Source of the DNA: Bradyrhizobium sp. NP1
GTDB taxonomy: Bacteria > Pseudomonadota > Alphaproteobacteria > Rhizobiales > Xanthobacteraceae
Reading direction: 5' to 3'
Assembly (NCBI RefSeq): GCF_030378205.1
Contig: NZ_CP127385.1
Location: 6,364,001-6,428,000 of the forward strand
Length of the DNA stretch: 64,000 bases
Shown here piece after piece: positions 1-64,000 of this stretch. The notes under the pieces are model-generated. The model searched no databases. It had not been told where the DNA came from and saw nothing but the letters and a program-made list of their open reading frames with translations. The translations under genes were made by a program, and so were the position numbers. Position 1 is the stretch's first letter. Each line of letters opens with the position of its first letter.

Positions 1-81
1 TTGCTGGGCGTGGGCAAGCGAGGTTCCCGCCGCGGCCGCCGCCACAGCCGCGCAAATCGTCAGGACGTTCTTGATCATCAT
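1..81 (-). CDS. N-terminus of an exported protein (partial)
   Basis: Only the first 27 codons are in the window; the gene runs off the left edge. The peptide starts MMIKN, continues with an Ala-rich hydrophobic stretch and ends in AHAQQ, a good signal-peptidase I site, so the product should be periplasmic. The start could be either of two adjacent ATGs at 81 or 78, preceded by a purine-rich AAGAGCG. Nothing of the mature protein is visible, so no function can be given. Confidence 0.6.
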   Translation of the reverse strand, partial: MMIKNVLTICAAVAAAAAGTSLAHAQQ

Positions 82-441
82 CGCTCTTGTATAGACCCCA
101 GGCCCAATCGGACCGTTAAACGGGAATGGCCGAAGATCGCGGCGCATTCAAGACAAATCCGGCTGAGCTGAGCCTGATTTTGCCATTTGTGATCGTAGGT
201 TACGCCGTTGCCGCCAAGCCTCAGGCGCGAAGAAAAAGCACATCCCGACAACGCAGCGATGTCGCAGCGCCGATTTTTCACGCCGGCGAGCTGCAACCTT
301 GCGATATTCTCAAACAAGCCTGATTCGCGGCGCGAGGATGACCTTCACCTCATGCACAGCGAACGCGGCCTCTTGTTCCACCGCGTTCCCGCTCGATCTA
401 GGCCTTTGCAGCCCGGCTGCGAAGGTGGAAATGCCCCTGCC
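82..441. other. Divergent intergenic region, no clear gene
   Basis: This stretch separates the leftward exported protein from the rightward Ala/Pro-rich protein. Open frames exist here, but the translations (Arg/Pro/Ser-rich, without hydrophobic or domain pattern) do not look coding. It should hold the promoters of both neighbours. I see no convincing -35/-10 pair or operator. Confidence 0.4.
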
Positions 442-1293
442 ATGCTGCCCGGCTTTCGTTTCCTGTTCGCCGCGATCGTGCTGTCGCTGTCGATCCTGGT
501 ATTCGGGTTGGGCGCCGCCGCGCTGCTGCGCGCCGCCCATGAGCAATTTGCCTCAAACCCGACCTGGCGTGCGCCGCCGGAAACGGTGTTTGCCCAGCAG
601 AATGAGCCGACCAAAGCGGTGCTCGCCACCCTGGTCGTCGAGCCCGTGTCCGACCGGAAGGCGCCCGAGCCGAAGTCGCCCGAACAAGCGGCCACCGGGC
701 CGAAGCAGCCGGACGTCGCGTCCGTACCGGACGTCCGGGCAACACCTGGCGCGCCGGCTCGCGAAGCTGAACCGAACGTCCCGCCAAAGCCTGAGCTAGT
801 TGCAGCCGAGCCGGCCGCCGCGGAGCCGGTCACGGACGCTGCGGCCAATCCTGAACCCCGCAATCCGGAAGCCAAGGCCGAGGCGGCCGCGCCAGAGCCG
901 CAGCAAGCGACGGCCGAGACGTCGGTCCCGCCCGCGGCGGCGCCAGCGTCGGAGATCAAGGTCGCGGCAAGTGAGCCGCCGCGCTCCGATCAATCGCCGG
1001 CGAGCGCGCCTGATGCCGCGGCGTCATCGAAGATCGCAACGCTCGGCGGCGAGCCGGTCACGATTGATCCTTCGGCGGCAAGGCCCGCCGATCAGGAAAC
1101 CGAGCAGGACGCGGCCCGGAAGCGCCAGCGCGCCGAGGCGGCGCGGGAAAGGCGTCGTGAGGCGGCGCGGCGTCGCGCGCGCGCAGTCCGGCTCGCGCGC
1201 CTGCAGGCGGCCGCGCTGGCGCAACAGCAGGCGCTCAATCCCTTCGGGCAGCCACCGATCGCGGCGACGGCGGCAACCACGCGTACGCGCTAG
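442..1293 (+). CDS. Membrane-anchored Ala/Pro-rich hypothetical protein
   Basis: The protein (283 aa from this start) begins with one strong transmembrane segment (about residues 5-28, FLFAAIVLSLSILVFGLGAA). It is followed by a long low-complexity stretch rich in Ala, Pro and Glu, and a very basic C-terminal segment (RKRQRAEAARERRREAARRR). This is the layout of a single-pass anchor with an extended linker. The open frame continues upstream to 208. I chose 442 because the membrane segment follows at once and an AAGGTGG lies about 13 bases upstream; an ATG at 352 is a possible alternative. No family recognised. Confidence 0.6.
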   Translation: MLPGFRFLFAAIVLSLSILVFGLGAAALLRAAHEQFASNPTWRAPPETVFAQQNEPTKAVLATLVVEPVSDRKAPEPKSPEQAATGPKQPDVASVPDVRATPGAPAREAEPNVPPKPELVAAEPAAAEPVTDAAANPEPRNPEAKAEAAAPEPQQATAETSVPPAAAPASEIKVAASEPPRSDQSPASAPDAAASSKIATLGGEPVTIDPSAARPADQETEQDAARKRQRAEAARERRREAARRRARAVRLARLQAAALAQQQALNPFGQPPIAATAATTRTR

Positions 1294-1306
1294 ATGCTCT
1301 GACCGG

Positions 1307-2167
1307 TCAGGCCGGCCCGGTCGCGACCGGCGGGCCGCCCGCCTGCCCCCATTCCGACCATGAGCCGTCATAGAGCGCGGGATTTTCAACCCCCAAGCGG
1401 TAGAGCGCGAGCGTGAGCACGGCCGCCGACACGCCCGAGCCGCAGCTCGTGACGATGGGCGCATCGAGCTTTGCGCCTGCGGCCGCAAACGCTGCGCGCA
1501 ACTCGGCAAGCGGCTTCATCGTGCCGGTCGCCCCATCGAACAGCGTGTTGTAGGGAAGGCTGCGGCTGCCCGGGATGTGCCCGGAGCGAAGGCCCGGCCG
1601 CGGTTCGGCGACGCGGCCTTCGAAGCGGTCGGCGGCGCGCGCATCGATCACCTGCTCGGCATGGCTTGCGAGGTTTGCCGCCATCTGCTGCATCGAGCGC
1701 ACGCGCCTTGCGTCGAACGTGGCCTTGAAGGTGGCGGGCTTCGGCGTGACTGCGCCGCTCTCGACCGGCCGGCCCTCGGCCTGCCACTTCTTCAATCCGC
1801 CGTCGAGCACGCGCACCTTGTCGTGGCCGTAGGCCAGCAACATCCACCAGGCGCGGGGACCTGCGACCCAGCCGCCGGCGTCATAGACCACGACCGTGTC
1901 GTCGTTGCCGATGCCGAGCGCCCCGACATCGCGGCCGAACTGCTCCGCGCCCGGAAACATGTGCGGCAGCGGATTTGAGTGGTCGGACACGGCGTCGACA
2001 TCGAAGAACACGGCGCCGGGAATATGCGCCTTCAGGTAATCATCCTTCGGCAACGGCAGCACGCCCGGCATCTTGAACGAGGCGTCGACGATCCTGACGT
2101 TCGGGTCGTTGAGATGCGCGGCGAGCCATTCGGTGGAGACGAGCGGGTCGGTGGTGCTAGGGGGCAT
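1307..2167 (-). CDS. sseA: 3-mercaptopyruvate/thiosulfate sulfurtransferase
   Basis: Two-domain rhodanese-fold protein of 286 aa, the usual size of SseA. Domain 1 starts at STEWLAAHLNDPNVRIVDAS. Domain 2 carries the active-site loop CGSGVS with the persulfide cysteine near residue 242; CGSG[VT] is the loop typical of mercaptopyruvate sulfurtransferases rather than plain thiosulfate rhodaneses. It moves sulfur from mercaptopyruvate to a thiol acceptor or cyanide in the cytoplasm. The frame is open upstream to 2218, but those codons come from a palindromic repeat, so the ATG at 2167 (MPPSTTD) is preferred. A second sulfurtransferase lies just upstream on the same strand. Confidence 0.88.
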   Translation of the reverse strand: MPPSTTDPLVSTEWLAAHLNDPNVRIVDASFKMPGVLPLPKDDYLKAHIPGAVFFDVDAVSDHSNPLPHMFPGAEQFGRDVGALGIGNDDTVVVYDAGGWVAGPRAWWMLLAYGHDKVRVLDGGLKKWQAEGRPVESGAVTPKPATFKATFDARRVRSMQQMAANLASHAEQVIDARAADRFEGRVAEPRPGLRSGHIPGSRSLPYNTLFDGATGTMKPLAELRAAFAAAGAKLDAPIVTSCGSGVSAAVLTLALYRLGVENPALYDGSWSEWGQAGGPPVATGPA

Positions 2168-2190
2168 CGGTGTCTCCGTCCTTTCCACGG

Positions 2191-2280
2191 TCGTCATGGC
2201 CGGGCTCGTCCCGGCCATCCACGCCTTCCTTGTATGTCTGCAAAAACGTGCATGCCCGGGTCAAGCCCGGGCATGACGAG
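2191..2280. repeat. Palindromic intergenic repeat, family A copy 1
   Basis: Two inverted modules lie head to head: TCATGGCCGGGC..GTCCCGGCCA on the left and TGCCCGGGTCAAGCCCGGGCA on the right. The same pair recurs near 34591, with a half copy near 41630 and a diverged copy near 57363. It sits between the two sulfurtransferase genes. Read through, it produces a spurious extension of sseA. Confidence 0.85.
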
Positions 2281-2300
2281 GGTGGTCGTTTCGACCACCG

Positions 2301-2714
2301 CTAGCCCTTCTTCTTCGGCTCCCACTTCTCGACCGGCCCGCCCGCGTCGCGCCAGGCCGCAAAGCCGCCGCCGATATGGGCGACCGGCCTCAAGCCCATG
2401 TCCTGCGCGGTCTTGGCCGCGAGCGCCGAGCGCAGGCCGCCTGCGCAATGGAAGATGAACTTCTTGTCCTCCTGGAAGATCGGCTTGGCATAGGGACTTT
2501 GCGGATCGATCCAGAACTCCAGCATGCCGCGGGTGCAGGAGAACGCACCGGGGATCTTGCCGTCGCGCTCGATCTCCCGGGGGTCGCGAATGTCGACGAT
2601 GACGACGTCGCCGTTATGCACGATCTTGATGGCGTCGTCCGCGCTGATGGTCTCGATCTCGGCGTTGGCCTCGTCGACCATGGCCTTGATGCCGCGGTGG
2701 ATGGTCTGGGGCAT
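2301..2714 (-). CDS. Single-domain rhodanese-like protein
   Basis: A 137-aa protein with one rhodanese fold: VVIVDIRDPREIERDGKIPGA is the typical strand and CH2A-like motif, and the active loop is CAGGLRS with the nucleophilic Cys near residue 90. Such small rhodaneses carry persulfide sulfur for thiolation or detoxification. It is co-oriented with sseA about 130 bases downstream, separated by a palindromic repeat, so the two may or may not be co-transcribed. The ATG at 2714 is preceded by a GGAGG-type site (AAGGAGGAC), which supports this start. The exact sulfur donor cannot be told from sequence. Confidence 0.87.
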   Translation of the reverse strand: MPQTIHRGIKAMVDEANAEIETISADDAIKIVHNGDVVIVDIRDPREIERDGKIPGAFSCTRGMLEFWIDPQSPYAKPIFQEDKKFIFHCAGGLRSALAAKTAQDMGLRPVAHIGGGFAAWRDAGGPVEKWEPKKKG

Positions 2715-2730
2715 TTTGTCCTCCTTGACT

Positions 2731-2854
2731 CCGTCATTCCGGGGCGTCGCGCAGCGACGAACCCGGAATCTCGATCGTATTCCATGACCTCGAGGTTCTC
2801 AGGTGCGCAACTGCGCACCATAGTTCGATGCTTGCGCATCGCCCCGGAACGACA
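2731..2854. repeat. Palindromic intergenic repeat, family B
   Basis: The element begins CCGTCATTCCGGGGCG and ends GCCCCGGAACGACAG. These termini are imperfect inverted copies, with internal inverted arms such as GCGCAACTGCGC. It fills most of the gap between the VWA protein gene and the rhodanese gene, both on the minus strand. I recall similar GTCATTCCGGGG elements as common in Bradyrhizobium intergenic DNA. Confidence 0.65.
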
Positions 2855-2862
2855 GTTCGCGC

Positions 2863-4038
2863 CTACCGCACCAGCTCCTTCATCGCGTTCTCCAGCCCCT
2901 CGATCGTGATCGGATACATGCGGCTTGCGAAGATGCGGCGGATGATGGTGGTCGATTCCGAATAGTCCCAGTGCTTCTGCTGCACCGGATTGAGCCAGAC
3001 CGCGTGCGGATAGGTGCGCACGATGCGCTCGAGCCAGACCGAGCCGGCCTCCTCGTTGACGTGCTCGACCGAGCCGCCCGGCACCATGATCTCGTAAGGC
3101 GACATCGAGGCGTCGCCGACGAACACCACCTTGTAGTCGTGCGGATATTTGTGCAGCACGTCCCAGGTCGGCGTGCGGTCGGTGAAGCGTCGCTTGTTCT
3201 GCTTCCAGACGCCTTCATAGAGGCAGTTGTGGAAGTAGAAATATTCCATGTGCTTGAATTCGCTCTTCGCCGCCGAGAACAGCTCCTCGACCTGCTCGAT
3301 GTGGGAATCCATCGAGCCGCCGATGTCGAAGAACACCAGCACCTTGACCGCGTTGCGCCGCTCGGGACGCATCACCACGTCGAGATAGCCGTGGTTGGCG
3401 GTCTCCTTGATCGTGGTATCGAGATCGAGCTCGTCGGGCGCGCCGGTGCGGGCGAATTTGCGCAGGCGGCGCAGCGCGATCTTGATGTTGCGGATGCCGA
3501 GCTCGACATTGCCGTCGAGATCCCTGAACTCGCGGCGGTCCCATACCTTCACGGCGCGGAAATTGCGGTTCTTCTCCTGGCCGATGCGCACGCCTTCGGG
3601 ATTGTAACCGTGGGCGCCGAACGGCGAAGTGCCGGCGGTGCCAATCCACTTGCTGCCGCCCTGGTGGCGCCCCTTCTGCTCCTCGAGTCGCTTGCGCAGC
3701 GTCTCCATGAGCTTGTCCCAGCCCATGGCCTCGATCTGCTTCTTCTCTTCCTCGGTGAGATATTTTTCGGCGAGCTTCTTCAGCCATTCGGCCGGGATAT
3801 CCGCCTTCTCCATCGCATCGAGCAGGTTCTCGAGCCCCTTGAAGACGGTACCGAAGACGCGATCGAACTTGTCGAGATTGCGCTCGTCCTTCACCAGCGC
3901 CGCGCGCGACAGGTAATAGAAATTCTCCACCGTCTGCTCGGCGAGGTCGGCGTCGAGCGCTTCCATCAGCGTCAGGTATTCGCGCAGGGTCACGGGGATC
4001 TGCGCGTCGCGGAGCGAGGTGAAGAACTGCAGGAACAT
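2863..4038 (-). CDS. CoxE-like VWA domain protein
   Basis: A 391-aa cytosolic protein. The N-terminal half is helical and charged (EEEKKQIEAMGWDKL); the C-terminal half is a von Willebrand A fold whose metal site starts at about residue 238 as DIGGSMDSH. The usual MIDAS is DxSxS; here the first Ser is Gly, which I recall as normal in this CoxE-like family. VWA proteins of this kind act with MoxR-type AAA ATPases in maturing metalloenzymes or other complexes. A MoxR gene lies about 0.5 kb away on the other strand. I chose the ATG at 4038 (MFLQFFTSL) instead of the upstream one at 4098, whose extra 20 residues look non-coding. Confidence 0.85.
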   Translation of the reverse strand: MFLQFFTSLRDAQIPVTLREYLTLMEALDADLAEQTVENFYYLSRAALVKDERNLDKFDRVFGTVFKGLENLLDAMEKADIPAEWLKKLAEKYLTEEEKKQIEAMGWDKLMETLRKRLEEQKGRHQGGSKWIGTAGTSPFGAHGYNPEGVRIGQEKNRNFRAVKVWDRREFRDLDGNVELGIRNIKIALRRLRKFARTGAPDELDLDTTIKETANHGYLDVVMRPERRNAVKVLVFFDIGGSMDSHIEQVEELFSAAKSEFKHMEYFYFHNCLYEGVWKQNKRRFTDRTPTWDVLHKYPHDYKVVFVGDASMSPYEIMVPGGSVEHVNEEAGSVWLERIVRTYPHAVWLNPVQQKHWDYSESTTIIRRIFASRMYPITIEGLENAMKELVR

Positions 4039-4122
4039 GGGTGACAGATTGCGCGTCGGAGGTGGAAGGTCAAGGGCGGGATGGATGACAAGGATCATCT
4101 TTACCGCCGGGACGGCCGCAGA

Positions 4123-4146
4123 CCCGCCTAGACCGGGCGGGTTTTT
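4123..4146 (+). terminator. Intrinsic terminator-like hairpin ahead of glsB-like gene
   Basis: CCCGCC (4123-4128), a 7-base loop, GGCGGG (4136-4141) and a run of five T (4142-4146) form a textbook rho-independent terminator for rightward transcription. It lies upstream of, not after, a rightward gene, about 46 bases before the GlsB-like start. It would stop transcripts entering from the left or act as a leader attenuator. Confidence 0.6.
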
Positions 4147-4191
4147 CCTCTAGAATTGCTCCCGTCAGGGCAGTTTTCGGGGGTTTTCTCC

Positions 4192-4440
4192 ATGGGTATT
4201 CTTGCGGCACTGGTGATCGGAGCGATTGCAGGCTGGCTCGCCGGGCTGATCGTGCACGGCGCGGGCTTCGGCCTGATCGGAAACATCGTGGTCGGCATCA
4301 TTGGCGCGCTGGTCGCGAGCTGGATCCTGCCGCAACTCGGCGTCAGCCTGGGGTCAGGCACCACGGTTCGCGACATCATCAACGCCACGATCGGCGCCGT
4401 CATCGTGCTGGTGATCCTGTCCCTGGTCAGGCGCGCCTAG
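4192..4440 (+). CDS. GlsB/YeaQ/YmgE-type stress membrane protein
   Basis: An 82-aa, almost wholly hydrophobic protein with three membrane segments. It has the Gly-rich pattern of the transglycosylase-associated family: ILAALVIGAIAGWLAG, then IVVGIIGALVASWIL, and a last helix ending in LVRRA. It is an inner-membrane protein of unknown mechanism linked to stress responses in related bacteria. The ATG at 4192 is chosen because it puts the first helix at the N-terminus; a frame-compatible ATG at 4156 would add 12 unlikely residues. A terminator-like hairpin sits just upstream. Confidence 0.85.
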   Translation: MGILAALVIGAIAGWLAGLIVHGAGFGLIGNIVVGIIGALVASWILPQLGVSLGSGTTVRDIINATIGAVIVLVILSLVRRA

Positions 4441-4541
4441 CGCATTCCCCCATTCCGGCGACGAGGCTGTTTTGGCCGAGATTTCCTGTTAAGGCAGGAA
4501 CAATCGCGAACGCGCTTTTTAAGGGAACAGGCGGATACTGG

Positions 4542-5384
4542 ATGAAATTCACCGGCACCAAGGACTATGTCGCTACTGACGATCTCAAGGTCGCGGTCAA
4601 CGCCTCGATCGTGCTCGAGCGCCCGCTGCTCGTGAAGGGCGAGCCCGGCACCGGCAAGACCGTGCTCGCCGAGGAGGTTGCGAAAGCGCTCGGCGCGCCG
4701 CTCCTCACCTGGCACATCAAGTCGACCACCAAGGCGCAGCAGGGCCTCTACGAATATGACGCGGTGTCGCGCCTGCGCGACAGCCAGCTCGGCGACGCCA
4801 GGGTGTCCGACATCTCGAACTACATCAAGCGCGGCAAATTGTGGGACGCGTTCACCTCCGAGAAGCGGCCGGTGCTCCTGATCGACGAGATCGACAAGGC
4901 CGATATCGAGTTTCCCAACGACCTGCTGCTCGAGCTCGATCGCATGGAGTTCTTCGTCTACGAGACCGGCGAGAACATCAAGGCGAAGCTGCGCCCGATC
5001 GTGATGATCACCTCCAACAACGAGAAGGAGCTGCCGGACGCCTTCCTGCGCCGCTGCTTCTTCCACTACATCAAGTTCCCCGATGCCGACACCATGGTGC
5101 GGATCGTCGACGTGCATTTCCCCGGGATCAAGAAGCGCCTGGTCGAGGAAGCGCTGCGCATCTTCTTCGAGGTGCGCGAGGTGCCCGGCCTGAAGAAGAA
5201 GCCGTCGACCTCGGAGCTGCTCGACTGGCTGAAGCTTCTGCTCAACGAGGACATCACGCCGGAGATGCTCAGGGAACGCGATCCGCGCAAGCTGATCCCA
5301 CCGCTGCACGGCGCGCTGCTCAAGAACGAGCAAGACGTGCACCTATTCGAGCGGCTGGCGTTCTTGAGCCGGCGCGAGGTATAG
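4542..5384 (+). CDS. MoxR-family AAA+ ATPase
   Basis: A 280-aa single AAA+ module. Walker A is GEPGTGKT (residues 33-40), Walker B VLLIDEIDKAD (about 109-119), and sensor 1 lies around VMITSNNEKELPDAFLRR, which also includes the arginine finger region. These ATPases act as chaperones that insert cofactors or remodel complexes together with VWA proteins. The CoxE-like VWA gene stands divergently on the far side of the small GlsB-like gene, so the pair probably works together. The client is not encoded next door. A PQQ-type dehydrogenase elsewhere in the window is one speculative client. Confidence 0.9.
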   Translation: MKFTGTKDYVATDDLKVAVNASIVLERPLLVKGEPGTGKTVLAEEVAKALGAPLLTWHIKSTTKAQQGLYEYDAVSRLRDSQLGDARVSDISNYIKRGKLWDAFTSEKRPVLLIDEIDKADIEFPNDLLLELDRMEFFVYETGENIKAKLRPIVMITSNNEKELPDAFLRRCFFHYIKFPDADTMVRIVDVHFPGIKKRLVEEALRIFFEVREVPGLKKKPSTSELLDWLKLLLNEDITPEMLRERDPRKLIPPLHGALLKNEQDVHLFERLAFLSRREV

Positions 5385-5415
5385 CCCGACGCACGACCGG
5401 CTCAGCCGCGCTTCA

Positions 5416-7071
5416 TCACACGCCGGCGACGACGCTGTCCGGAATGCGCGCGGCCTCCGGCGGCGCCTTGCCGCGGATCAGGTCACTGGCGCGGTCGGCG
5501 ATCATCATCGTGGACGCGTTGAGATTGGCCGAGATCATGCGCGGCATGATCGAGGCATCGATCACGCGCAGGCCTTCGAGGCCATGCACGCGGAGCTGGT
5601 CGTCAACCACGGCCCAGTTCGTGCCGGCCGGTCCCATCCGGCAGGTGCAGCCGGGATGGAAGGTGGTGGTGCCGCGCTGGGTCGCCGCCGCCAGGAACTC
5701 GTCGTCCGACTGCACGTTCGGCCCGGGAAAATCCTCATAGGCGTAGTAGGGCGCGAGCGGCACCGACTGCAGCAGCCGCCGCGCCAGCTTCATGCCGGCG
5801 ACGACGACGCGGCGGTCAAGCTCGTGGCCGAGATAGTTGGTCTGGATCACAGGCGCCTCGAACGGATCGGCGGAGCGGATACGAACATAGCCGCGCGCCT
5901 CCGGGCGCTGCTGCCAGGAAGCGACCGTCATGCCCGGCTCGTCCTCGAGCTGGCCCTGCACGCCCTCTTTGTAGCTGGCCGGCGTGAAGGTCAGCTGCAG
6001 GTCCGAGCTCTCGGTGGTCTCGCCGGAATGCCAGAAGCAATAGACCATGGTCGGCGACAGCGACAAAAGTCCGCGCCGCGTGGTCGCCCATTTCAGGGCC
6101 TCGACCCAGAGATGCCAGCCCTGGCGAAGCTGATTGATGGTCTTGATGTTCTTCACCCGCGCCACCGAGCGTGGCGCGTAGTGGTCCTGCAATCCCTCGC
6201 CGACGCCTGCGAGCGCATGACGTACCTCGATGCCGTGCGCGCGCAGCAATTCCGGTGAGCCGACGCCCGAGAGCTGCAGCAGCTGCGGCGAGTTGTAGGT
6301 GCCGCCGGAGAGGATCACCTCTTTCCTCGCGCGCACCTCGACCGGCGTGCCGCCCTTGCCACCCTGCATGTAGCGCACGCCGACCGCGCGCTTGCCCTCG
6401 AAGACGATCTCGGTCGCATGCGCATGCGTGCGGACGCTGACGTTGCCCCGCCTGCGCGCCGGATGCAGGAACGCGGTGGCGGCACTGACGCGCAGGCCCT
6501 TTTGAATGGTGCGCTGGGCGTAGGAAACGCCCTCCTGGATCGCGCCGTTATAGTCGGGGTTGCGCGGGATGCCGAGGCTCATCGCGCCCGCCATGAAGGC
6601 CTCGCACAGCGGGTCCTTCCAGTCCATGGTGGTGACGACCAGATTGCCGTCACGCCCGCGATAGGTGTCCTCGCCCTCGCCGACGCGCCGCTCCAGCCGC
6701 TTGAAATAGGGCAGCACGTCGGCATAGCCCCAACCGCGATTGCCGAGCTGCGCCCAGGTGTCGAAATCCTGGCGCTGGCCGCGGTTGTAGATATGACCGT
6801 TGATGGAGGACGAGCCGCCCAGCGTCTTGCCGCGCGGCGCATAGATGCTGCGGCCGCCGGTATAGGGACCTACCTCCTGCTGGTAGGCCCAGTTGATGCT
6901 TCGCATGTGGAAGGTCTTGATGAAGCCGGCCGGCAGATGAATGTAGGGATGCCAATCCTTCGGCCCGGCCTCGAGCACGCAGACCGTGGTGGCCGGATCT
7001 TCGCTCAGCCGATAGGCGAGCACGCTGCCGGCGGAACCCGAACCCACGATCACATAGTCGAAAATATCCAT
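5416..7071 (-). CDS. GMC-family FAD oxidoreductase (choline dehydrogenase-like)
   Basis: A 551-aa flavoprotein of normal GMC length. The FAD-binding Rossmann motif YVIVGSGSAGSVLAYRL lies at the N-terminus, with the second signature RGKTLGGSSSINGHIYNRG around residues 80-98. The C-terminal domain has the catalytic His in FHPGCTCRMG and the closing RVIDASIMPRMISANLNAS. It oxidises an alcohol with FAD; the substrate is not readable, and choline dehydrogenase names for such proteins are often transfers by similarity. It is the last gene of a minus-strand run with a GNAT acetyltransferase and an SMP-30 lactonase. Confidence 0.88.
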   Translation of the reverse strand: MDIFDYVIVGSGSAGSVLAYRLSEDPATTVCVLEAGPKDWHPYIHLPAGFIKTFHMRSINWAYQQEVGPYTGGRSIYAPRGKTLGGSSSINGHIYNRGQRQDFDTWAQLGNRGWGYADVLPYFKRLERRVGEGEDTYRGRDGNLVVTTMDWKDPLCEAFMAGAMSLGIPRNPDYNGAIQEGVSYAQRTIQKGLRVSAATAFLHPARRRGNVSVRTHAHATEIVFEGKRAVGVRYMQGGKGGTPVEVRARKEVILSGGTYNSPQLLQLSGVGSPELLRAHGIEVRHALAGVGEGLQDHYAPRSVARVKNIKTINQLRQGWHLWVEALKWATTRRGLLSLSPTMVYCFWHSGETTESSDLQLTFTPASYKEGVQGQLEDEPGMTVASWQQRPEARGYVRIRSADPFEAPVIQTNYLGHELDRRVVVAGMKLARRLLQSVPLAPYYAYEDFPGPNVQSDDEFLAAATQRGTTTFHPGCTCRMGPAGTNWAVVDDQLRVHGLEGLRVIDASIMPRMISANLNASTMMIADRASDLIRGKAPPEAARIPDSVVAGV

Positions 7072-7129
7072 CGTTGCAGCCGTTCCCGTCGTGACGCGAC
7101 TTGTCGCAAACCCGGCGCCGCTGCGGCGA

Positions 7130-7738
7130 TCATTCGCGCAGCTTCTCGCTGAGCTGGTAGGTCAGATGCGCCTTCACCGTCGGCCATTCGGCCGCGATGA
7201 TGGAATAGACCACGGTGTCGCGCAGCGTGCCGTTCGGCGCGATCTGGTGGCTGCGCAGGATGCCGTCCTGCTTGGCGCCCAGCCGCTCGATGCCGCGCCG
7301 GCTCTGATGGTTGAAGAAATGGGTACGGAACTCGACCGCGATGCAGTCGAGCTTTTCGAACGCGTGCGTGAGCAGCAGGAGCTTGCATTGGGTGTTGAGC
7401 GCGGTGCGCTGCACCCGCTTCGTGTACCAGGTCGAGCCGATCTCGACACGGCGGTTGGCCGCATCCACGTTCATGTAGGTGGTCATGCCGGCGATCCTGC
7501 CGTCGGCGTCGAACGCCGTGAACGGCAGCATCGATCCCGCCGCCTGCAGGCCGAGCCGGCGCTCGATCTCCTTGCCCATGGTCTCGGGCCGCGGGACAGA
7601 CGTGTACCAGAGCTTCCACAGCTCGCCGTCCCGCACTGCCTCCACCAGCCCGTCGCGATGCTCATGCGACAGCGGCTCGAGCCTTGCATGCGGGCCGCGC
7701 AGGGTGACGGGTTGAAGCCAGCTCATCGATCGATCCAC
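7130..7738 (-). CDS. GNAT family N-acetyltransferase
   Basis: A 202-aa protein of the RimJ/RimL-like branch of GNAT: the N-terminus MSWLQPVTLRGPHARLEPLS is typical, and acetyl-CoA-site elements appear around RVEIGSTWYTKRVQRTALN and the helix FEKLDCIAVEFRTHF. The first in-frame start is GTG at 7738, directly abutting the stop of the upstream SMP-30 gene (TGAGTG); an ATG at 7726 is the alternative. The zero spacing suggests translational coupling. The acceptor of the acetyl group is unknown. Confidence 0.83.
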   Translation of the reverse strand: MDRSMSWLQPVTLRGPHARLEPLSHEHRDGLVEAVRDGELWKLWYTSVPRPETMGKEIERRLGLQAAGSMLPFTAFDADGRIAGMTTYMNVDAANRRVEIGSTWYTKRVQRTALNTQCKLLLLTHAFEKLDCIAVEFRTHFFNHQSRRGIERLGAKQDGILRSHQIAPNGTLRDTVVYSIIAAEWPTVKAHLTYQLSEKLRE

Positions 7739-8665
7739 TCACTTGTTCAGGAAATTCAGCGGCAGGCCGGGCCGCGGCCAGTCCATCGCGATCAGCTCGC
7801 CCTTGCCCGACAGCGTGATATAGGCCGTTTTCAATTCGGGACCACCGAAGGCGATGTTGGTGGTGACGCGGTCGCCGGTCGGCACCTGCTCGACAACGGA
7901 ACCATCGGGCGCGATCACCGTGATGCAGCCGGAGACCAGGGTCGCGACGCAGACATTGCCTGACGCCTCGACCGCGAGCGAGTCGAACATCTGGTAGCCG
8001 CCGAGGCCCGCGATCGGCTTGCCCCGCTCGCCGCGATAGATGACGTCGCGCGGGCGAACCACGCCAGGCGCCGAAAGGTCGTAGGCCCACAGCCGCGCGG
8101 TCGGCGTCTCCGCGATGTACACCGTGTTCTCGTCCGGCGACAGCCCGATGCCGTTCGCCGGCAGCACGCCATGCACGGCCTCGACGATCTCCTTCATCCC
8201 CGGCTTGATGTAATAGAAGGCGCCGACATCCATCTCGCGGGCGCGGCGCTTGCCGAGATCGGAGAACCACAGCCCGCCATGGCGGTCGAACACCAGATCG
8301 TTAGGGCCGCGCAGCGCATGCTCGCCGCATTTGTCGACGACGGTCTCGACCTTGCCGCTCGCAAGATCGACGCGCTGGATCGAGCCGCCGCGATAGTCCT
8401 CGGGCTGCGGTCCCGGCATGATCATGTTGCGGGTCGGGATCCAGGAAAAGCCGCCATTGTTGCAGACGTACATCTTGCCGTCGGGGCCTAGCGCTGCACC
8501 ATTGGGACCGCCGGGAATCTTGGCCACCACTTCCTTGCGGCCGTCGGGCCACACGCGGGTCAGCCGCTGGCCGCGAATTTCCACCAGCACGACAGAGCCG
8601 TCCGGCATCGCCACCGGCCCTTCCGGAAATTCCAGATCGCTGGCAAGTACCCGGACGCTGGACAT
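7739..8665 (-). CDS. SMP-30/gluconolactonase/LRE-like protein
   Basis: A 308-aa six-bladed propeller protein. Family marks are EFPEGPVAMPDGSVVLVEI near the N-terminus (the metal-ligand Glu), GPNDLVFDRHGGLWFSD near the middle, and NGIGLSPDENTVYIAET in the fourth blade. Members hydrolyse sugar lactones or related esters with a divalent metal. It is the first gene of the minus-strand run leading to the GNAT and GMC genes, which suggests a small catabolic operon in which an alcohol or sugar is oxidised and the lactone opened. An inverted repeat lies in its upstream region. Confidence 0.87.
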   Translation of the reverse strand: MSSVRVLASDLEFPEGPVAMPDGSVVLVEIRGQRLTRVWPDGRKEVVAKIPGGPNGAALGPDGKMYVCNNGGFSWIPTRNMIMPGPQPEDYRGGSIQRVDLASGKVETVVDKCGEHALRGPNDLVFDRHGGLWFSDLGKRRAREMDVGAFYYIKPGMKEIVEAVHGVLPANGIGLSPDENTVYIAETPTARLWAYDLSAPGVVRPRDVIYRGERGKPIAGLGGYQMFDSLAVEASGNVCVATLVSGCITVIAPDGSVVEQVPTGDRVTTNIAFGGPELKTAYITLSGKGELIAMDWPRPGLPLNFLNK

Positions 8666-8730
8666 GGTCCCTCCCGCTTCTCGGCTGCCGGCGGATGTCA
8701 GTCCTCAGGTCCCGCGCACGCAACGCTTGT

Positions 8731-8766
8731 TTGGCAAGTTATGACAAAGTCGCCCGCCCTTGCCAA
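8731..8766. promoter_or_regulatory. Inverted repeat upstream of SMP-30 gene
   Basis: TTGGCAAG (8731-8738) and CTTGCCAA (8759-8766) are perfect 8-base inverted copies separated by 20 bases. They lie between the AraC-type gene and the start of the SMP-30 gene. No T-tract follows on either strand, so an operator is more likely than a terminator. Tentative. Confidence 0.3.
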
Positions 8767-8811
8767 GCAACGCGCGGACGACTTTGCGCAGGGCTGCGTT
8801 GCAGCGTGGGT

Positions 8812-9645
8812 TCAGTCTTCGACCGGCACCCAGATCTCGAACCCGCCATTGCCGGTGAGCGGATCGAACTTCTCGTCGTAGCGCTCGAAAGTGGGCGCGT
8901 CCGCCGCCTTCAGTCCGGAATTCGGCAGCCAGTGATTCCAGATGGTGTTGACGGTGCGCCGCACCGTGGAGACGTGCTCGCGATGGGTGAAGACAGCGTA
9001 GCGCCGCGCCGGAATGCGCACCCGCGCAAAGCCGCGCGGCAGGTCGGAATAGTCCGACACCTCGACGCCGGCGATATAGTCGAAGTTGCCGGAATCATCG
9101 CTGTTGCAGCAGACGCCATAGGCGACCTGCCCGATCCGATCGGGGATCGCGCCGATCTCCCGATGAAACCGCTGCCACTGGCCCGGGATGGCGGCGCTGC
9201 TCTCGCAGGAGTAGCGCTCGCCGAGGCCTGCGATCAACAACGCCTTGCCGGTCTCGAAGCGCGGCGGGTGAAGGTCGTCTCTGAGGGTAGAGTCCATGAG
9301 GATCGGCTCCTGAAGCTCGAGATGGTCGAGGCACGTTGCAGCGCGCACCGCTTCGGGTGTCACCCCGAAATGGTCGCGGAACGCGCGGGTGAACGCTTCG
9401 TGGGAGCCGTAATCGGCATCCAGCGCCAAAGTGAGGATATCCGGCGCACCGGCGGCGAGCGCGCGCGCCGCCTCGGAGAGGCGGCGGGCGCGCACGTAAC
9501 GCATCACCGAGAAGCCGGTCGCGACAGCGAACGCCCGCACCAGGTGGAAGCGTGAGATGCCGGCGACATCGGCGATATCATCGAGGCTGAGCGGGTCGGC
9601 GAGATGGCTCTCGACGAACCAGAGGGCCTTCTGGGCTGGATTCAT
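8812..9645 (-). CDS. AraC-family regulator with GyrI-like effector domain
   Basis: A 277-aa protein. Residues about 1-105 are the two AraC helix-turn-helix units (DPLSLDDIADVAGISRFHLVRAF and the second unit around DYGSHEAFTRAFRDHFGVTP); the rest resembles the GyrI/Rob C-terminal small-molecule domain. This is the inverse of the common AraC order and is typical of SoxS/Rob-like regulators that bind hydrophobic ligands. The ATG at 9645 follows an AAGGAGG site, and the open frame upstream of it looks non-coding. The target may be the adjacent SMP-30 operon or the divergent binding-protein gene. Both are inferences from position. Confidence 0.87.
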   Translation of the reverse strand: MNPAQKALWFVESHLADPLSLDDIADVAGISRFHLVRAFAVATGFSVMRYVRARRLSEAARALAAGAPDILTLALDADYGSHEAFTRAFRDHFGVTPEAVRAATCLDHLELQEPILMDSTLRDDLHPPRFETGKALLIAGLGERYSCESSAAIPGQWQRFHREIGAIPDRIGQVAYGVCCNSDDSGNFDYIAGVEVSDYSDLPRGFARVRIPARRYAVFTHREHVSTVRRTVNTIWNHWLPNSGLKAADAPTFERYDEKFDPLTGNGGFEIWVPVED

Positions 9646-9890
9646 GGCGATCACGGCCTCCTTCGAAGCCCGGTCATCATGGGCGACCGGCCCATTCGCC
9701 GCTTGACAGTTCTTGCCGCGGTCATGGCTTCGACACCGCCGATTTTGGTGGCGCGGCTTCCGTCGTGCGGAAAACAATAACGAAGCCGTTGCTGGCAACG
9801 CGATCCTGTTCGTGCATACTGGATACGCATCCGGCGGCTCCAGGCTGTCCCCCGAGAGATGGCGCGAGCCCAACGTCAGGGAGGACGATG

Positions 9891-11126
9891 ATGCAATACC
9901 GTGTCTTGAGCCAAGTCACCATTCGAGTCAGCATTGTTGCGCTGGCGGGTCTTCTGGCCGCCGTCGGCACCGCCAGCGCGCAGAAGAAATACGACCCGGG
10001 CGCCACCGACACCGAGATCAAGATCGGCAACATCATGCCCTATTCGGGGCCGGCCTCCGCCTACGCCACGATCGGCAAGACCGAAGCCGCCTACTTCAAC
10101 AAGATCAATGCCGAGGGCGGCATCCACGGGCGCAAGATCAACTTCATCTCCTATGACGATGGCTATTCGCCGCCCAAGACCGTCGAACAGGCGCGCAAGC
10201 TGGTGGAAAGCGACGAGGTGCTTCTGATCTTCAACCCACTGGGCACGCCGGGCAACACCGCGATCCAGAAGTACATGAACACGAAGAAGGTGCCACAGAT
10301 CTTCGTCTCCACGGGCGCTGCGAAATGGAACGACCCGAAGAACTTTCCATGGACCATGGGCTGGCAGCCGAGCTACCAGGTCGAGGCGCGCATCTATGCC
10401 GCCTACATCCTGAAGAACCTGCCGGGCAAGACCATCGGCGTGCTCTACCAGAACGACGATTTCGGCAAGGACTACCTGATCGGGCTGCATGAAGGCCTCG
10501 GCGATCAGGCGGGCAAGCTGATCGTGGTCGAATCCTCCTACGAGACTTCGGCGCCGACGGTCGATTCCCAGGTGGTGCAGATCAGGGGCGCCAACCCCGA
10601 CATCTTCGTCAACGTCACCACGCCGAAATTCGCAGCCCAAGCGATCAAGAAGATCGCCGAACTCGGCTGGCATCCGGCGCACTTCCTCACCAACGTCTCG
10701 GTCTCGATCGGCGGCGTGATGAAGCCCGCCGGCTACGAGAACGATCAGGGCATCCTGTCGACCAACTACCTGAAGGATCCGAAGGACCCGAAATGGAAAG
10801 ACGATCCGGCCATGACGGAATGGCGGGCCTTCATGACCAAATGGTATCCCGAAGGCGACCAGGACGACGCCTCCACCGTGTTCGGCTACGGCGTGGCCAA
10901 GGGGCTAGAGCAGGTGCTGCGGCAATGCGGCGACGATCTCACGAGGGAGAACGTCATGAAGCAGGCCGCCAATCTCAATTTCGAGATCGGCATCTATCTG
11001 CCGGGCACGCGGATCAAGACCGGCCCGACCGACTACGCGCCGCTCGAGCAATTGCAGATGATGCGCTTCAAGGGCGAGAGCTGGGAATTGTTCGGACCCG
11101 TGATGTCGGGCGAGAAGGGTTCGTAG
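9891..11126 (+). CDS. Branched-chain amino acid-type ABC substrate-binding protein
   Basis: A 411-aa periplasmic binding protein of the LivK/Peripla_BP_6 class. It has a signal peptide ending GTASAQ, then IKIGNIMPYSGPASAYATIGK at the start of the first lobe. The later TLGVLYQND-like region (KTIGVLYQNDDFGKDYL) is the hinge-side strand typical of the family. It would deliver an amino acid or aromatic acid to an ABC permease, but no permease or ATPase is encoded nearby. The start is one of two adjacent ATGs (9888 or 9891); AGGGAGGA favours 9891 by spacing. Confidence 0.9.
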   Translation: MQYRVLSQVTIRVSIVALAGLLAAVGTASAQKKYDPGATDTEIKIGNIMPYSGPASAYATIGKTEAAYFNKINAEGGIHGRKINFISYDDGYSPPKTVEQARKLVESDEVLLIFNPLGTPGNTAIQKYMNTKKVPQIFVSTGAAKWNDPKNFPWTMGWQPSYQVEARIYAAYILKNLPGKTIGVLYQNDDFGKDYLIGLHEGLGDQAGKLIVVESSYETSAPTVDSQVVQIRGANPDIFVNVTTPKFAAQAIKKIAELGWHPAHFLTNVSVSIGGVMKPAGYENDQGILSTNYLKDPKDPKWKDDPAMTEWRAFMTKWYPEGDQDDASTVFGYGVAKGLEQVLRQCGDDLTRENVMKQAANLNFEIGIYLPGTRIKTGPTDYAPLEQLQMMRFKGESWELFGPVMSGEKGS

Positions 11127-11156
11127 CTCCAACGGAGGCGACGACAATCCGACGCC

Positions 11157-11582
11157 CTACTTCGCGCCGTCCTTCGCCGCGGCCGGCGCGGCGTCCTTGA
11201 CCGGCGTATCCTTGGCGGGCGGCGCATCTTTTGCGACAGGTGCGGCGGCCGCCTTCTTGCCGGAATCGTCGCCGGCTTTCTTCTGCGCCGCCTGCAGGTC
11301 GTCGGTGATTTTCTGCAGCGAGACGAGCGAGGCTTTCAGGACTTCGATCTGCCGGTTCGCCGCATCCAGCTTCTGCTGATGATCCGCGGCGAGCTTCGTG
11401 ATCGTCTTCTGCAAGAACTCGACATTGCTTTGCAGGCAGCTGGTGCGCCGCTCCATGGTTTTTTCCACCGTGCAGATCTCGATCCCGGGAACATCCTGGG
11501 CGCGCGCTGCAGAAAAGCACGGTATGGTTGCAACGACGAACGGAACCGCGAGCGCGATTCGGCGCATGCTGGAGTTCTTCAT
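11157..11582 (-). CDS. Exported coiled-coil hypothetical protein
   Basis: A 141-aa protein with a clear signal peptide (cleavage around SAARAQ). A short Cys-containing segment (IEICTVEKTMERRTSC) follows, then a helical coiled-coil stretch (about residues 50-100, LDAANRQIEVLKASLVSLQK) and an Ala/Pro/Lys-rich tail ending AAAKDGAK. It is likely periplasmic. The two mature cysteines could form a disulfide. The family is not recognised. It stands alone, convergent with the binding-protein gene before it. Confidence 0.68.
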   Translation of the reverse strand: MKNSSMRRIALAVPFVVATIPCFSAARAQDVPGIEICTVEKTMERRTSCLQSNVEFLQKTITKLAADHQQKLDAANRQIEVLKASLVSLQKITDDLQAAQKKAGDDSGKKAAAAPVAKDAPPAKDTPVKDAAPAAAKDGAK

Positions 11583-11752
11583 GCACGAGTACTCTTTCCC
11601 ATCACACGTTCACGGCAAATTGCACGGCACTATCCGCCGATTTGCAGCATACCACACTGAAACCTCAATCGCGCGTTGAGGATTGAGGTGATGCCCGACC
11701 GGATGCAGGGGTGCTCGAAGGTCGGGGGTCTACTTTGAGGGGAGATTTATTG

Positions 11753-11977
11753 ATGGCGACGCGTGAACGACGTCTGGCTGAATTTGATGGCCAAGGGGAA
11801 CCACCGTCGGGATTACCGGTGCAGGTATTGTGTGAGGATCAGAGCGGAACTTACCAATTGCCTTTTGCCTGCCGCTTTGTCGATGGCCGCTGGCGCAACG
11901 ACGAGTCCGGCCAGATGGTGGAAGCCACCGTCGTCGGCTGGCGCCTGCCGCGCCTGAAGCAGGCGAGCAATGCCTGA
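11753..11977 (+). CDS. Small hypothetical protein
   Basis: A 74-aa soluble protein beginning MATRERRLAEFDGQGEPPS and containing the segment CRFVDGRWRNDESGQMVEA, which looks like a compact beta-rich fold. AGGGGAGA sits a good distance before the ATG at 11753. The frame remains open upstream to 11711, but the ribosome site favours the later start. I recall proteins with this FVDGRWRN pattern as common conserved hypotheticals in Bradyrhizobium. No function is claimed. Confidence 0.65.
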   Translation: MATRERRLAEFDGQGEPPSGLPVQVLCEDQSGTYQLPFACRFVDGRWRNDESGQMVEATVVGWRLPRLKQASNA

Positions 11978-12059
11978 ACGACGACGATTGTCCCAGAATG
12001 CGACTTTCCCGCCGCGCAGCTTAACGAAGTGAACGCGGCGGGAACGAAGCAGGTCCGAA

Positions 12060-12197
12060 TCAGTGGTTCGATGCCGTACTCGCTTGTTCACGGCTAGATG
12101 TCGGCGGCGGGCGGAACGGAAGCACAATATTCAGCAGCATGGTGATCGGCCGCAGCCAGCGGCCGATGACAAAGGTTAATTCTTCAGCCGACGACAT
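12060..12197 (-). CDS. Possible 45-aa small protein downstream of cupin gene
   Basis: An ATG at 12197 opens a 45-codon frame (MSSAEELTFVIGRWLRPITM...) ending at TGA. It starts 8 bases after the cupin stop codon and is preceded by AGGAGAGG, a strong ribosome site. A central hydrophobic stretch (ITMLLNIVLPF) could be a short membrane anchor. The strong site and tight spacing argue for a real co-translated small protein; the length and lack of a known family keep confidence modest. Confidence 0.45.
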   Translation of the reverse strand: MSSAEELTFVIGRWLRPITMLLNIVLPFRPPPTSSREQASTASNH

Positions 12198-12205
12198 GGC
12201 CTCTC

Positions 12206-12640
12206 CTATTTCCAGGGCGTGACGGGCGGGACCTTGTCTGTGGCCGGCGGCATGTCGACGGTCTTGAAGTCCGCCGGGCCCACGATCTCCAGATATTCCA
12301 TGTCGGGCGAGTAATCGAACAGGTAGTGCACGATGCCCGGGCGCTGATGCACGACGTCACCAGCCGACACCAGCGTCGGCTTGTCCTCGTACATGAAGCG
12401 CGCCCAGCCCTTCATCATGATCACGATCTGAAAATCGCAATCGTGACGATGCCAGCCGGTGCCGTCCTCGGGCGGCATGTCCGCATTGGCCTTGACCAGA
12501 TGCGCGATCACCTGGCCGCCGGTCGCGTCCGCAATACCGAGATCGCGGTAGAGAAAGAAGTCGCGCAAGCCCCCTCCCTTGAATTCGGTATCGCCGGGCT
12601 TGACGTGAGAAAACCTGCTGACGACGGCATGCTGGTTCAT
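12206..12640 (-). CDS. Cupin-domain protein
   Basis: A 144-aa single-cupin protein. Motif 1 is around GTGWHRHDCDFQIVIMMKGWA, with His-x-His metal ligands, and motif 2 around PGIVHYLFDYSPDMEYLEI. Such one-domain cupins are small dioxygenases, isomerases or ligand sensors; the substrate cannot be read. The ATG at 12640 is preceded by GGAGG at correct spacing, while a longer TTG-started reading adds 17 doubtful residues. A possible 45-aa gene follows 8 bases downstream. Confidence 0.85.
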   Translation of the reverse strand: MNQHAVVSRFSHVKPGDTEFKGGGLRDFFLYRDLGIADATGGQVIAHLVKANADMPPEDGTGWHRHDCDFQIVIMMKGWARFMYEDKPTLVSAGDVVHQRPGIVHYLFDYSPDMEYLEIVGPADFKTVDMPPATDKVPPVTPWK

Positions 12641-12942
12641 GACGGCCTCCACCGCATTGTTGATGCGTGCGCGACCATCGTCAGCGTCCAAATTTTCGGC
12701 AGCGCCGCGTCGTCGCGTTCACAGCTCCATGGCGCCATGCGAAATTCGCGCCAGCTGCGCCGCGTCATCCCGATCGCAGCCGCGCTTTGCGGAAGCGCTT
12801 GATGCGCGGCGCGAATCTGCCGCGACCGGCTTTCGTGCGGCATCGGCACGCGCGATCCCGGAGGTCGCGGCGTGGACGCGGCGTGAGCAGGACGTGCTCG
12901 ATGCGCGCGCCACGCAAACGGGCAGCATGATCGCGGCGCTGC
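12641..12942. other. Gap between GST and cupin genes, no clear gene
   Basis: About 300 bases between two minus-strand genes. Translations in all frames are Arg/Ala/Ser-rich without recognisable domains. The right part holds GC-rich inverted segments. It should include the promoter of the cupin gene, but no motif is clear. Confidence 0.35.
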
Positions 12943-13596
12943 CTAATATTCGACCTCGAGCTCCTCGATCGCGGCAGGCTCGTCCCTGGCGGCCGCGATC
13001 CATTCCTGCATCTCGGGCATCGCCATGATCGTCGCCGCATAGCGCGCAAGCAGCGGCTCGAGCTTCACGTCGTAGGTCGCAAAGCGCGTGACGACGGGCG
13101 CATACATCGCGTCCGCCACGGTGCGGCTGCCGAACAGAAACGGGCCGCCGGACATGGCGAGGCATTCGCGCCAGATGGCGCAGACGCGGTCGATGTCGGC
13201 CTGCGCGCGCGACCAGATCTTGAAGTTCGGAAAATGTGCCTTGAGGTTGACCGGCAGCGAGGCGCGCAGCGTGGTGAAGCCGGAATGGATTTCCCCCGAG
13301 ATCGAGCGGCAATGCGCGCGCTGCACGCGGTCGGCAGGCAAAAGCCCGGCGTCCGGCATGATCTCGCCGAGATATTCCGCGATCGACAGCGTGTCCCAGA
13401 TGGTCGCGCCGTCATGGCGCAGGCACGGCACCAGGATCGAGGACGACAGCAGCAGGATCTCGGCGCGCGCGGCCGGATCGTCGGGCGCGACAGCGATCTC
13501 GTCGAACTCCAGCCCGGAAAACTTCGTCAATAGCCAGCCGCGCAGCGACCAGGACGAATAGTTCTTGCTGCTGATCGTCAGGGTCGCCTTCGCCAT
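12943..13596 (-). CDS. Glutathione S-transferase family protein
   Basis: A 217-aa protein with the GST layout. The N-terminal thioredoxin-like domain begins TLTISSKNYSSWSLRGWLL; the Ser/Tyr there is in the place of the catalytic residue. The cis-Pro of ILVPCLRHDG and the DTLSIAEYLGEIMP glutathione-contact motif follow, then an all-helical C-terminal domain. It conjugates or reduces compounds using glutathione in the cytoplasm. The ATG at 13596 follows GGAGCGG; the open upstream extension to 13692 is Arg-rich and unlikely. Confidence 0.87.
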   Translation of the reverse strand: MAKATLTISSKNYSSWSLRGWLLTKFSGLEFDEIAVAPDDPAARAEILLLSSSILVPCLRHDGATIWDTLSIAEYLGEIMPDAGLLPADRVQRAHCRSISGEIHSGFTTLRASLPVNLKAHFPNFKIWSRAQADIDRVCAIWRECLAMSGGPFLFGSRTVADAMYAPVVTRFATYDVKLEPLLARYAATIMAMPEMQEWIAAARDEPAAIEELEVEY

Positions 13597-13750
13597 GGAA
13601 CCGCTCCTCGCATCTGGACGCGGGGCGCGCGCACGCCGTCGCCCGGCAGCACCTGTCCCCGTAATCCTCCGCCGCAGCAAGTGACGTGCCATTCCCGAAG
13701 AGCCCCTTGGCGTCGATATTGCATGACTTGGGATGGCGGGGGCATGGCCG

Positions 13751-14974
13751 ATGAAGTCGATGTTGTATCAGGCGTTTCAGAACCATATGGACCTGACGGA
13801 GCCGTGGCGTCGCAGCGCCGTATCGGCATTGAACGTCCTCAGCCTGGCGCCCCAGGGCGCCTCCGACCGGCTGTTCAGCCGCCTTTCCGCGGCGCTGGAA
13901 CTGATCGCCCGCTCCTCGCTGACCTACAGCCGCCCGCCCTACGGCATCGACCGCGTGATGGTCGGCAACCGCGAAGTCACGGTCACCGAAGAGGTCGTCC
14001 ATGCGACGCCGTTCGGTTCGCTGCTGCGCTTTGCCAAGGAAGATGCCCGGGATCATCCGAAGCTGTTGCTGGTCGCGCCGATGTCGGGCCATTTCGCCAC
14101 GCTGCTGCGCGGCACGGTGCAGACGCTGCTGCAGGACCACGACGTCTACATCACCGACTGGCACAACCCGCGCGACATACCCATAGGACATGGCCCCTTT
14201 GGGCTCGACGACTACACCGAGCATCTCATCACCTTCCTCGGCCATCTCGGACCGCGCCCGCACATGGTCGCGATCTGCCAGCCGTCGGTCTCGGCGCTCG
14301 CGGCGGCGGCGATCATGTGCGAGGACGAGCACCCTTCGCGCCCGGCAAGCCTGACGCTGATGGCCGGACCGATCGATACGCGCGTTCAGCCGACGAAGGT
14401 GAACGTCTTCGCCAAGAGCAAGCGGCTGCAATGGTTCGCGGACAATTTGATCAACTACGTGCCGCTGCAGTGCAAGGGAGCGTTCCGGCAGGTCTATCCG
14501 GGCTTCGTGCAGCTTGCCGCCTTCATGTCGATGAACATCGAGCGCCACATCAAGCAGCATCTCGATCTCGCCGACCACCTCGTGAGAGGCGAAAAGGACA
14601 AGGCCCAGACCATCAAGACCTTCTACGACGAATATTTCGCGGTGATGGACCTGCCGGCGGAATTCTATCTCGAGACCGTGCGCGACGTGTTTCAGGAGCA
14701 TCTGTTGCCGCAGGGCAAGCTCACCTATCGCGGCAGGACGGTGAACCCCGCCGCGATCCGGCGTATGGGCCTGATGACGGTCGAGGGCGAGAAGGATGAT
14801 ATCTGCTCGATCGGCCAGACGCTCGCCGCACAGGATCTCTGCACCGGCGTGCGCGCCTATCGCAAGGTGCACCACATGCAGGCCGGCGTCGGCCACTACG
14901 GAGTGTTCAGCGGCAAGCGCTGGAATAACGAGATCTATCCGCTGCTGCGGGATTTCGTGCACCTCAACGCGTGA
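13751..14974 (+). CDS. phaZ: Intracellular poly(3-hydroxybutyrate) depolymerase
   Basis: A 407-aa alpha/beta-hydrolase of the intracellular PhaZ family. Marks are LLLVAPMSGHFATLLRGTV, YITDWHNPRDIPIGHGPFGL (the oxyanion and lid region) and the lipase-like box AICQPSVSAL, in which cysteine is the nucleophile as in Ralstonia PhaZa1. The C-terminal His lies in VGHYGVFSGKRW. It attacks native PHB granules inside the cell to release hydroxybutyrate. The start could be ATG 13733, 13751 or 13760. 13751 (MKSMLYQAF) fits the family's usual N-terminus best. It stands as a single gene. Confidence 0.9.
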   Translation: MKSMLYQAFQNHMDLTEPWRRSAVSALNVLSLAPQGASDRLFSRLSAALELIARSSLTYSRPPYGIDRVMVGNREVTVTEEVVHATPFGSLLRFAKEDARDHPKLLLVAPMSGHFATLLRGTVQTLLQDHDVYITDWHNPRDIPIGHGPFGLDDYTEHLITFLGHLGPRPHMVAICQPSVSALAAAAIMCEDEHPSRPASLTLMAGPIDTRVQPTKVNVFAKSKRLQWFADNLINYVPLQCKGAFRQVYPGFVQLAAFMSMNIERHIKQHLDLADHLVRGEKDKAQTIKTFYDEYFAVMDLPAEFYLETVRDVFQEHLLPQGKLTYRGRTVNPAAIRRMGLMTVEGEKDDICSIGQTLAAQDLCTGVRAYRKVHHMQAGVGHYGVFSGKRWNNEIYPLLRDFVHLNA

Positions 14975-15107
14975 CGTCAGCGCTCACGCGGCACTCGCGC
15001 TGCTTGCTGTGTCCCGAACGCGAGGTCCGCATCATTTTGCGCGCCGCGCTCTTGCGAACGTCAGAGCGCGGTACATGGAACCGATGCATTCCGCGACAGG
15101 TCGGTCG

Positions 15108-16478
15108 CTATCCCTTTTTTCCATCGGCAAGAAGGTTCTTGTAGACCTTTCCACCCTTCATGATGACCAGGAAGTTCTTTGCGGGATCTTCGATGAGTCT
15201 GATGTTGTCGACCGGATTGCCGTCAACCAGCAGGAGGTCGGCGAGAGCGCCCTCCTCCACCACGCCCAGCTTTCCCGGATATGGATTTCGGAGCCCGGAC
15301 AGGCTGAGCAATTCGGCATTGGTCGATGTTGCCATGGTCAGCGCTTCGGCCGGCGTATACCACCGGGTGAGGTTGGCCAGCATCGCGCCCTGCCCGTCCG
15401 CCAGCGCCTTCGAGAACAGGATGTCGGTGCCAAAGGCCGTCTTGATCCCGTACTTTTTTGCGAGCGCATAGACCCGATCCGTGCCGGCGACCACCTGCCG
15501 CATCTTTTCCTGCTCCGCAGGACCAAGCGCATTTGCACCGGACGGATCGATAAAAGGCTGGGTGCTCAACCAGATCCCTTTTTCCGCCATCAGGCGAGCC
15601 GTGGCCTCATCCATCAGATGCCCGTGCTCTATGCACTTCACTCCCGCCGCAATCGACCGCTGGATCGCTGCCGACGTATAGGCGTGCACGGCAACGTAGG
15701 TGCCCCAGTTCTCGGCAGCCTCCACGGCCGCATGGAGCTCCGGCTCGGTAAATGTGGATACGTCGAGCGGGCTGAATGGCGAGGCGACACCGCCACCCGC
15801 GGTGAGTTTTATCTGTGTTGCGCCCTGCATGAGTTGCTCGCGCGCCCGGACACGAACCTCGTCCGGACTGTCCGCGACCATGCTGCCCCCGATTCTTTCC
15901 ATGCGACTGAGCATGCCGCCGATGGTCCTTGGCAGATCGGAGAGCTGCCGGAAGTCGCCATGGCCGCCGGTGATCGTGATCACGGCTCCGGACGGATAGA
16001 TGCGCGGGCCGACGACGAGGTTCTCGTCAATGGCGCGCTTCAGTCCGAACGTCGGCCCACCCATGTCGCGAATGGTGGTAAATCCGCGCATCAGCGTGTC
16101 GGTCGCTTCCGCGGCCGCGAGAAGATTATTGTACCCGACGTCGTTCGCGAGTGAGGACGCGGGAGTTGGTCGCACCAGCATCGCGTGCCAATGCGCGTCG
16201 ATCAGGCCCGGCATCAAGACCCGTCCGCCGCCATTAATCCTCTGCGCATCATCGGCCGCAATGTCCGCGGTCGAGACTTTTTCTATCTTGCCGCTTCTGA
16301 TCAGGACATTCGCCGGTCCCGAAACACCAGCGTTTTTCCCGTCAAAGATACGAACGTTGAGAAAGAGGACCGGGGAATCCCGTTGAGCTTGCGCCGACGA
16401 AGGACCCGGCATGCCGGCGCCTGCCAACACGAAAAACACTAAAATTCGAGCGATTGCGCCTGATTTCAAACCGGCCAT
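15108..16478 (-). CDS. Exported amidohydrolase (imidazolonepropionase-like)
   Basis: A 456-aa protein with a signal peptide (cleavage after GPSSAQA) followed by the amidohydrolase fold. The HxH metal pair is DAHWHAML near residue 90, the carboxylated Lys lies in TQIKLTAGGG, further His ligands are in VAVHAYT and CIEHGHLMD, and the metal Asp is in FGTDILFS. These enzymes hydrolyse cyclic amides or dipeptides such as Xaa-Pro; the substrate is unknown. Export to the periplasm suggests peptide or xenobiotic turnover. The start at 16478 follows GGTGGAGG; an upstream in-frame codon at 16493 is less likely. Confidence 0.88.
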   Translation of the reverse strand: MAGLKSGAIARILVFFVLAGAGMPGPSSAQAQRDSPVLFLNVRIFDGKNAGVSGPANVLIRSGKIEKVSTADIAADDAQRINGGGRVLMPGLIDAHWHAMLVRPTPASSLANDVGYNNLLAAAEATDTLMRGFTTIRDMGGPTFGLKRAIDENLVVGPRIYPSGAVITITGGHGDFRQLSDLPRTIGGMLSRMERIGGSMVADSPDEVRVRAREQLMQGATQIKLTAGGGVASPFSPLDVSTFTEPELHAAVEAAENWGTYVAVHAYTSAAIQRSIAAGVKCIEHGHLMDEATARLMAEKGIWLSTQPFIDPSGANALGPAEQEKMRQVVAGTDRVYALAKKYGIKTAFGTDILFSKALADGQGAMLANLTRWYTPAEALTMATSTNAELLSLSGLRNPYPGKLGVVEEGALADLLLVDGNPVDNIRLIEDPAKNFLVIMKGGKVYKNLLADGKKG

Positions 16479-16657
16479 TTTGGCCTCCACCACCGATACG
16501 TACGCTTGGCGGTCTGGTCGTCATCTGCCACGGGCTAGGCAAGCGAAACAATCAATAACGGCAAGAATCGCTATTGTGGCAGCTATCGCACCTCCGCTAT
16601 CTTAACGTGCGTCCTTACAGACCAGCGTCGGATAGGTTTTCGCATCGGAGGACCGTC

Positions 16658-16750
16658 ATGACAAGTTCTTCAGATAGAATGCAAGATCTTCGCACCGGCA
16701 CGGGCCCGCATCGCGGTCCGGTTTCGCCACGGCCGCATCTCCACACCTGA
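16658..16750 (+). CDS. Possible 30-aa small ORF with strong ribosome site
   Basis: GGAGG lies six bases before an ATG at 16658. The frame encodes MTSSSDRMQDLRTGTGPHRG and ten further residues before TGA at 16748-16750. It is hydrophilic, rich in Ser, Arg, His and Pro, and has no recognised family. It lies upstream of the LapA-like gene on the same strand and could be a leader peptide or a small protein. The evidence is the ribosome site only. Confidence 0.3.
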   Translation: MTSSSDRMQDLRTGTGPHRGPVSPRPHLHT

Positions 16751-16824
16751 TCGCATTGCGACTGTGCCGTCGCGTCGAAAATTGGCTAGTCGATATTCCG
16801 CCCTTCGGGGAGGAAGGAGGACCC

Positions 16825-17058
16825 ATGCGCTGGATCTATTTGGCCCTGATCATCCTGTTCGCCGTCGCAACGTTGATCTTCGCCCTGCAGAACCTGGAAG
16901 TCATCACCATGTCGTTCCTCGGCTTCAATATTCGCGCGCCGCTCGCACTGCTGACGATTGTCGTCTACGTGCTGGGCGCAGCGACAGGCAGCAGCTTGCT
17001 GGCGTTGCTCCGCCGGTCCTACGAGGGATCGAGGCGCAGCGTCATGGGTCCGGCCTGA
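16825..17058 (+). CDS. LapA-like (DUF1049) membrane protein
   Basis: A 77-aa protein with two membrane helices, WIYLALIILFAVATLIFALQN and LALLTIVVYVLGAATGSSLL, joined by the short periplasmic LEVITMSFLGFNIRAP. This is the hallmark of the LapA/DUF1049 family, whose E. coli member takes part in controlling lipopolysaccharide synthesis. The ribosome site GGAGGAAGGAGG just before the ATG at 16825 is very strong. The patatin gene follows 15 bases downstream and the GntP gene after that, so the three probably form an operon. Confidence 0.83.
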   Translation: MRWIYLALIILFAVATLIFALQNLEVITMSFLGFNIRAPLALLTIVVYVLGAATGSSLLALLRRSYEGSRRSVMGPA

Positions 17059-17073
17059 GAATCTGGAGGGCCG

Positions 17074-18117
17074 GTGGAGCAACAACAGCTAGATGAGGCG
17101 GCGCGGACGCCTGTCTTGATAGACCTGGCGCTGCAGGGCGGCGGTTCGCACGGCGCGTTCACATGGGGCGTGCTCGATCGCCTCCTTGAAGAGTCGTGGC
17201 TGCAAATCGAGGGCATCTCCGGCACCTCCGCCGGCGCGATGAACGCCGCCGTGCTGGCGAGCGGATGGACAAATGGCGGCGCCACAGGCGCAAGGGCGGC
17301 TCTCGATGCCTATTGGGAGCGCGTCTCGCGCGCAGCCGCGTTCAGCCCATTGCAACGCTCGCCGCTCGATCACCTGCTCGGCCGCTGGACCCTCGACACT
17401 TCACCGGCCTACGTCGCGTTCGATCTGATGTCGCGGATGCTCTCTCCCTACGATCTAAATCCGCTCGGCCTGAACCCGCTGCGCGCCATCCTCGCCGAAA
17501 GCATCGACTTCGATCGTCTCAAGCAAGCCTCCATAAAGCTGTTCGTTACCGCAACGAGCGTGCGGACCGGTCGCGGCCGCATCTTCCGCAATGCGGAGAT
17601 CACACCGGACGCCTTGCTCGCTTCCGCCTGTCTGCCGACGATGTTCCAGGCGGTCGAGATCGATGGCGAGCTGTACTGGGATGGCGGCTTTGCCGGCAAT
17701 CCGACCATAACGCCGCTGGTCCGGGAGACCGACGGACAGGACACCATCCTGGTGCAGATCAATCCGCGTGAACGCACCGACCAACCGCGTTCGGCGGCCG
17801 AGATCTTGAACCGTCTTAACGAAATTTCCTTCAATTCGCCGCTCATGAAGGAGCTGCGGATGATCGCGCTGCTGCAGCAGGTCGCCGATCCCGGCAGCGG
17901 CGAAGGTGCACGTTGGGCAAGAATGCGCACGCACCGCATCAAGAGCGATCAGCTCGCGGAGTTTGGCGCGTCGTCGAAGCTGAACGCCGAATGGAAGTTC
18001 ATCTCGTTGCTCAAGGAGGAAGGCCGCCGCAGCGCAGACGAATTCCTCAAGGCCCATGGCGACGATCTGGGGCGGCGTTCCACCGCCGAGCTGGACGTGC
18101 TGCTGGCGGAGTGCTGA
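17074..18117 (+). CDS. Patatin-like phospholipase
   Basis: A 347-aa patatin-fold serine hydrolase. The oxyanion glycine loop is GGGSHG (residues 22-27), the nucleophile Ser52 lies in GTSAG, and the catalytic Asp is D203 in DGG, so the Ser-Asp dyad is intact. It is expected to cleave acyl groups from phospholipids at the membrane. The start is GTG (GTGGAGCAACAA). It lies between the LapA-like and GntP genes with 15 and 3 bases spacing, strongly suggesting one transcript. Confidence 0.9.
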   Translation: MEQQQLDEAARTPVLIDLALQGGGSHGAFTWGVLDRLLEESWLQIEGISGTSAGAMNAAVLASGWTNGGATGARAALDAYWERVSRAAAFSPLQRSPLDHLLGRWTLDTSPAYVAFDLMSRMLSPYDLNPLGLNPLRAILAESIDFDRLKQASIKLFVTATSVRTGRGRIFRNAEITPDALLASACLPTMFQAVEIDGELYWDGGFAGNPTITPLVRETDGQDTILVQINPRERTDQPRSAAEILNRLNEISFNSPLMKELRMIALLQQVADPGSGEGARWARMRTHRIKSDQLAEFGASSKLNAEWKFISLLKEEGRRSADEFLKAHGDDLGRRSTAELDVLLAEC

Positions 18118-18120
18118 GCC

Positions 18121-19584
18121 ATGACGGCGATCGGACTTGCCGGCATGATTGTCGGGCTTGGCGTTTTGATCGCGTTCGCGTTTCGCGGCTGGAGCGTCCT
18201 GCTGCTTTCGCCGCTTGCGGCACTTGTTGCAGCCTTGTTCTCCCGCGAACCCCTCCTGGCGCACTGGACGCAAACCTTCATGGGCAGCGCCGCCGGGTTT
18301 CTCGAGCGATTCTTCCCGTTGTTCCTGCTCGGCGCCCTGTTCGGCAAGCTCATGGAGGACAGCGGTTCGGTGACCGCCATCGCGAACTTCATGATCGAGC
18401 GGCTGGGTCCACAGCGTGCGATGCTGGCCGTCGTGCTCGCCGGCGCGCTCGTTACCTATGGCGGAGTGAGCCTGTTCGTCGCGTTTTTCGTGCTGGCGCC
18501 AATGGCGCAGCAGCTGTTTCGCGCGGCAAACATTCCGCGCCGACTGATGCCTGCGGCAATCGTGCTCGGCACCTCGACTTTCACCATGTCGGCGCTGCCC
18601 GGCACGCCGTCGATCCAGAACGCGATTCCGATGCCGTTCTTTGGCACCACGCCGTTCGCAGCACCAGGGCTCGGCATTCTGGCATCGTTGATCATGCTGG
18701 GCTTCGGCCTGTGGTGGCTTGGTCGCGAGGAAGCAATCGCAAGGAGGAAAGGCGAAAGCTTCGGCGACGGGGCTCCAACGCCGGGCGAACGTCTGGCGAT
18801 GGATGAAACGCTGAGGGAGCGAGCCACCGTCGCTCGCGAATTCGATCCGGCGGAAATCGTGCACGGCGAGAGAACCGACATGCCTCCGACGATCGGCCTC
18901 GCTGCGCTGCCTCTCGTCGTGGTGATCGCCGTCAATCTTGCGATGGCGCTGTTTGTCCTGCCGGCGCTCGACACCGGCTATCTGGCTGATCCCCGTTTCG
19001 GTAACGTCTCCTTGGGCGACGTCGGCGGCGTCTGGGCGGTGATCACCGCGCTTGCTTGCGCCACCATCACGGTGCTTGTGGTCCATCGCAGGCGGCTACC
19101 CTCCCTGCGCGCCACCATGGACGCCGGCGCCAATGCAGCGGTGCTGCCGGCGGTCAGCGTAGCGAGCCTGGTCGGATTCGGCGCGGTCGTGGCCGCGATG
19201 CCGGCGTTCGCGGTCGTGCGCGATGCCGTCCTTGGTATCGGCGGCGGCCCGCTGGTGTCGCTGGCGCTCGCGACCAATGTGCTTGCCGCTCTGACCGGCT
19301 CGGCATCGGGCGGGCTGACGATCGCGCTGGACGCGCTTGGAGCGACCTACATGATGCGCGCGGCGGAAATCGGGCTCGATCCGGCCCTGCTGCATCGCGT
19401 CGCGGTGATCGGATCCGGCACGCTCGATAGCTTGCCGCATAACGGCGCGGTCGTGACGCTGCTTTCCGTCTGCGGCTCGACGCATCGGCAAAGCTACCGC
19501 GACATCGTCATGGTCGGTATCGTGGGCGCTGTCATCGCGCTCGTGGCCGTGATCGCGATCGGCTCAGTGGCGGGCTCGTTCTGA
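18121..19584 (+). CDS. GntP-family permease
   Basis: A 487-aa polytopic membrane protein with about twelve hydrophobic segments. Gly/Ser-rich loops characteristic of the gluconate/hydroxy-acid permease family are present, for example VLAALTGSASGGLTIALDAL and DSLPHNGAVVTLLSVCG near the C-terminus. It would import gluconate or a short-chain hydroxy acid such as 3-hydroxybutyrate by proton symport. It starts three bases after the patatin stop. The combination suggests uptake linked to lipid or hydroxyacid use, but the substrate is inference. Confidence 0.88.
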   Translation: MTAIGLAGMIVGLGVLIAFAFRGWSVLLLSPLAALVAALFSREPLLAHWTQTFMGSAAGFLERFFPLFLLGALFGKLMEDSGSVTAIANFMIERLGPQRAMLAVVLAGALVTYGGVSLFVAFFVLAPMAQQLFRAANIPRRLMPAAIVLGTSTFTMSALPGTPSIQNAIPMPFFGTTPFAAPGLGILASLIMLGFGLWWLGREEAIARRKGESFGDGAPTPGERLAMDETLRERATVAREFDPAEIVHGERTDMPPTIGLAALPLVVVIAVNLAMALFVLPALDTGYLADPRFGNVSLGDVGGVWAVITALACATITVLVVHRRRLPSLRATMDAGANAAVLPAVSVASLVGFGAVVAAMPAFAVVRDAVLGIGGGPLVSLALATNVLAALTGSASGGLTIALDALGATYMMRAAEIGLDPALLHRVAVIGSGTLDSLPHNGAVVTLLSVCGSTHRQSYRDIVMVGIVGAVIALVAVIAIGSVAGSF

Positions 19585-19688
19585 ATTGACTTGACCACCG
19601 CACTAGGCCAAAGCCCTTTCGCGCGATACGATCCGACCGCTCATCAAGGGCGGCCGATCAACGAGCCTTCAGCGGGAGGACCTTCAAC

Positions 19689-20483
19689 ATGAAACAAGCA
19701 GCCCGTTTCCGCACTGCGCTGCTCGCGTTTGCCACCACACTGCTCCTGAGCGGCGCGGCCGGCGCCGCAGAGGTCCGGGTGATGATCTCCGGCGGGCTCA
19801 CGGCCGCCTTCAACGCGCTGGCGCCGGAATTCGAGCGCGCAACCGGCAACAAGGTGCTCATCGCCTACGGCCCCTCGATGGGCACGACCGCGAACGCCAT
19901 ACCCGTCCGGCTCGAGCGCGGTGAGCCGGCCGACGTGCTGATCATGGTCGGTTATGCGCTCGCCGACCTCGCCAAGAACGGCAAGGTGGTCCCCGACAGC
20001 CGGGTCGACCTCGTGAAATCTCCGATCGGCATTGCGGTCAAGTCCGGCGCAGCCAGACCCGACATCTCGACACCGGACGCGCTCAAGCGCGCGCTGCTTG
20101 CGACAAAATCGGTCGCCTATTCGGACAGCGCCAGCGGCGTCTATGTCTCGACCGAGATGTTCCAGAAGCTCGGCATCGCCGAGGAGATGAAGGGCAAGGC
20201 GCGGATGATCCCTGCCACGCCCGTGGGCGAGATCGTCGCCAAGGGCGAGGCCGAGATCGGTTTCCAGCAGATCAGCGAGCTCAAGCCGGTCGCCGGCATC
20301 GATATCGTCGGTCCGCTGCCCGCCGAGTTGCAGAAGATCACGGTATTCTCCGCAGGCATCGCGACGGTGTCGAGGGAGCCGGAGGCCGGACGGGCACTGA
20401 TCAAGTTCCTGGCGTCGCCGGCGGCGCGCGATCAGACCGTCAAGAGCGGCATGGAGCCGATCGCCGCAGGCGCGACCAACTAG
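19689..20483 (+). CDS. ModA-like extracellular solute-binding protein
   Basis: A 264-aa periplasmic binding protein. A signal peptide ends around GAAGAAEV; the mature part starts VRVMISGGLTAAFNALAPEFE and continues with VLIAYGPSMGT and GEPADVLIMVGYALADLAKNG, the two-lobe pattern of molybdate-type (SBP_bac_11) proteins. No modB or modC is adjacent, so assignment to molybdate is unsafe; lone paralogues of this type are common in Bradyrhizobium. Its TAG stop (20481-20483) is contributed by a repeat element that begins exactly there. Confidence 0.85.
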   Translation: MKQAARFRTALLAFATTLLLSGAAGAAEVRVMISGGLTAAFNALAPEFERATGNKVLIAYGPSMGTTANAIPVRLERGEPADVLIMVGYALADLAKNGKVVPDSRVDLVKSPIGIAVKSGAARPDISTPDALKRALLATKSVAYSDSASGVYVSTEMFQKLGIAEEMKGKARMIPATPVGEIVAKGEAEIGFQQISELKPVAGIDIVGPLPAELQKITVFSAGIATVSREPEAGRALIKFLASPAARDQTVKSGMEPIAAGATN

Positions 20484-20551
20484 TGGAGTGGTTCGCTACA
20501 CATCCCAACCACGGGCCGGCAAAACGAATGTCAAATCCAGAACTCCACTAG
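20480..20551. repeat. TAGTGGAGTGG inverted-repeat element, copy 1
   Basis: The element starts CTAGTGGAGTGG and ends CCAGAACTCCACTAG, with inverted termini and the internal segment CGAATGTCAAATCCA. The same internal and terminal segments make up the element at 32201-32276. It overlaps the stop codon of the preceding binding-protein gene. Confidence 0.7.
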
Positions 20552-20609
20552 TGCCGGGGTTCAGAAGTCCGCATCATTCTACACCGACCACTAGCAACGA
20601 GAGAGCAGG

Positions 20610-21455
20610 ATGAGCATCATTGTCGAGGCAGCCGACGCACCGGTTGCGAAACTGCCGCTCTGGCCGACGGTCCGCCTTGCCTACGCGACCTACTTCGCGC
20701 ATTTCGGCGAGGGGCTGAAGATCGCCGCGCTGTGGCTGCCGCTGGTCGCCGGAGTTGCGGCCATTGGCGGCTGGCTGCAGGCCGCCCTGATCGCGCAGTT
20801 GCTCGCAAACCCGCAAACCGCGATCGACGTCGCGCAACCGGCCCATCTGCTGATGTTGGGCTATGCCAGAAATCTCCTGCTCGCCTTTGCAGCCGTCAGC
20901 AGTGCCGTGGCCTGGCACCGGCTTCTGCTGTTGAACGAAGCGCCGCGCTTCGGCGGCAATATCGGCACGCGCAGCCTTTGGCGCTATGTCGGCGCGGGGC
21001 TCCTGATCTGCCTGATCGCCGCACTTCCGCCTGCGATCGTGCTGGTGCCGATGGCGCTGTTGGGGCTGTTGCCCTCGGTCGGCAAGGCGCCGCCTGCCGA
21101 ATTCGCGATCATCGCACTGGCCTATCTTGCCGGCGTCGTGCTGATGATGCGCCTCAGCGTGCTGCTTCCAGCGCGCGCCACCGGCAACGCGACGCTCTCG
21201 CTGAAGGATGCATGGCAGCGCAGCCGTGGCAATACCTGGCGCCTGCTTGGCGGCATCGTTCTCTGCACCGTACCGCCCTTCCTGCTGATTGACCTCATTT
21301 TCGTCGGGCTGACCGCCGTTCCCTTCGGCGCTGGCGCTTACCTCGCGCAATGGGCGGCAGCGAGCGCAATCGCGCTGTGCTGCTGGCTGCTCACATGGCC
21401 GATCTGGGTCGGCTTCCTGTCTCACGCATACCGGCATCTGAGCGGGCCCGCGTGA
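20610..21455 (+). CDS. Multi-pass hypothetical membrane protein
   Basis: A 281-aa integral membrane protein with about six hydrophobic segments (for example GLLICLIAALPPAIVLVPMA and LLGGIVLCTVPPFLLIDLIF). It has short loops and a soluble N-terminus (VRLAYATYFAHFGEGLKI). The overall look is that of a DUF-type integral membrane regulator rather than a transporter with a known fold. GAGAGCAGG precedes the ATG at 20610. It is separated from the ModA-like gene by a repeat element and converges on the next, minus-strand gene. No function can be assigned. Confidence 0.72.
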   Translation: MSIIVEAADAPVAKLPLWPTVRLAYATYFAHFGEGLKIAALWLPLVAGVAAIGGWLQAALIAQLLANPQTAIDVAQPAHLLMLGYARNLLLAFAAVSSAVAWHRLLLLNEAPRFGGNIGTRSLWRYVGAGLLICLIAALPPAIVLVPMALLGLLPSVGKAPPAEFAIIALAYLAGVVLMMRLSVLLPARATGNATLSLKDAWQRSRGNTWRLLGGIVLCTVPPFLLIDLIFVGLTAVPFGAGAYLAQWAAASAIALCCWLLTWPIWVGFLSHAYRHLSGPA

Positions 21456-21467
21456 GACGAAGTCGTC

Positions 21468-22268
21468 CTACTCGGTGCGGATGGGCGAGTCCTTCAACCC
21501 GTTATTGTCGTAGGCCTTGCGCAACACGCCGTTCGTCCGCGCATCCGTCATGAATTTCGTGACGAAGGCGAGCGATTGCGGATGGTTGAGCGGCACGGCA
21601 ACGGCCGTGACCGTCTTCTTGAAGGTCTCGTCCAGCACCCTGGTGCCCGGAATTTTCTTCGCCATCGCATTGAGCTGGTCGCGCGACAGCGCGAACGCGT
21701 CGATCTCGCCGTTCTTCAGGAGGCTGAAGATCTCGTCATAGGTCTGGTAGCCCGTGACAACAGCGTTTTTCAGATGCGCCTGCGCGCCGCGCATGGTCGT
21801 GGTGTTGTTGACCGCGGCAACCTTGACGCCCGCCTGATCGAGCGCTGCGAAATTCGTGATCGGCGAGCCTGCCTTGATGATGTAGGTGGCGTCCGCCACC
21901 TCATAGATCGGCCCGAACGACATCTTGGTCTCGCGCTCTGGATCCTTCGGCAGGAAAGTGACATCCCAGCTTCCCTTGCCGGCGGCATCGGTGATCTGTC
22001 CGGAATTCTGGTGTACCACATACTCCACGGGCACGCCGAGCTGGGCCGCCATCTCCTTGCCGAGCTCGACGGGCACCCCGGCATAGCCGCCGCTGTCCGT
22101 TTTGGTGGACCAGAATGCGCCGCCGGCCGGGCTGATCGCAATCGCGACGCGCAGCTTGCCGGTCGGCGCGATCTCCTCCTTCAGGCTGTCGGCAGACGCA
22201 GGCACAGCCGTCATGATCGCGGCCGCCAGGACAAGGCCGGCGAGCCGCGGCACGGAGACATCGAACAT
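21468..22268 (-). CDS. Amino acid-type (SBP_bac_3) solute-binding protein
   Basis: A 266-aa periplasmic binding protein. A signal peptide ends around VPASAD; the mature part contains GKLRVAIAISPAGGAFWSTK, YAGVPVELGKEMAAQLGVPVEYV and WDVTFLPKDPERE, the family-3 pattern of polar amino acid ABC systems. The normal ligand-contact Arg/Asp context is partly altered, so an amino acid ligand is not certain. No permease or ATPase lies beside it. The ATG at 22268 follows AGAGGAA; upstream residues in the open frame look non-coding. Confidence 0.87.
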   Translation of the reverse strand: MFDVSVPRLAGLVLAAAIMTAVPASADSLKEEIAPTGKLRVAIAISPAGGAFWSTKTDSGGYAGVPVELGKEMAAQLGVPVEYVVHQNSGQITDAAGKGSWDVTFLPKDPERETKMSFGPIYEVADATYIIKAGSPITNFAALDQAGVKVAAVNNTTTMRGAQAHLKNAVVTGYQTYDEIFSLLKNGEIDAFALSRDQLNAMAKKIPGTRVLDETFKKTVTAVAVPLNHPQSLAFVTKFMTDARTNGVLRKAYDNNGLKDSPIRTE

Positions 22269-22404
22269 CTGGAATTCCTCTTGATTTCCTTCCCCATCGG
22301 GTTCGCTTCGCGCTCCCATTGCGAACTCTCATCCGCATATTGCGCGATCGAGCGTGGCGTGGAAACCAAAATCGGACGGCGCGGCGACTATTTTGCCGCT
22401 CCGG

Positions 22405-23262
22405 TCATTGCTGAAACTGCCGGATTCGCGGCTTGGCGCCCCAATGACAAAAACCCTTCGGTTCGAAGGGAAACTGCCGTTCGCGATACAGCAATTCATC
22501 GGCGATCGATTTCACGCCGGACGAGTATTCGAAGACCATCCCGTCGGGGCCTTCGAAATAGAGAAAGCGGGCGGATGAGGACGGATGTCGACCCGGTCCG
22601 AAAACCATTGGCACGCCCCGCTCCGCCAGGAAGCGGTACGAGCGCATCACGTCGTCGCCCGTTTCGACCTGGTGGTTGACGTGCTGAATGCCCGGCCTGT
22701 CCGACGGGAACAGGGCGATGGCATGGTGCACCTCGTCGATTCGCAACAGCGGCGCGTCGCCGATACGATCGGAAACGCGCGCATTGCAAACCGTGGTCCA
22801 GAACCTTTCGTCACGGACGACATCGGAGGAGCAAAGACCGACGTGACTGAAGCCGGTTATTCCGGCGTCGCGGCTGCCGTGATAGCGCCTGCCCGAATGC
22901 GCCGGCCGCCACACCAGTTCGATGGCGTTTCCGCTCGGGTCTTTGAATGCGATGAAGCGCCTGACATGGCGCGCATCGGCCTCACCCGCCGTTCCCAGCC
23001 GCACCGCATGCCCGAGCCGGTCGAGCTCGGCGGCCGCGGCATCGAGATCGCCGGCGTCGCCGATCTCGAAACCGACGGACTGATCGGCGGGATCGCCGTC
23101 GACATAGCACAGCGTGTGCTCGCGCGCGTCGGACTTGAAGTGCGCAAAACCCCGGCCATGGGTAGATATCTCGAGACCGAGAAAATCGGTTGCAAACGTC
23201 GTCGCAGCGTCGAGGTCGCGCGTGCCGAGCCTGACATAACTTACATCCAAAAGGCGGATCAT
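22405..23262 (-). CDS. Two-domain VOC (extradiol dioxygenase-like) protein, metal site intact
   Basis: A 285-aa protein built of two vicinal-oxygen-chelate modules. The first starts LLDVSYVRLGTRDLDAATTF and the second GFSHVGLCSSDVVRDERFW. In the second module the three expected metal ligands are present: His in FSHVG, His in QHVNHQV and Glu in MVFEYSSG. That agrees with an Fe(II) or Mn ring-cleaving dioxygenase or a related enzyme on an aromatic substrate. It lies 17 bases downstream of a paralogue that has lost these residues, and the two are evidently co-transcribed. The substrate is unknown. Confidence 0.86.
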   Translation of the reverse strand: MIRLLDVSYVRLGTRDLDAATTFATDFLGLEISTHGRGFAHFKSDAREHTLCYVDGDPADQSVGFEIGDAGDLDAAAAELDRLGHAVRLGTAGEADARHVRRFIAFKDPSGNAIELVWRPAHSGRRYHGSRDAGITGFSHVGLCSSDVVRDERFWTTVCNARVSDRIGDAPLLRIDEVHHAIALFPSDRPGIQHVNHQVETGDDVMRSYRFLAERGVPMVFGPGRHPSSSARFLYFEGPDGMVFEYSSGVKSIADELLYRERQFPFEPKGFCHWGAKPRIRQFQQ

Positions 23263-23278
23263 GCTGCGGCTTCCCTCT

Positions 23279-24139
23279 TCAGCGGAATTCAGGAACTTCG
23301 CTTTCGCTGCCCCACGCGCAGAACGACGACTGCCGGCGCGGAAACTGGCGGGGCCGGTGGGCTTTCTCGTCGGCAATCTCGTCGCCTTCGGTCACGAAGG
23401 AAAACAGTGTCTCCTCGGGCCCCGCGAAGGTGACGAAGATTTGGTTCGAGGTCGGCCGGCGGCCCGGACCATGAACGATCCGCACCTGCGACGATTGCAA
23501 AAAATAGCTGTTCTGCATCAACAGGTCGACATTCTCGACGGCGAATTCGACGGCGAGGATGCCCCGCGCATTCGAAGGGTAATAGGCGAGCCGGTGATGG
23601 GCGTTGTCGAACCGCAGGAAGGCCGCGTCCCCTACCCAGTCGCTGACGCGCCCGTTGAACAGGGTGGTCCAGAACGTCTCGCATGAAGGGACGTCGCTCG
23701 CGCCGAGCGCCACGCCCGACAACCCGACGATGCCGGCATCGCGCGCCGGAAAATAGCGCCAACCCGAATGCAGCGGTCGGAGGACGAGCTCGATGGCATT
23801 TCCGCCGGGATCGCGGAAACCGGCGAAAGCGCGCACCTTGCGCGCGGCGCATTCTTCGCTCGCTCCGATCGTAACGTCGATCTCGCGCCGCGCCAGCTCG
23901 GCAAGCGCGGATTCCCATTGCGCCTCGCCGTGAATTTCCAGCCCGACGCAGCGTTCAGAGGGGTCACCAGGAAAAAACGCCAGCGTGTGATCGCGAAAAT
24001 CCGACCTGAAATAGACGGCTTGGTCGGACCGATCGACCTGTTGCAGGCCGAGTATCCGCGCCGCGAAATCGATCGATGCCTCCATGTCTCGCGTTCCAAG
24101 GCGCACATAGCGAAGCTGATCGATCGGGATCATAACCAT
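23279..24139 (-). CDS. Two-domain VOC protein, metal ligands lost
   Basis: A 286-aa paralogue of the next gene, aligning over its whole length. At the three positions that bind metal in the partner it has Gly (LSGVA instead of FSHVG), no His (ILAVEFAV instead of IQHVNHQV) and Ser (LFSFVT instead of VFEYSS). It should therefore not bind a catalytic iron in the usual site and may be a structural, regulatory or ligand-binding partner. The start is ATG 24139 (MVMIPIDQL) or 24133. A lone LivK-type binding protein precedes it on the same strand. Confidence 0.85.
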   Translation of the reverse strand: MVMIPIDQLRYVRLGTRDMEASIDFAARILGLQQVDRSDQAVYFRSDFRDHTLAFFPGDPSERCVGLEIHGEAQWESALAELARREIDVTIGASEECAARKVRAFAGFRDPGGNAIELVLRPLHSGWRYFPARDAGIVGLSGVALGASDVPSCETFWTTLFNGRVSDWVGDAAFLRFDNAHHRLAYYPSNARGILAVEFAVENVDLLMQNSYFLQSSQVRIVHGPGRRPTSNQIFVTFAGPEETLFSFVTEGDEIADEKAHRPRQFPRRQSSFCAWGSESEVPEFR

Positions 24140-24209
24140 GCATCCGAATTCGCGGCATTCTCTGCGCGGAGCCTCACCATCCCGAGCCTCCACGCAGAGA
24201 AATCACCGG

Positions 24210-25391
24210 TCAGTTGTTGGCAAGCTTGGTCGGGTCGCTGACCGCCTCGAAGGTCGCAAACTCGACGCTGTAAAGGGCTCCGTCGACCTTCTCGACGCGG
24301 CGTATGTAGATGTCGTGCACGACGTCACGGGTCCTCGCATCGATCGACATCGGCCCTCGCGGGCTCTCCCATGCCATGCCCTTCATCGCCTCCACCAGCG
24401 CGGTGCCGTCCGTTCTGCCCTGCGTCTTTCCGAGCGCGTTGTAGATCAGATGCATGCCGTCATAGGCGCTGACGCTGATGAAATTGGGCCGGACGCCTGA
24501 ATTCGCCTTCTTGAATGCGGCAACATAGTCGCGGTTCATCTGCGATGGATGATAGGCGGAGTAGAAGCCGGCCGTCACCGTGCCCGCCATCGCATCGCTC
24601 ATGCCGGGCAGATCCTCGTCGTCAGCGATATCGCCGGGGCCGATCAGCCTGATGCCGGATTTGTCCAGCCCCCGCTCCACGAACTGCTTCGCCAGGATCG
24701 CCGCCTGGCTCGCAGGAACGAAGACAAAGAGCGTATCAGGGTTGCCGTCGCGCGCGCGTTGCAGGAACGGCGCGAAATCAGGATTGGCCAGCGGCACCTT
24801 GAGCGTCTCGACAATGGTGCCGCCGGCTTTCGTGAATGTATTGGCGAACACGCCTGACGCTTCGTGCCCCGGCGCCCAGTCGGAAGAAATGATCGTCACC
24901 CGCTTCGCGCCGTTTTGCGCCGCCCAGTTGGCCAGCACGCTCGCCTGTTGCGCGTGGGTCCAACTGGTGCGCACGAAATACGGCGATCGCTCGGTGACGA
25001 TCGACGTGCCCGATACCATGACCACCGTTGCGGTCTTGCTTTCGGTCACCAGCGGCGCCATCGCCAGCACGCTTGGGGTGAGGCCTGCCCCGAGAACCGC
25101 GACCTTGTCGGTGACGATCATCTCCTGCGCGATGCGCTTGGCGTTGTCCGGGACGCTGGCGTCGTCTCTGACGATAAGCTCGACCTTCCGCCCCGCGACG
25201 GTATCGCCATGCTGGGCCATATAGAGCCTGGCCCCGGCAACGGCCTGTTTGCCAACTGGCCCCAGCACGCCGGTGAGCGGCATGACCAGACCAATCCTGA
25301 TGCTTTCTTGCGCCGCAGCTTGCCCGCAATAGAACGCACCCAATCCGGCGATGGCAAAAATCGCAAATAAATTGAAGGATTTCCGGGGCAT
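24210..25391 (-). CDS. Branched-chain amino acid-type ABC substrate-binding protein
   Basis: A 393-aa periplasmic binding protein (Peripla_BP_6). The signal peptide ends around GQAAAQE; ESIRIGLVMPLTGVLGPVGK opens lobe 1 and KLDLIV-like RKVELIVRDDASVPDNAKR follows, with AQNGAKRVTIISSDWAPGH at the hinge. It has no permease or ATPase nearby. It is the first gene of a minus-strand group with the two VOC proteins and stands divergent from a LysR regulator 110 bases away. That suggests a LysR-controlled aromatic-acid uptake and cleavage group (inference). Confidence 0.89.
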   Translation of the reverse strand: MPRKSFNLFAIFAIAGLGAFYCGQAAAQESIRIGLVMPLTGVLGPVGKQAVAGARLYMAQHGDTVAGRKVELIVRDDASVPDNAKRIAQEMIVTDKVAVLGAGLTPSVLAMAPLVTESKTATVVMVSGTSIVTERSPYFVRTSWTHAQQASVLANWAAQNGAKRVTIISSDWAPGHEASGVFANTFTKAGGTIVETLKVPLANPDFAPFLQRARDGNPDTLFVFVPASQAAILAKQFVERGLDKSGIRLIGPGDIADDEDLPGMSDAMAGTVTAGFYSAYHPSQMNRDYVAAFKKANSGVRPNFISVSAYDGMHLIYNALGKTQGRTDGTALVEAMKGMAWESPRGPMSIDARTRDVVHDIYIRRVEKVDGALYSVEFATFEAVSDPTKLANN

Positions 25392-25500
25392 GACGTTCTG
25401 CCTCCAACAGTATCGACTATTAAAACACCGAGCTTAGCCCTATTTTCGCGTTCGCGGCAGCCGCAAGATTGCGTCGCGCAAAGTCAAGAGTGAATAGCTC

Positions 25501-26400
25501 ATGTTTGACTGGAACGATCTTCGGCATTTTCTCGCGGTCGCCCGCCACGGCAGCACCCTCGCAGCTGCGAAGTCTCTCCACGTCAGCCAGTCGACCGTGC
25601 ATCGCAGGCTGGTGGAGCTGGAACGGCGCATCGGACGCCCCGTGATGATCCGGCATGCGACCGGCTATCGCCTCACCGAATTTGGCGTTGAATTGCGACC
25701 CTTGGCCGAGCAGGTCGAACAGGCCGTTGCATCGTTCGAACGCCATCTGATCGCCGCCAATGATACCCCCGCCGGTTCGATCCGGGTGACCTGCCCGGAA
25801 TCGATCGGCTATCGGCTGATCCGGTCAACACTGATCGAGCAATTTCATAGTCGCTACCCGGGCCTGCGCGTCGAACTTGTGATGAGCGACCATTTTCTCG
25901 ACCTCGCCAAAGGCGAGGCCGACATCGCGATACGCGCGGGCGTCACGAACGAAGTAGCGCTCGTGGGCCGCAAGATCGCCGACGTGCCCTGGGCGCTGTA
26001 CGGCAGCCGCGCCTATCTCGAACGCCACGGCCGCATTGAGCGTGTGGAGGACGTCGCGCATCATGCGCTGATCGAGTTCGACGGCGACATCAAGGATCAT
26101 CACGCGGCCAAATGGCTGCGATCGATCGCTCCTTCCGCCAGGGTCGTGGCCCGCAGCAACACCGTGCCGGGTCTGCTGATGAGCGTAAAATCCGGCGCAG
26201 GGCTTGCGCCATTGCCGATGCCTTTGGCGGCCAAAGAGGAGGATCTTGAGTGCATGCTCGGACCCCTGCCCGGACTCTATTCGCCGATCTACCTGCTTAC
26301 CCATCCGGAGCTCCGTCAGATGCCGCGCATCCGGAGCTTTTTTGACTTCATTGGTGCCGAAATCGATCAAGTCCGTGCCGTGCTCATCAACGGCAAATAG
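25501..26400 (+). CDS. LysR-family transcriptional regulator
   Basis: A 299-aa regulator. The N-terminal winged helix is WNDLRHFLAVARHGSTLAAA-KSLHVSQSTVHRRLVELERRIG (residues 3-45), followed by a periplasmic-binding-protein-like effector domain (RVTCPESIGYRLIRSTLIEQ). It is divergent from the lone binding protein and VOC genes, the usual arrangement for a LysR regulator and its target. The 109-base gap between the two starts probably contains its operator, but no clear T-N11-A palindrome stands out. Confidence 0.89.
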   Translation: MFDWNDLRHFLAVARHGSTLAAAKSLHVSQSTVHRRLVELERRIGRPVMIRHATGYRLTEFGVELRPLAEQVEQAVASFERHLIAANDTPAGSIRVTCPESIGYRLIRSTLIEQFHSRYPGLRVELVMSDHFLDLAKGEADIAIRAGVTNEVALVGRKIADVPWALYGSRAYLERHGRIERVEDVAHHALIEFDGDIKDHHAAKWLRSIAPSARVVARSNTVPGLLMSVKSGAGLAPLPMPLAAKEEDLECMLGPLPGLYSPIYLLTHPELRQMPRIRSFFDFIGAEIDQVRAVLINGK

Positions 26401-26549
26401 CAAATAAAAGGCAAGGCGCGCGTTCGAGCCGTTCCGAACGCCATCATCGCCACACGCCGCGGACGAGCTGCCAGTTTTCCGTTCCAGCTCGGGCCGATTA
26501 TGCTATTCAACCGGAGAGCAGCCAGCGCTCGCAAAGAGGGGGCACAGCG

Positions 26550-27743
26550 ATGAAGCCTGCGCGTCTACCCTGTCGCACGCAGCACGCCGCCAGGCGTGCC
26601 TGGCCGATCGGCCGGACGAGCATCGTCATGCTCGCGACCACCCTGCTTGGAGCGTGCGAGCAAAACAGCTTCGTGCCGCCGCCGCCGCCGAAGGTCGACG
26701 TCGCAACACCGCTCCAGCGTGCAGTAACGCGCTACCTCGACGCCACCGGCAACACCGCGCCGATCAGGAGCGTCGATCTGGTGGCGCGGGTACAGGGCTT
26801 CCTGCAGTCGATCGATTACCAGGACGGCTCCTTCGTCAAGGAAGGCACGACCCTGTTCACGATCGAGCCCGAGACCTACAAGCTGAAGCTCGATCAGGCC
26901 CAGGCTGCGGAAGCCGGCGCCCAGGCATCGCTGAAGCAGGCCGAGTTCGACTTCAAGCGGCAATCCGATCTGGTGGCGCGCCAGGCGGTGTCGCAGGCGA
27001 CGCTCGATACGTCGACCTCGAACCGCGACAACGCGCAGGCCAATCTGCAGCAGGCCCAGGCCAATACCCGGATCGCCGAGGTCAACTACGGCTATACCAA
27101 GGTCGCGGCCCCCTTCGACGGCATCGTCAGCGCGCATCTCGTTTCGATCGGCGAGCTGGTCGGCGTCGCCTCGCCGACGCAGCTTGCGACCATCGTGACG
27201 CTCGACCCGATCTATGTGAACTTCACCGTCAATGAGCGCGATGTGCTGCGGGTGCGCGAGGAGGCGCGGCGCCGCGGCCTCACCACTGCCGAGCTCAAGA
27301 CGCTGCCGCTCGAAGTCGGCTTGCAGACCGAGACCGGCTATCCGCACCAGGGCAAGCTCGATTATGCCGCGCCGACCGTCAACCAGTCGACCGGAACGCT
27401 CGCGGTGCGCGGCATCCTCCCCAATCCCGATCGCGTGCTGCTGCCCGGCTATTTCGTGCGCGTCCGTGTTCCTTTCGAGAAGCAGCAGAATGCGCTGCTC
27501 GTGCCCGATACCGCGCTCGGGGCCGACCAGAGCGGCCGCTACGTGCTGGTGGTGAACGGCGACAATGTCGTTACACAGCGCAAGGTCGAAACTGGCCAGC
27601 TCGAAGGCGAGCTGCGCGTGATCGAGAGCGGACTGAAGGCAGACGATCGCGTGGTGATTGCCGGCCTGTTGCGCGCCATTCCCGGACAGAAAGTCGATCC
27701 GCAGCTCAAGACCATCGAACAGCCGCCGCAACCCGCCAAATAG
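26550..27743 (+). CDS. RND efflux periplasmic adaptor (MexA/AcrA type)
   Basis: A 397-aa membrane-fusion protein. The lipobox LLGAC places the lipidated Cys at residue 36. The barrel-sandwich hybrid starts VDLVARVQGFLQSIDYQDGS, a coiled-coil hairpin follows (LDQAQAAEAGAQASLKQAEF), then the beta-barrel VAAPFDGIVSAHLVSIGELV. It links the inner-membrane pump to an outer-membrane channel. The permease gene follows after 9 bases. AGAGGGGG precedes the ATG. No TolC-like gene is in the cluster, so an unlinked outer-membrane factor must be used. Confidence 0.92.
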   Translation: MKPARLPCRTQHAARRAWPIGRTSIVMLATTLLGACEQNSFVPPPPPKVDVATPLQRAVTRYLDATGNTAPIRSVDLVARVQGFLQSIDYQDGSFVKEGTTLFTIEPETYKLKLDQAQAAEAGAQASLKQAEFDFKRQSDLVARQAVSQATLDTSTSNRDNAQANLQQAQANTRIAEVNYGYTKVAAPFDGIVSAHLVSIGELVGVASPTQLATIVTLDPIYVNFTVNERDVLRVREEARRRGLTTAELKTLPLEVGLQTETGYPHQGKLDYAAPTVNQSTGTLAVRGILPNPDRVLLPGYFVRVRVPFEKQQNALLVPDTALGADQSGRYVLVVNGDNVVTQRKVETGQLEGELRVIESGLKADDRVVIAGLLRAIPGQKVDPQLKTIEQPPQPAK

Positions 27744-27752
27744 GGACCGGGC

Positions 27753-30700
27753 ATGATATCGAAATTCTTCATCGAGCGGCCGGTCCTTTCCAACGTCATC
27801 GCGCTCCTGATGATCCTGATCGGCGCGGTGGCGCTGTTCAACCTCGCGGTCGCGCAATATCCGGACGTGGTGCCCCCGACCGTGCAGGTCACCACCCGCT
27901 ATCCCGGCGCCAGCGCCAAGACCGTGATCGACACCGTGGCGCTGCCGATCGAGCAGCAGGTCAACGGCGTCGAGGACATGCTGTACATGCAGTCCTACAG
28001 CGGCGCCGACGGCACCTATTCGCTCACCGTGACATTCAAGATCGGCACCGACCTCAACTTCGCGCAGGTGCTGGTGCAGAACCGCGTTTCCAGCGCGCTG
28101 GCGCAGCTGCCGCAGGCGGTGCAGAACCAGGGCGTGACGGTGCAGAAGAAGTCGACGTCGATCCTGCTGTTCGTGACGCTGACCTCGCCGGACGCGACCT
28201 ATGACAGCCTCTATCTGAGCAACTACGCGACCATCAATCTGCGCGACGAGCTGTCGCGGCTGCCCGGCGTCGGCAACGTCACCGTGTTCGGCGCCGGCCA
28301 GTATTCGATGCGGATCTGGCTCGATCCGGACAAGCTGCAGGTGCTCGCGCTGATGCCGCAGGACGTGATCCAGGCGATCCAGCAGCAGAGCCAGCAGGTC
28401 ACCGCCGGCCAGGTCGGCAGCCCGCCGACGCCGCCGGGCCAGGCCTTCCAGTACACGCTCAATGTCGCCGGCCGGCTCGACGAGCCCGCGCAGTTCGAGA
28501 ACATCATCGTCAAGACCGGCAGCAATGGCGACGTCACGCGGGTGCGCGATGTCGGCCGCGTCGAGCTGGGCGCGCAGACCTACAGCCAGATCTTCTCGCT
28601 CAACAAGCAGCCCGCCACCGGCATCGGCGTATTCCAGTCGCCGGGCGCCAACGCGCTTCAGGTCGAGCAGGCGGTCGAGAAGAAGATGGCCGAGCTTGCG
28701 AAGGCATTCCCGCCCGGCATCAAATACGACACGCCGTTCGACACCACCAAATTCGTCAACGCCTCGATCCACGAGGTCTACAAGACGCTGATCGAGGCCG
28801 GCGTGCTCGTGCTGGTGGTGATCCTGGTCTTCCTGCAGGACTGGCGCGCCATGCTGGTGCCGGCGACCACCGTGCCGGTGACCATCATCGGCGCCTTTGC
28901 GGCGATGGCCGCGCTCGGCTTCACCATCAACCTCTCGACGCTGTTTGCGATCGTGCTCGCGATCGGCATCGTGGTCGACGACGCCATCGTCGTGGTCGAG
29001 GGCGCCGCGCACAACATCGAGCAGGGCATGTCCGGCCACGACGCCGCGATCAAGGCGATGGACCAGCTGTTCGCGCCGATCGTCGGCATCACGCTGGTGC
29101 TGGTGTCGGTGTTCCTGCCGGCGGCGTTCCTGCCGGGCCTCACGGGGCGCATCTACGCGCAGTTCGCACTGGTGATCGCGGCGACTGCGCTCTTGTCCGC
29201 CATCAACGCAGCGACGCTGAAGCCGACGCAATGCGCGCTGTGGCTGCGCCGCCCGGTGCCGCCCGAACAGCGCAACTGGTTCTACCGCGGCTTCAACAGC
29301 GTCTATGACCGGGTGGAGCGCGGCTATACGCGGCTGATCGGCCACATCGCCGGGCACAGCACGGTTTCCGTGATCGTGGCGCTGATCCTGATCGGGATCG
29401 GCGGCTACGGGCTGTCGCGGGTGCCGACCGGATTCCTGCCGATCGAGGACCAGGGCTACCTGATCGCGGCGGTGCAACTGCCCGACGGCGCCGCGCTCGA
29501 CCGCACCCAGAACGTGCTCGACCAGGTCAGCGAGATCGTCGGCAAGGCGCCCGGCGTCGCGCAGGTCGTCACCATTGCCGGCATCTCGGCGCTCGACAAC
29601 AGCGCCAGCCTCGCCAACGCCGGCGTCGCCTACGTCGTGCTGAAGGACTGGGAGGCGCGCGGGCCGGGCGAGGATCTGCGCTCGCTGGTGATCGGGCTGA
29701 ACCAGAAGGTTGCTTCGATCCTCGAGGCGCGCACGCTGATCCTGCCGCCGCCGCCGATCCAGGGCATCGGCAACGCCGCCGGCTTTGCCATGCAGCTCGA
29801 GCTGCGCGACGGCAACAGCGACTTCGGCAAGCTGCAGGCGATCACCAATGCGGTCGTCGAAAGCGCCCAGAGCCAGAGCGCGCTGCAGCGCGTCTCCTCG
29901 CCGTTCCGCGCCATGGTGCCGCAATTCGACATCGAGATCGACCGCGTCAAGACCCAGACGCTGTACGTCACCACCGACCAGGTGTTCTCCACCCTCGCTT
30001 CCTATCTCGGCTCCTCCTACGTCAACCAGTTCAACAAGTTCGGCCGCGTGTTCCAGGTCTATGCGCAGGCCGATTCGAAGTTCCGCCTGACCACCCGGGA
30101 CATCGCCAACCTGATGGTGCGCAACCAGCAGGGCAACATGGTCCCGCTCGGCACGGTGGCGAAGATCACGCCCTCCGTGGGCCCCGCGCTGATCAGCCTC
30201 TACAACCTCTATCCCTCCTCGACCATCGTCGGGCTGCCGGCGCAGGGCTACAGCTCCGGCCAGTCGCTGCAGCTGATGGAAGAGATCGCCGCCAAGACGC
30301 TGCCGCCCGGCACCGGCTACGACTGGACCGCGATGTCCTACCAGGAGAAGGCGGTATCCAATCAGATCTACTACGTCTTCGGCCTTGCCATGCTGCTGGT
30401 CTATCTCGTGCTCGCCGGCCAGTACGAGAGCTGGTACGCGCCGATCTCGGTGATCCTCGCGGTGCCGCTGTCGCTGCTCGGGCCGATGCTGGTGCTGGAG
30501 GCACTCAAGATCGACAACAACCTCTACGTCCAGATCGGCCTGATCCTGCTGATCGCGCTGTCGGCCAAGAACGCCATCCTGATCGTCGAGGTCGCGCTCG
30601 AACACCACGTCCACGACGGCAGGCCGGTCCTGGAATCCGCGATCGAGGCCGCGCGCGCGCGGTTCCGCCCCATTCTGATGACCTCCTTCGCCTTCATCCT

Positions 30701-30908
30701 CGGCGTCGTGCCGCTGGTGCTGGCGACCGGGGCCGGCGCCAGCGCCCGCAAGTCGATCGGCATCACGGTGTTCTCGGGCATGCTCGCCTCGACCTGCCTG
30801 GCGGTGCTGTTCGTGCCCGCCTTCTTCGTCGTGGTGCAGCGCTTCGAGAACTGGCGCGCGGCGCGCAAGAACCGCGCTCCCACCGTGCACCCGGTCTCGC
30901 GGGCCTGA
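27753..30908 (+). CDS. RND efflux pump permease (HAE1 family)
   Basis: A 1051-aa pump of standard AcrB/MexB length. It opens MISKFFIERPVLSNVIALLM and has the twelve-helix layout with two large periplasmic loops. The proton-relay acidic pair lies in AIGIVVDDAIVVVEGAA in helix 4, and GQYESWYAPISVILAVPLSL and LSAKNAILIVEVALE mark the second half. It exports hydrophobic drugs or aromatic compounds by proton antiport as a trimer with the adaptor encoded upstream. Substrates are not predictable. No local repressor gene of the TetR type is present. Confidence 0.93.
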   Translation: MISKFFIERPVLSNVIALLMILIGAVALFNLAVAQYPDVVPPTVQVTTRYPGASAKTVIDTVALPIEQQVNGVEDMLYMQSYSGADGTYSLTVTFKIGTDLNFAQVLVQNRVSSALAQLPQAVQNQGVTVQKKSTSILLFVTLTSPDATYDSLYLSNYATINLRDELSRLPGVGNVTVFGAGQYSMRIWLDPDKLQVLALMPQDVIQAIQQQSQQVTAGQVGSPPTPPGQAFQYTLNVAGRLDEPAQFENIIVKTGSNGDVTRVRDVGRVELGAQTYSQIFSLNKQPATGIGVFQSPGANALQVEQAVEKKMAELAKAFPPGIKYDTPFDTTKFVNASIHEVYKTLIEAGVLVLVVILVFLQDWRAMLVPATTVPVTIIGAFAAMAALGFTINLSTLFAIVLAIGIVVDDAIVVVEGAAHNIEQGMSGHDAAIKAMDQLFAPIVGITLVLVSVFLPAAFLPGLTGRIYAQFALVIAATALLSAINAATLKPTQCALWLRRPVPPEQRNWFYRGFNSVYDRVERGYTRLIGHIAGHSTVSVIVALILIGIGGYGLSRVPTGFLPIEDQGYLIAAVQLPDGAALDRTQNVLDQVSEIVGKAPGVAQVVTIAGISALDNSASLANAGVAYVVLKDWEARGPGEDLRSLVIGLNQKVASILEARTLILPPPPIQGIGNAAGFAMQLELRDGNSDFGKLQAITNAVVESAQSQSALQRVSSPFRAMVPQFDIEIDRVKTQTLYVTTDQVFSTLASYLGSSYVNQFNKFGRVFQVYAQADSKFRLTTRDIANLMVRNQQGNMVPLGTVAKITPSVGPALISLYNLYPSSTIVGLPAQGYSSGQSLQLMEEIAAKTLPPGTGYDWTAMSYQEKAVSNQIYYVFGLAMLLVYLVLAGQYESWYAPISVILAVPLSLLGPMLVLEALKIDNNLYVQIGLILLIALSAKNAILIVEVALEHHVHDGRPVLESAIEAARARFRPILMTSFAFILGVVPLVLATGAGASARKSIGITVFSGMLASTCLAVLFVPAFFVVVQRFENWRAARKNRAPTVHPVSRA

Positions 30909-30912
30909 GCTC

Positions 30913-32091
30913 TCAGTTCGCCTGCGCCACCGGTGCCCTGATCTCGCGCGGCAGGATGATCGCGGCCGCAATCACCAGCAGGCACAGCGCGCCGAAGGCG
31001 TGCAGCATGGTGACGAAGCCACCCCGCTCATAGAGCCAGGCGACGAGGCCGACGGAGGCGCCGGCCGCGGTGAAGCCGACGAAGTAGCGCACCGCATAGG
31101 CGCGCGAGCGCCACTCCTCGGTGGTGTACTTGCCGACCATGGCGTCGTTGACCGTGACCTGGCCGAACGCGCCCATCACGATCCCGATCGAGACCACGAT
31201 CAGCGGCAGGTTCGACAGCGTGGCGGCGAGATAGAGCAACGGCGCCAGCACCACCGACAGCGGCAGCGCCACCGTCTTCAGCGAGTGCCGGTCCAGCAGC
31301 TGGCCGACCGTATATTGCGTCATCGCGCCGAACACGTAGACGCCGGCCGCGATCACGCCGAGCATCGCCGGACTTTTGGTGAGATCGGCGAGCCGCTCGG
31401 CGAACAGCTTCGGCAGCGCGACCGTCACCGCGTTGAAGGTGGTGGAGATCGCGATCACCACGATGAGCAGCGCCAGAATCACGCGCCACATGTCCTCCTT
31501 CGCCACGCGCGCCTGCGCCGCCGCCTGCCGCGTGCCCTTGCGGTCCTCATGCACCACCATGAGCGAAAAGGCGATGCCGAGCAGGACGGTGACGATTCCA
31601 GGCACGATGAAGGCGAAGCGCCAGCCGAGATACTGGCCGATCACGCCGGTGACCAGCGCCGAGGACGCCACCCCGAGATTGCCCCAGACGCCGTTGAGCC
31701 CCATCTCGCGGCCGAGCCTGTCCGCATAGGACACCAGCATCGCGGTGCCGACGGGGTGATAGATCGAGGCGAAGATGCCGATCGACAACAGCGCCGCGCC
31801 GAGCTGCAGCGGGGTCGAAACGAAGCCGACCGCGATCATCGAGGCGCCGATGCCGAGATAAAAGATCACCATCATGTGGCGGCGGCTCCAGCGGTCGCCC
31901 AGCCAGCCGGTGATCAGCGATCCGGCGCCGAAGGCGATGAAGCCCGGCGTCGCGTAGGGCAAGAGCTCCGAATAGGCCATGCCGAGCGCCGGTCCCATGA
32001 CGATGACGGCAGCGGCGAAGATCAGCATCGAATAGTGGTCGATGAAATGCGCCAAATTGACGAAGGCGATCACCCGGCTGGGGCTGTTCAT
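30913..32091 (-). CDS. MFS transporter
   Basis: A 392-aa major-facilitator protein with twelve predicted membrane segments. The helix 2-3 loop GWLGDRWSRRHMMVIFYLGI is the classic MFS motif A. The chain starts MNSPSRVIAFVNLAHFIDHY, reminiscent of fosmidomycin-resistance-type MFS proteins. It converges tail-to-tail with the RND permease (4 bases apart) and is divergent from an AraC regulator that may control it. The frame is open upstream to 32223, but that part translates a palindromic repeat, so the ATG at 32091 is used. Confidence 0.88.
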   Translation of the reverse strand: MNSPSRVIAFVNLAHFIDHYSMLIFAAAVIVMGPALGMAYSELLPYATPGFIAFGAGSLITGWLGDRWSRRHMMVIFYLGIGASMIAVGFVSTPLQLGAALLSIGIFASIYHPVGTAMLVSYADRLGREMGLNGVWGNLGVASSALVTGVIGQYLGWRFAFIVPGIVTVLLGIAFSLMVVHEDRKGTRQAAAQARVAKEDMWRVILALLIVVIAISTTFNAVTVALPKLFAERLADLTKSPAMLGVIAAGVYVFGAMTQYTVGQLLDRHSLKTVALPLSVVLAPLLYLAATLSNLPLIVVSIGIVMGAFGQVTVNDAMVGKYTTEEWRSRAYAVRYFVGFTAAGASVGLVAWLYERGGFVTMLHAFGALCLLVIAAAIILPREIRAPVAQAN

Positions 32092-32112
32092 GGAGCGATT
32101 CCCGTATTTCCT

Positions 32113-32187
32113 GGTGGTCTCGATTCCAACATTCGCTTCCCATTTGGGCGGCACTTTTGCGAATATTGGAATCGAAGGACGACCACC
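32113..32187. repeat. Long imperfect inverted repeat upstream of MFS gene
   Basis: GGTGGTCTCGATTCCAACATTCGC (written in two parts: GGTGGTCTCGATTCC and AACATTCGC) on the left pairs with GCGAATATTGGAATCGA and GGACGACCACC on the right, around a 22-base centre. The arms are about 24 bases. It begins about 20 bases upstream of the MFS start and adjoins a second inverted repeat. Confidence 0.7.
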
Positions 32188-32200
32188 AAATCTAAGATTC

Positions 32201-32276
32201 CAGTGGAGTTTTGGATTTGACATTCGCTTTGCGAGCTCGCGGCTGGTGCGAAGCGAATGTCAAATCCACTCCACTG
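32201..32276. repeat. TAGTGGAGTGG inverted-repeat element, copy 2
   Basis: CAGTGGAGTTTTGGATTTGACATTCGC is spread over 32201-32227 and its near-perfect inverted copy, ending in GATTTGACATTCGC sense when reversed, occupies 32253-32276. The right arm reads GCGAATGTCAAATCCACTCCACTG. The same motif is found at 20480-20551. It lies between the divergent MFS and AraC genes. Confidence 0.75.
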
Positions 32277-32306
32277 GGTTAGGTTATATGGGCTTGCCGT
32301 GACGGG

Positions 32307-33116
32307 ATGCAGCCAATGAATATCGCCGAAAAGCCACTCGCCGCCGTCAGGGGCCGCCACCGGGCGACCGGCGACGGCGTCACGATGGTGGCCCAGCACT
32401 ACCGCAGGGGTATCCGTCTCGAGCCGCACATGCACCGCGAGGCGCAACTGGTCTATGCCGCGAGAGGCACCATGCAGGTCACCACGCCGAAGGGCCGCTG
32501 GCTGGTGCCGCCGGACCGTGCAGTCTGGGTCCCTGCCCGGCTCGAGCACGCCATCGACGTGCTCGCCGATATCGAGATGCGCTCGCTCTATTTCGACCTC
32601 GGCTGGCTGAAGCGCGAGACGCGCAGCGAGAGCCTGAAGGCGGAGTTCGTGGTGCGGGTGTCGCCGCTGCTGCATCAGGCGATCCTGGCGCTGTTCGACG
32701 ACCGCAACGAGCGCGACCGCACCGCGCTGCTGATCCGCCTCGCGCTGCTCGAGCTGCACCATGCCGAGGATTCCACCACCTTCATCCCGCTGCCGAGCGA
32801 GCCGCGCTGCCGCCGTGCCGCCGACATCGTGCTCGACGATCCGACCGCGGCGCACGAGATCGAGCGGCTCGCAGAAAAGGTCGGAACCTCGGCACGCACG
32901 CTGTCGCGGCTGTTTTCGTCGGAAACGCAATTGAGCTTCAAGAGCTGGTGCCAGCGGGCGCGGATCGCCGCCGCAATCGCCCGGCTGTCGACTGCCCAGG
33001 ACATCTCGGTCAAGCAGCTTGCGGCCGATCTCGGCTATGCCAGCGTGCCGGCGTTCTCGCATGCGTTCCGGCAGGTGACGGGCAAGACGCCGACCGAGTT
33101 CGCCGGCCAGCCATGA
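32307..33116 (+). CDS. AraC-family regulator with N-terminal cupin
   Basis: A 269-aa regulator. Residues about 30-100 form a cupin ligand domain (GIRLEPHMHREAQLVYAARG, which includes metal-type His residues). The C-terminal 100 residues hold two helix-turn-helix units (EIERLAEKVGTSARTLSRLF and VKQLAADLGYASVPAFSHAF). It is divergent from the MFS transporter gene and is the natural candidate for its control. The start may be ATG 32307 or 32316. Two large inverted repeats separate the two genes. Confidence 0.88.
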   Translation: MQPMNIAEKPLAAVRGRHRATGDGVTMVAQHYRRGIRLEPHMHREAQLVYAARGTMQVTTPKGRWLVPPDRAVWVPARLEHAIDVLADIEMRSLYFDLGWLKRETRSESLKAEFVVRVSPLLHQAILALFDDRNERDRTALLIRLALLELHHAEDSTTFIPLPSEPRCRRAADIVLDDPTAAHEIERLAEKVGTSARTLSRLFSSETQLSFKSWCQRARIAAAIARLSTAQDISVKQLAADLGYASVPAFSHAFRQVTGKTPTEFAGQP

Positions 33117-33218
33117 GCCCGCCTTGAAATGGCGCGACACATTGTTGTGCTTGAATATGGCTTGCCCCGCCTTAAATCCATGTAACAATCGGCCCTCTCC
33201 GGATTCGACGTAAAGCAC

Positions 33219-34568
33219 ATGGCCAACGCCTTCCTTTCCGATCTGCTTGCCACGATTTCGGAGCGCGGGCGCACGCTGCTGCGGCGCAAACCGTCGCACG
33301 ACGGCGAGGACGCAGCCGGGCTGATCGAGCTGTGCGAGGCGCTGCTGTCCGGCCGGGGCGAGGCCTCCGGTACCGCCATGGCGCGCGAGGTGCTGGACCG
33401 CTACCACGACCTCGATGCGGCCGGCCGGCTCGCCTTTTTCCAGGCGCTGGTTCGGGATTTCGGCCCGGACCGGGAGAAGCTTGCGAAGGCGATCCAGACT
33501 TGGCAGGCGCAGCCCGGTGACGGGAACGGCACGCTGCTGCATTTTGCCTCGGAGCCGCGGCGGCAGGAGCTGATCCGGCGCCTCAACCGTGCGCCGCGCG
33601 GCACCAGCGAACTGGTCGCGATGCGCGCCGACCTGCTGACGCTGATGGACGGCCGGCAGGACCTCGCCGCGCTCGACCGCGACGTCGTGCATCTCTTGGG
33701 TTCTTGGTTCAACAGGGGGTTTCTCGTGTTGCGCAGGATAGACTGGTCGACGCCCGCCAACATCCTGGAGCAGATCATCCGCTACGAGGCGGTGCACGAG
33801 ATCAGCGACTGGGACGATCTGCGCCGGCGCATCGACCCCGTCGACCGGCGCTGCTACGCCTTCTTCCATCCGGCGCTGGCCGACGAGCCGCTGATCTTCG
33901 TCGAGGTGGCGCTGACCGAAACCATTCCCGGCGCGATCGCGCCGCTGCTCGCGGTCGACCGCCAGCCGGTCCCGGCCGAGCGCGCCCGCACCGCGGTGTT
34001 CTACTCGATCTCCAACACCCAGCGCGGGCTCGGTGGCATCTCCTTCGGCAGCTTCCTGATCAAGCAGGTGGTCGAGGAGCTGCGCCGCGAATTGCCGAAG
34101 CTCGACACCTTCGTGACGCTGTCGCCGGTGCCGAACTTCACGCAATGGCTGAAGCAGGCCGAGGACGTGCCGGTCACCGAGGAAGATCGCGCGCTGCTGA
34201 AGCATCTCGACGAACCGAACTGGTTCGAGAACGAGGAGACCGAAGCAGGCCTGCGCGCGCTGCTGGAGCCCCTGGCCGCGCATTATTTCCTGAAGGCCCG
34301 CAACCCGAAGGGGCGGCTTCATGATTCCGTCGCGCGCTTCCATCTCGGCAACGGCGCACGGCTCGAGCGCATCAACTGGCTCGGCGACCTCTCGCCCAAG
34401 GGCCTGCGCGAATCCGCGGGCATCATGGTCAACTACCTCTACCGCCTCGACGACATCGAGAAGAACCACGAGGCCTACGCCAACGAGGGCGAGGTGGTCG
34501 CCTCCAGCGCGGTGAAGAAGCTGTTGAGGGGTGAAGGCCGCCGCCTGCTCGACATGCGGCTGTCGTAA
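33219..34568 (+). CDS. Malonyl-CoA decarboxylase
   Basis: A 449-aa enzyme that converts malonyl-CoA to acetyl-CoA and CO2. The N-terminal helical bundle (about residues 1-140) precedes the acetyltransferase-like catalytic domain. The catalytic Ser is in FYSISNTQRGLGGISFGSF and the catalytic His in ARFHLGNGARLERINWL; both match the family pattern. WSTPANILEQIIRYEAVHEI is also typical. It stands alone, without the matB/matC partners known in rhizobia, so a role in fatty-acid balance or malonate use is open. Confidence 0.92.
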   Translation: MANAFLSDLLATISERGRTLLRRKPSHDGEDAAGLIELCEALLSGRGEASGTAMAREVLDRYHDLDAAGRLAFFQALVRDFGPDREKLAKAIQTWQAQPGDGNGTLLHFASEPRRQELIRRLNRAPRGTSELVAMRADLLTLMDGRQDLAALDRDVVHLLGSWFNRGFLVLRRIDWSTPANILEQIIRYEAVHEISDWDDLRRRIDPVDRRCYAFFHPALADEPLIFVEVALTETIPGAIAPLLAVDRQPVPAERARTAVFYSISNTQRGLGGISFGSFLIKQVVEELRRELPKLDTFVTLSPVPNFTQWLKQAEDVPVTEEDRALLKHLDEPNWFENEETEAGLRALLEPLAAHYFLKARNPKGRLHDSVARFHLGNGARLERINWLGDLSPKGLRESAGIMVNYLYRLDDIEKNHEAYANEGEVVASSAVKKLLRGEGRRLLDMRLS

Positions 34569-34590
34569 GTCGGGCGAACAGCGCGAATTG

Positions 34591-34675
34591 CCGTCATGGC
34601 CGGGCCTCGTCCCGGCCATCCACGTCTTGGCCACAAGAAAGACGTGGATGCCCGGGTCAAGCCCGGGCACGACGA
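34591..34675. repeat. Palindromic intergenic repeat, family A copy 2
   Basis: CCGTCATGGCCGGGCCTCGTCCCGGCCATCC and GGATGCCCGGGTCAAGCCCGGGCACGACG (shown here in outline) are the same two modules as in copy 1. They are joined by CACGTCTTGGCCACAAGAAAGACGTG, itself partly palindromic. It begins 22 bases after the malonyl-CoA decarboxylase stop and may serve as its transcript end. Confidence 0.85.
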
Positions 34676-34689
34676 ATCGAACCCGATCG

Positions 34690-35250
34690 CCGGTGTACAA
34701 GCGAGGCGCCGCTGAAGATTTCGCGATCGACCCCCAAGACATGACCTCGCCTTCCCGCGGCGCGCTTGCGCCCGAGTTTTGCGATAACGATCCCTCAAAA
34801 GGCAGAGGGCGCAGGGAAAGCCGGATGCTGGTCGCACCCGCAGCCTCGCGTGCAGCAAAAAAGCACACGAGTTAGTCACCACAGGTTCGACCGAAACAGT
34901 CCGGCCTTCCCCGCGCGATTGGTTTTAACGGTTTCCTTCGTGCTCTCCCCGGTGTCCATGACTTTTTAGTCACCGTCGCCCACGGATCATCATCCGCAAA
35001 CTTAGCACCAGCCCAGGGATGCCAGGACCACACGACTTCGCCGTCCGCGTTGGTATCGTTCGTCTTGCGATACCAATCGCGTCCATCGCATCCCGCACCC
35101 AACGTTCGTGACGATCGCGAAGCGCCCCTCTTGGAGAGCGCGGGACGGGCCGATGGAAGCCACTGATTTGCCCGACGCAACAAGCGGAATATTTTTGCGC
35201 AAAGGACTGGACGACCCAAATCAGCCTGAATCTGTTCATGAATTTCGATC
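34690..35250. repeat. Degenerate long repeat-like segment
   Basis: Frameshifted, stop-broken translations of both strands resemble filler sequences that I remember from many Bradyrhizobium/Rhodopseudomonas intergenic regions (for example REAAGA..., RKPLKPIARG..., TLGAGCDGRDWY). No intact frame with a ribosome site is visible. I read it as an old copy of a dispersed repeat. This rests on memory and needs a genome search. Confidence 0.4.
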
Positions 35251-35637
35251 TTGCGCGCAGGCGATGCCGGCGCGATGACACAGTATTCGACGACAGTCGA
35301 ATAACCAGTGCGCGAGGGATCGACGACCCTTCAGGCGTCAAGTCACCCCGTGTTCACGCGGCATGATTTCGTCACGACGCAATCACTCTGTTGTGCGCGA
35401 ATGCCGGTACCCAGGCGATCACCCTGTAACGCGCCTTTCAAGCCGAGTTGAGTTCCCTGAAGCGGAATTTAAATAGAACGGCTCCGATCTCTCCCTACAT
35501 CAAGGTCGAAGGCATCCGCATCGGATGCTGCAAGCCGATAGCTCGCATTTGGACAGCACGCTCGTCTCACGAAGCGTGACCGCCTTGTGTTGTCTGCGCG
35601 CGGGTCTGCGACCGATCGATATAGGAGAAAAACGACA

Positions 35638-36039
35638 ATGGTTTCATTCAAAGCTCTTGCAGCGGCCGTGCTGCTGTCCGCGACCGCGGCGACGTCCGCA
35701 TTCGCGCAAGCTCCTGCGGGTGCGAGCGGCAGCTCCCTGTACGCCAAAAATCTACGCGACTCCGGATATAATCCGAGGAACGACTACAATCCGAACGGGA
35801 CCATGAGAGCCGCCATCCAGGAGCCGGGAGCTTTCGCGTTCTATTATCCGAACCTGGACGTTCTGAATGGTGGGGCTCCAACTCCCGCTGCCAGAATGTC
35901 TCCCGACTGGCCCGCGTTGAAGGGCGCGTGTGCGTCCGCCGGCGGCGGCATCACTTACTGCGGCGACCGCGACGACGCATATGCTTCTGCGCCCGACGCA
36001 TTCCCGCATCATCATGCGCGCCGCCATCACGGGTCGTGA
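35638..36039 (+). CDS. Small secreted hypothetical protein
   Basis: A 133-aa protein with a clear signal peptide (FKALAAAVLLSATAATSAFAQ). The mature part contains SLYAKNLRDSGYNPRNDYN and two cysteines (GACASAGGGITYCGDRD) and ends in a His-rich tail, HHHARRHHGS. The His tail could bind metal ions. AGGAG lies nine bases before the ATG at 35638. I recall similar small exported proteins in Bradyrhizobium without a known role. Confidence 0.72.
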   Translation: MVSFKALAAAVLLSATAATSAFAQAPAGASGSSLYAKNLRDSGYNPRNDYNPNGTMRAAIQEPGAFAFYYPNLDVLNGGAPTPAARMSPDWPALKGACASAGGGITYCGDRDDAYASAPDAFPHHHARRHHGS

Positions 36040-36151
36040 CTCGACCGCGCAATAGAGCGCCACGCGTGGCCCCACGGCGCGTGGCGCGCCATGGCGCAAG
36101 GCAGACCTCATCAGGAAGCGCGCCCCGCCAGGACACGCCCCAGTCGGTTGC

Positions 36152-37744
36152 TCACGACGCCAGCGCAGTCCGCAGCATCCGAGCGAGATCGGAGCTGACA
36201 TAAGGCTTCGCCAGCAGCAGCACGCCGGCGTCGAGGCGGCCATGATGCACGATCGCGTTCTCGGTATAGCCGGACGTGTAAAGCACCTTGAGTTCGGGGC
36301 GCCGCTTCAATGCTTCGGCGGCGAGCTGGCGGCCGTTCATGCCCCCGGGGATAATCACGTCAGTGAACAGCAGATCGATGCGCTCGCGACTGTCGATGAT
36401 TGCCAGCGCTTCAGCGGCATTGCCGGCGGCCAGCGTGCGGTATCCAAAGCGGCCGACATGCGTCACGACGTATTCGCGCACCAGGGCGTCGTCCTCGACG
36501 ATCAGGATCGACTCGTCGCCGTGCTGGTCCCCGAGGATGCTGGTCTCGGCAGTCAATGCTTCCGGCGCACCCGTGCACGCGGGCAGGTACAGCTTCACGG
36601 TGGTGCCGTGACCCTCCTCGCTGTAGATCTTGATATGCCCGTTCGACTGTTTGACGAAGCCGTAAACCATGCTGAGACCGAGCCCCGATCCCTTGCCGAC
36701 GTCCTTGGTGGTGAAGAAGGGTTCAAACACCTTGTCGAGCAGGCTCGCGGGGATTCCTTCGCCCGTGTCGCTGACCGCGATCATGACGTAGCTGCCGGGC
36801 TTAACCTCGCTGTTCATCCTGGCGTAGTCCTCGTCGAGCACGGCATTCCTGGTTTCAAGCGTCAGCTTGCCGCCGTTCGGCATGGCGTCACGCGCATTCA
36901 GCGCCAGGTTCAGGATCGCGGTCGAGAGCTGGCTCGGATCGATCAGGGCCGGCGCGGGATCGTGCGCCAGCATCGATTCGATCTCGACGTGTTCGCCGAG
37001 GGTCGGTCGCAGCAACCGTGCTGCGTCAACGACGAGGGCGTTGACGTCGGTGCTGCGCGGCTGCAGCGGCTGTTGACGGGAAAAGGCGAGCAGATGCCGG
37101 GTGAGGTCAGCGCCCCTGGCCGCCGCGGCGCTGATCAGGTTGGCGATCTCGGCGAGAGACGGACGATCCTTGACCGCGTCGCCGAGGATTTCGATGGTGC
37201 CGGTGATGACAGTCAGAATGTTGTTGAAATCGTGCGCGACGCCGCCGGTGAGCTGGCCGATGGCTTCCATCTTCTGCGATTGCCGGAGCTGGGCCTCGCT
37301 GGCTTCCATCTCCTGAAAACGCTGGACCATGGCTTCGGCGTTGCGCCGCTGCCTGGTTTCCTCCTCGAGGGCGGCATAAGCCTGCTGAAGCTGGATGCGC
37401 GTCGGCAGCACCAGGATCCGCGGCAGCATCAGCAGCAGTGCGACCATCATCGCGATCGAGATCAGCGCCAGCAGGCCCTTGGCAACCGCCTCGACCTCGT
37501 AGGCGGGCACCCACAGGGTGAGGATCGCCAGCAGGCGGGTCACCCCGCAGACGGCTGCGAAGACGGCGAATGTCCAGAATACGCTGCCGAACATGACATC
37601 GCGCCGGCGCCGCCACACGAAGAATCCGAGCACGAACGCGGTGGTGAAGAAGGCGCCTGCGAGCAGCGCGTCGGAAACGGCATTCAACCAGATCAATTCC
37701 GGCTTCCACAGCAAGGAGGCGCCATGCGGGGTGAACGTCGACAT
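36152..37744 (-). CDS. Hybrid sensor kinase with ethylene-receptor-like membrane domain
   Basis: A 530-aa protein. Three membrane helices (about residues 18-43, 52-78, 87-113) resemble the ethylene-binding domain of plant ETR1: D25 in NAVSDALLAGAFF and C66 in FAAVCGVTRLL match ETR1 D25 and C65, but the copper-ligand His of ETR1 is Arg (R70). A coiled coil (116-157) leads to the dimerisation domain with phospho-His H171 (GGVAHDFNN), an ATPase domain (NLALNARDAM, DTGEGIPAS, GSGLGLSMVYGFV) and a receiver domain with D462 in FTDVIIPGG. The ATG at 37744 follows GGAGAGA. It thus combines membrane sensing, kinase and receiver. The ligand is unknown. Confidence 0.88.
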   Translation of the reverse strand: MSTFTPHGASLLWKPELIWLNAVSDALLAGAFFTTAFVLGFFVWRRRRDVMFGSVFWTFAVFAAVCGVTRLLAILTLWVPAYEVEAVAKGLLALISIAMMVALLLMLPRILVLPTRIQLQQAYAALEEETRQRRNAEAMVQRFQEMEASEAQLRQSQKMEAIGQLTGGVAHDFNNILTVITGTIEILGDAVKDRPSLAEIANLISAAAARGADLTRHLLAFSRQQPLQPRSTDVNALVVDAARLLRPTLGEHVEIESMLAHDPAPALIDPSQLSTAILNLALNARDAMPNGGKLTLETRNAVLDEDYARMNSEVKPGSYVMIAVSDTGEGIPASLLDKVFEPFFTTKDVGKGSGLGLSMVYGFVKQSNGHIKIYSEEGHGTTVKLYLPACTGAPEALTAETSILGDQHGDESILIVEDDALVREYVVTHVGRFGYRTLAAGNAAEALAIIDSRERIDLLFTDVIIPGGMNGRQLAAEALKRRPELKVLYTSGYTENAIVHHGRLDAGVLLLAKPYVSSDLARMLRTALAS

Positions 37745-38040
37745 ATCCAAAATCTCTCCAGGAGAGATCGCAAGCGCGACCCATTGTCCATCGGAACGAC
37801 CGGTAAGATCATTCAGGTTTTCGCCAGCGGCGCAAGCCAGAGCCGAGCGTCGCTCCGGCAATGTGGAGCCACGGAGCCCGCCCGCGGCAGTCGAGCACAT
37901 CCACTCATAAGCACATCGTCTGCTCACGATGGAAAATGCGGGCACCAAATGGCTTTGGGGCTTCCGCTTGTGGGGCAAATCCGAAAGAGAATTGATCAGA
38001 TTGGTCGGCAAATCATTGGTGGCGGGAGCGGCATTCGGTT

Positions 38041-38589
38041 GTGCAATCGCAAGCGCTCGTCCATAAATTCGTGGTGACCAAGCACGACAGAACGAGATTT
38101 TATGCCGCCCTCGCCGCCGCCTCGTTGCTTGGCCCCGTCGGACAGGCGCGAGCCGAGGACAAGGAACCGTTCGCCCTGGTCGAGCTCGGCGCGGCAACGG
38201 AGCGAAGCCTTCAGGAGAATAGCCACGCCTCCGGTCCCTCAATGGCGGTGGAGTTTCCCGTCATCAAGGAATGGCTGGAAATCGAAGCAGGGATTTCGCC
38301 GCTGTTTCGGCCGGGGCAAACCGAATGGCAGGCCGACCTGCTGTTCAAGAAACCGTTCACGCTGAATGAACGGGTCGAATTCATGGTCGGTGCCGGCCCG
38401 CAGGTGAGCTATGCGACGGCTGGTGGCGGCACCAAGATTGCCGGTGAGATCGCCTTGGAGTGGATGATCTGGCCCTCCGCCGAACGCAAGTTCGGCTGGT
38501 TCGTCGAGCCGACCTATAGCTACTCGTTCAGCAAGGGCCACGAGCAATCTGTCGGTGTGACCACTGGATTGATCATCGCCATCCCATGA
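38041..38589 (+). CDS. Exported beta-rich hypothetical protein
   Basis: A 182-aa protein starting with GTG. After a basic leader, a hydrophobic stretch ends in VGQARAEDK, a plausible signal-peptidase site. The mature part alternates aromatic and polar residues (ADLLFKKPFTLNERVEFMVG, WFVEPTYSYSFSKGHEQSVG), like a small outer-membrane beta-barrel. It is divergent from the sensor kinase 296 bases away and could be a target of it, which is only positional inference. No family recognised; start codon uncertain. Confidence 0.62.
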   Translation: MQSQALVHKFVVTKHDRTRFYAALAAASLLGPVGQARAEDKEPFALVELGAATERSLQENSHASGPSMAVEFPVIKEWLEIEAGISPLFRPGQTEWQADLLFKKPFTLNERVEFMVGAGPQVSYATAGGGTKIAGEIALEWMIWPSAERKFGWFVEPTYSYSFSKGHEQSVGVTTGLIIAIP

Positions 38590-38644
38590 CGAGGCCTGCC
38601 GAACAAGGCGCCGGTCCGCAATCCACGCTGAAGTCTCCGGTTCG

Positions 38645-39301
38645 TCAGGAGCACTCGTCGCAGCACGCCTCGCCTTCCCAAGCCTCGCGTCCCTCGCGAA
38701 CCAGGAACCAAACGATCCCAAGCGATGCGACCGGGTCCAGCCACCAGGCATCCACCCAAAATTGCGCCGCCAGGGCGCCCACCACGACGAAAGCAAGCCA
38801 GCCGCAGGTGACGCTCTCGATCGCGTCCGCACGAAGAGCGCGGCTGCCCAACGCCTCTGCGAGCCGAAGCTTGCGCCGAGAAAGGGCATACATGATCGGA
38901 ATCGCCAAGCTACTGACGATGAGACCCACAGACGAGAATTCGGCGCCTTGCCGAGTCCACAACTTCCAACCCGCACCAGCCACGACATAGATCGCCAGGG
39001 CAAACAGCAGGACCGCCCCAATCCGCGACGCCGTTCGCTCTGCATGCTCGGCGAACACTTCACCGTGCCGAAGCTCGACGTTGAGCCGCCACAACAGAAC
39101 GCCCGCAGACGCAAGTTCGATCAGGCTATCGATGCCAAACGCGGTGAGAACCAGACTGCCGGCCACAAGCCCAGACGCGATCGCCACCGCGGCTTCGATC
39201 GTCATCCAGGCAACGGTCAGATATTCGAGCTGAAAGGCCTGCGATATCAGCGCAGATCGTTCGGTCCCGCTCGAGGTAGCACCTATATTGAACATAGGCA
39301 T
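38645..39301 (-). CDS. Cation transporter, CDF-like
   Basis: A roughly 218-aa membrane protein with about five to six helices. It has the helix-2 signature LTAFGIDSLIELASAGVLLW and, near the end, LRADAIESVTCGWLAFVVVG, which match the two Asp-containing metal sites of cation diffusion facilitators in a shortened form without the cytosolic domain. It ends ACCDECS, three cysteines that could bind metal. The start is ATG 39301 (MPMFNIG) or 39313. Metal specificity (Zn, Co, Fe) cannot be told. Confidence 0.75.
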   Translation of the reverse strand: MPMFNIGATSSGTERSALISQAFQLEYLTVAWMTIEAAVAIASGLVAGSLVLTAFGIDSLIELASAGVLLWRLNVELRHGEVFAEHAERTASRIGAVLLFALAIYVVAGAGWKLWTRQGAEFSSVGLIVSSLAIPIMYALSRRKLRLAEALGSRALRADAIESVTCGWLAFVVVGALAAQFWVDAWWLDPVASLGIVWFLVREGREAWEGEACCDECS

Positions 39302-39389
39302 TCCGGCTGCCAAACCCTCATGACGTCTCAGCTTAACTGGAATCGTGTGACAGCCAAGCCGGCGAGCTGAACTTGTCAGCCAATAATCA

Positions 39390-40559
39390 CTACGCCGCGA
39401 GCGCCTTCATCTCGGCATAGAGATCGGACTTGCCCTCGAAGCCGATGCCGGGAAGATCAGGCATCACGATGTGGCCAGCCTCGACGCGCACGCCATCGGG
39501 AAAACCGCCATAGGGCTGGAACAGGTCCGGATAGCTCTCATTGCCGCCGAGCCCGAGGCCGGCTGCGATGTTGAGCGACATCTGGTGGCCGCCATGCGGG
39601 ATGCAGCGGGCCGGCGACCAGCCATGGGTGTGCAGCACGGCGAGCGTGCGCTGGTATTCGCACAGGCCATAGGACAGCGCGCAATCGAACTGCAGCCAGT
39701 CGCGGTCGGGCCGCATGCCGCCATAGCGGATCAGGTTCTTGGCGTCCTGATGGCTGAACAGGTTTTCGCCGGTCGCCATCGGCCCGGGATAGAATTCGGC
39801 CAGCGCTGCCTGCAGCGCGAAGTCGAGCGGGTCGCCCGCCTCCTCGTACCAGAACAAGGGATAGTCGCGCAGCATCTTGGCGTAGAGAATCGCGGTCTCC
39901 AGATCGAAGCGGCCGTTGGCGTCGACCGCAAGCTGCGCCGCGCTGCCGATCTCCTTCAGCACCGCCTCGATGCGCGTGCGATCCTCCTCGATTGCTGCGC
40001 CGCCGATCTTCATCTTCACGACGTTGTAGCCGCGGTCGAGGTAGGAGCGCATCTCGCCGCGCAGCATCGAAAGATCCTTGCCGGGATAGTAGTAGCCGCC
40101 GGCGGCATAGACGAAGACGCGCGGATCGGCGACGCGGCCATGACGCTCCGCCAGCAGGCGGAACAGCGGCTTGTTCGCGATCTTGGCGACCGCGTCCCAC
40201 ACCGCCATGTCGATGGTGCCGACCGCGACCGAGCGCTCGCCGTGGCCGCCCGGCTTCTCGTTCGCCATCATCGCCGCCCAGACCTTGTCCGGATCGAGAT
40301 TGTCGCCGGCCGCGTTGAGCAGCGCCTTCGGATCGGCCTCCGCGAGACGTGGCGCAAAGCGCTCGCGTATCAGGCCGCCCTGCCCGTAGCGGCCGTTGGA
40401 ATTGAAGCCGTAGCCGACCACGCGCCTGCCGTCGACGACCGCGTCGGTGACGACGGCGACGAGACTCGTCGTCATCTTCGAGAAATCGATGTAGGCGTTG
40501 CGGATCGCGGACGCGATCGGCTTGGTCACTTCCCTGATGTCCACGATGCGGACGGACAT
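39390..40559 (-). CDS. Mandelate racemase/muconate lactonizing enzyme family protein
   Basis: A 389-aa enolase-superfamily enzyme. The N-terminal capping domain ends near residue 130. The barrel carries the KxK-type base in YNVVKMKIGG, the metal Asp in LAVDANGRFD, Glu in FWYEEAGDPLDF, and a third acidic ligand near MATGENLFS. It abstracts a proton alpha to a carboxylate, as a sugar-acid dehydratase or racemase; close relatives are often tartrate- or mandelate-like. AGAGGA precedes the ATG at 40559. The upstream open frame to 40703 has no coding look. Confidence 0.88.
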   Translation of the reverse strand: MSVRIVDIREVTKPIASAIRNAYIDFSKMTTSLVAVVTDAVVDGRRVVGYGFNSNGRYGQGGLIRERFAPRLAEADPKALLNAAGDNLDPDKVWAAMMANEKPGGHGERSVAVGTIDMAVWDAVAKIANKPLFRLLAERHGRVADPRVFVYAAGGYYYPGKDLSMLRGEMRSYLDRGYNVVKMKIGGAAIEEDRTRIEAVLKEIGSAAQLAVDANGRFDLETAILYAKMLRDYPLFWYEEAGDPLDFALQAALAEFYPGPMATGENLFSHQDAKNLIRYGGMRPDRDWLQFDCALSYGLCEYQRTLAVLHTHGWSPARCIPHGGHQMSLNIAAGLGLGGNESYPDLFQPYGGFPDGVRVEAGHIVMPDLPGIGFEGKSDLYAEMKALAA

Positions 40560-40826
40560 GGGCTTTGGTCCTCTTGTCTTGTCATTATCGCCGGCAACAG
40601 CGCCAACAGCTTCAGGCAAAGCGCGGCGCGGGAGTCGACTTTTATGCCGGCTGTAAAAGGTCTTAGCAGCCAATGGCGGCGAGGGAAATATCGCCTGCGC
40701 CAAATCGAGGGCATGTACTGATAAATGCGCGATTTCTGGCGTGGTCCCAAGAACGGGTCTTTAGACAAGCACGCATAATCGGAGCTAGGATCAGCATGGT
40801 CACCGAGAGGTGGAGCATTCGCAAAC

Positions 40827-41588
40827 ATGATGAATCTATTGATTTCGTTGCTTGTGTTCGCGCTGATATTTGGCGGCGCCCTGGCTGGGATGGCCGTTCG
40901 GCCGTTGTTGTCGGAACATCACCTGCACTCGGACTCCAGGGACGTCGTCAAGCTGACCGCGGGCCTGATTGGCACACTGACCGCACTCGTGCTGGGCCTG
41001 CTGATCGCATCCGCAAAGACCACATTCGACCAGAAGGCAAACCAGGTCAGGGAGATGACGGCAACGATCATCCTTCTGGACGATCTGGTCACGCAATACG
41101 GACCGGAAGCGGCTTCTCTGCGAAAACTCCTGCGGCAGAGCATACCACCGATGGCCGATCGCATTTGGCATGAGCAAGCGAACGAAAGCGGGAAACCCGC
41201 ACGCTTCGAGTCCAGTGTGGAGGCGTGGGCCTTCTATAATGCGCTCGAACGGCTGTCGCCGAACAACGACATGCAACGGTCCCTGCAGTCTCGCGCGATT
41301 GCCGCCTTCACGGAAGGCGCGCAGATGCGATTGCGGTTGTTTACGCAGGCCGGCGGTTCAATTCCGACGCCGTTTCTGGTGATCATGGTATTCTGGCTGA
41401 GCGCGATCTTTGTAAGCGCCACCCTGTTCGTGCGGGCGAATACGGTCATCACGATCTCGCTGTTTGTGTGCGCACTGTCGTTTGCCGGCGCGATCTTTCT
41501 GGTTTTCGAGCTGGATGATCCCTTCAGCGGACTCATGGGGATTTCAAGCTCGATACTGCGGAATGCACTGTTGCCGCTGAACTCGTAA
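40827..41588 (+). CDS. Bestrophin-like (DUF4239) membrane protein
   Basis: A 253-aa protein with two N-terminal helices (LLISLLVFALIFGGALAGMA and VVKLTAGLIGTLTALVLGLL), a soluble helical middle (about residues 65-165) and two C-terminal helices (LVIMVFWLSAIFVSATLFV and TISLFVCALSFAGAIFLVFE). It ends with FELDDPFSGLMGISSS, a motif typical of DUF4239. The FxLDDPFxG box recalls bestrophin channels, so an ion-channel role is possible. It stands alone and converges on the DUF3297 gene. Confidence 0.78.
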   Translation: MMNLLISLLVFALIFGGALAGMAVRPLLSEHHLHSDSRDVVKLTAGLIGTLTALVLGLLIASAKTTFDQKANQVREMTATIILLDDLVTQYGPEAASLRKLLRQSIPPMADRIWHEQANESGKPARFESSVEAWAFYNALERLSPNNDMQRSLQSRAIAAFTEGAQMRLRLFTQAGGSIPTPFLVIMVFWLSAIFVSATLFVRANTVITISLFVCALSFAGAIFLVFELDDPFSGLMGISSSILRNALLPLNS

Positions 41589-41629
41589 GCTCTGATGGTT
41601 GTGACATAAGAAGCGATGACGGGAGAGTC

Positions 41630-41662
41630 GTGGATGCCCGGGTCAAGCCCGGGCATGGCGAG
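41630..41662. repeat. Palindromic intergenic repeat, family A half copy
   Basis: Only the right-hand module is kept: GGATGCCCGGGTCAAGCCC followed by GGGCATGGCGAGG. The self-complementary CCCGGGTCAAGCCCGGG core gives a stable hairpin. It sits between two convergent genes and can act as a two-way transcript end. Confidence 0.75.
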
Positions 41663-41697
41663 GCATCACCGATACCCGTCGCGACGCTCGATCCCGT

Positions 41698-41958
41698 CTA
41701 CTTCTTGTCGCGAAAATAAGGCTCGACGGGCCCGTGGACCTTGATGGTGAGCGGATTGCCGTGGCGGTCCTTGGCATTGCCCGCGGTCACGCGCACCCAG
41801 CCCTCGCTGACGCAATATTCCTCGACATTGGTCTTCTCGACGCCCTTGAAGCGGATGCCGACGTCGCGCGCCAGGACGTCCGCATTGTAATAGGGGCTGG
41901 CCGGGTCGACCGACAGGCGGTCGGGCAGTTGCTCGGTCTCGGTTTTCTTGTCGTTCAC
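41698..41958 (-). CDS. DUF3297 family protein
   Basis: An 86-aa soluble protein beginning MNDKKTETEQLPDRLSVDPA and containing VGIRFKGVEKTNVEEYCVSE-GWVRV and a C-terminal PVEPYFRDKK, the pattern of DUF3297 (small conserved proteins of unknown role). Its start codon overlaps the end of the glutathione peroxidase gene by four bases (ATGA), so the two are translated together. No further function can be given, though linkage to peroxide defence is suggested by the coupling. Confidence 0.85.
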   Translation of the reverse strand: MNDKKTETEQLPDRLSVDPASPYYNADVLARDVGIRFKGVEKTNVEEYCVSEGWVRVTAGNAKDRHGNPLTIKVHGPVEPYFRDKK

Positions 41959-42431
41959 AATAGCGCCTCGATATCACGTCGCAGACTCTCGGGGGTAGCG
42001 GTCGGCGGATAGCGCCCGACCACCTTGCCTCCCCGATCGACCAGGAACTTGGTGAAATTCCACTTGATCGAGGAGCCGAGCAGGCCCGATTTCGCAGCTT
42101 TGAGGTAGCTGTACAAGGGGTGGGCCTTCGTCCCGTTGACGTCGATCTTGGCGAACATCGGAAAGCTGACGTCGTATTTGCTCTCGCAGAAATTGGCGAT
42201 TTGCCTGGCGTCGCCCGGCTCCTGGTGGCCGAACTGGTTGCAGGGAAAGCCGAGCACGGCAAAGCCGCGCGGGCCGAGGTCGCGATAAAGCGCTTCCAGC
42301 CCCTTGTATTGCGGCGTGAACCCGCAGGCGCTCGCCGTGTTGACGATCAGGAGCACCTTTCCTTCGTATTGCTTCAGCGCCACCTCCTCGCCTGACAGCG
42401 ACGCGGCATTGAAATCGTAGATGCTCGCCAT
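41955..42431 (-). CDS. Glutathione peroxidase (Cys type)
   Basis: A 158-aa thioredoxin-fold peroxidase. The peroxidatic cysteine C36 lies in VNTASACGFTPQYKGLE; the FPCNQFG and WNFTKFLVDRGG motifs supply the Gln and Trp/Asn of the catalytic tetrad. It reduces hydroperoxides, probably with thioredoxin rather than glutathione as in most bacterial Cys-type enzymes. It overlaps the downstream DUF3297 gene by four bases. The amidase gene starts about 1.4 kb upstream and ends 11 bases before it on the same strand. Confidence 0.92.
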   Translation of the reverse strand: MASIYDFNAASLSGEEVALKQYEGKVLLIVNTASACGFTPQYKGLEALYRDLGPRGFAVLGFPCNQFGHQEPGDARQIANFCESKYDVSFPMFAKIDVNGTKAHPLYSYLKAAKSGLLGSSIKWNFTKFLVDRGGKVVGRYPPTATPESLRRDIEALL

Positions 42432-42442
42432 GGCGCGACCCG

Positions 42443-43843
42443 TCAGCTTGCGGGATCGACAGGCGACGGCGCCGTCCCGCCCGCCTCGATCGCCTCGCCC
42501 GCGAGCAGGCAGAGGTCTTCGCGGTAGCGGCCGGAGACGACCTGCACGCCGACGGGCACGCGTCCGACGAGTCCGGTGGAGACGGTCAGGCCCGGCAGGC
42601 CCAGGAAGGGGATCGCGACCTGGGGCAGCTGCGCCCGCCAGACCCGCGCAAAGGACGCCTCGTCCTTGCGGTCGAGCCCATCCGGAAACGGCAGCTCGCC
42701 CGACACCGGCATCACGACGACGGCGTATTTCTCAAGAAATTCCAGCCACTGCCGCGCCAGGGTCGCGCGGCGCGTCAAGGCGTGCGAGAACGCCGCCGCA
42801 TCGAACGGAAAGACTTTTGCGCGGTTGCCGCGCAGGCAGACCAGCGCGCCCGGATCGCCCTCGCGCTCGGCGGCCGCAAGCTGCGCCTCATAATTATCAC
42901 CGAGCCAGAGCTTCGTCTGATGCTCGGCCGCCTCCTGCAGCGGCGGCGTGGTCGCCACCTGCTCCACGATCCAGCCGGCGCGCTCCAGCCGCTTGCCGGC
43001 ATCGACCAGCGCGGCCTTCACCTCGCTCGCGATCTCCAGCCCGTCGGGGTTGAGGCACAGCGCCGCGCGCTTCTCGCGCTTCGGGCCCTCCAGCGGCGCC
43101 GGCACCCACCAGGGATCGCGGGGATCGCGCGCGGACATCGCAGCAAGCGCCATCCGCAGGTCGCCGATGGTGCGGGCGAGCGGGCCCGACACCGCGCCGA
43201 GCTGCGGGCCGATGCTGCGCTCCGGCAGGCCCGGATTGTAGGCGGCGATCCGCCCGAGCGTCGGCCGCAAGCCGTGCACGCCGCAGGCATAGGCCGGATA
43301 GCGGATCGATCCGGCGATGTCGGTGCCGTGGGCGATATGCCCGATGCCGGCCGCGACCGCCGCCCCCGCCCCGCCGGACGAGCCGCCCGGGGTGATCGAG
43401 GGATCGTGCGGGTTCTTGGTGTCGCCATGGATCAGGTTGGTGGTGAACCAGCGATAGGAGAAGGCCGGGCAGTTGGTGCGCCCGAGAATGACGGCGCCGG
43501 CTTTCAGGAGGTTGTCGACCACCGGATTGTTCGCAGGTGCGATCGCGTCGCGCTGCGCCTTCAGGCCGTTGGTGGTGGCATAGCCCTCTTGATCGACATT
43601 GACCTTCACCGTGACCGGCACGCCGGCAAGCGGGCCGACATCATCGCCGCGGCCGATCGCGGCGTCGATTGCGGCCGCCTGCCGCAAGGCGTCATCCGGC
43701 CGGTGGTCGACCACCGCGTTGATCCTGGGATTGACCGCGTCGAGCCGCGAAAGCCCGGCCGTGGCGGCCTCTTTGGCCGAAATCTTCTTCTGCCTGATGA
43801 GGGCGGCGACCTCGGTGGCCGGCAAACGCCAGATGTCCTGCAT
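42443..43843 (-). CDS. Amidase (amidase-signature family)
   Basis: A 466-aa hydrolase with the complete Ser-cisSer-Lys triad: Lys in VPVTVKVNVDQ, the Gly/Ser-rich signature PGGSSGGAGAAVAAG with the cis-Ser, and the nucleophile Ser in TDIAGSIRYPA. It cleaves a C-N bond in amides. Substrate specificity is not readable, and GatA is excluded by the lack of gatBC neighbours. It lies 11 bases upstream of glutathione peroxidase on the same strand. Confidence 0.9.
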   Translation of the reverse strand: MQDIWRLPATEVAALIRQKKISAKEAATAGLSRLDAVNPRINAVVDHRPDDALRQAAAIDAAIGRGDDVGPLAGVPVTVKVNVDQEGYATTNGLKAQRDAIAPANNPVVDNLLKAGAVILGRTNCPAFSYRWFTTNLIHGDTKNPHDPSITPGGSSGGAGAAVAAGIGHIAHGTDIAGSIRYPAYACGVHGLRPTLGRIAAYNPGLPERSIGPQLGAVSGPLARTIGDLRMALAAMSARDPRDPWWVPAPLEGPKREKRAALCLNPDGLEIASEVKAALVDAGKRLERAGWIVEQVATTPPLQEAAEHQTKLWLGDNYEAQLAAAEREGDPGALVCLRGNRAKVFPFDAAAFSHALTRRATLARQWLEFLEKYAVVVMPVSGELPFPDGLDRKDEASFARVWRAQLPQVAIPFLGLPGLTVSTGLVGRVPVGVQVVSGRYREDLCLLAGEAIEAGGTAPSPVDPAS

Positions 43844-43909
43844 GATGAGCTCCAGATGATGGCCGCCTTGTAGCGCGCCGCCCGCGGCAAGGCCATACGG
43901 ACTAAGTCG

Positions 43910-44479
43910 TTAGCGGACGCGGGCGATGTAATAGGCGAGATCGGCGATCTGCTCTGCCGTGACCGGCTGCATCACGTCGGCCATGGTGGCGTCGTAGCCG
44001 TGGCGGGTGTTGTTCTTGTATTCGGCGAGCGTCTTGGCGAGGTAGTCCTCGCGCTGGTTGGCGATGCGCGGAACGTTGTCGCCGCCGGAAAAGTCCGCCT
44101 TGTGGCAGGCGTTGCAGTGGTTCTGGGAGACGATCGCCTGCGCGCGCTGCACGCGCGCAGGATCGCCTGCGTCCGCCGGCGGCTGCGGCTTCGGCAGCGT
44201 GCCTATGAAATCAGAAAAGGTGCGCAAGTCGTCGTCGGTGAACGACTTCGCCACCTCGTTCATCGGCTCGAAGGTCCTCAACTTCTCGCGAAACATGAAG
44301 AGCTGGATCAGCGCGTAGGGCGGCTGCTGGCCGCCGAGCGAGGGCGTGTTCTCGGTTTCCGACGTGCCGTGCTCGCCGTGGCAGGCGAAGCAGGCGGCTG
44401 CGCGCTCGGCAACGGTTTCGGCGCGGGCGGAAAAGGCGAGCAGCGCGAGCGCGAAGGCCGCGATTGTTGTTTTGTGCAT
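43910..44479 (-). CDS. Di-haem cytochrome c (c4-like)
   Basis: A 189-aa exported protein. A signal peptide ([18 protein letters not shown]) is followed by two class I haem sites, CFACH near residue 34 and CNACH near 127. Each domain has its distal Met region (EPMNEVAK and MQPVTAEQ). The layout is that of a c4-type electron carrier in the periplasm. It lies downstream of a PQQ-type sugar dehydrogenase on the same strand, separated by a repeat, and is a natural electron acceptor for it (inference). The ATG at 44479 is preferred over 44491. Confidence 0.9.
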
Positions 44480-44496
44480 TTCTTCTCGCATTTTGC

Positions 44497-44629
44497 CGTC
44501 ATTGCGCGGAGCGAAAGCGACGAAGCAATCCAGCGCCCAACCATGACTCTGGATTGCTTCCGTCTACGCGCTCACGCGCTTCGCCGGACTCATCCCCGGC
44601 GAAGCGGGTCGCTTGCGCTCGCAATGACG
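44497..44629. repeat. Palindromic intergenic repeat, family C
   Basis: The ends CGTCATTGCGCGGAGCG and CTTGCGCTCGCAATGACG are imperfect inverted copies. Inside, AAGCAATCCAG and CTGGATTGCTT are perfect inverted 11-mers, and CGCCGGACTCATCCCCGGCG makes another stem. It fills the gap between the sugar dehydrogenase and the cytochrome c gene. I recall this family as frequent in Bradyrhizobium. Confidence 0.85.
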
Positions 44630-44646
44630 TCGTTACAACGACGACG

Positions 44647-46083
44647 TTACTGGTTCGCTACCTTCTGCTTGCCGTAAGTGACGCGATAGACCGCGCCGTT
44701 CCAGTCGTCCGAGACGAGCAGCGAGCCGTCCTTGAGCTGCAGCACGTCGACCGGCCGGCCGATATAGCTGTTGTTCTCCAGGAAGCCGGTGATGAAGGGC
44801 TCGACGTTCTTCACCGTGCCGTCCTTGTTGAGGTGGACGACGACGAGGTCCCCGCCGAACTTCTTCGACCGGTTCCACGAGCCGTGGCGCGCCACGATGA
44901 TCGCGTTCTTGAAGCCCTTCGGGAACATGTTGCCGGTGTAGAAGCGCATGCCGAGCGAGGCCGAGTGCGGGCCCATCAGCGTGACCGGCGGGGTGAACTC
45001 GCTGCAGGAATGGCCCCAGCCGAATTCCGGATCCGGAATGTTGCCCTGATAGCAATAGGGTGCGCCGAAATCCTCGCCGACCTTGGTGACGCGGTTCAGC
45101 TCGTCCTCCGGCACGTCTTCGGAGAGCCAGTCGCGGCCGTTGTCGGTGAAATAGAGCTCCTTGCTCACCGGATGCCAGTCGAAGCCGACCGAGTGGCGAA
45201 CGCCATAGGCGACCACTTCCGCGCCTGTGCCATCAAGATTGATGCGACGGATCTGGCCGTGATCCTTGTCATGCAGCACGTTGTTGCCGGGCTGCCCAAC
45301 CTCGACATAGAGCTTGTTGTCCGGCCCGACGGCGATGAACTTCCAGCCATGCGCCTCGTCCTTCGGCAAATTGTCGTAGATGACGGTCGGCTTCGGCGGA
45401 TTGTCCAGCACGTCCTCGACATGCTCGATCTTGGAGATCTTCGACAGCTCGGCGATGTAGAGCGTGCCGTCGCGGAAGGCGACGCCGTTCGGCCGGTAGA
45501 GGCCCGAGACCAGCACCTTGACCGAGCGCTTGCCGTCCTTGTTGACGATCGCATAGACCTTGTCGACGAGGCGCGAGCCCACGAACACCGTGCCCTTGTC
45601 GCCGACCGCCATCTCGCGGGCATTGGCCATCCCTGCGGCATAGACCTCGATGTTGAAGCCGGCCGGCACTTTCAGCTTGCCGACCGGAACCTTGTCGGGC
45701 GCGGCCGCGAGCGGCGGCGGCGCCACCGGCGCGAGCTTTTGCGCGGCTTCGTTGTCGGGGCGGCCGATCAGCGGCGAGCCGGGCGGCAGCGGCGGCGTGG
45801 CGGCCGCGGTCGTCGCGGCTGGTGCGGGCGGCGCCGCAGGCGCGGCCGATGCCGCGGGCGCCGGCGCGGCGGAGGGCGCGGCTGCCGACGGCGCTGGCGC
45901 GGCCGGCGGCGGTGAAGCGGCTGGTGCTTCGGAAGGCGCGGGTGCCGGTGCGGCCGCCGCCGGCGCCGCCTGTTGCGCTGCAGCGGGCGTGTCGCCCTGC
46001 TGCTGCGCCGCGGCGCCAAGTGTAAATGCGCCGAAGAAAGCGCCGGCGAGCAACAGGCCGCGCGGCGAGGACCCAATCATCAT
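44647..46083 (-). CDS. PQQ-type sugar (sorbosone/glucose) dehydrogenase
   Basis: A 478-aa exported protein. The signal peptide (GLLLAGAFFGAFTLGAAAQ) is followed by a linker of about 90 residues made almost only of Ala and Pro, then a six-bladed soluble-glucose-dehydrogenase-like domain (MANAREMAVGDKGTVFVGSR, YRPNGVAFRDGTLYIAELSK, VRHSVGFDWHPVSKELYFTD, with the usual base-type His). It oxidises a sugar or sugar aldehyde in the periplasm with PQQ. The pqq operon lies about 0.7 kb away on the other strand, and a di-haem cytochrome gene follows. The start is ATG 46083. PQQ dependence is inferred from the family. Confidence 0.87.
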   Translation of the reverse strand: MMIGSSPRGLLLAGAFFGAFTLGAAAQQQGDTPAAAQQAAPAAAAPAPAPSEAPAASPPPAAPAPSAAAPSAAPAPAASAAPAAPPAPAATTAAATPPLPPGSPLIGRPDNEAAQKLAPVAPPPLAAAPDKVPVGKLKVPAGFNIEVYAAGMANAREMAVGDKGTVFVGSRLVDKVYAIVNKDGKRSVKVLVSGLYRPNGVAFRDGTLYIAELSKISKIEHVEDVLDNPPKPTVIYDNLPKDEAHGWKFIAVGPDNKLYVEVGQPGNNVLHDKDHGQIRRINLDGTGAEVVAYGVRHSVGFDWHPVSKELYFTDNGRDWLSEDVPEDELNRVTKVGEDFGAPYCYQGNIPDPEFGWGHSCSEFTPPVTLMGPHSASLGMRFYTGNMFPKGFKNAIIVARHGSWNRSKKFGGDLVVVHLNKDGTVKNVEPFITGFLENNSYIGRPVDVLQLKDGSLLVSDDWNGAVYRVTYGKQKVANQ

Positions 46084-46257
46084 GACGTTCTCCCCTGTGG
46101 TGGAGGCCTTGGTCTTGCGCGCGGGCAACATCCGCTGCGGGCGGCCTTCCGGACGGGAAGTCTCAATATTTTTGTCGTCGGCGCAATCGGAAAGAGGGCG
46201 CAAAGGCCGTCAAGCCACGGCATGGAACAGAAGCGGCCGGCCGGTGTCGGGATCAGA

Positions 46258-46515
46258 TCAATGCTTCGTGACCGACCGGTCCGGCGTATCGAACATCGCC
46301 TCGGTGAAGGGAAACTCGAGCACGATCTCGCCCTCGTCGTCGGTCACCTCGATCACCGCCGACAAAAGCCCCGGCTGGGCGCCCTCGCTGCGCAGGATCT
46401 CGCGGATCATGCTCCGCGCGACTTCCCAGGCGCGGTCGGGATCGCGCAGTTCCTCGCCCTCGGGATCGTCGATCAGCTCGTCGCCAATCCGGGTGTTGAA
46501 AAAATATCGCGGCAT
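46258..46515 (-). CDS. DUF6894-type small protein
   Basis: An 85-aa protein starting MPRYFFNTRIGDELIDDPEG and continuing LRDPDRAWEVARSMIREIL, the pattern of a family of short conserved proteins very common in Bradyrhizobium (DUF6894). It is acidic and soluble. The role is unknown; paralogues are often stress-related by expression, which is only general knowledge. It is divergent from pqqA about 300 bases away. Confidence 0.83.
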   Translation of the reverse strand: MPRYFFNTRIGDELIDDPEGEELRDPDRAWEVARSMIREILRSEGAQPGLLSAVIEVTDDEGEIVLEFPFTEAMFDTPDRSVTKH

Positions 46516-46740
46516 GGTCGAATCCAGTGGGGGCCGGCTCAGCGAAAGGGAAGGCTCCTCCCTCTCACAAGTTCTTTATCCCAATTGGCGACGCGCTTGC
46601 CAATCCGGATCGCGCGGGGCCGTCTCGCCAGGCGCCCGGCAAGCCCTTGACGGCGCATGGCTTTGCCGGCCCTCGGCAAGCCATCGCGGAAACTGCTTTT
46701 GCGCCGCAATAGGGCAGACCGAAGGCCGCCGGAAAAGATT

Positions 46741-46770
46741 TTGCTGGCGAACTTTTCGTTCCGCGATACC
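46741..46770 (+). promoter_or_regulatory. Candidate pqqA promoter
   Basis: TTGCTG (46741-46746) and GATACC (46765-46770) are separated by 18 bases and lie about 50 bases before pqqA. They are a loose sigma-70-like pair. The match is weak, and the stretch was picked for position as well as sequence. Confidence 0.25.
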
Positions 46771-46820
46771 TTATTGTGCAGGACAGTCTGTTCGTCCGCT
46801 TCTTCAACAAGGAGAGCCTA

Positions 46821-46901
46821 ATGGCCTGGAAAGCACCAAAGATCGTCGAAGTGCCGGTCGGCATGGAAATCAATATGTATGCGTGCGCCGCCCGCAAGTA
46901 A
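46821..46901 (+). CDS. pqqA: PQQ precursor peptide PqqA
   Basis: A 26-aa peptide, MAWKAPKIVEVPVGMEINMY followed by ACAARK. Glu16 and Tyr20 are in the invariant E-x3-Y spacing that is cross-linked by PqqE and becomes PQQ. AAGGAGAG lies just before the ATG, a strong ribosome site. It is too short for most gene callers but unmistakable in front of pqqB. A long structured spacer of 305 bases separates it from pqqB. Two prolines (6 and 12) lie upstream of the Glu. Confidence 0.97.
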   Translation: MAWKAPKIVEVPVGMEINMYACAARK

Positions 46902-46930
46902 GCGACGCATCACCGTTCGAGCTTTGACGT

Positions 46931-46998
46931 AAGGTGGACCTTCGGCTGTGACGTGTTCCCGCTCAAGAGGGGGACGCGTCGGAACCGGCGTCCACCTT
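46931..46998 (+). promoter_or_regulatory. Nested stem-loop between pqqA and pqqB
   Basis: AAGGTGGAC (46931-46939) pairs perfectly with GTCCACCTT (46990-46998). Inside, GACGTGTTCCC (46950-46960) pairs over all 11 positions with GGGGACGCGTC (46970-46980) if G-U pairs are allowed, around a 9-base loop. No T-tract follows. It may stabilise the pqqA message or reduce read-through to pqqB. Confidence 0.55.
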
Positions 46999-47034
46999 CG
47001 AGCTATCTGGGTCCAGGCAAGGACTGGCCCCACG

Positions 47035-47172
47035 TTCTGGTCCCAAGTCTTGACCGCAAGTCTTGGCTCCAAGTCTTGGGTCCAAATCTTGATCCCAGTC
47101 TTGGCCCCAAAATCCTGACGCCAAGTTCTGACGCCAAGTCCAAGCGGCGGCCTCAAGTCAGGCGGCCTCAAG
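47035..47172. repeat. 13-base tandem repeat array
   Basis: Eight units of 12-14 bases (47035-47138) follow the consensus TCTTGRCYCCAAG, for example TCTTGGCTCCAAG at 47061-47073. They then decay into CCTCAAG-ended units up to 47172. Each junction makes the palindrome CCAAGTCTTGG. The period is not a multiple of three, so it is not a protein repeat. Confidence 0.8.
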
Positions 47173-47206
47173 TAAAGACCGAAGATCGCGTTCCAGGAGA
47201 CGGATC

Positions 47207-48136
47207 ATGCTTCGCATCGTCGTCCTGGGTGCCGCAGCCGGTGGCGGCGTTCCGCAATGGAATTGCGGGTGCGAGGTGTGCCGCGCCGCGCGAGGCAACC
47301 ATCCCGAGCTGCAGTCGACGCAGACCTCGATCGCGGTGAGCCGCGACGGCGAGCACTGGTTCCTGATCAACGCCTCGCCCGACCTGCGCCAGCAACTGAC
47401 GGCGACGCCGCAATTGCACCCGAGAGCGGGTGCGCTGCGGCAAAGCCCGATCGCGGGCGTCATCCTCACCAATGGCGAGATCGACGCCATCGCGGGCCTG
47501 TTGTCGATGCGCGAGGGCGCGCGCTTTGCGATCTACGCCCATCCCAAGGTGCTCGCGATCCTCAAGGCCAACAGCATCTTTGATGTATTGAACGAGAAGA
47601 ACGTCGCGCGCGTCGCGATCGAGACCGACTGCGCCTTCGAGCCCACCCTGCCCGACGGGACGCCGAGCGGGCTGGAGATCCTGCCCTTTGCCGTATCAGG
47701 CAAGGCGGCCTGGTATCTCGAAGGCAAGGCGCATCCCGGCGGCAATGCGGGAACCGGCGACACCCTGGGCCTGCGCATCCTGGACAGGACAAGCGGCAAG
47801 TTCCTCTATTTCATCGCCGCCTGCGCTCATGTCGACGACGCGCTGAAGGCGCGGCTCGACGGCGCGCCGCTGCTGCTGTTCGACGGCACGGTGTGGCGCG
47901 ACGACGAATTGATCGCGGCGGGGCTTGCCGGCAAGACCGGCCAGGCGATGGGCCATATCGCGATGTCGGGCGAGGCCGGCGCGATCGCGGCGCTGTCGGG
48001 CCTTGATATCGGCCGGCGGGTGTTCTTGCATATCAACAATTCCAACCCGGCGCTGCTCAAAGCCTCCGACCAGCGCAAACTCGCGGAGCGCGCGGGCTGG
48101 CAGATTCCCGCTGACGGAACGGAGATCGTGCTGTGA
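47207..48136 (+). CDS. pqqB: PqqB, PQQ biosynthesis hydroxylase
   Basis: A 309-aa protein of the metallo-beta-lactamase fold. It opens MLRIVVLGAAAGGGVPQWNC with the CEVCRAAR cysteines, and NASPDLRQQL, GVILTNGEIDAIAGLLSMRE and FIAACAHVDDAL mark the fold. In the family it is an iron-dependent hydroxylase acting on the Glu-Tyr intermediate before PqqC. Length and N-terminus are standard. AGGAG lies before the ATG. It overlaps pqqC by four bases (GTGA), so it is translationally coupled. Confidence 0.97.
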   Translation: MLRIVVLGAAAGGGVPQWNCGCEVCRAARGNHPELQSTQTSIAVSRDGEHWFLINASPDLRQQLTATPQLHPRAGALRQSPIAGVILTNGEIDAIAGLLSMREGARFAIYAHPKVLAILKANSIFDVLNEKNVARVAIETDCAFEPTLPDGTPSGLEILPFAVSGKAAWYLEGKAHPGGNAGTGDTLGLRILDRTSGKFLYFIAACAHVDDALKARLDGAPLLLFDGTVWRDDELIAAGLAGKTGQAMGHIAMSGEAGAIAALSGLDIGRRVFLHINNSNPALLKASDQRKLAERAGWQIPADGTEIVL

Positions 48137-48924
48137 ACGCCCCTCCCCTCAAGGGCATGACCGCGCTTTCGATCGGCAAGGGCGTGTCGCTGAACAGCGC
48201 GGCCGAGCTGGAGGCCGCATTGCGCCAGATCGGCGCCACCCGCTATCACAGCCTGCATCCGTTCCATCGGCTGCTGCACGGCGGCAAGCTGAACAAGGGC
48301 CAGGTGCAGGCCTGGGCGCTGAACCGCTACTATTACCAGAGCACGATCCCGATCAAGGACGCGGTCGTGATCTCGCGCTTCCGCGACCGCGCCATCCGCC
48401 AGGAGTGGCGCCACCGCATCGAGGACCATGACGGCGAGGCGGGCAGCGAAGGCGGCATCGAGCGCTGGCTGAAGCTCACCGAGGGGCTCGGGCTCGACAC
48501 GGCCTACGTGGAATCGACCGAAGGCATTCTGCCGGCGACGCGCTTTGCGGTGGAGGCCTACGTGCATTTCTGCCGCGACCGCACGCCGCTGGAGGCGATC
48601 GCGTCTTCGCTGACGGAGCTATTCGCGCCGAACCTGCATGAAGAGCGCATCAGCGGCATGCTGAAGCACTATGATTTCGTCAACCCCGACATCATGAGCT
48701 ATTTCAGCCGCCGCCTGCAGCAGGCGCCGCGTGACGCCGGCTTCGCGCTCGCCTATGTCAGGGAGCATGCGACGACGCCCGCCGAGCGCGAGGCGGTATG
48801 CAACGCGCTGATCTTCAAGACCAACGTGCTGTGGGTGCAGCTCGACGCGCTGTACCATGCCTATGTCGAGGGCCATGTCCCACCCGGCGCCTTCGTGCCC
48901 AAGGAAAGCCGGGAGGAAGGTTGA
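48133..48924 (+). CDS. pqqC: PqqC, pyrroloquinoline-quinone synthase
   Basis: A 263-aa all-helical oxidase that closes and oxidises the ring in the last step of PQQ synthesis. Family marks are YHSLHPFHRLLHGGKLNKGQ, the active-site NRYYYQSTIPIKDA and FRDRAIRQEWRHRIEDHDG. It starts with GTG overlapping the pqqB stop and is followed five bases later by pqqD. The expected His residues in HPFH and HRIEDHDG are present. Confidence 0.97.
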   Translation: MNAPPLKGMTALSIGKGVSLNSAAELEAALRQIGATRYHSLHPFHRLLHGGKLNKGQVQAWALNRYYYQSTIPIKDAVVISRFRDRAIRQEWRHRIEDHDGEAGSEGGIERWLKLTEGLGLDTAYVESTEGILPATRFAVEAYVHFCRDRTPLEAIASSLTELFAPNLHEERISGMLKHYDFVNPDIMSYFSRRLQQAPRDAGFALAYVREHATTPAEREAVCNALIFKTNVLWVQLDALYHAYVEGHVPPGAFVPKESREEG

Positions 48925-48928
48925 AGCG

Positions 48929-49237
48929 ATGGCGAGCCGCAACATCAGCGTCGGCGAGGCGAGCTGCCCGGTGCTGCCGCGGCACACCAGGCTGAAATTC
49001 GACGAGACCCGCCAGGTGTGGGTGATCCTCGCGCCCGAGCGCGTGCTGGCGCCGGACGACATCTCGGTCGAGGTCTTGCAGCTCTGCGACGGCGCGCGCA
49101 GCGTCGGCGCGATCGCCGACCTGTTGGCAGAGAAATACGCCGCGCCACGCGAGACCATCCTGGCCGACGTGATCGCGATGCTGCAGGATCTCGCCGACAA
49201 GGGCTTTCTCACCGAAGCGCGCGAGAAGATGTCATGA
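48929..49237 (+). CDS. pqqD: PqqD, PqqA peptide chaperone
   Basis: A 102-aa RiPP recognition element that binds PqqA and presents it to PqqE. It starts MASRNISVGEAS and carries the signature LPRHTRLKFDETRQVWVILA and ILQLCDG-like VLQLCDGARSVGAIADLLAE. The ATG at 48929 is chosen because it follows pqqC by four bases with GGAAGG before it. The frame is open further upstream inside pqqC but that part is a shadow. It overlaps pqqE by four bases (ATGA). Confidence 0.96.
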   Translation: MASRNISVGEASCPVLPRHTRLKFDETRQVWVILAPERVLAPDDISVEVLQLCDGARSVGAIADLLAEKYAAPRETILADVIAMLQDLADKGFLTEAREKMS

Positions 49238-50400
49238 GCGACAATGACGCGCTGAGCATACTGGAGCAGCAGAGGTCGAAGGCGGAGACCTTCGGCATTC
49301 CGCTGGCGGTGCTTCTCGAGCTCACCCATCGCTGCCCGCTGCAATGCCCCTATTGCTCGAACCCGGTCGAGCTCGACCGCGCCGGCAGCGAGCTCACCAC
49401 GGAGGAATGGAAGAAGGTGCTTTCGGAGCTCGCCGAGATCGGCGTGCTGCAGGTCCATTTCTCCGGCGGCGAGCCGACCGCGCGCAAAGACCTGGTCGAG
49501 CTGGCGCAGCACGCGACCACCGTCGGGCTCTACACCAACCTGATCACCTCGGCCGTATTGCTGACCCGCGAAAAATTGGCGGCGCTGGCGCAAGCCGGCC
49601 TCTGCCATGTCCAGATCAGCTTTCAGGGCAACGAGCCAGATGTCGCCGACCGCGTCGCCGGGCTGAAGCAATCGCACAACAAGAAGATCGAGGTTGCGAA
49701 GTGGACGCGCGAGGCCGGCCTGCCGCTCACGGTGAACGCGGTGATGCACCGGCAGAACCTGCATCAGCTCGCCGACATCATTCAGATGGCGGTTGATCTC
49801 GACGCCGACCGGCTCGAGGTCGCCAACGTGCAGTATTACGGCTGGGCGCTGAAGAACCGCGCCGCGCTGATGCCGACGCTGGCCCAGATCGAGGAGGCGA
49901 GCCGGATCGTCGAGGAAGCGCAGGCGCGGCTGAAAGGCGTTCTCGCCATCGACTATGTCGTGCCCGACTACTACGCGCTGCGGCCGAAGAAATGCATGGG
50001 CGGCTGGGGGCGGCAGTTCTTCAACATCTCGCCGGCTGGCAAGGTGCTGCCCTGCCACGCCGCCGAAAGCATCACCGGGCTGCAATTCGAATCGGTGCGC
50101 TCGAACCATTCGATCGCCTGGATCTGGCAGAACTCGGAGGCCTTCAACCGTTATCGCGGCACAAGCTGGATGAAGGAGCCGTGCAGGAGTTGCGAATTCC
50201 GCGAGATCGATTTCGGCGGCTGCCGCTGCCAGGCCTTCGCGCTGACGGGGGACGCGGCCAACACCGACCCTGCCTGCACGCTGTCGCCGAAGCACGAGGA
50301 AATCTTCCGCCAGGCCGAGCGCGAGGCGGCCGAGGGCGGCGATCTCTTCCTCTATCGCAATTTCGCCGGCGGCACGCGCGAGAGAGATCATGGCGCCTGA
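49234..50400 (+). CDS. pqqE: PqqE, radical SAM Glu-Tyr cross-linking enzyme
   Basis: A 388-aa radical SAM enzyme. The SAM cluster motif is CPLQCPYC (near residues 31-38), GGEPTARKDL follows, and the C-terminal SPASM region has the auxiliary-cluster cysteines in GKVLPCHAAE, CRSCEFREIDFGGCRC and DPACTLSPKHEE. It joins Glu16 and Tyr20 of PqqA, with PqqD. The start ATG overlaps the pqqD stop. Its 3' end overlaps the next gene, an S33 peptidase, by 11 bases. Confidence 0.97.
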   Translation: MSDNDALSILEQQRSKAETFGIPLAVLLELTHRCPLQCPYCSNPVELDRAGSELTTEEWKKVLSELAEIGVLQVHFSGGEPTARKDLVELAQHATTVGLYTNLITSAVLLTREKLAALAQAGLCHVQISFQGNEPDVADRVAGLKQSHNKKIEVAKWTREAGLPLTVNAVMHRQNLHQLADIIQMAVDLDADRLEVANVQYYGWALKNRAALMPTLAQIEEASRIVEEAQARLKGVLAIDYVVPDYYALRPKKCMGGWGRQFFNISPAGKVLPCHAAESITGLQFESVRSNHSIAWIWQNSEAFNRYRGTSWMKEPCRSCEFREIDFGGCRCQAFALTGDAANTDPACTLSPKHEEIFRQAEREAAEGGDLFLYRNFAGGTRERDHGA

Positions 50401-51370
50401 GGCCGACAGCGGCAAGACAAGACGCATCGACGCTTCGGGCCCGGTGACGTCGGAATGGCTCGATGCCGGCGACGGCCACGAGATCTATGTCGAGAGCGTC
50501 GGGCGTAAAGACGGCATTCCCGCCGTCTACCTGCATGGCGGCCCCGGCAGCGGCTGCCAGGCGGATCACCGCCGGCTGTTCGATCCCGAGCGCTTCCACG
50601 CCGTGCTGTTCGACCAGCGTGGCGCCGGCCGCAGCCGTCCCAGAGGCGGCCGCGAGCATAACACGCTGCCGCATCTGATCGCCGACATGGAGATGATCCG
50701 CGAGAAGTTCGGCTTTGCGCGCTGGATGGTGATCGGCGGCTCCTGGGGCGCGACGCTGGCGCTTGCTTATGCGCAAGCGCATCCCGACCGCGTCTCGGGG
50801 CTGGTGCTGCGCGCGGCCTTTCTCGGCACCCGCGCCGAGATCAAGGCCGCCTTCACCGAGACGCTTCCGCGCTTCTACCCCGACCTCAATCGCGATTTCC
50901 TGGATGCGCTGCCGCCGGACGAACGCGCACAACCGCTGGACGCGTATTGGCGCCGCATTCTCGATCCCGATCCCGCCCGCCACATCCCGGCCGCGCGGGC
51001 CTGGGGCGAGACCGAGCAGATCCTGTCGACCCACGCACCACCCCGCACGCGCATCGAGCGGGCGACGCTGAACGCGCCGCCGCTCCCCACAACTCCCTTC
51101 ATGGAAGCGCACTACTTCCAGAACGACTGCTTCATGCGGCCGAACCAGCTTCTCGATGAGGCGGCAAGGCTTGCCGGCATTCCCGGGATCATCGTGCAGG
51201 GCCGCTACGACCTGCTCTGCCCGCCCGCGACCTCGCATGCGCTTGCGGACGCGTGGCCGGGAAGCGAAATTCGCATCGTCGAGGGCGCGGGCCACCTGCT
51301 GTACGATCACGGCGTCCGCGATGCCGTGATGAAGGCCATCGCCGACATGGCGACAGGGATCACGAAATGA
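50390..51370 (+). CDS. Proline iminopeptidase-like S33 hydrolase
   Basis: A 326-aa alpha/beta-hydrolase of the S33 family. The oxyanion motif HGGPGSG is at residues 49-55, FDQRGAGRS follows, and nucleophile Ser118 lies in GGSWGATLAL. Asp is in VQGRYDLLCP and His in EGAGHLLYD, so the triad is complete. It removes N-terminal proline from peptides. It starts 11 bases inside pqqE in another frame, which makes it part of the pqq operon. A role in processing the cross-linked PqqA peptide is attractive but unproven; no pqqF/G protease gene is seen in the window. Confidence 0.9.
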   Translation: MAPEADSGKTRRIDASGPVTSEWLDAGDGHEIYVESVGRKDGIPAVYLHGGPGSGCQADHRRLFDPERFHAVLFDQRGAGRSRPRGGREHNTLPHLIADMEMIREKFGFARWMVIGGSWGATLALAYAQAHPDRVSGLVLRAAFLGTRAEIKAAFTETLPRFYPDLNRDFLDALPPDERAQPLDAYWRRILDPDPARHIPAARAWGETEQILSTHAPPRTRIERATLNAPPLPTTPFMEAHYFQNDCFMRPNQLLDEAARLAGIPGIIVQGRYDLLCPPATSHALADAWPGSEIRIVEGAGHLLYDHGVRDAVMKAIADMATGITK

Positions 51371-51450
51371 CCTGCCTCGCTGCCGCCCGGCGTGCTCGGG
51401 TGCACGCGCGCCTCGCCATGAGGAATTGAGAGCACAATAAGGAGAAGAAA

Positions 51451-52104
51451 ATGCCGATCGCCGGAAAGGGCATGCTGCTGACGTCGATGGATATCGATCC
51501 CGCCGATGAGGCCGAGTTCAACCGCTGGTACGACCGCGAGCATATCGAGGAGCGCGTGGCGATCGACGGCTTTGTGGAAGCGCGGCGCTACGTCGCCCAT
51601 GCGGCGAGCCCGAAATATCTCGGCCTCTACTCCACGGCAAGCTTCGAGGTGCTCGACAGCCCCGCTTATCGGGAGAAGCTGAAGCACCAGACCGACTGGT
51701 CCAACAAGGTGATGGCGCGGTTCAAGAACATGATCCGCAGCGTTGCACGCATCACCATCAGCCACGGTACCGGCCGTGGCGGCGCGCTCGGCCTGATCAG
51801 GCTGCGCCCCGCCGCTGGCGACGCCGAGAAGCTGCGTGCGACGCTGCGCGAAAAACTCGATCCCGCGCAGCGCGACGGCATCATCTCGATGCACCTGCTC
51901 GAAGGCGATCCGCAACTGTCCAAGGCGATCGGCAGCGACACGCCGGGTCCCGGCGCCGGCGACTGGTTCGTGCTGATCGACGGCACCGGGATGGAAGCGG
52001 TCACCGCCGCCGTCGCCGGATTGAAGGACGTTGGCCCGCAAGTCTCGAGCGGTACCTATCGCCTGATGTGGGATCTCGCCAAGAGCGACATCCCGCGGCC
52101 TTGA
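51451..52104 (+). CDS. DUF4286-like small dimeric protein
   Basis: A 217-aa protein starting MPIAGKGMLLTSMDIDPADE and containing FNRWYDREHIEERVAIDGFV-EARRYV, the EthD/DUF4286-like ferredoxin-fold pattern (short beta-alpha-beta units with a WYDREH box), duplicated in a weaker second half. The AGGAGAAG ribosome site is good. It lies 80 bases after the S33 peptidase on the same strand. Relatives are often found beside degradation genes; no reaction is claimed. Confidence 0.75.
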   Translation: MPIAGKGMLLTSMDIDPADEAEFNRWYDREHIEERVAIDGFVEARRYVAHAASPKYLGLYSTASFEVLDSPAYREKLKHQTDWSNKVMARFKNMIRSVARITISHGTGRGGALGLIRLRPAAGDAEKLRATLREKLDPAQRDGIISMHLLEGDPQLSKAIGSDTPGPGAGDWFVLIDGTGMEAVTAAVAGLKDVGPQVSSGTYRLMWDLAKSDIPRP

Positions 52105-52687
52105 GGCTCCGCCGCGTCCGGACCGCCGCCATCATCACGCCGTGGCCGCCGGGCTGCTTCCATCTCCCAATCAAACATGCGGAGCGCTTATGGCAGTTTC
52201 GCTGGTTCGGACCTGGACGAAAGAGACTTCGGCTCGGACACTGATGACGCCGGGCTGCATCAGCACACAAAACTATGTGAATCGGATCGGAGCTCAGCGC
52301 CGGAATAACGGCATCAGCATCATCGCGAGTCATCAACCGGTCGCGCGACTGCGCGGCCCGTCGCGCATCAGCGTGTTCCTCGACGACGCGGTCGAAACGC
52401 ACGAGCTTGCGCCACCGCTTCGTCGGCACCGCCGACACGTTTCATCACACGAAAGAAATCATGCTGCACTGCCGCATCACCCGCGCGTTGCGTGCAGGAT
52501 GCGGCGTTTTGGCATGCGAAAGCTGAAGATCGCGCAAATTTGCCTTTGTGCGTGATCTTGAATGGCTCTAATAAGATAAGCCTATGATCCAATTAAAAAA
52601 CCAGAAGATCAGCGGCCAAAGCGGGCGCCAGCAAAACCAACCAAAACAAGGCTGCGCTATCATGGGCTGGCCGCGCGGAAAGCAAGA
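52105..52687. other. Intergenic region before the kor-like operon
   Basis: Nearly 600 bases separate the DUF4286-like gene and the oxidoreductase operon. A plus-strand frame from 52190 lacks any family pattern and is not called. The last 160 bases are AT-richer and contain a hairpin and TAATAAGATAAG, so they should hold the operon promoter. Confidence 0.5.
52526..52559. promoter_or_regulatory. Inverted repeat upstream of kor-like operon
   Basis: AAGATCGCGCAAA on the left and TTTGTGCGTGATCTT on the right are inverted copies with one mismatch and a short bulge, around TTTGCC. The element lies about 130 bases before the first gene of the operon. It could be a regulator's operator; no T-tract supports termination of the preceding gene. 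Confidence 0.4.
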
Positions 52688-54487
52688 ATGAAACCGACCG
52701 ATATTTCGGCGCCCGACTACTTCCACAAGGTGGTCGACTGCCAATGGGCTTGTCCCGCACATACCCCGGTTCCCGAATATATCCGACTGATCGCGCAGGG
52801 GCGTTACAGCGACGCCTACATGATCAATTGGCAGTCCAACGTATTCCCTGGCATTCTCGGCCGCACCTGCGACCGTCCCTGCGAGCCGGCCTGCCGGCGC
52901 GGCCGCGTCGAGGAAAATCCGGTCGCGATCTGCCGCCTGAAGCGCGTCGCAGCCGATTTCAAGGACGACATCAGACAACGCCTGCCGAGGCCGAGCGCCA
53001 GGAACGGCAAGCGCATCGCGCTGGTCGGCGGCGGCCCCGCCTCGCTCGCGGTGGCGCGCGATCTCGCCCCGCTCGGCTATCACTGCACCGTGTTCGATGC
53101 TGATCCGAAGGCGGGCGGCATGATGCGGTCGCAGATTCCGAAGTTCCGCCTGCCCGACTCCGTGATCGACGAGGAGACCGACTACATCCTGAACCTCGGC
53201 ATCGAGTTCAAGGGCGGCACGCGCATCGACAGCATGAAGAAGCTGCTCGCCGACAAGTACGATGCGATCTTCGTCGGAAGTGGCGCGCCGCGCGGCCGCG
53301 AGCTCGACATTCCCGGCCGGAAAGAGGCGGCCAAGAACATCCATATCGGCATCGACTGGCTTTCCAGCGTCTCGTTCGGCCACATCGACAAGATCGGCAA
53401 GCGCGTGATCGTGCTCGGCGGCGGCAACACCGCGATGGACTGCTGCCGCACCGCGCGCCGCCTCGGCGGCGAGGACGTCAAGGTGATCGTGCGTTCCGGC
53501 TTCGAGGAGATGAAGGCCAGCCCGTGGGAAAAAGAAGACGCCATGCACGAGGATATCCCGATCCTCAACTTCATGGTGCCGGTCGCCTTTGTCCACGACA
53601 ACGGCAAGCTGACGGGCGTCACCTTCCAGAAGGTGCGCGCCGAATACGACGCCAAGGGCAAGCGCAGCCTGGTGCCCGCCGGCGAGCCGGACCAGACGAT
53701 CCCCTGCGACGACGTGCTGGTCGCGGTCGGCCAGGAAAATGCCTTCCCCTGGATCGAGCGCGACTGCGGCATCGAATTCGACAAATGGAACATGCCGAAG
53801 GTCGATCCCAAGACCATGGGCTCGACCCATCCGAAGGTCTTCTTCGGCGGCGACGCCGCGTTCGGGCCGAAAAACATCATCTGGGCGGTCGCGCACGGCC
53901 ATGACGCCGCGCTCTCGATCCACAAGCTCGTCTCAGGCGAGGATATCAGCGAGCGGCCGCTGCCCGAGGTGCACATCTCCTCGCAGAAGATGGGCATCCA
54001 CGAGTGGAGCTACGACAACGACATTTCCGCCGACATGCGCTTCAAGGTGCCGCATCGCGACAAGGTGGTGGCGCTCAAGGACATCAGGGCCGAGGTCGAG
54101 CTCGGCTATGACGTCAAGCTCGCGCTCGGCGAGGCGCAGCGCTGCCTGAACTGCGACGTGCAGACGGTGTTCGCCCCGAACCTCTGCATTGAATGCGACG
54201 CCTGCGTCGACATCTGCCCGATGGATTGCATCACCTTCACGGAGAACGGCGAGGAAGGCGATCTTCGCCAGCGGCTGAAGGCCCCCTCACCCCACCACGA
54301 CCAGGCGCTATACGTCGCCGACGGCCTGAAGACCGGCCGCGTGATGGTGAAGGACGAAGACGTCTGCTTGCACTGCGGCCTGTGCGCCGAGCGCTGCCCC
54401 ACCGGCGCGTGGGACATGCAGAAATACCTTATCGATATGGTTCACGCAGGTTCATCATGCCCGACAAAAAGCCGCTCAGCAGCGTAA
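52688..54487 (+). CDS. GltD-like NADPH oxidoreductase subunit with ferredoxin clusters (KorC type)
   Basis: A 599-aa flavoprotein. The N-terminal GltD-type cluster domain has cysteines in CQWACPAHTPVPEY and GRTCDRPCEPACRRG. FAD binds at VALVGGGPASLAVARDLAPL-like residues near 115 and NADPH at VIVLGGGNTAMDCC near 240. Two [4Fe-4S] motifs at the C-terminus are CIECDACVDICP and CLHCGLCAERCP. This matches the NADP-reducing subunit (KorC) of the 2-oxoglutarate:NADP+ oxidoreductase known from Azoarcus/Thauera. The alpha gene starts 31 bases before its stop. Electrons from the 2-oxoacid would pass to NADP+ within one complex. Confidence 0.87.
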   Translation: MKPTDISAPDYFHKVVDCQWACPAHTPVPEYIRLIAQGRYSDAYMINWQSNVFPGILGRTCDRPCEPACRRGRVEENPVAICRLKRVAADFKDDIRQRLPRPSARNGKRIALVGGGPASLAVARDLAPLGYHCTVFDADPKAGGMMRSQIPKFRLPDSVIDEETDYILNLGIEFKGGTRIDSMKKLLADKYDAIFVGSGAPRGRELDIPGRKEAAKNIHIGIDWLSSVSFGHIDKIGKRVIVLGGGNTAMDCCRTARRLGGEDVKVIVRSGFEEMKASPWEKEDAMHEDIPILNFMVPVAFVHDNGKLTGVTFQKVRAEYDAKGKRSLVPAGEPDQTIPCDDVLVAVGQENAFPWIERDCGIEFDKWNMPKVDPKTMGSTHPKVFFGGDAAFGPKNIIWAVAHGHDAALSIHKLVSGEDISERPLPEVHISSQKMGIHEWSYDNDISADMRFKVPHRDKVVALKDIRAEVELGYDVKLALGEAQRCLNCDVQTVFAPNLCIECDACVDICPMDCITFTENGEEGDLRQRLKAPSPHHDQALYVADGLKTGRVMVKDEDVCLHCGLCAERCPTGAWDMQKYLIDMVHAGSSCPTKSRSAA

Positions 54488-56304
54488 ACGACTTCGTCGT
54501 CCGCTTTGCCAACGTCAACGGTTCGGGTTCCGCCAGCGCCAACGAGCTGTTCGCGCGCGCGGTGCTGCGCCACGGCGTGCCGGTCTCGCCGCGCAACATC
54601 TTCCCCTCCAACATCCAGGGCCTGCCGACCTGGTACGAGGTGCGGGTGACCGAGGAAGGCCATCTCGGCGCCCGCGGCGGCGTCGACATGATGGTGGCGA
54701 TGAACCCGCAGACCTGGGACAAGGACGTCGCCGGAATCGAGCCCGGCGGCTATTTGTTCTACGACTCGACCAAGCCGATGCCGTCCTCGAAATTCCGCGA
54801 CGACATCACCGTGATCGGCGTGCCGCTGACCGCGATCGCCAACTCCACCTACACCGATCCGCGGCAGCGCCAGCTCTTCAAGAACATCATCTATCTGGGC
54901 GCGCTGTGCGCGCTGTTCGACATGGACCCGAAGCTGATCGAGCAGCTGATCGGCGAGCAGTACAAGGGCAAGGAGAAGCTGTTGTCGTCCAACGTCCATG
55001 CGCTGCATCTCGGCCGCGACTGGGCGCTGCAGAACCTGAAATGCCCGATCGGGCTTCGCATCAAGAAGGCGGACAAGGTCGGCGACCGCATCTTCATCGA
55101 GGGCAACAGCGCCGCCGCGCTCGGGGCCGTCTATGGCGGCGCCACGGTGTGCGCCTGGTATCCGATCACGCCGTCCTCGTCGGTGGCGGAGGCATTCACC
55201 AGCCACTGCCAGAAGCTGCGCCACGATCCCGAGACCGGCAAGGCGAAATACGCCATCGTGCAGGGCGAGGACGAGCTCGCCTCGATCGGCATCGTGATCG
55301 GCGCGTCCTGGAACGGCGCCCGCGCCTTCACCGCGACCTCCGGCCCCGGCATCTCGCTGATGACGGAGTTCATCGGCCTGTCCTATTTCGCCGAAATTCC
55401 CGCCGTCATCATGAACATCCAGCGCGCCGGTCCCTCGACCGGCATGCCGACGCGCACCCAGCAATGCGACATCATCGCCTGCGCCTACGCCTCGCATGGC
55501 GACACCAAGCATGTGCTGCTGTTCCCGGAAGATCCGGCGGAAGCCTTCGAATTCGCCGCCGCCGCCTTCGACCTCGCCGAGCGGCTGCAGACCGTGATCT
55601 TCCTGATGCTCGACCTCGACATCGGCATGAACCACCGGCTCAGCCGTCCGCTGAAGTGGGACGATTCGCGGCAATATGACCGCGGCAAGATCATGACCGC
55701 GGAAATGCTCGACGAGGGCCGCGACTTCGGCCGCTATCTCGACGTCGATGGCGACGGCATCCCGTACCGCACCTATCCCGGAACGCACCCGACCAAGGGC
55801 TCGTTCTTCACCCGCGGCACGTCGCGCGACCGCTATGCGCGCTATTCCGAGGAAGGCTCGGTCTACGCCGACAACATGCAGCGCCTGGTGCGCAAGTTCG
55901 AGACCGCGCAGGATCTGGTGCCGCGGCCGCTGCAGGCCAATGCGGCAAAGCCCACCAAATATGGCGTGATCTATTTCGGCTCGACGGCCCCCGCGATGGA
56001 CGAGGCGATCGGGCTACTGGAAGCGCGCGGCCACCAGCTCGACCGCATGCGCATCCGGGCCTTCCCGTTCCACTCCTCGGTCGCGAGCTTCATCGCCGAC
56101 CACGATTTCGTCTACGTCGTCGAGCAGAACCGCGACGGCCAGCTCAGACAGCTGATCGTCAACGAGAACGGCATCGATCCGGTGCGGCTGGTGCCGATCC
56201 TGCACTATGACGGCACCCCGATCACCGCCCGCTTCATCGCCAACGCGATCGGCGACCACCAGGATCACCTCAAGGTGACCCCGCTCCGCAAGGCCGTGTC
56301 ATGA
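54457..56304 (+). CDS. 2-oxoacid:acceptor oxidoreductase, alpha (gamma-alpha fused) subunit
   Basis: A 615-aa fused subunit. The N-terminal third is the gamma domain (FVVRFANVNGSGSASANELF, then PTWYEVRVTEEGHLGARGG). The rest is the alpha/pyrimidine domain: YPITPSSSVAEAF, FTATSGPGISLMTEFIGLSY and RAGPSTGMPTRTQQCDI, the substrate and CoA loop signature. It starts inside the previous gene (31-base overlap) and overlaps the beta gene by four bases. It catalyses oxidative decarboxylation of a 2-oxoacid, probably 2-oxoglutarate, to acyl-CoA. The substrate is inferred from the operon type. Confidence 0.9.
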   Translation: MPDKKPLSSVNDFVVRFANVNGSGSASANELFARAVLRHGVPVSPRNIFPSNIQGLPTWYEVRVTEEGHLGARGGVDMMVAMNPQTWDKDVAGIEPGGYLFYDSTKPMPSSKFRDDITVIGVPLTAIANSTYTDPRQRQLFKNIIYLGALCALFDMDPKLIEQLIGEQYKGKEKLLSSNVHALHLGRDWALQNLKCPIGLRIKKADKVGDRIFIEGNSAAALGAVYGGATVCAWYPITPSSSVAEAFTSHCQKLRHDPETGKAKYAIVQGEDELASIGIVIGASWNGARAFTATSGPGISLMTEFIGLSYFAEIPAVIMNIQRAGPSTGMPTRTQQCDIIACAYASHGDTKHVLLFPEDPAEAFEFAAAAFDLAERLQTVIFLMLDLDIGMNHRLSRPLKWDDSRQYDRGKIMTAEMLDEGRDFGRYLDVDGDGIPYRTYPGTHPTKGSFFTRGTSRDRYARYSEEGSVYADNMQRLVRKFETAQDLVPRPLQANAAKPTKYGVIYFGSTAPAMDEAIGLLEARGHQLDRMRIRAFPFHSSVASFIADHDFVYVVEQNRDGQLRQLIVNENGIDPVRLVPILHYDGTPITARFIANAIGDHQDHLKVTPLRKAVS

Positions 56305-57356
56305 CCTATATTGCAAAGCCCAAATTCCATCATCCCGGCCTCGAAAAGAACGCGCTTGGCTTCATCCACCGCGACTACGAGGGCAAGATATCGACCTTGT
56401 GCGCCGGCTGCGGCCACGACTCGATCACCGCCTCGATCATCGAGGCCTGTTTCGAGCTGTCGATCGAGCCGCACCGGGTCGCCAAGATCTCCGGCATCGG
56501 CTGCTCGTCGAAGACGCCGGACTATTTCCTCGGCAATTCGCACGGCTTCAACTCGGTGCACGGCCGCATGCCGTCGGTCTTGACCGGCGCCAATCTCGCC
56601 AACCGCGACCTGATCTATCTCGGCGTTTCCGGCGACGGCGATTCCGCCTCCATCGGCTTCGGCCAGTTCGCGCATTCGATCCGGCGCGGCGTCAACATGG
56701 CCTACATCGTCGAAAACAACGGCGTGTACGGCCTGACCAAGGGCCAGTTCTCGGCGACCGCCGATCGCGGCTCGAAATCCAAGAAGGGCGTCGTCAACAC
56801 CGACAACGCCATCGACCTCGTCGCGATCGCGCTGCAGTTAGGGGCGACCTATGTGGCGCGCAGCTTTTCCGGCGACAAGAGCCAGCTCGTGCCGCTGATC
56901 GCCGGCGCGATCCAGCACCGGGGCGCGGCCTTCATCGACGTGATCAGCCCCTGCATCGCCTTCAACAACCACGCCGGCTCGACCAAGAGCTTCGACTACG
57001 TCCGCGAGCACAATGACGCGGTCAATCGCCTCGACGTCATCACCGGGCGCGATCCGATCACGGTCGATTACGCGCCGGGAACGGTGCAGATCGTGGAGCA
57101 GCACGACGGCACCAAGCTGGCGCTGCGCAAGATCGACGCGGACTACGATCCGCATGACCGGCTCGGCGCAATGACGTTCCTGCAGAAGCACGCCGCCAAG
57201 GGCCAGATCGTCACCGGCCTGCTCTATGTCGACCCGGATGCGGAAGACCTGCACACCCACCTCAACACGGTGGAAGCGCCGCTGAACCGGCTCGACGCCG
57301 ACGCGCTCTGCCCGGGCTCGGCCGCGCTGGAAAAGATCAACGCGAGCCTGCGCTGA
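56301..57356 (+). CDS. 2-oxoacid:acceptor oxidoreductase, beta (TPP) subunit
   Basis: A 351-aa thiamine-diphosphate subunit. CAGCGHDSITASIIEAC is the N-terminal CxGCGH motif, GVSGDGDSASIGFGQFAHSI is the TPP motif (GDGD) and the metal-binding Asn follows in IVENNGVYGLTKGQFSAT. Late cysteine VISPCIAFNNH is typical of the family. It overlaps the alpha gene by four bases (ATGA). Together with the two preceding subunits it forms the complete enzyme. A palindromic repeat follows immediately. Confidence 0.92.
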   Translation: MTYIAKPKFHHPGLEKNALGFIHRDYEGKISTLCAGCGHDSITASIIEACFELSIEPHRVAKISGIGCSSKTPDYFLGNSHGFNSVHGRMPSVLTGANLANRDLIYLGVSGDGDSASIGFGQFAHSIRRGVNMAYIVENNGVYGLTKGQFSATADRGSKSKKGVVNTDNAIDLVAIALQLGATYVARSFSGDKSQLVPLIAGAIQHRGAAFIDVISPCIAFNNHAGSTKSFDYVREHNDAVNRLDVITGRDPITVDYAPGTVQIVEQHDGTKLALRKIDADYDPHDRLGAMTFLQKHAAKGQIVTGLLYVDPDAEDLHTHLNTVEAPLNRLDADALCPGSAALEKINASLR

Positions 57357-57362
57357 CCTTTG

Positions 57363-57457
57363 CTGTCATTGCCGGGCTAGACCCGGCAATGCATCGGAAC
57401 CTGAAGACGCCTTTGCCGCAATTGATGGATGCGCGGGTCAAGCCCGCGGCATGACGA
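57363..57457. repeat. Palindromic intergenic repeat, family A diverged copy
   Basis: CTGTCATTGCCGGGCTAGACCCGGCAATGC on the left is a strong palindrome (summarised: TTGCCGGG..CCCGGCAA) and GCGCGGGTCAAGCCCGCGGC on the right a second. It fills almost the whole 108-base gap between two convergent operons, so it may end both transcripts. Confidence 0.8.
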
Positions 57458-57464
57458 GTTTGCC

Positions 57465-59009
57465 TCACGCCGCGGCAGGCACAAGGCGCGGGCTCAGCAC
57501 ATAATCCTTCAGCACCTTGCCGGTCGCGTCCTCCTCGACCAGCGACACGTCGTAGCTCCAGAGGTCGGCGAGGTGCTGCAGGACGCGCTTGGCGTCCGCC
57601 TCGTTGAGCTGGGCGCCGTTCACCACCGAATGCCGCAGCATCAGGCGCCGGTCGCCGGCAAGATCGACATCGACCACCTCGATATTGGCGTCGATGAAGC
57701 CGACGTCGTATTGCCGCGAAAGCTCGCGGCGCACGCGGCGATAGCCGCGCTCGTTGTGAATGGCGTCGACGCGGATGCCGGCGCGCTCCTCCGGATCGTC
57801 GTGCAGGTGGAACATGCGGAAATGCCGCATCAGCCGCGGGCTCAGGAACTGGCTGATGAAGCTCTCGTCGCGGTAATTGGCCCAGATATCACGCAGCACG
57901 CCCATCACGTCGTTGCGGCCGGCGATGTCGGGGAACCATTCGCGATCCTCCTCATCGGGGCTTGCGACGATGCGCTCGATGTCCTGCATCATCGCAAAGC
58001 CGAGCGCGTAAGGATTGAATCCGGAATAGCGCTGATCGTCGAACTCCGGCTGGAACACCACATTGGTGTGGGAGCGCAGGAATTCCAGGAAATTGCCGTC
58101 GGTTATCCGCTCCTGCTGGTGCAGGCGGTTCATGATGCGGTAGTGCACGTAGGTCGCGGTGCCCTCGTTCATCACCTTGGTCTGGCTCTGCGGATAGAAA
58201 TACTGCGCGATGTGGCGCACGATGCGCAGCAATTCGCGCTGCCAGGGCGCAAGACGCGGCGCCGACTTTTCCAGGAAATAAAGGATGTTCTCCTGCGGCA
58301 GCCCGAGCAGCTTGCGGCGGCGCTCGACGGAAAGCGTCGCGCTGCTCTTGGCGGGTCCGGTCGGCACCGTCCGCCACAGATCGTTGAACGCGGCCTCCTC
58401 ATGCATGCGCCGCAGACCGGCGCGCTTCTCCTCGGCGCGCAGGTCGATGTTCTTCTTGCCGGGATAGCGGTCGATGCCGTGCGACATCAGCGCATGCGCG
58501 GCGTCGAGCGTATGCTCGACCGCGAGCGAGCCGTGGCGTTCCTCGCATTGCGCGACATAGCGCTTGGCGAATTCGAGATAGTCGAGGATGCCATCGGCAT
58601 CGGTCCACTGCTTGAACAGGTAGTTGTTCTTGAAGAAGTGATTGTGGCCGAACGCGGCATGGGCGATCACCAGCGCCTGCATGGTCGCCGTGTTCTCCTC
58701 CATCAGGTAGGAGATGCAGGGCGAGGAGTTGATGACGATCTCGTAGGCGAGGCCCATCAGGCCCTTGCGGTAGGACGCCTCGTGGAACGCGAAATGCTTG
58801 CCGAACGACCAGTGCTTGTAGAACAGCGGCATGCCGACGGAGGAATAGGCGTCCAGCATCTGCTCGGCGGTGATCACCTCGATCTGGTTCGGATAGACGT
58901 CGAGCCCGAGCTCGCCGCAACCGATCTCGTCGCAGGCATCGTGGATGCGCTGGAGAATATGGAAATCCCAGTCCGCTTCCTGGAACAGCAGCCCCTTCGA
59001 AGCAGTCAT
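57465..59009 (-). CDS. SpoVR family protein
   Basis: A 514-aa soluble protein. It begins with WDFHILQRIHDACDEIGCGE and contains YKHWSFGKHFAFHEASYRKG, LAYEIVINSSPCISYLMEEN and AHAAFGHNHFFKNNYLF, the conserved His-rich blocks of SpoVR/YcgB. Its start overlaps the upstream YeaH-like gene by four bases. With PrkA and YeaH it forms a well-known three-gene stress and stationary-phase set. The biochemical role is unknown; the His blocks suggest metal binding. Confidence 0.95.
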   Translation of the reverse strand: MTASKGLLFQEADWDFHILQRIHDACDEIGCGELGLDVYPNQIEVITAEQMLDAYSSVGMPLFYKHWSFGKHFAFHEASYRKGLMGLAYEIVINSSPCISYLMEENTATMQALVIAHAAFGHNHFFKNNYLFKQWTDADGILDYLEFAKRYVAQCEERHGSLAVEHTLDAAHALMSHGIDRYPGKKNIDLRAEEKRAGLRRMHEEAAFNDLWRTVPTGPAKSSATLSVERRRKLLGLPQENILYFLEKSAPRLAPWQRELLRIVRHIAQYFYPQSQTKVMNEGTATYVHYRIMNRLHQQERITDGNFLEFLRSHTNVVFQPEFDDQRYSGFNPYALGFAMMQDIERIVASPDEEDREWFPDIAGRNDVMGVLRDIWANYRDESFISQFLSPRLMRHFRMFHLHDDPEERAGIRVDAIHNERGYRRVRRELSRQYDVGFIDANIEVVDVDLAGDRRLMLRHSVVNGAQLNEADAKRVLQHLADLWSYDVSLVEEDATGKVLKDYVLSPRLVPAAA

Positions 59010-60289
59010 GGCGCGACCTTCTCCTGCTTCGCCCGGCGCTGGAACAGCTCGTGGAACACCGGGAAGATTTCACTGCGGTCGGAGACCTTGCGCATCGAGA
59101 GCGGCGCACCGTCGGCGCGCAGCCGCTCGTACAGCGTCCACAGCGAGGAGTTCGGCATCTCGAACGAGTAGCCGCCGGCCTCCCCGACCTCGAGATAGGC
59201 GAAGAACTGGCAGATCGGCAGGATCGACTGGGTCAGGATCCGCCCGGTGAGCTCGGAGTCCGAGGTCAAATTGTCGCCGTCGGACGCCTGCGCGGCATAG
59301 ATGTTCCAGTCGGAGGGGCGGAAACGCGCCCGCACGATCTCGGTCATCGCCTGCAGCGCGCTCGACACCAGCGTGCCGCCCGACGCCGGCCCATAGAAGA
59401 AGGTCTGCTCGTCGACCTCCTCGGCGCGGTCGGTGTGGCGGATGAAGACGATCTCGACGTGGCGGTAGCGGCGCTTCAGGAACACGTAGAGCAGCATGTA
59501 GAACCGCTTGGCGAGATCCTTCATGTGCTCGGACATCGAGCCGGAAACGTCCATCAGGCAGAACATCACCGCCTGTGCCATCGGCTTGGGCACCGGCTCG
59601 AAACGGCGGTAGCGGATGTCGATCGGGTCGATGAAGGGAATGCGCTTCGCCTTTGCCTTCAGCGCCTCGATCTCGGCGATCAGCTCGGCGCGCCGCTCGC
59701 GGTCGTCGCACTCGGCAAGCTCGGCCTCGAGCTGGGCGATGGTTTCCGGCCGCGGCCGCCGCAACGCGACGCGCCGCGCCAGCGCGCGGCTTACGGTGCG
59801 GCTGATCGAGATATTGGCGGGCGAGCCGGACACGGAGTAGCCGGCGCGGTGCAGTCCCTCGCTCTCCGCCTCCGTCAGGCGGCGCTTGGCGAGATCGGGC
59901 AGTTCGAGGTCGTCGAGAAACAGGTTGACGAACTCGTCCCGGCTCAGCACGAAGCGGAACGCGTCCTCGCCGTCGCCCTCGCCCGGATCGGTCGGCTTGC
60001 CGCCGCCGCCCTGGCTGGAGCGCGGCAGCATGTCGCCCTCGACGAACTTCTTGTTGCCGGGCAGCACCATGTCGCGCGTGCCGCCCTCGCGGCGGAGGCG
60101 CGGCTCGTGCATGCCATCGAGCGGGATAGATACCTCGCCGCCTTCCAGGACGTCCTTGATGTCGCGGTCTTGCGAAGACTTCTTGACCGCTCCCTGAACC
60201 AGAGCCTTGGCCCGACGCAAGAACCGCTGCCGGTTCTCCAGACTCTTGCTGCCCGGATTCAGACGCCGGTCGACGATGTGAATGACCAC
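59006..60289 (-). CDS. YeaH/YhbH family VWA protein
   Basis: A 427-aa protein. The N-terminus VIHIVDRRLNPGSKSLENRQRFLRR (basic, family-typical) is followed by a helical middle and a VWA domain whose MIDAS is complete, MDVSGSMSEH. HVEIVFIRHTDRAEEVDEQTF is another family block. It is the partner of the kinase PrkA, encoded 13 bases upstream, and overlaps SpoVR by four bases. It probably takes part in the same starvation or stress pathway as E. coli YeaGH. Confidence 0.94.
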   Translation of the reverse strand: MVIHIVDRRLNPGSKSLENRQRFLRRAKALVQGAVKKSSQDRDIKDVLEGGEVSIPLDGMHEPRLRREGGTRDMVLPGNKKFVEGDMLPRSSQGGGGKPTDPGEGDGEDAFRFVLSRDEFVNLFLDDLELPDLAKRRLTEAESEGLHRAGYSVSGSPANISISRTVSRALARRVALRRPRPETIAQLEAELAECDDRERRAELIAEIEALKAKAKRIPFIDPIDIRYRRFEPVPKPMAQAVMFCLMDVSGSMSEHMKDLAKRFYMLLYVFLKRRYRHVEIVFIRHTDRAEEVDEQTFFYGPASGGTLVSSALQAMTEIVRARFRPSDWNIYAAQASDGDNLTSDSELTGRILTQSILPICQFFAYLEVGEAGGYSFEMPNSSLWTLYERLRADGAPLSMRKVSDRSEIFPVFHELFQRRAKQEKVAP

Positions 60290-60302
60290 TTGCTCATCCG
60301 CC

Positions 60303-62246
60303 TCAGCCGGCTTGTTTCACACGCATATACCACTCGACGAGCCGCCGGACTTGCCGCTCGGTGTAGCCACGCGCCACCATCCGCGCGACGAACTCGCCGT
60401 GCTTCTTCTCGGTGTCGGTGTCCTTCTTCGAGCCGAAGGAGATCACCGGAAGCAGATCCTCGACCTGCGAGAATATACGCTTCTCGATCACCTCGCGAAT
60501 CTTCTCGTAGGAGGTCCAGTTCGGATTCTTGCCGCCATTCTGCGCCCGCGAACGCAGCGAGAACTTGACCACCTCGTTGCGGAAATCCTTCGGGTTGGCG
60601 ATGCCGGCCGGCTTCTCGATCTTGGTCAGCTCCTGGTTCAAGAGCTCGCGATCCATCAGCTGGCCGGTGTCGGGGTCCTTGAAGTCCTGATCCTCGATCC
60701 AGGCGTCGGCATAGTCGACGTAGCGGTCGAACAGGTTCTGGCCGTAATCGGCATAGGATTCCAGATAGGCCTTCTGGATCTCGTGGCCGATGAACTCGGC
60801 GTAGCGCGGCGCCAGCTCGGCCTTGATGAATTCGAGGTAGCGCTTCTCGATCTCCTCGGAAAGCTGCTCGCGCCGGATCGACTGCTCCAGCGTGTACATC
60901 AAATGCACAGCGTCGGCCGCGACCTCCGAGGTGTCGTGGTTGAAGGTCGCGGCCAGCACCTTGAACGCGAAGCGCGTCGAGGCGCCGTCCATGCCTTCGT
61001 CGACGCCGGCGGCGTCCTTGTATTCCTGGACGCTGCGCGCCTTCGGATCGGATTCCTTCAGGGTTTCGCCGTCATACACCCGCATCTTGGCGAACACGGT
61101 CGAATTCTCGTGCTTGCGCAGCCGCGACATCACCGAGAAGCGGGCCATCGTCTCCAGCGTCGCCGGCGCGCAAGGCGCGGAGGCAAGCTCGGAGCCCTGG
61201 ATCAGCTTCTCGTAGATCTTCTGCTCCTCGGTGACGCGCAGCACGTACGGCACCTTGATGACGCAGATGCGGTCGATGAAGGCCTCGTTGTTCTTGTTGG
61301 CCTTGAAGCTCTGCCACTCGGCCTCGTTCGAGTGCGCCAGGATGATGCCGGTGAACGGGATCGCGCCGATATTCTCGGTGCCGATGTAGTTGCCTTCCTG
61401 CGTCGCCGTCAAAAGCGGATGCAGCATCTTGATCGGCGCCTTGAACATCTCGACGAATTCGAGAATGCCCTGGTTGGCGCGGTTCAGCCCGCCCGAATAG
61501 CTGTAGGCGTCGGGGTCGTTCTGGGCGTAGGTCTCGAGCTTGCGGATGTCGACCTTGCCGACCAGCGAGGAGATATCCTGGTTGTTCTCGTCGCCGGGCT
61601 CGGTCTTGGCGACCGCGATCTGGCGCAGCCGCGACGGCTGGAGCTTGGCGACGCGGAATTGCGAGATGTCGCCGCCGAACGCTTCCAGCCGCTTGTAGCA
61701 CCACGGGCTCATCAGCCCGGTGAGGCGGCGCCGCGGAATGCCGTACTTCTCCTCGATCATCGGCCCGAGCGTCTCGGGATCGAACAGGCTGAGCGGCGAC
61801 TCGAACACCGGGCTCAACTCGTCGCCGGCCTTCAGCACGTAGATCGGGTGCACTTCCATCAGCGACTTCAGCCGCTCGGCGAGCGACGATTTGCCGCCGC
61901 CGACCGGGCCGAGCAGGTAGAGGATCTGCTTGCGCTCTTCCAGCCCCTGCGCGGCGTGGCGGAAGAAGCCGACGATGCGCTCGATGGTTTCCTCCATGCC
62001 GTAGAAGCCGGAGAACGCTGGATAGGTGCGCACCGTTCGGTTCAAAAAGATACGGCCAAGGCGGGGGTCCTTGGCCGTGTCGATCATCTGGGGCTCGCCA
62101 ATGGCAGCTAGGAGTCGTTCGGCCGCATTCGCATATCGCATCGGATCACTTCGACACGACTCCAGATATTCAGCCATCGACATATCGCTCTGGCTTCGCG
62201 CCTCGAAGGATCGAGCGAAAGCGTTGAACAGAGAATCGTTGTACAT
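60303..62246 (-). CDS. prkA: PrkA serine protein kinase (YeaG type)
   Basis: A 647-aa protein. It has an N-terminal AAA-like module with Walker A GPVGGGKSSL, a Walker B-type acidic block and the PrkA core NRTVRTYPAFSGFYGMEETI, then a C-terminal kinase-like part (YVDYADAWIEDQDFKDPDTG). It is the first gene of the prkA-yeaH-spoVR operon. The ATG at 62246 is used as it follows GAGAGGGAT and gives the typical MYNDSLF start; a codon at 62261 is less likely. The preceding kilobase has no clear gene. Confidence 0.95.
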   Translation of the reverse strand: MYNDSLFNAFARSFEARSQSDMSMAEYLESCRSDPMRYANAAERLLAAIGEPQMIDTAKDPRLGRIFLNRTVRTYPAFSGFYGMEETIERIVGFFRHAAQGLEERKQILYLLGPVGGGKSSLAERLKSLMEVHPIYVLKAGDELSPVFESPLSLFDPETLGPMIEEKYGIPRRRLTGLMSPWCYKRLEAFGGDISQFRVAKLQPSRLRQIAVAKTEPGDENNQDISSLVGKVDIRKLETYAQNDPDAYSYSGGLNRANQGILEFVEMFKAPIKMLHPLLTATQEGNYIGTENIGAIPFTGIILAHSNEAEWQSFKANKNNEAFIDRICVIKVPYVLRVTEEQKIYEKLIQGSELASAPCAPATLETMARFSVMSRLRKHENSTVFAKMRVYDGETLKESDPKARSVQEYKDAAGVDEGMDGASTRFAFKVLAATFNHDTSEVAADAVHLMYTLEQSIRREQLSEEIEKRYLEFIKAELAPRYAEFIGHEIQKAYLESYADYGQNLFDRYVDYADAWIEDQDFKDPDTGQLMDRELLNQELTKIEKPAGIANPKDFRNEVVKFSLRSRAQNGGKNPNWTSYEKIREVIEKRIFSQVEDLLPVISFGSKKDTDTEKKHGEFVARMVARGYTERQVRRLVEWYMRVKQAG

Positions 62247-63288
62247 GATCCCTCTCCGCATATGTTCGGCCGCATTACTGAAACGAGTCCGGCAGTCGAA
62301 GCGTTCCGTGAATTCCGATCCCGAAGTTCCTTTTATTCTTCCGCTCTTCTTCTTCGATTTCGAAGTAGTGCTTCCTATTCCGATGTCGAATCAGCATCAG
62401 CACAATGGGTCAATTGGACACTCGGTCGAGTTTGTTGCGCAACGCACCACGCAGGCACTCACTGAGTTACGAACAGGCAATTGCCCAGTTTTTATGCGAA
62501 AGGCTCCCTGCCTGCTCCGATTATTAGACAATGTAGCGATGCCGCCACATCCGGACAGCTACGGGAACCTTCCAGTTCCGCTAGAATTGTAAATCCGTTA
62601 CTTCGCGGCAGAAGCTGTGCGGTCTTTCCCGAACGCACTCTTCGATCGATGCCGGCACCATGATCAACAGATGAGATGAACGGGACCACAACACCATTGT
62701 CCCGAGATATCGCGCGATCACACGCCGGTATAATCAAACTAGGCAGCAAGTCGTAGCCGCAACCGCCCGGGACGGAGCAGGCCGCGCAATCACAGCTCGC
62801 ATAGCCGTGATGCCGGGAGGGCAAGCCGCGCGTCGCGATGCCGCATCGCGCGTGAGCGACGCCATGGCCGGCTACGCGCGCGACGCTCATGTCCGGGATC
62901 GCGGTGACAGCGATAGCGACGCGGCCGCGTCGCGCACGCGCCTGCTTGGAACGCGTCTCGGCGTTACGCATGTCAGGCCCCCTCGTCGCGCTTGCGCGAC
63001 CCCTGCTCCAGGCCATCCTGCCAATCCAATGTGGAATCTACGTGATTCGTCGCCATTCCGAGATGCCTAGTTTTGGTGTCAATCGGTCTTATTTTCGGAC
63101 CCACAGGCTTGTTAGCCTATGCAAAATCCGGTCCGGACGGCGGCAGGATCGAACCTTCGCCATATGCGTTACCGCTCTGGGGCCGCATGTGTTTCTGCTG
63201 CCGGCCGTCTCGACCCCGATGGTTGACAAATCCGCGTCCCGCCGGATGCTGGAACCCGCCGACGCCCGCTTGAAGAGAAACAGGCATC
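62247..63288. other. Long divergent intergenic region without a clear gene
   Basis: More than 1 kb between divergent prkA and transaldolase. Several short frames exist on both strands, but none has a family pattern with a good ribosome site. The prkA side (62300-62480) is AT-richer with T-rich runs, as in a promoter or long leader. TTGACA at 63223-63228 lies about 60 bases before the transaldolase start and may be a -35 element. No tRNA or strong terminator was seen. Confidence 0.55.
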
Positions 63289-64000
63289 ATGAATCCCGTC
63301 AAAGCACTCGAAAACCACGGCCAATCCGTCTGGCTGGACTTCCTCGCCCGCGGCTTCGTCGCCAACGGCGACCTGCAGCACCTGATCGACAGCGACGGGG
63401 TCAAAGGGGTGACATCCAACCCCTCGATCTTCGAGAAGGCGATCGCGAGCTCAGACGAGTATGACAGCGCGATCGGCAAGGCGCTCAAGGGCGGCGACCG
63501 CCCGGTGGCGGCCCTGTTCGAGCAGCTCGCGGTTGCGGACATCCAGCATGCGGCGGACGTGCTGCGGCCGGTCTACGACCGCCTCCACGGCAAGGACGGC
63601 TTCGTCAGCCTCGAAGTCTCGCCCTACCTCGCCACGGACACCAAGGGCACGATCGCGGAGGCAAGACACCTCTGGAAGGCGGTCAGGCGCAAGAACCTGA
63701 TGATCAAGGTGCCGGCCACACCCGAGGGCCTGCCGGCGATCGAGCAGCTGATCGGCGAAGGCATCAGCGTCAACATCACGCTTTTGTTCTCGCAGAAGGT
63801 CTACCTGCAGGTCGCGGAAGCCTACCTGGCCGGCCTGGAAAAATATGTCGCAGGCGGCGGCGACCCCTCCCACGTCGCGAGCGTGGCGAGCTTCTTCGTC
63901 AGCCGCATCGATACCGCTGCCGACAAGCAGCTCGACGACAAGATCGCCAAGGCCAATGACCCGAGCGAAAAGGAGCGTCTCGCCGCGCTCAAGGGCAAGG
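63289..64000 (+). CDS. tal: Transaldolase (partial; probably fused to phosphoglucose isomerase)
   Basis: 237 codons from ATG 63289 to the window edge, no stop. LWLDFLARGFV-like start (QSVWLDFLARGFV), VTSNPSIFEKAI and VSPYLATDTKGTI are transaldolase blocks. The Schiff-base Lys is K140 in LMIKVPAT, and VNITLLFSQKVY follows. It moves a dihydroxyacetone unit between sugar phosphates in the pentose phosphate pathway. In Bradyrhizobium this N-terminus, as I recall, belongs to a two-domain protein with phosphoglucose isomerase; the second domain lies beyond the window. Confidence 0.93.
   Translation, partial: MNPVKALENHGQSVWLDFLARGFVANGDLQHLIDSDGVKGVTSNPSIFEKAIASSDEYDSAIGKALKGGDRPVAALFEQLAVADIQHAADVLRPVYDRLHGKDGFVSLEVSPYLATDTKGTIAEARHLWKAVRRKNLMIKVPATPEGLPAIEQLIGEGISVNITLLFSQKVYLQVAEAYLAGLEKYVAGGGDPSHVASVASFFVSRIDTAADKQLDDKIAKANDPSEKERLAALKGK

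Follow-up and report, generated by a model that had tools for sequence, protein, structure and literature searches.

An ethylene-receptor-like hybrid kinase of Bradyrhizobium whose membrane domain appears to have lost its copper site but not selection

What is left for an ethylene-receptor-like membrane domain to do when the histidine that should hold its copper ion has become an arginine? The question is raised by a gene in a 64,000-nucleotide stretch ("the window") of the Bradyrhizobium sp. NP1 genome, which is 7.7 Mb in a single contig; near relatives of its product, P0002, that carry names are also Bradyrhizobium. A sequence-only reading had described the protein as a hybrid kinase with an ETR1-like N-terminus and a ligand His changed to Arg, and had suggested that the domain might bind another ligand, use the remaining Cys alone or signal constitutively. 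The domains found and R70 support this description, and the ends of the gene were placed correctly (Table 1), the start codon being set by alignment with homologues of similar length and by a Shine-Dalgarno-like GGAGAG nine bases upstream of the ATG.

Table 1. Features of the P0002 gene, in window positions
Feature	Residues	Position	Strand	Basis or remark
Hybrid histidine kinase P0002	530 aa	36152..37744	-	ATG at 37744, stop ending at 36152
ETR1_N (PF25487), three-helix domain	16-111	37412..37699	-	Pfam-A; genome G000:C1:6401412-6401699
CGVTR motif, replacing CGxTH	66-70	37535..37549	-	read from sequence
HisKA region, H171 in HDFNN	163-225	37070..37258	-	Pfam-A
HATPase_c	269-389	36578..36940	-	Pfam-A; best structure match CckA, 5idj
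Receiver (Response_reg), phospho-acceptor D462	413-524	36173..36508	-	Pfam-A

All four domain matches exceed Pfam's cut-offs. The ETR1_N match, the only PF25487 match in the genome, scores 78 bits where the cut-off is 27 (E 6.7e-22, Pfam-A), so the likeness to the ETR1 domain that had been read by eye is far above chance. The C-terminal part has the phospho-acceptor H171, the HATPase_c domain and, as noticed earlier, the receiver of its own that together make a hybrid histidine kinase; among 120 relatives the H171 place is His in 119 with one gap, the D462 place Asp in 110 with ten gaps, and the kinase and receiver motifs are intact. Like ETR1, SynEtr1 and AzoEtr1, P0002 has an N-terminal three-helix domain of the PF25487 type before a histidine kinase. 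It differs from them in its own receiver, in its CckA-like kinase and in that a Pfam-A scan of it gave no GAF or PAS match, and it is known here by sequence. The HisKA/HATPase core is 41% identical to that of CckA (PDB 5idj); we take the solved piece of 5idj to be DHp-CA only, and the sensor region of CckA to be different. A related kinase is found behind another input: a Bradyrhizobium hybrid kinase (L175) is about 70% identical over kinase and receiver, or up to 72% for a relative, its input being MASE4 plus PAS, unlike the ETR1_N of P0002.

Which of the residues that matter in ethylene receptors are still present? Seven are counted here (D25, Y32, I35, P36, I62, C65, H69), Y32 being one that we presume to belong. 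D25 and C65 are named as needed for ethylene in the available part of PMC11819568, and I35, P36, I62, C65 and H69 in that of PMC6586836. ETR1 numbering equals that of P0002 up to residue 36, and ETR1 I62, C65, H69 and K91 fall on 63, 66, 70 and 89, assignments read from numbering and spacing; the spacing in AzoEtr1 (D35, C75, H79, K98, in the part available of PMC11819568) agrees, except that D25 and C66 are farther apart by one residue. At the places of interest P0002 has N21, D25, F32, T35, A36, A63, C66, R70 and K89. It thus keeps two of the seven, D25 and C66, both at homologous places to those of ETR1, and has F32, T35, A36, A63 and R70 at the other five; AzoEtr1, according to the same excerpt, has all seven. 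Of the Cu(I) ligand pair, Cys65 and His69, the Cys is present and the His is Arg. D25, C66 and R70 (CGVTR) stand where the sequence-only reading put them, and the His-to-Arg change on which it turned is real, but it is one of five replacements made together and held in a clade.

From this pattern we infer that the domain would have no useful affinity for Cu(I) or for ethylene: P0002 probably senses ethylene no longer, which bears out the earlier suggestion that it had ceased to work as an ethylene receptor, and may respond to something else. A bacterial protein above the PF25487 cut-off is easily called an ethylene receptor; since P0002 lacks five of the seven residues and is the sole match of its genome, that call would probably be wrong here.

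The survey of CGxTH and CGxTR proposed earlier can be read from two sets of nearest relatives, neither of them a sample of the family: an Arg set, the best 120 of 516 matches to P0002 residues 1-128 (query included), and a canonical set, the best 120 of 1206 matches to the canonical paralogue L029. In the canonical set D25, Y32, I35, I62, C65 and H69 are each present in all 120 proteins and P36 in 119, so that 119 carry all seven. In the Arg set place 70 is Arg in 117 and His in 3, and the other replacements are F32 in 113, T35 in 117, A36 in 119 and A63 in 104; D25 is present in all 120, as is N21, at a place that is His in the 120 canonical proteins, and K89 in 114. Two ethylene residues are retained in 103 of these proteins (P0002 and 102 others), one in 12, three in 4 and four in 1. 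The sequences thus show that five of the seven residues were replaced and that the new ones are conserved in the clade.

One possibility is that Cu(I) is nevertheless still bound, through Cys66 together with D25 or some other ligand, and that ethylene or another pi-ligand is sensed with altered affinity. Arginine is a poor Cu(I) ligand and adds a positive charge, and the places of Y32, I35, P36 and I62 have changed as well. Both C66 and D25 are kept in P0002, and in 108 and 120 of the 120 relatives respectively; the part available of PMC12643061 names Asp25, Cys65 and His69 as the copper site, and a model of ETR1 has the copper on C65 and H69 with infrequent contact to D25 (PMC6586836, in the part available). 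The Cys is, however, less constant than the Arg: it is Ser in 11 of the 120 and Gly in 1, all 12 of which have Arg at 70, and across L066, L069, L070 and one copy in L172 the place is Ala, Ser, Phe and Gly, again with the Arg kept. Use of the Cys alone is accordingly disfavored, and continued binding of Cu(I) seems quite improbable.

Where does the Arg form come from? Within Bradyrhizobium, 101 of 146 genomes have a PF25487 match and 28 of the 146 a member of the Arg clade, ten of these 28 also holding a canonical CGxTH copy, which was read in each of the ten; all genus matches below 100 bits were read, plus 36 of the 83 over 125 bits, the other 47 being taken as canonical by score. Matches were found in 50 of 248 genomes of the family, 42 of 297 of the order and 29 of 398 of the phylum, sets that overlap and include genus members; 60 regions came from the family and order surveys and 27 new loci from the phylum survey. 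The 247 loci together yielded 173 domain matches and, from these, 160 distinct domains, in which place 70 is His in 103, Arg in 36, another letter in 17 and a gap in 4, counts that are not frequencies because low-scoring matches were favored in the sampling.

Of the 160 distinct domains, 152 went into a quick tree, eight being too short and the trait columns being masked; its columns are few, its branches long, and 26 of its 149 inner branches starred. It puts the clade on a starred branch (SH-aLRT 100, length 0.62) among canonical Bradyrhizobium domains. The clade has 32 rows with Arg, a single row with His (L172) and a single one with Cys (L075); the Arg rows outside it fall elsewhere. The kinase-receiver core, compared also over 155 rows, gave a more careful tree of 47 chosen rows, in which the clade (20 rows, among them both L172 copies) has support of 100/98, starred, and its sister is canonical L011, L072 and L173 (97/93, starred). 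These trees show descent beside canonical CGxTH kinases. The three sisters carry all seven ethylene residues, and L011 has the same domain set as P0002.

Clade and sisters are 53.8% identical in the sensor and 71.8% in kinase plus receiver, the reverse of the order seen when the sisters are compared with ten other canonical proteins (79.3% and 52.6%), which places a burst of sensor change on the stem of the clade. Within the clade, 16 chosen genes are 80.8% identical in the sensor and 85.0% in kinase plus receiver, with dN/dS of 0.27 and 0.15; canonical sensors have 0.22 among the ten and 0.06 among the three sisters. The Arg70 codon varies silently only over 30 distinct clade domains (CGC in 21, CGG in 5, CGT in 4). 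Together with the clade dN/dS, this marks renewed constraint: the sensor is again under purifying selection, of a strength below that on its kinase and on canonical sensors.

Another possibility is that the domain is decaying and that His-to-Arg, a change of one base from CAY to CGY, is neutral and drifts in it. CAT or CAC to CGT or CGC is indeed a single transition, and His is found in 3 of the 120 relatives and in one of the L172 tandem copies. Against this, Arg stands in 117 of the 120, its codons vary silently only, and it recurs on other branches (L109, L110, L118 and L101, weakly resolved) and in 6 of the 8 matches to the L109 query; drift is very improbable.

The more serious rival is that the domain is a signal-blind relic, a membrane anchor and dimerizer for a kinase that is constitutive or controlled by partners or by the receiver it carries. 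Most ligand residues have been lost, presence is patchy at 28 of 146 genomes of the genus, dN/dS is higher in the sensor than in the kinase or in canonical sensors, the L050 copy is broken (a frame break separates its sensor from its kinase), and L069, L070 and L075 are eroded as well. Nor does the P0002 gene have common neighbors: of its nine neighbors in the window, compared with Arg-clade flanks, one 115-codon frame has weak matches (46-51%) in L068, L070 and L170 and the other eight match nothing near other Arg-clade genes, and in an all-against-all comparison of 33 loci, in which up to nine other loci have common neighbors, no common neighbor family includes the window locus. An anchor has no need of polar residues within the membrane, yet N21 and D25 are kept in 120 of 120 relatives, R70 and T35 in 117 and K89 in 114, and the Arg codon changes are silent in all 30 domains. 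Several observations are about equally compatible with a relic and with a new sensor: the spread of the class-diagnostic positions (below), the broken L050, the His70 cases and L070. The conserved polar residues within the helices tip the balance towards function, and a relic is rather unlikely.

The reading we favor, and consider fairly probable, is that P0002 is a paralogue of the ethylene-receptor-like hybrid kinases of bacteria, one whose pocket for Cu(I) and ethylene has been dismantled and the new form held constant; the domain would best be read as kept for a copper-free intramembrane signal module. Counted against it are the sensor dN/dS, the broken L050, the absence of an acid at 25 or 89 in L070, and His70 in three relatives and one L172 copy. 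The change concerned the whole domain, in view of two results. A lining of the pocket face by the substitutions was considered and is not supported: class-diagnostic positions are spread round the helices (p 0.07, 0.17 and 0.68 for helices 1, 2 and 3). Nor are the ethylene residues significantly in excess at such positions (5 of 7 compared with 22 of 68; p 0.09).

What might the new site look like? The AlphaFold2 model of P0002 (mean pLDDT 67.1; 57 to 74 only for ten-residue blocks over 11-120) has, with moderate confidence, the three helices expected from the sequence-only reading, at 15-46, 53-78 and 82-111, of which the first carries D25 and the second both C66 and R70, separated by one turn; the model of a canonical protein is likewise of moderate confidence. 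In the model the distance of D25, R70 and K89 from helix ends is 7-10 residues; these ends would be on one side of the membrane, and the three residues at about equal depth. Among the 50 matches listed, Foldseek with this model showed kinases; no PDB entry was matched with residues 1-132 as the query, and in a whole-protein profile search of structures the best 60 of 298 matches were to kinase and receiver, none to the ETR1_N domain.

If the fold is kept, R70 would be beside D25 and K89, and a permanent charge at the copper-ion place is a plausible role for it. In the canonical domain D25 has been modeled as positioning H69 and bonding K91 (PMC11819568, in the part available). On the favored reading, R70 would sit in the place of the ion and pair with D25 in a buried cluster of polar residues, close to K89; this cluster would hold the three-helix dimer and couple some change in the membrane (another small hydrophobic ligand, redox or membrane state) to the kinase; CckA-like autophosphorylation of H171 might then be followed by transfer to D462 and on to a phosphotransfer partner. 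The salt bridge in place of Cu(I) is an inference from a model of moderate confidence, and D25, being common to both classes, is by itself no argument for it. An acid at 25 or 89 is found in 35 of 36 distinct Arg rows and in 10 of 17 rows whose place 70 is not His or Arg, a covariation that is weak because canonical His rows nearly all have D25 and because the rows are related. In its favor, L069 has G25 with D89, and six L109-type proteins all have Glu at the K89 place, three of them without an acid at 25; L070 stands against it.

Could the same switch have been made elsewhere? The L109 query found eight proteins, six of which share Cys and Arg with Glu at the K89 place, the two weakest lacking this pair of Cys and Arg. 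L109 and L110 have Ala at the P36 and I62 places, keep the Cys, replace His by Arg and have Glu at the K91 place. Of the six (P0242-P0247), two are named Ancalomicrobiaceae and five have an HWE kinase domain. The Arg version of L109, L110 and P0242-P0247 looks like a parallel change of their own. A wider reading, which we offer as a tentative possibility, is that the fold which binds ethylene serves in general as an intramembrane sensor and has been switched more than once from a Cu(I)/ethylene site to an Arg-centered, metal-free one, the clade sensing another membrane-soluble cue through an N21/D25/T35/R70/K89 network. In these sister paralogues the kinases are similar while the copper site is present in one and absent from the other, which offers a natural experiment on signaling by this domain and on whether a fixed charge can replace copper.

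The Arg-bearing clade goes unmentioned in the available parts of PMC11819568, PMC6682694, PMC6586836, PMC7700396, PMC6944256 and PMC12643061, and among the papers listed from an open-licence library no title or abstract opening describes it, although a description may be in print elsewhere; nothing on H69R in ETR1 with ethylene was found in that library.

A few further observations may be of use. A search for ACC deaminase gave one match only, below the cut-off (246.5 of 392 bits). A cation-efflux family gene (PF01545; window 38645-39313, minus strand) lies near the kinase, with an opposite-strand open frame between them, and is absent from the flanks of the other Arg-clade kinases compared. 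Residue 10 of P0002 (window 37715-37717, minus strand) is Ser, where 117 of 120 relatives in the Arg set, and all 120 in the canonical set, have an N-terminal Cys before helix 1; a lone Cys there has been suggested to link the dimer of cyanobacterial receptors (PMC6682694, in the part available). L172, a Bradyrhizobium MAG, has two Arg-clade hybrid kinases in tandem (4173-5777 and 5878-7596), one with G66/R70 and the next with C66/H70 but F32 and A36. Distant PF25487 domains from the family and order (L102-L107, L116, L117, L135-L137) have lost both copper ligands, and their charges are rearranged at places 25, 70 and 89. Canonical genes were matched in pieces in L071 and, for one gene, in L072. 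Short frames of 213-263 aa with a CGxTH domain are found in L084 and L087-L091; in L084 and L089, the domain scan showed beyond that domain only the start of a HisKA_2 match.
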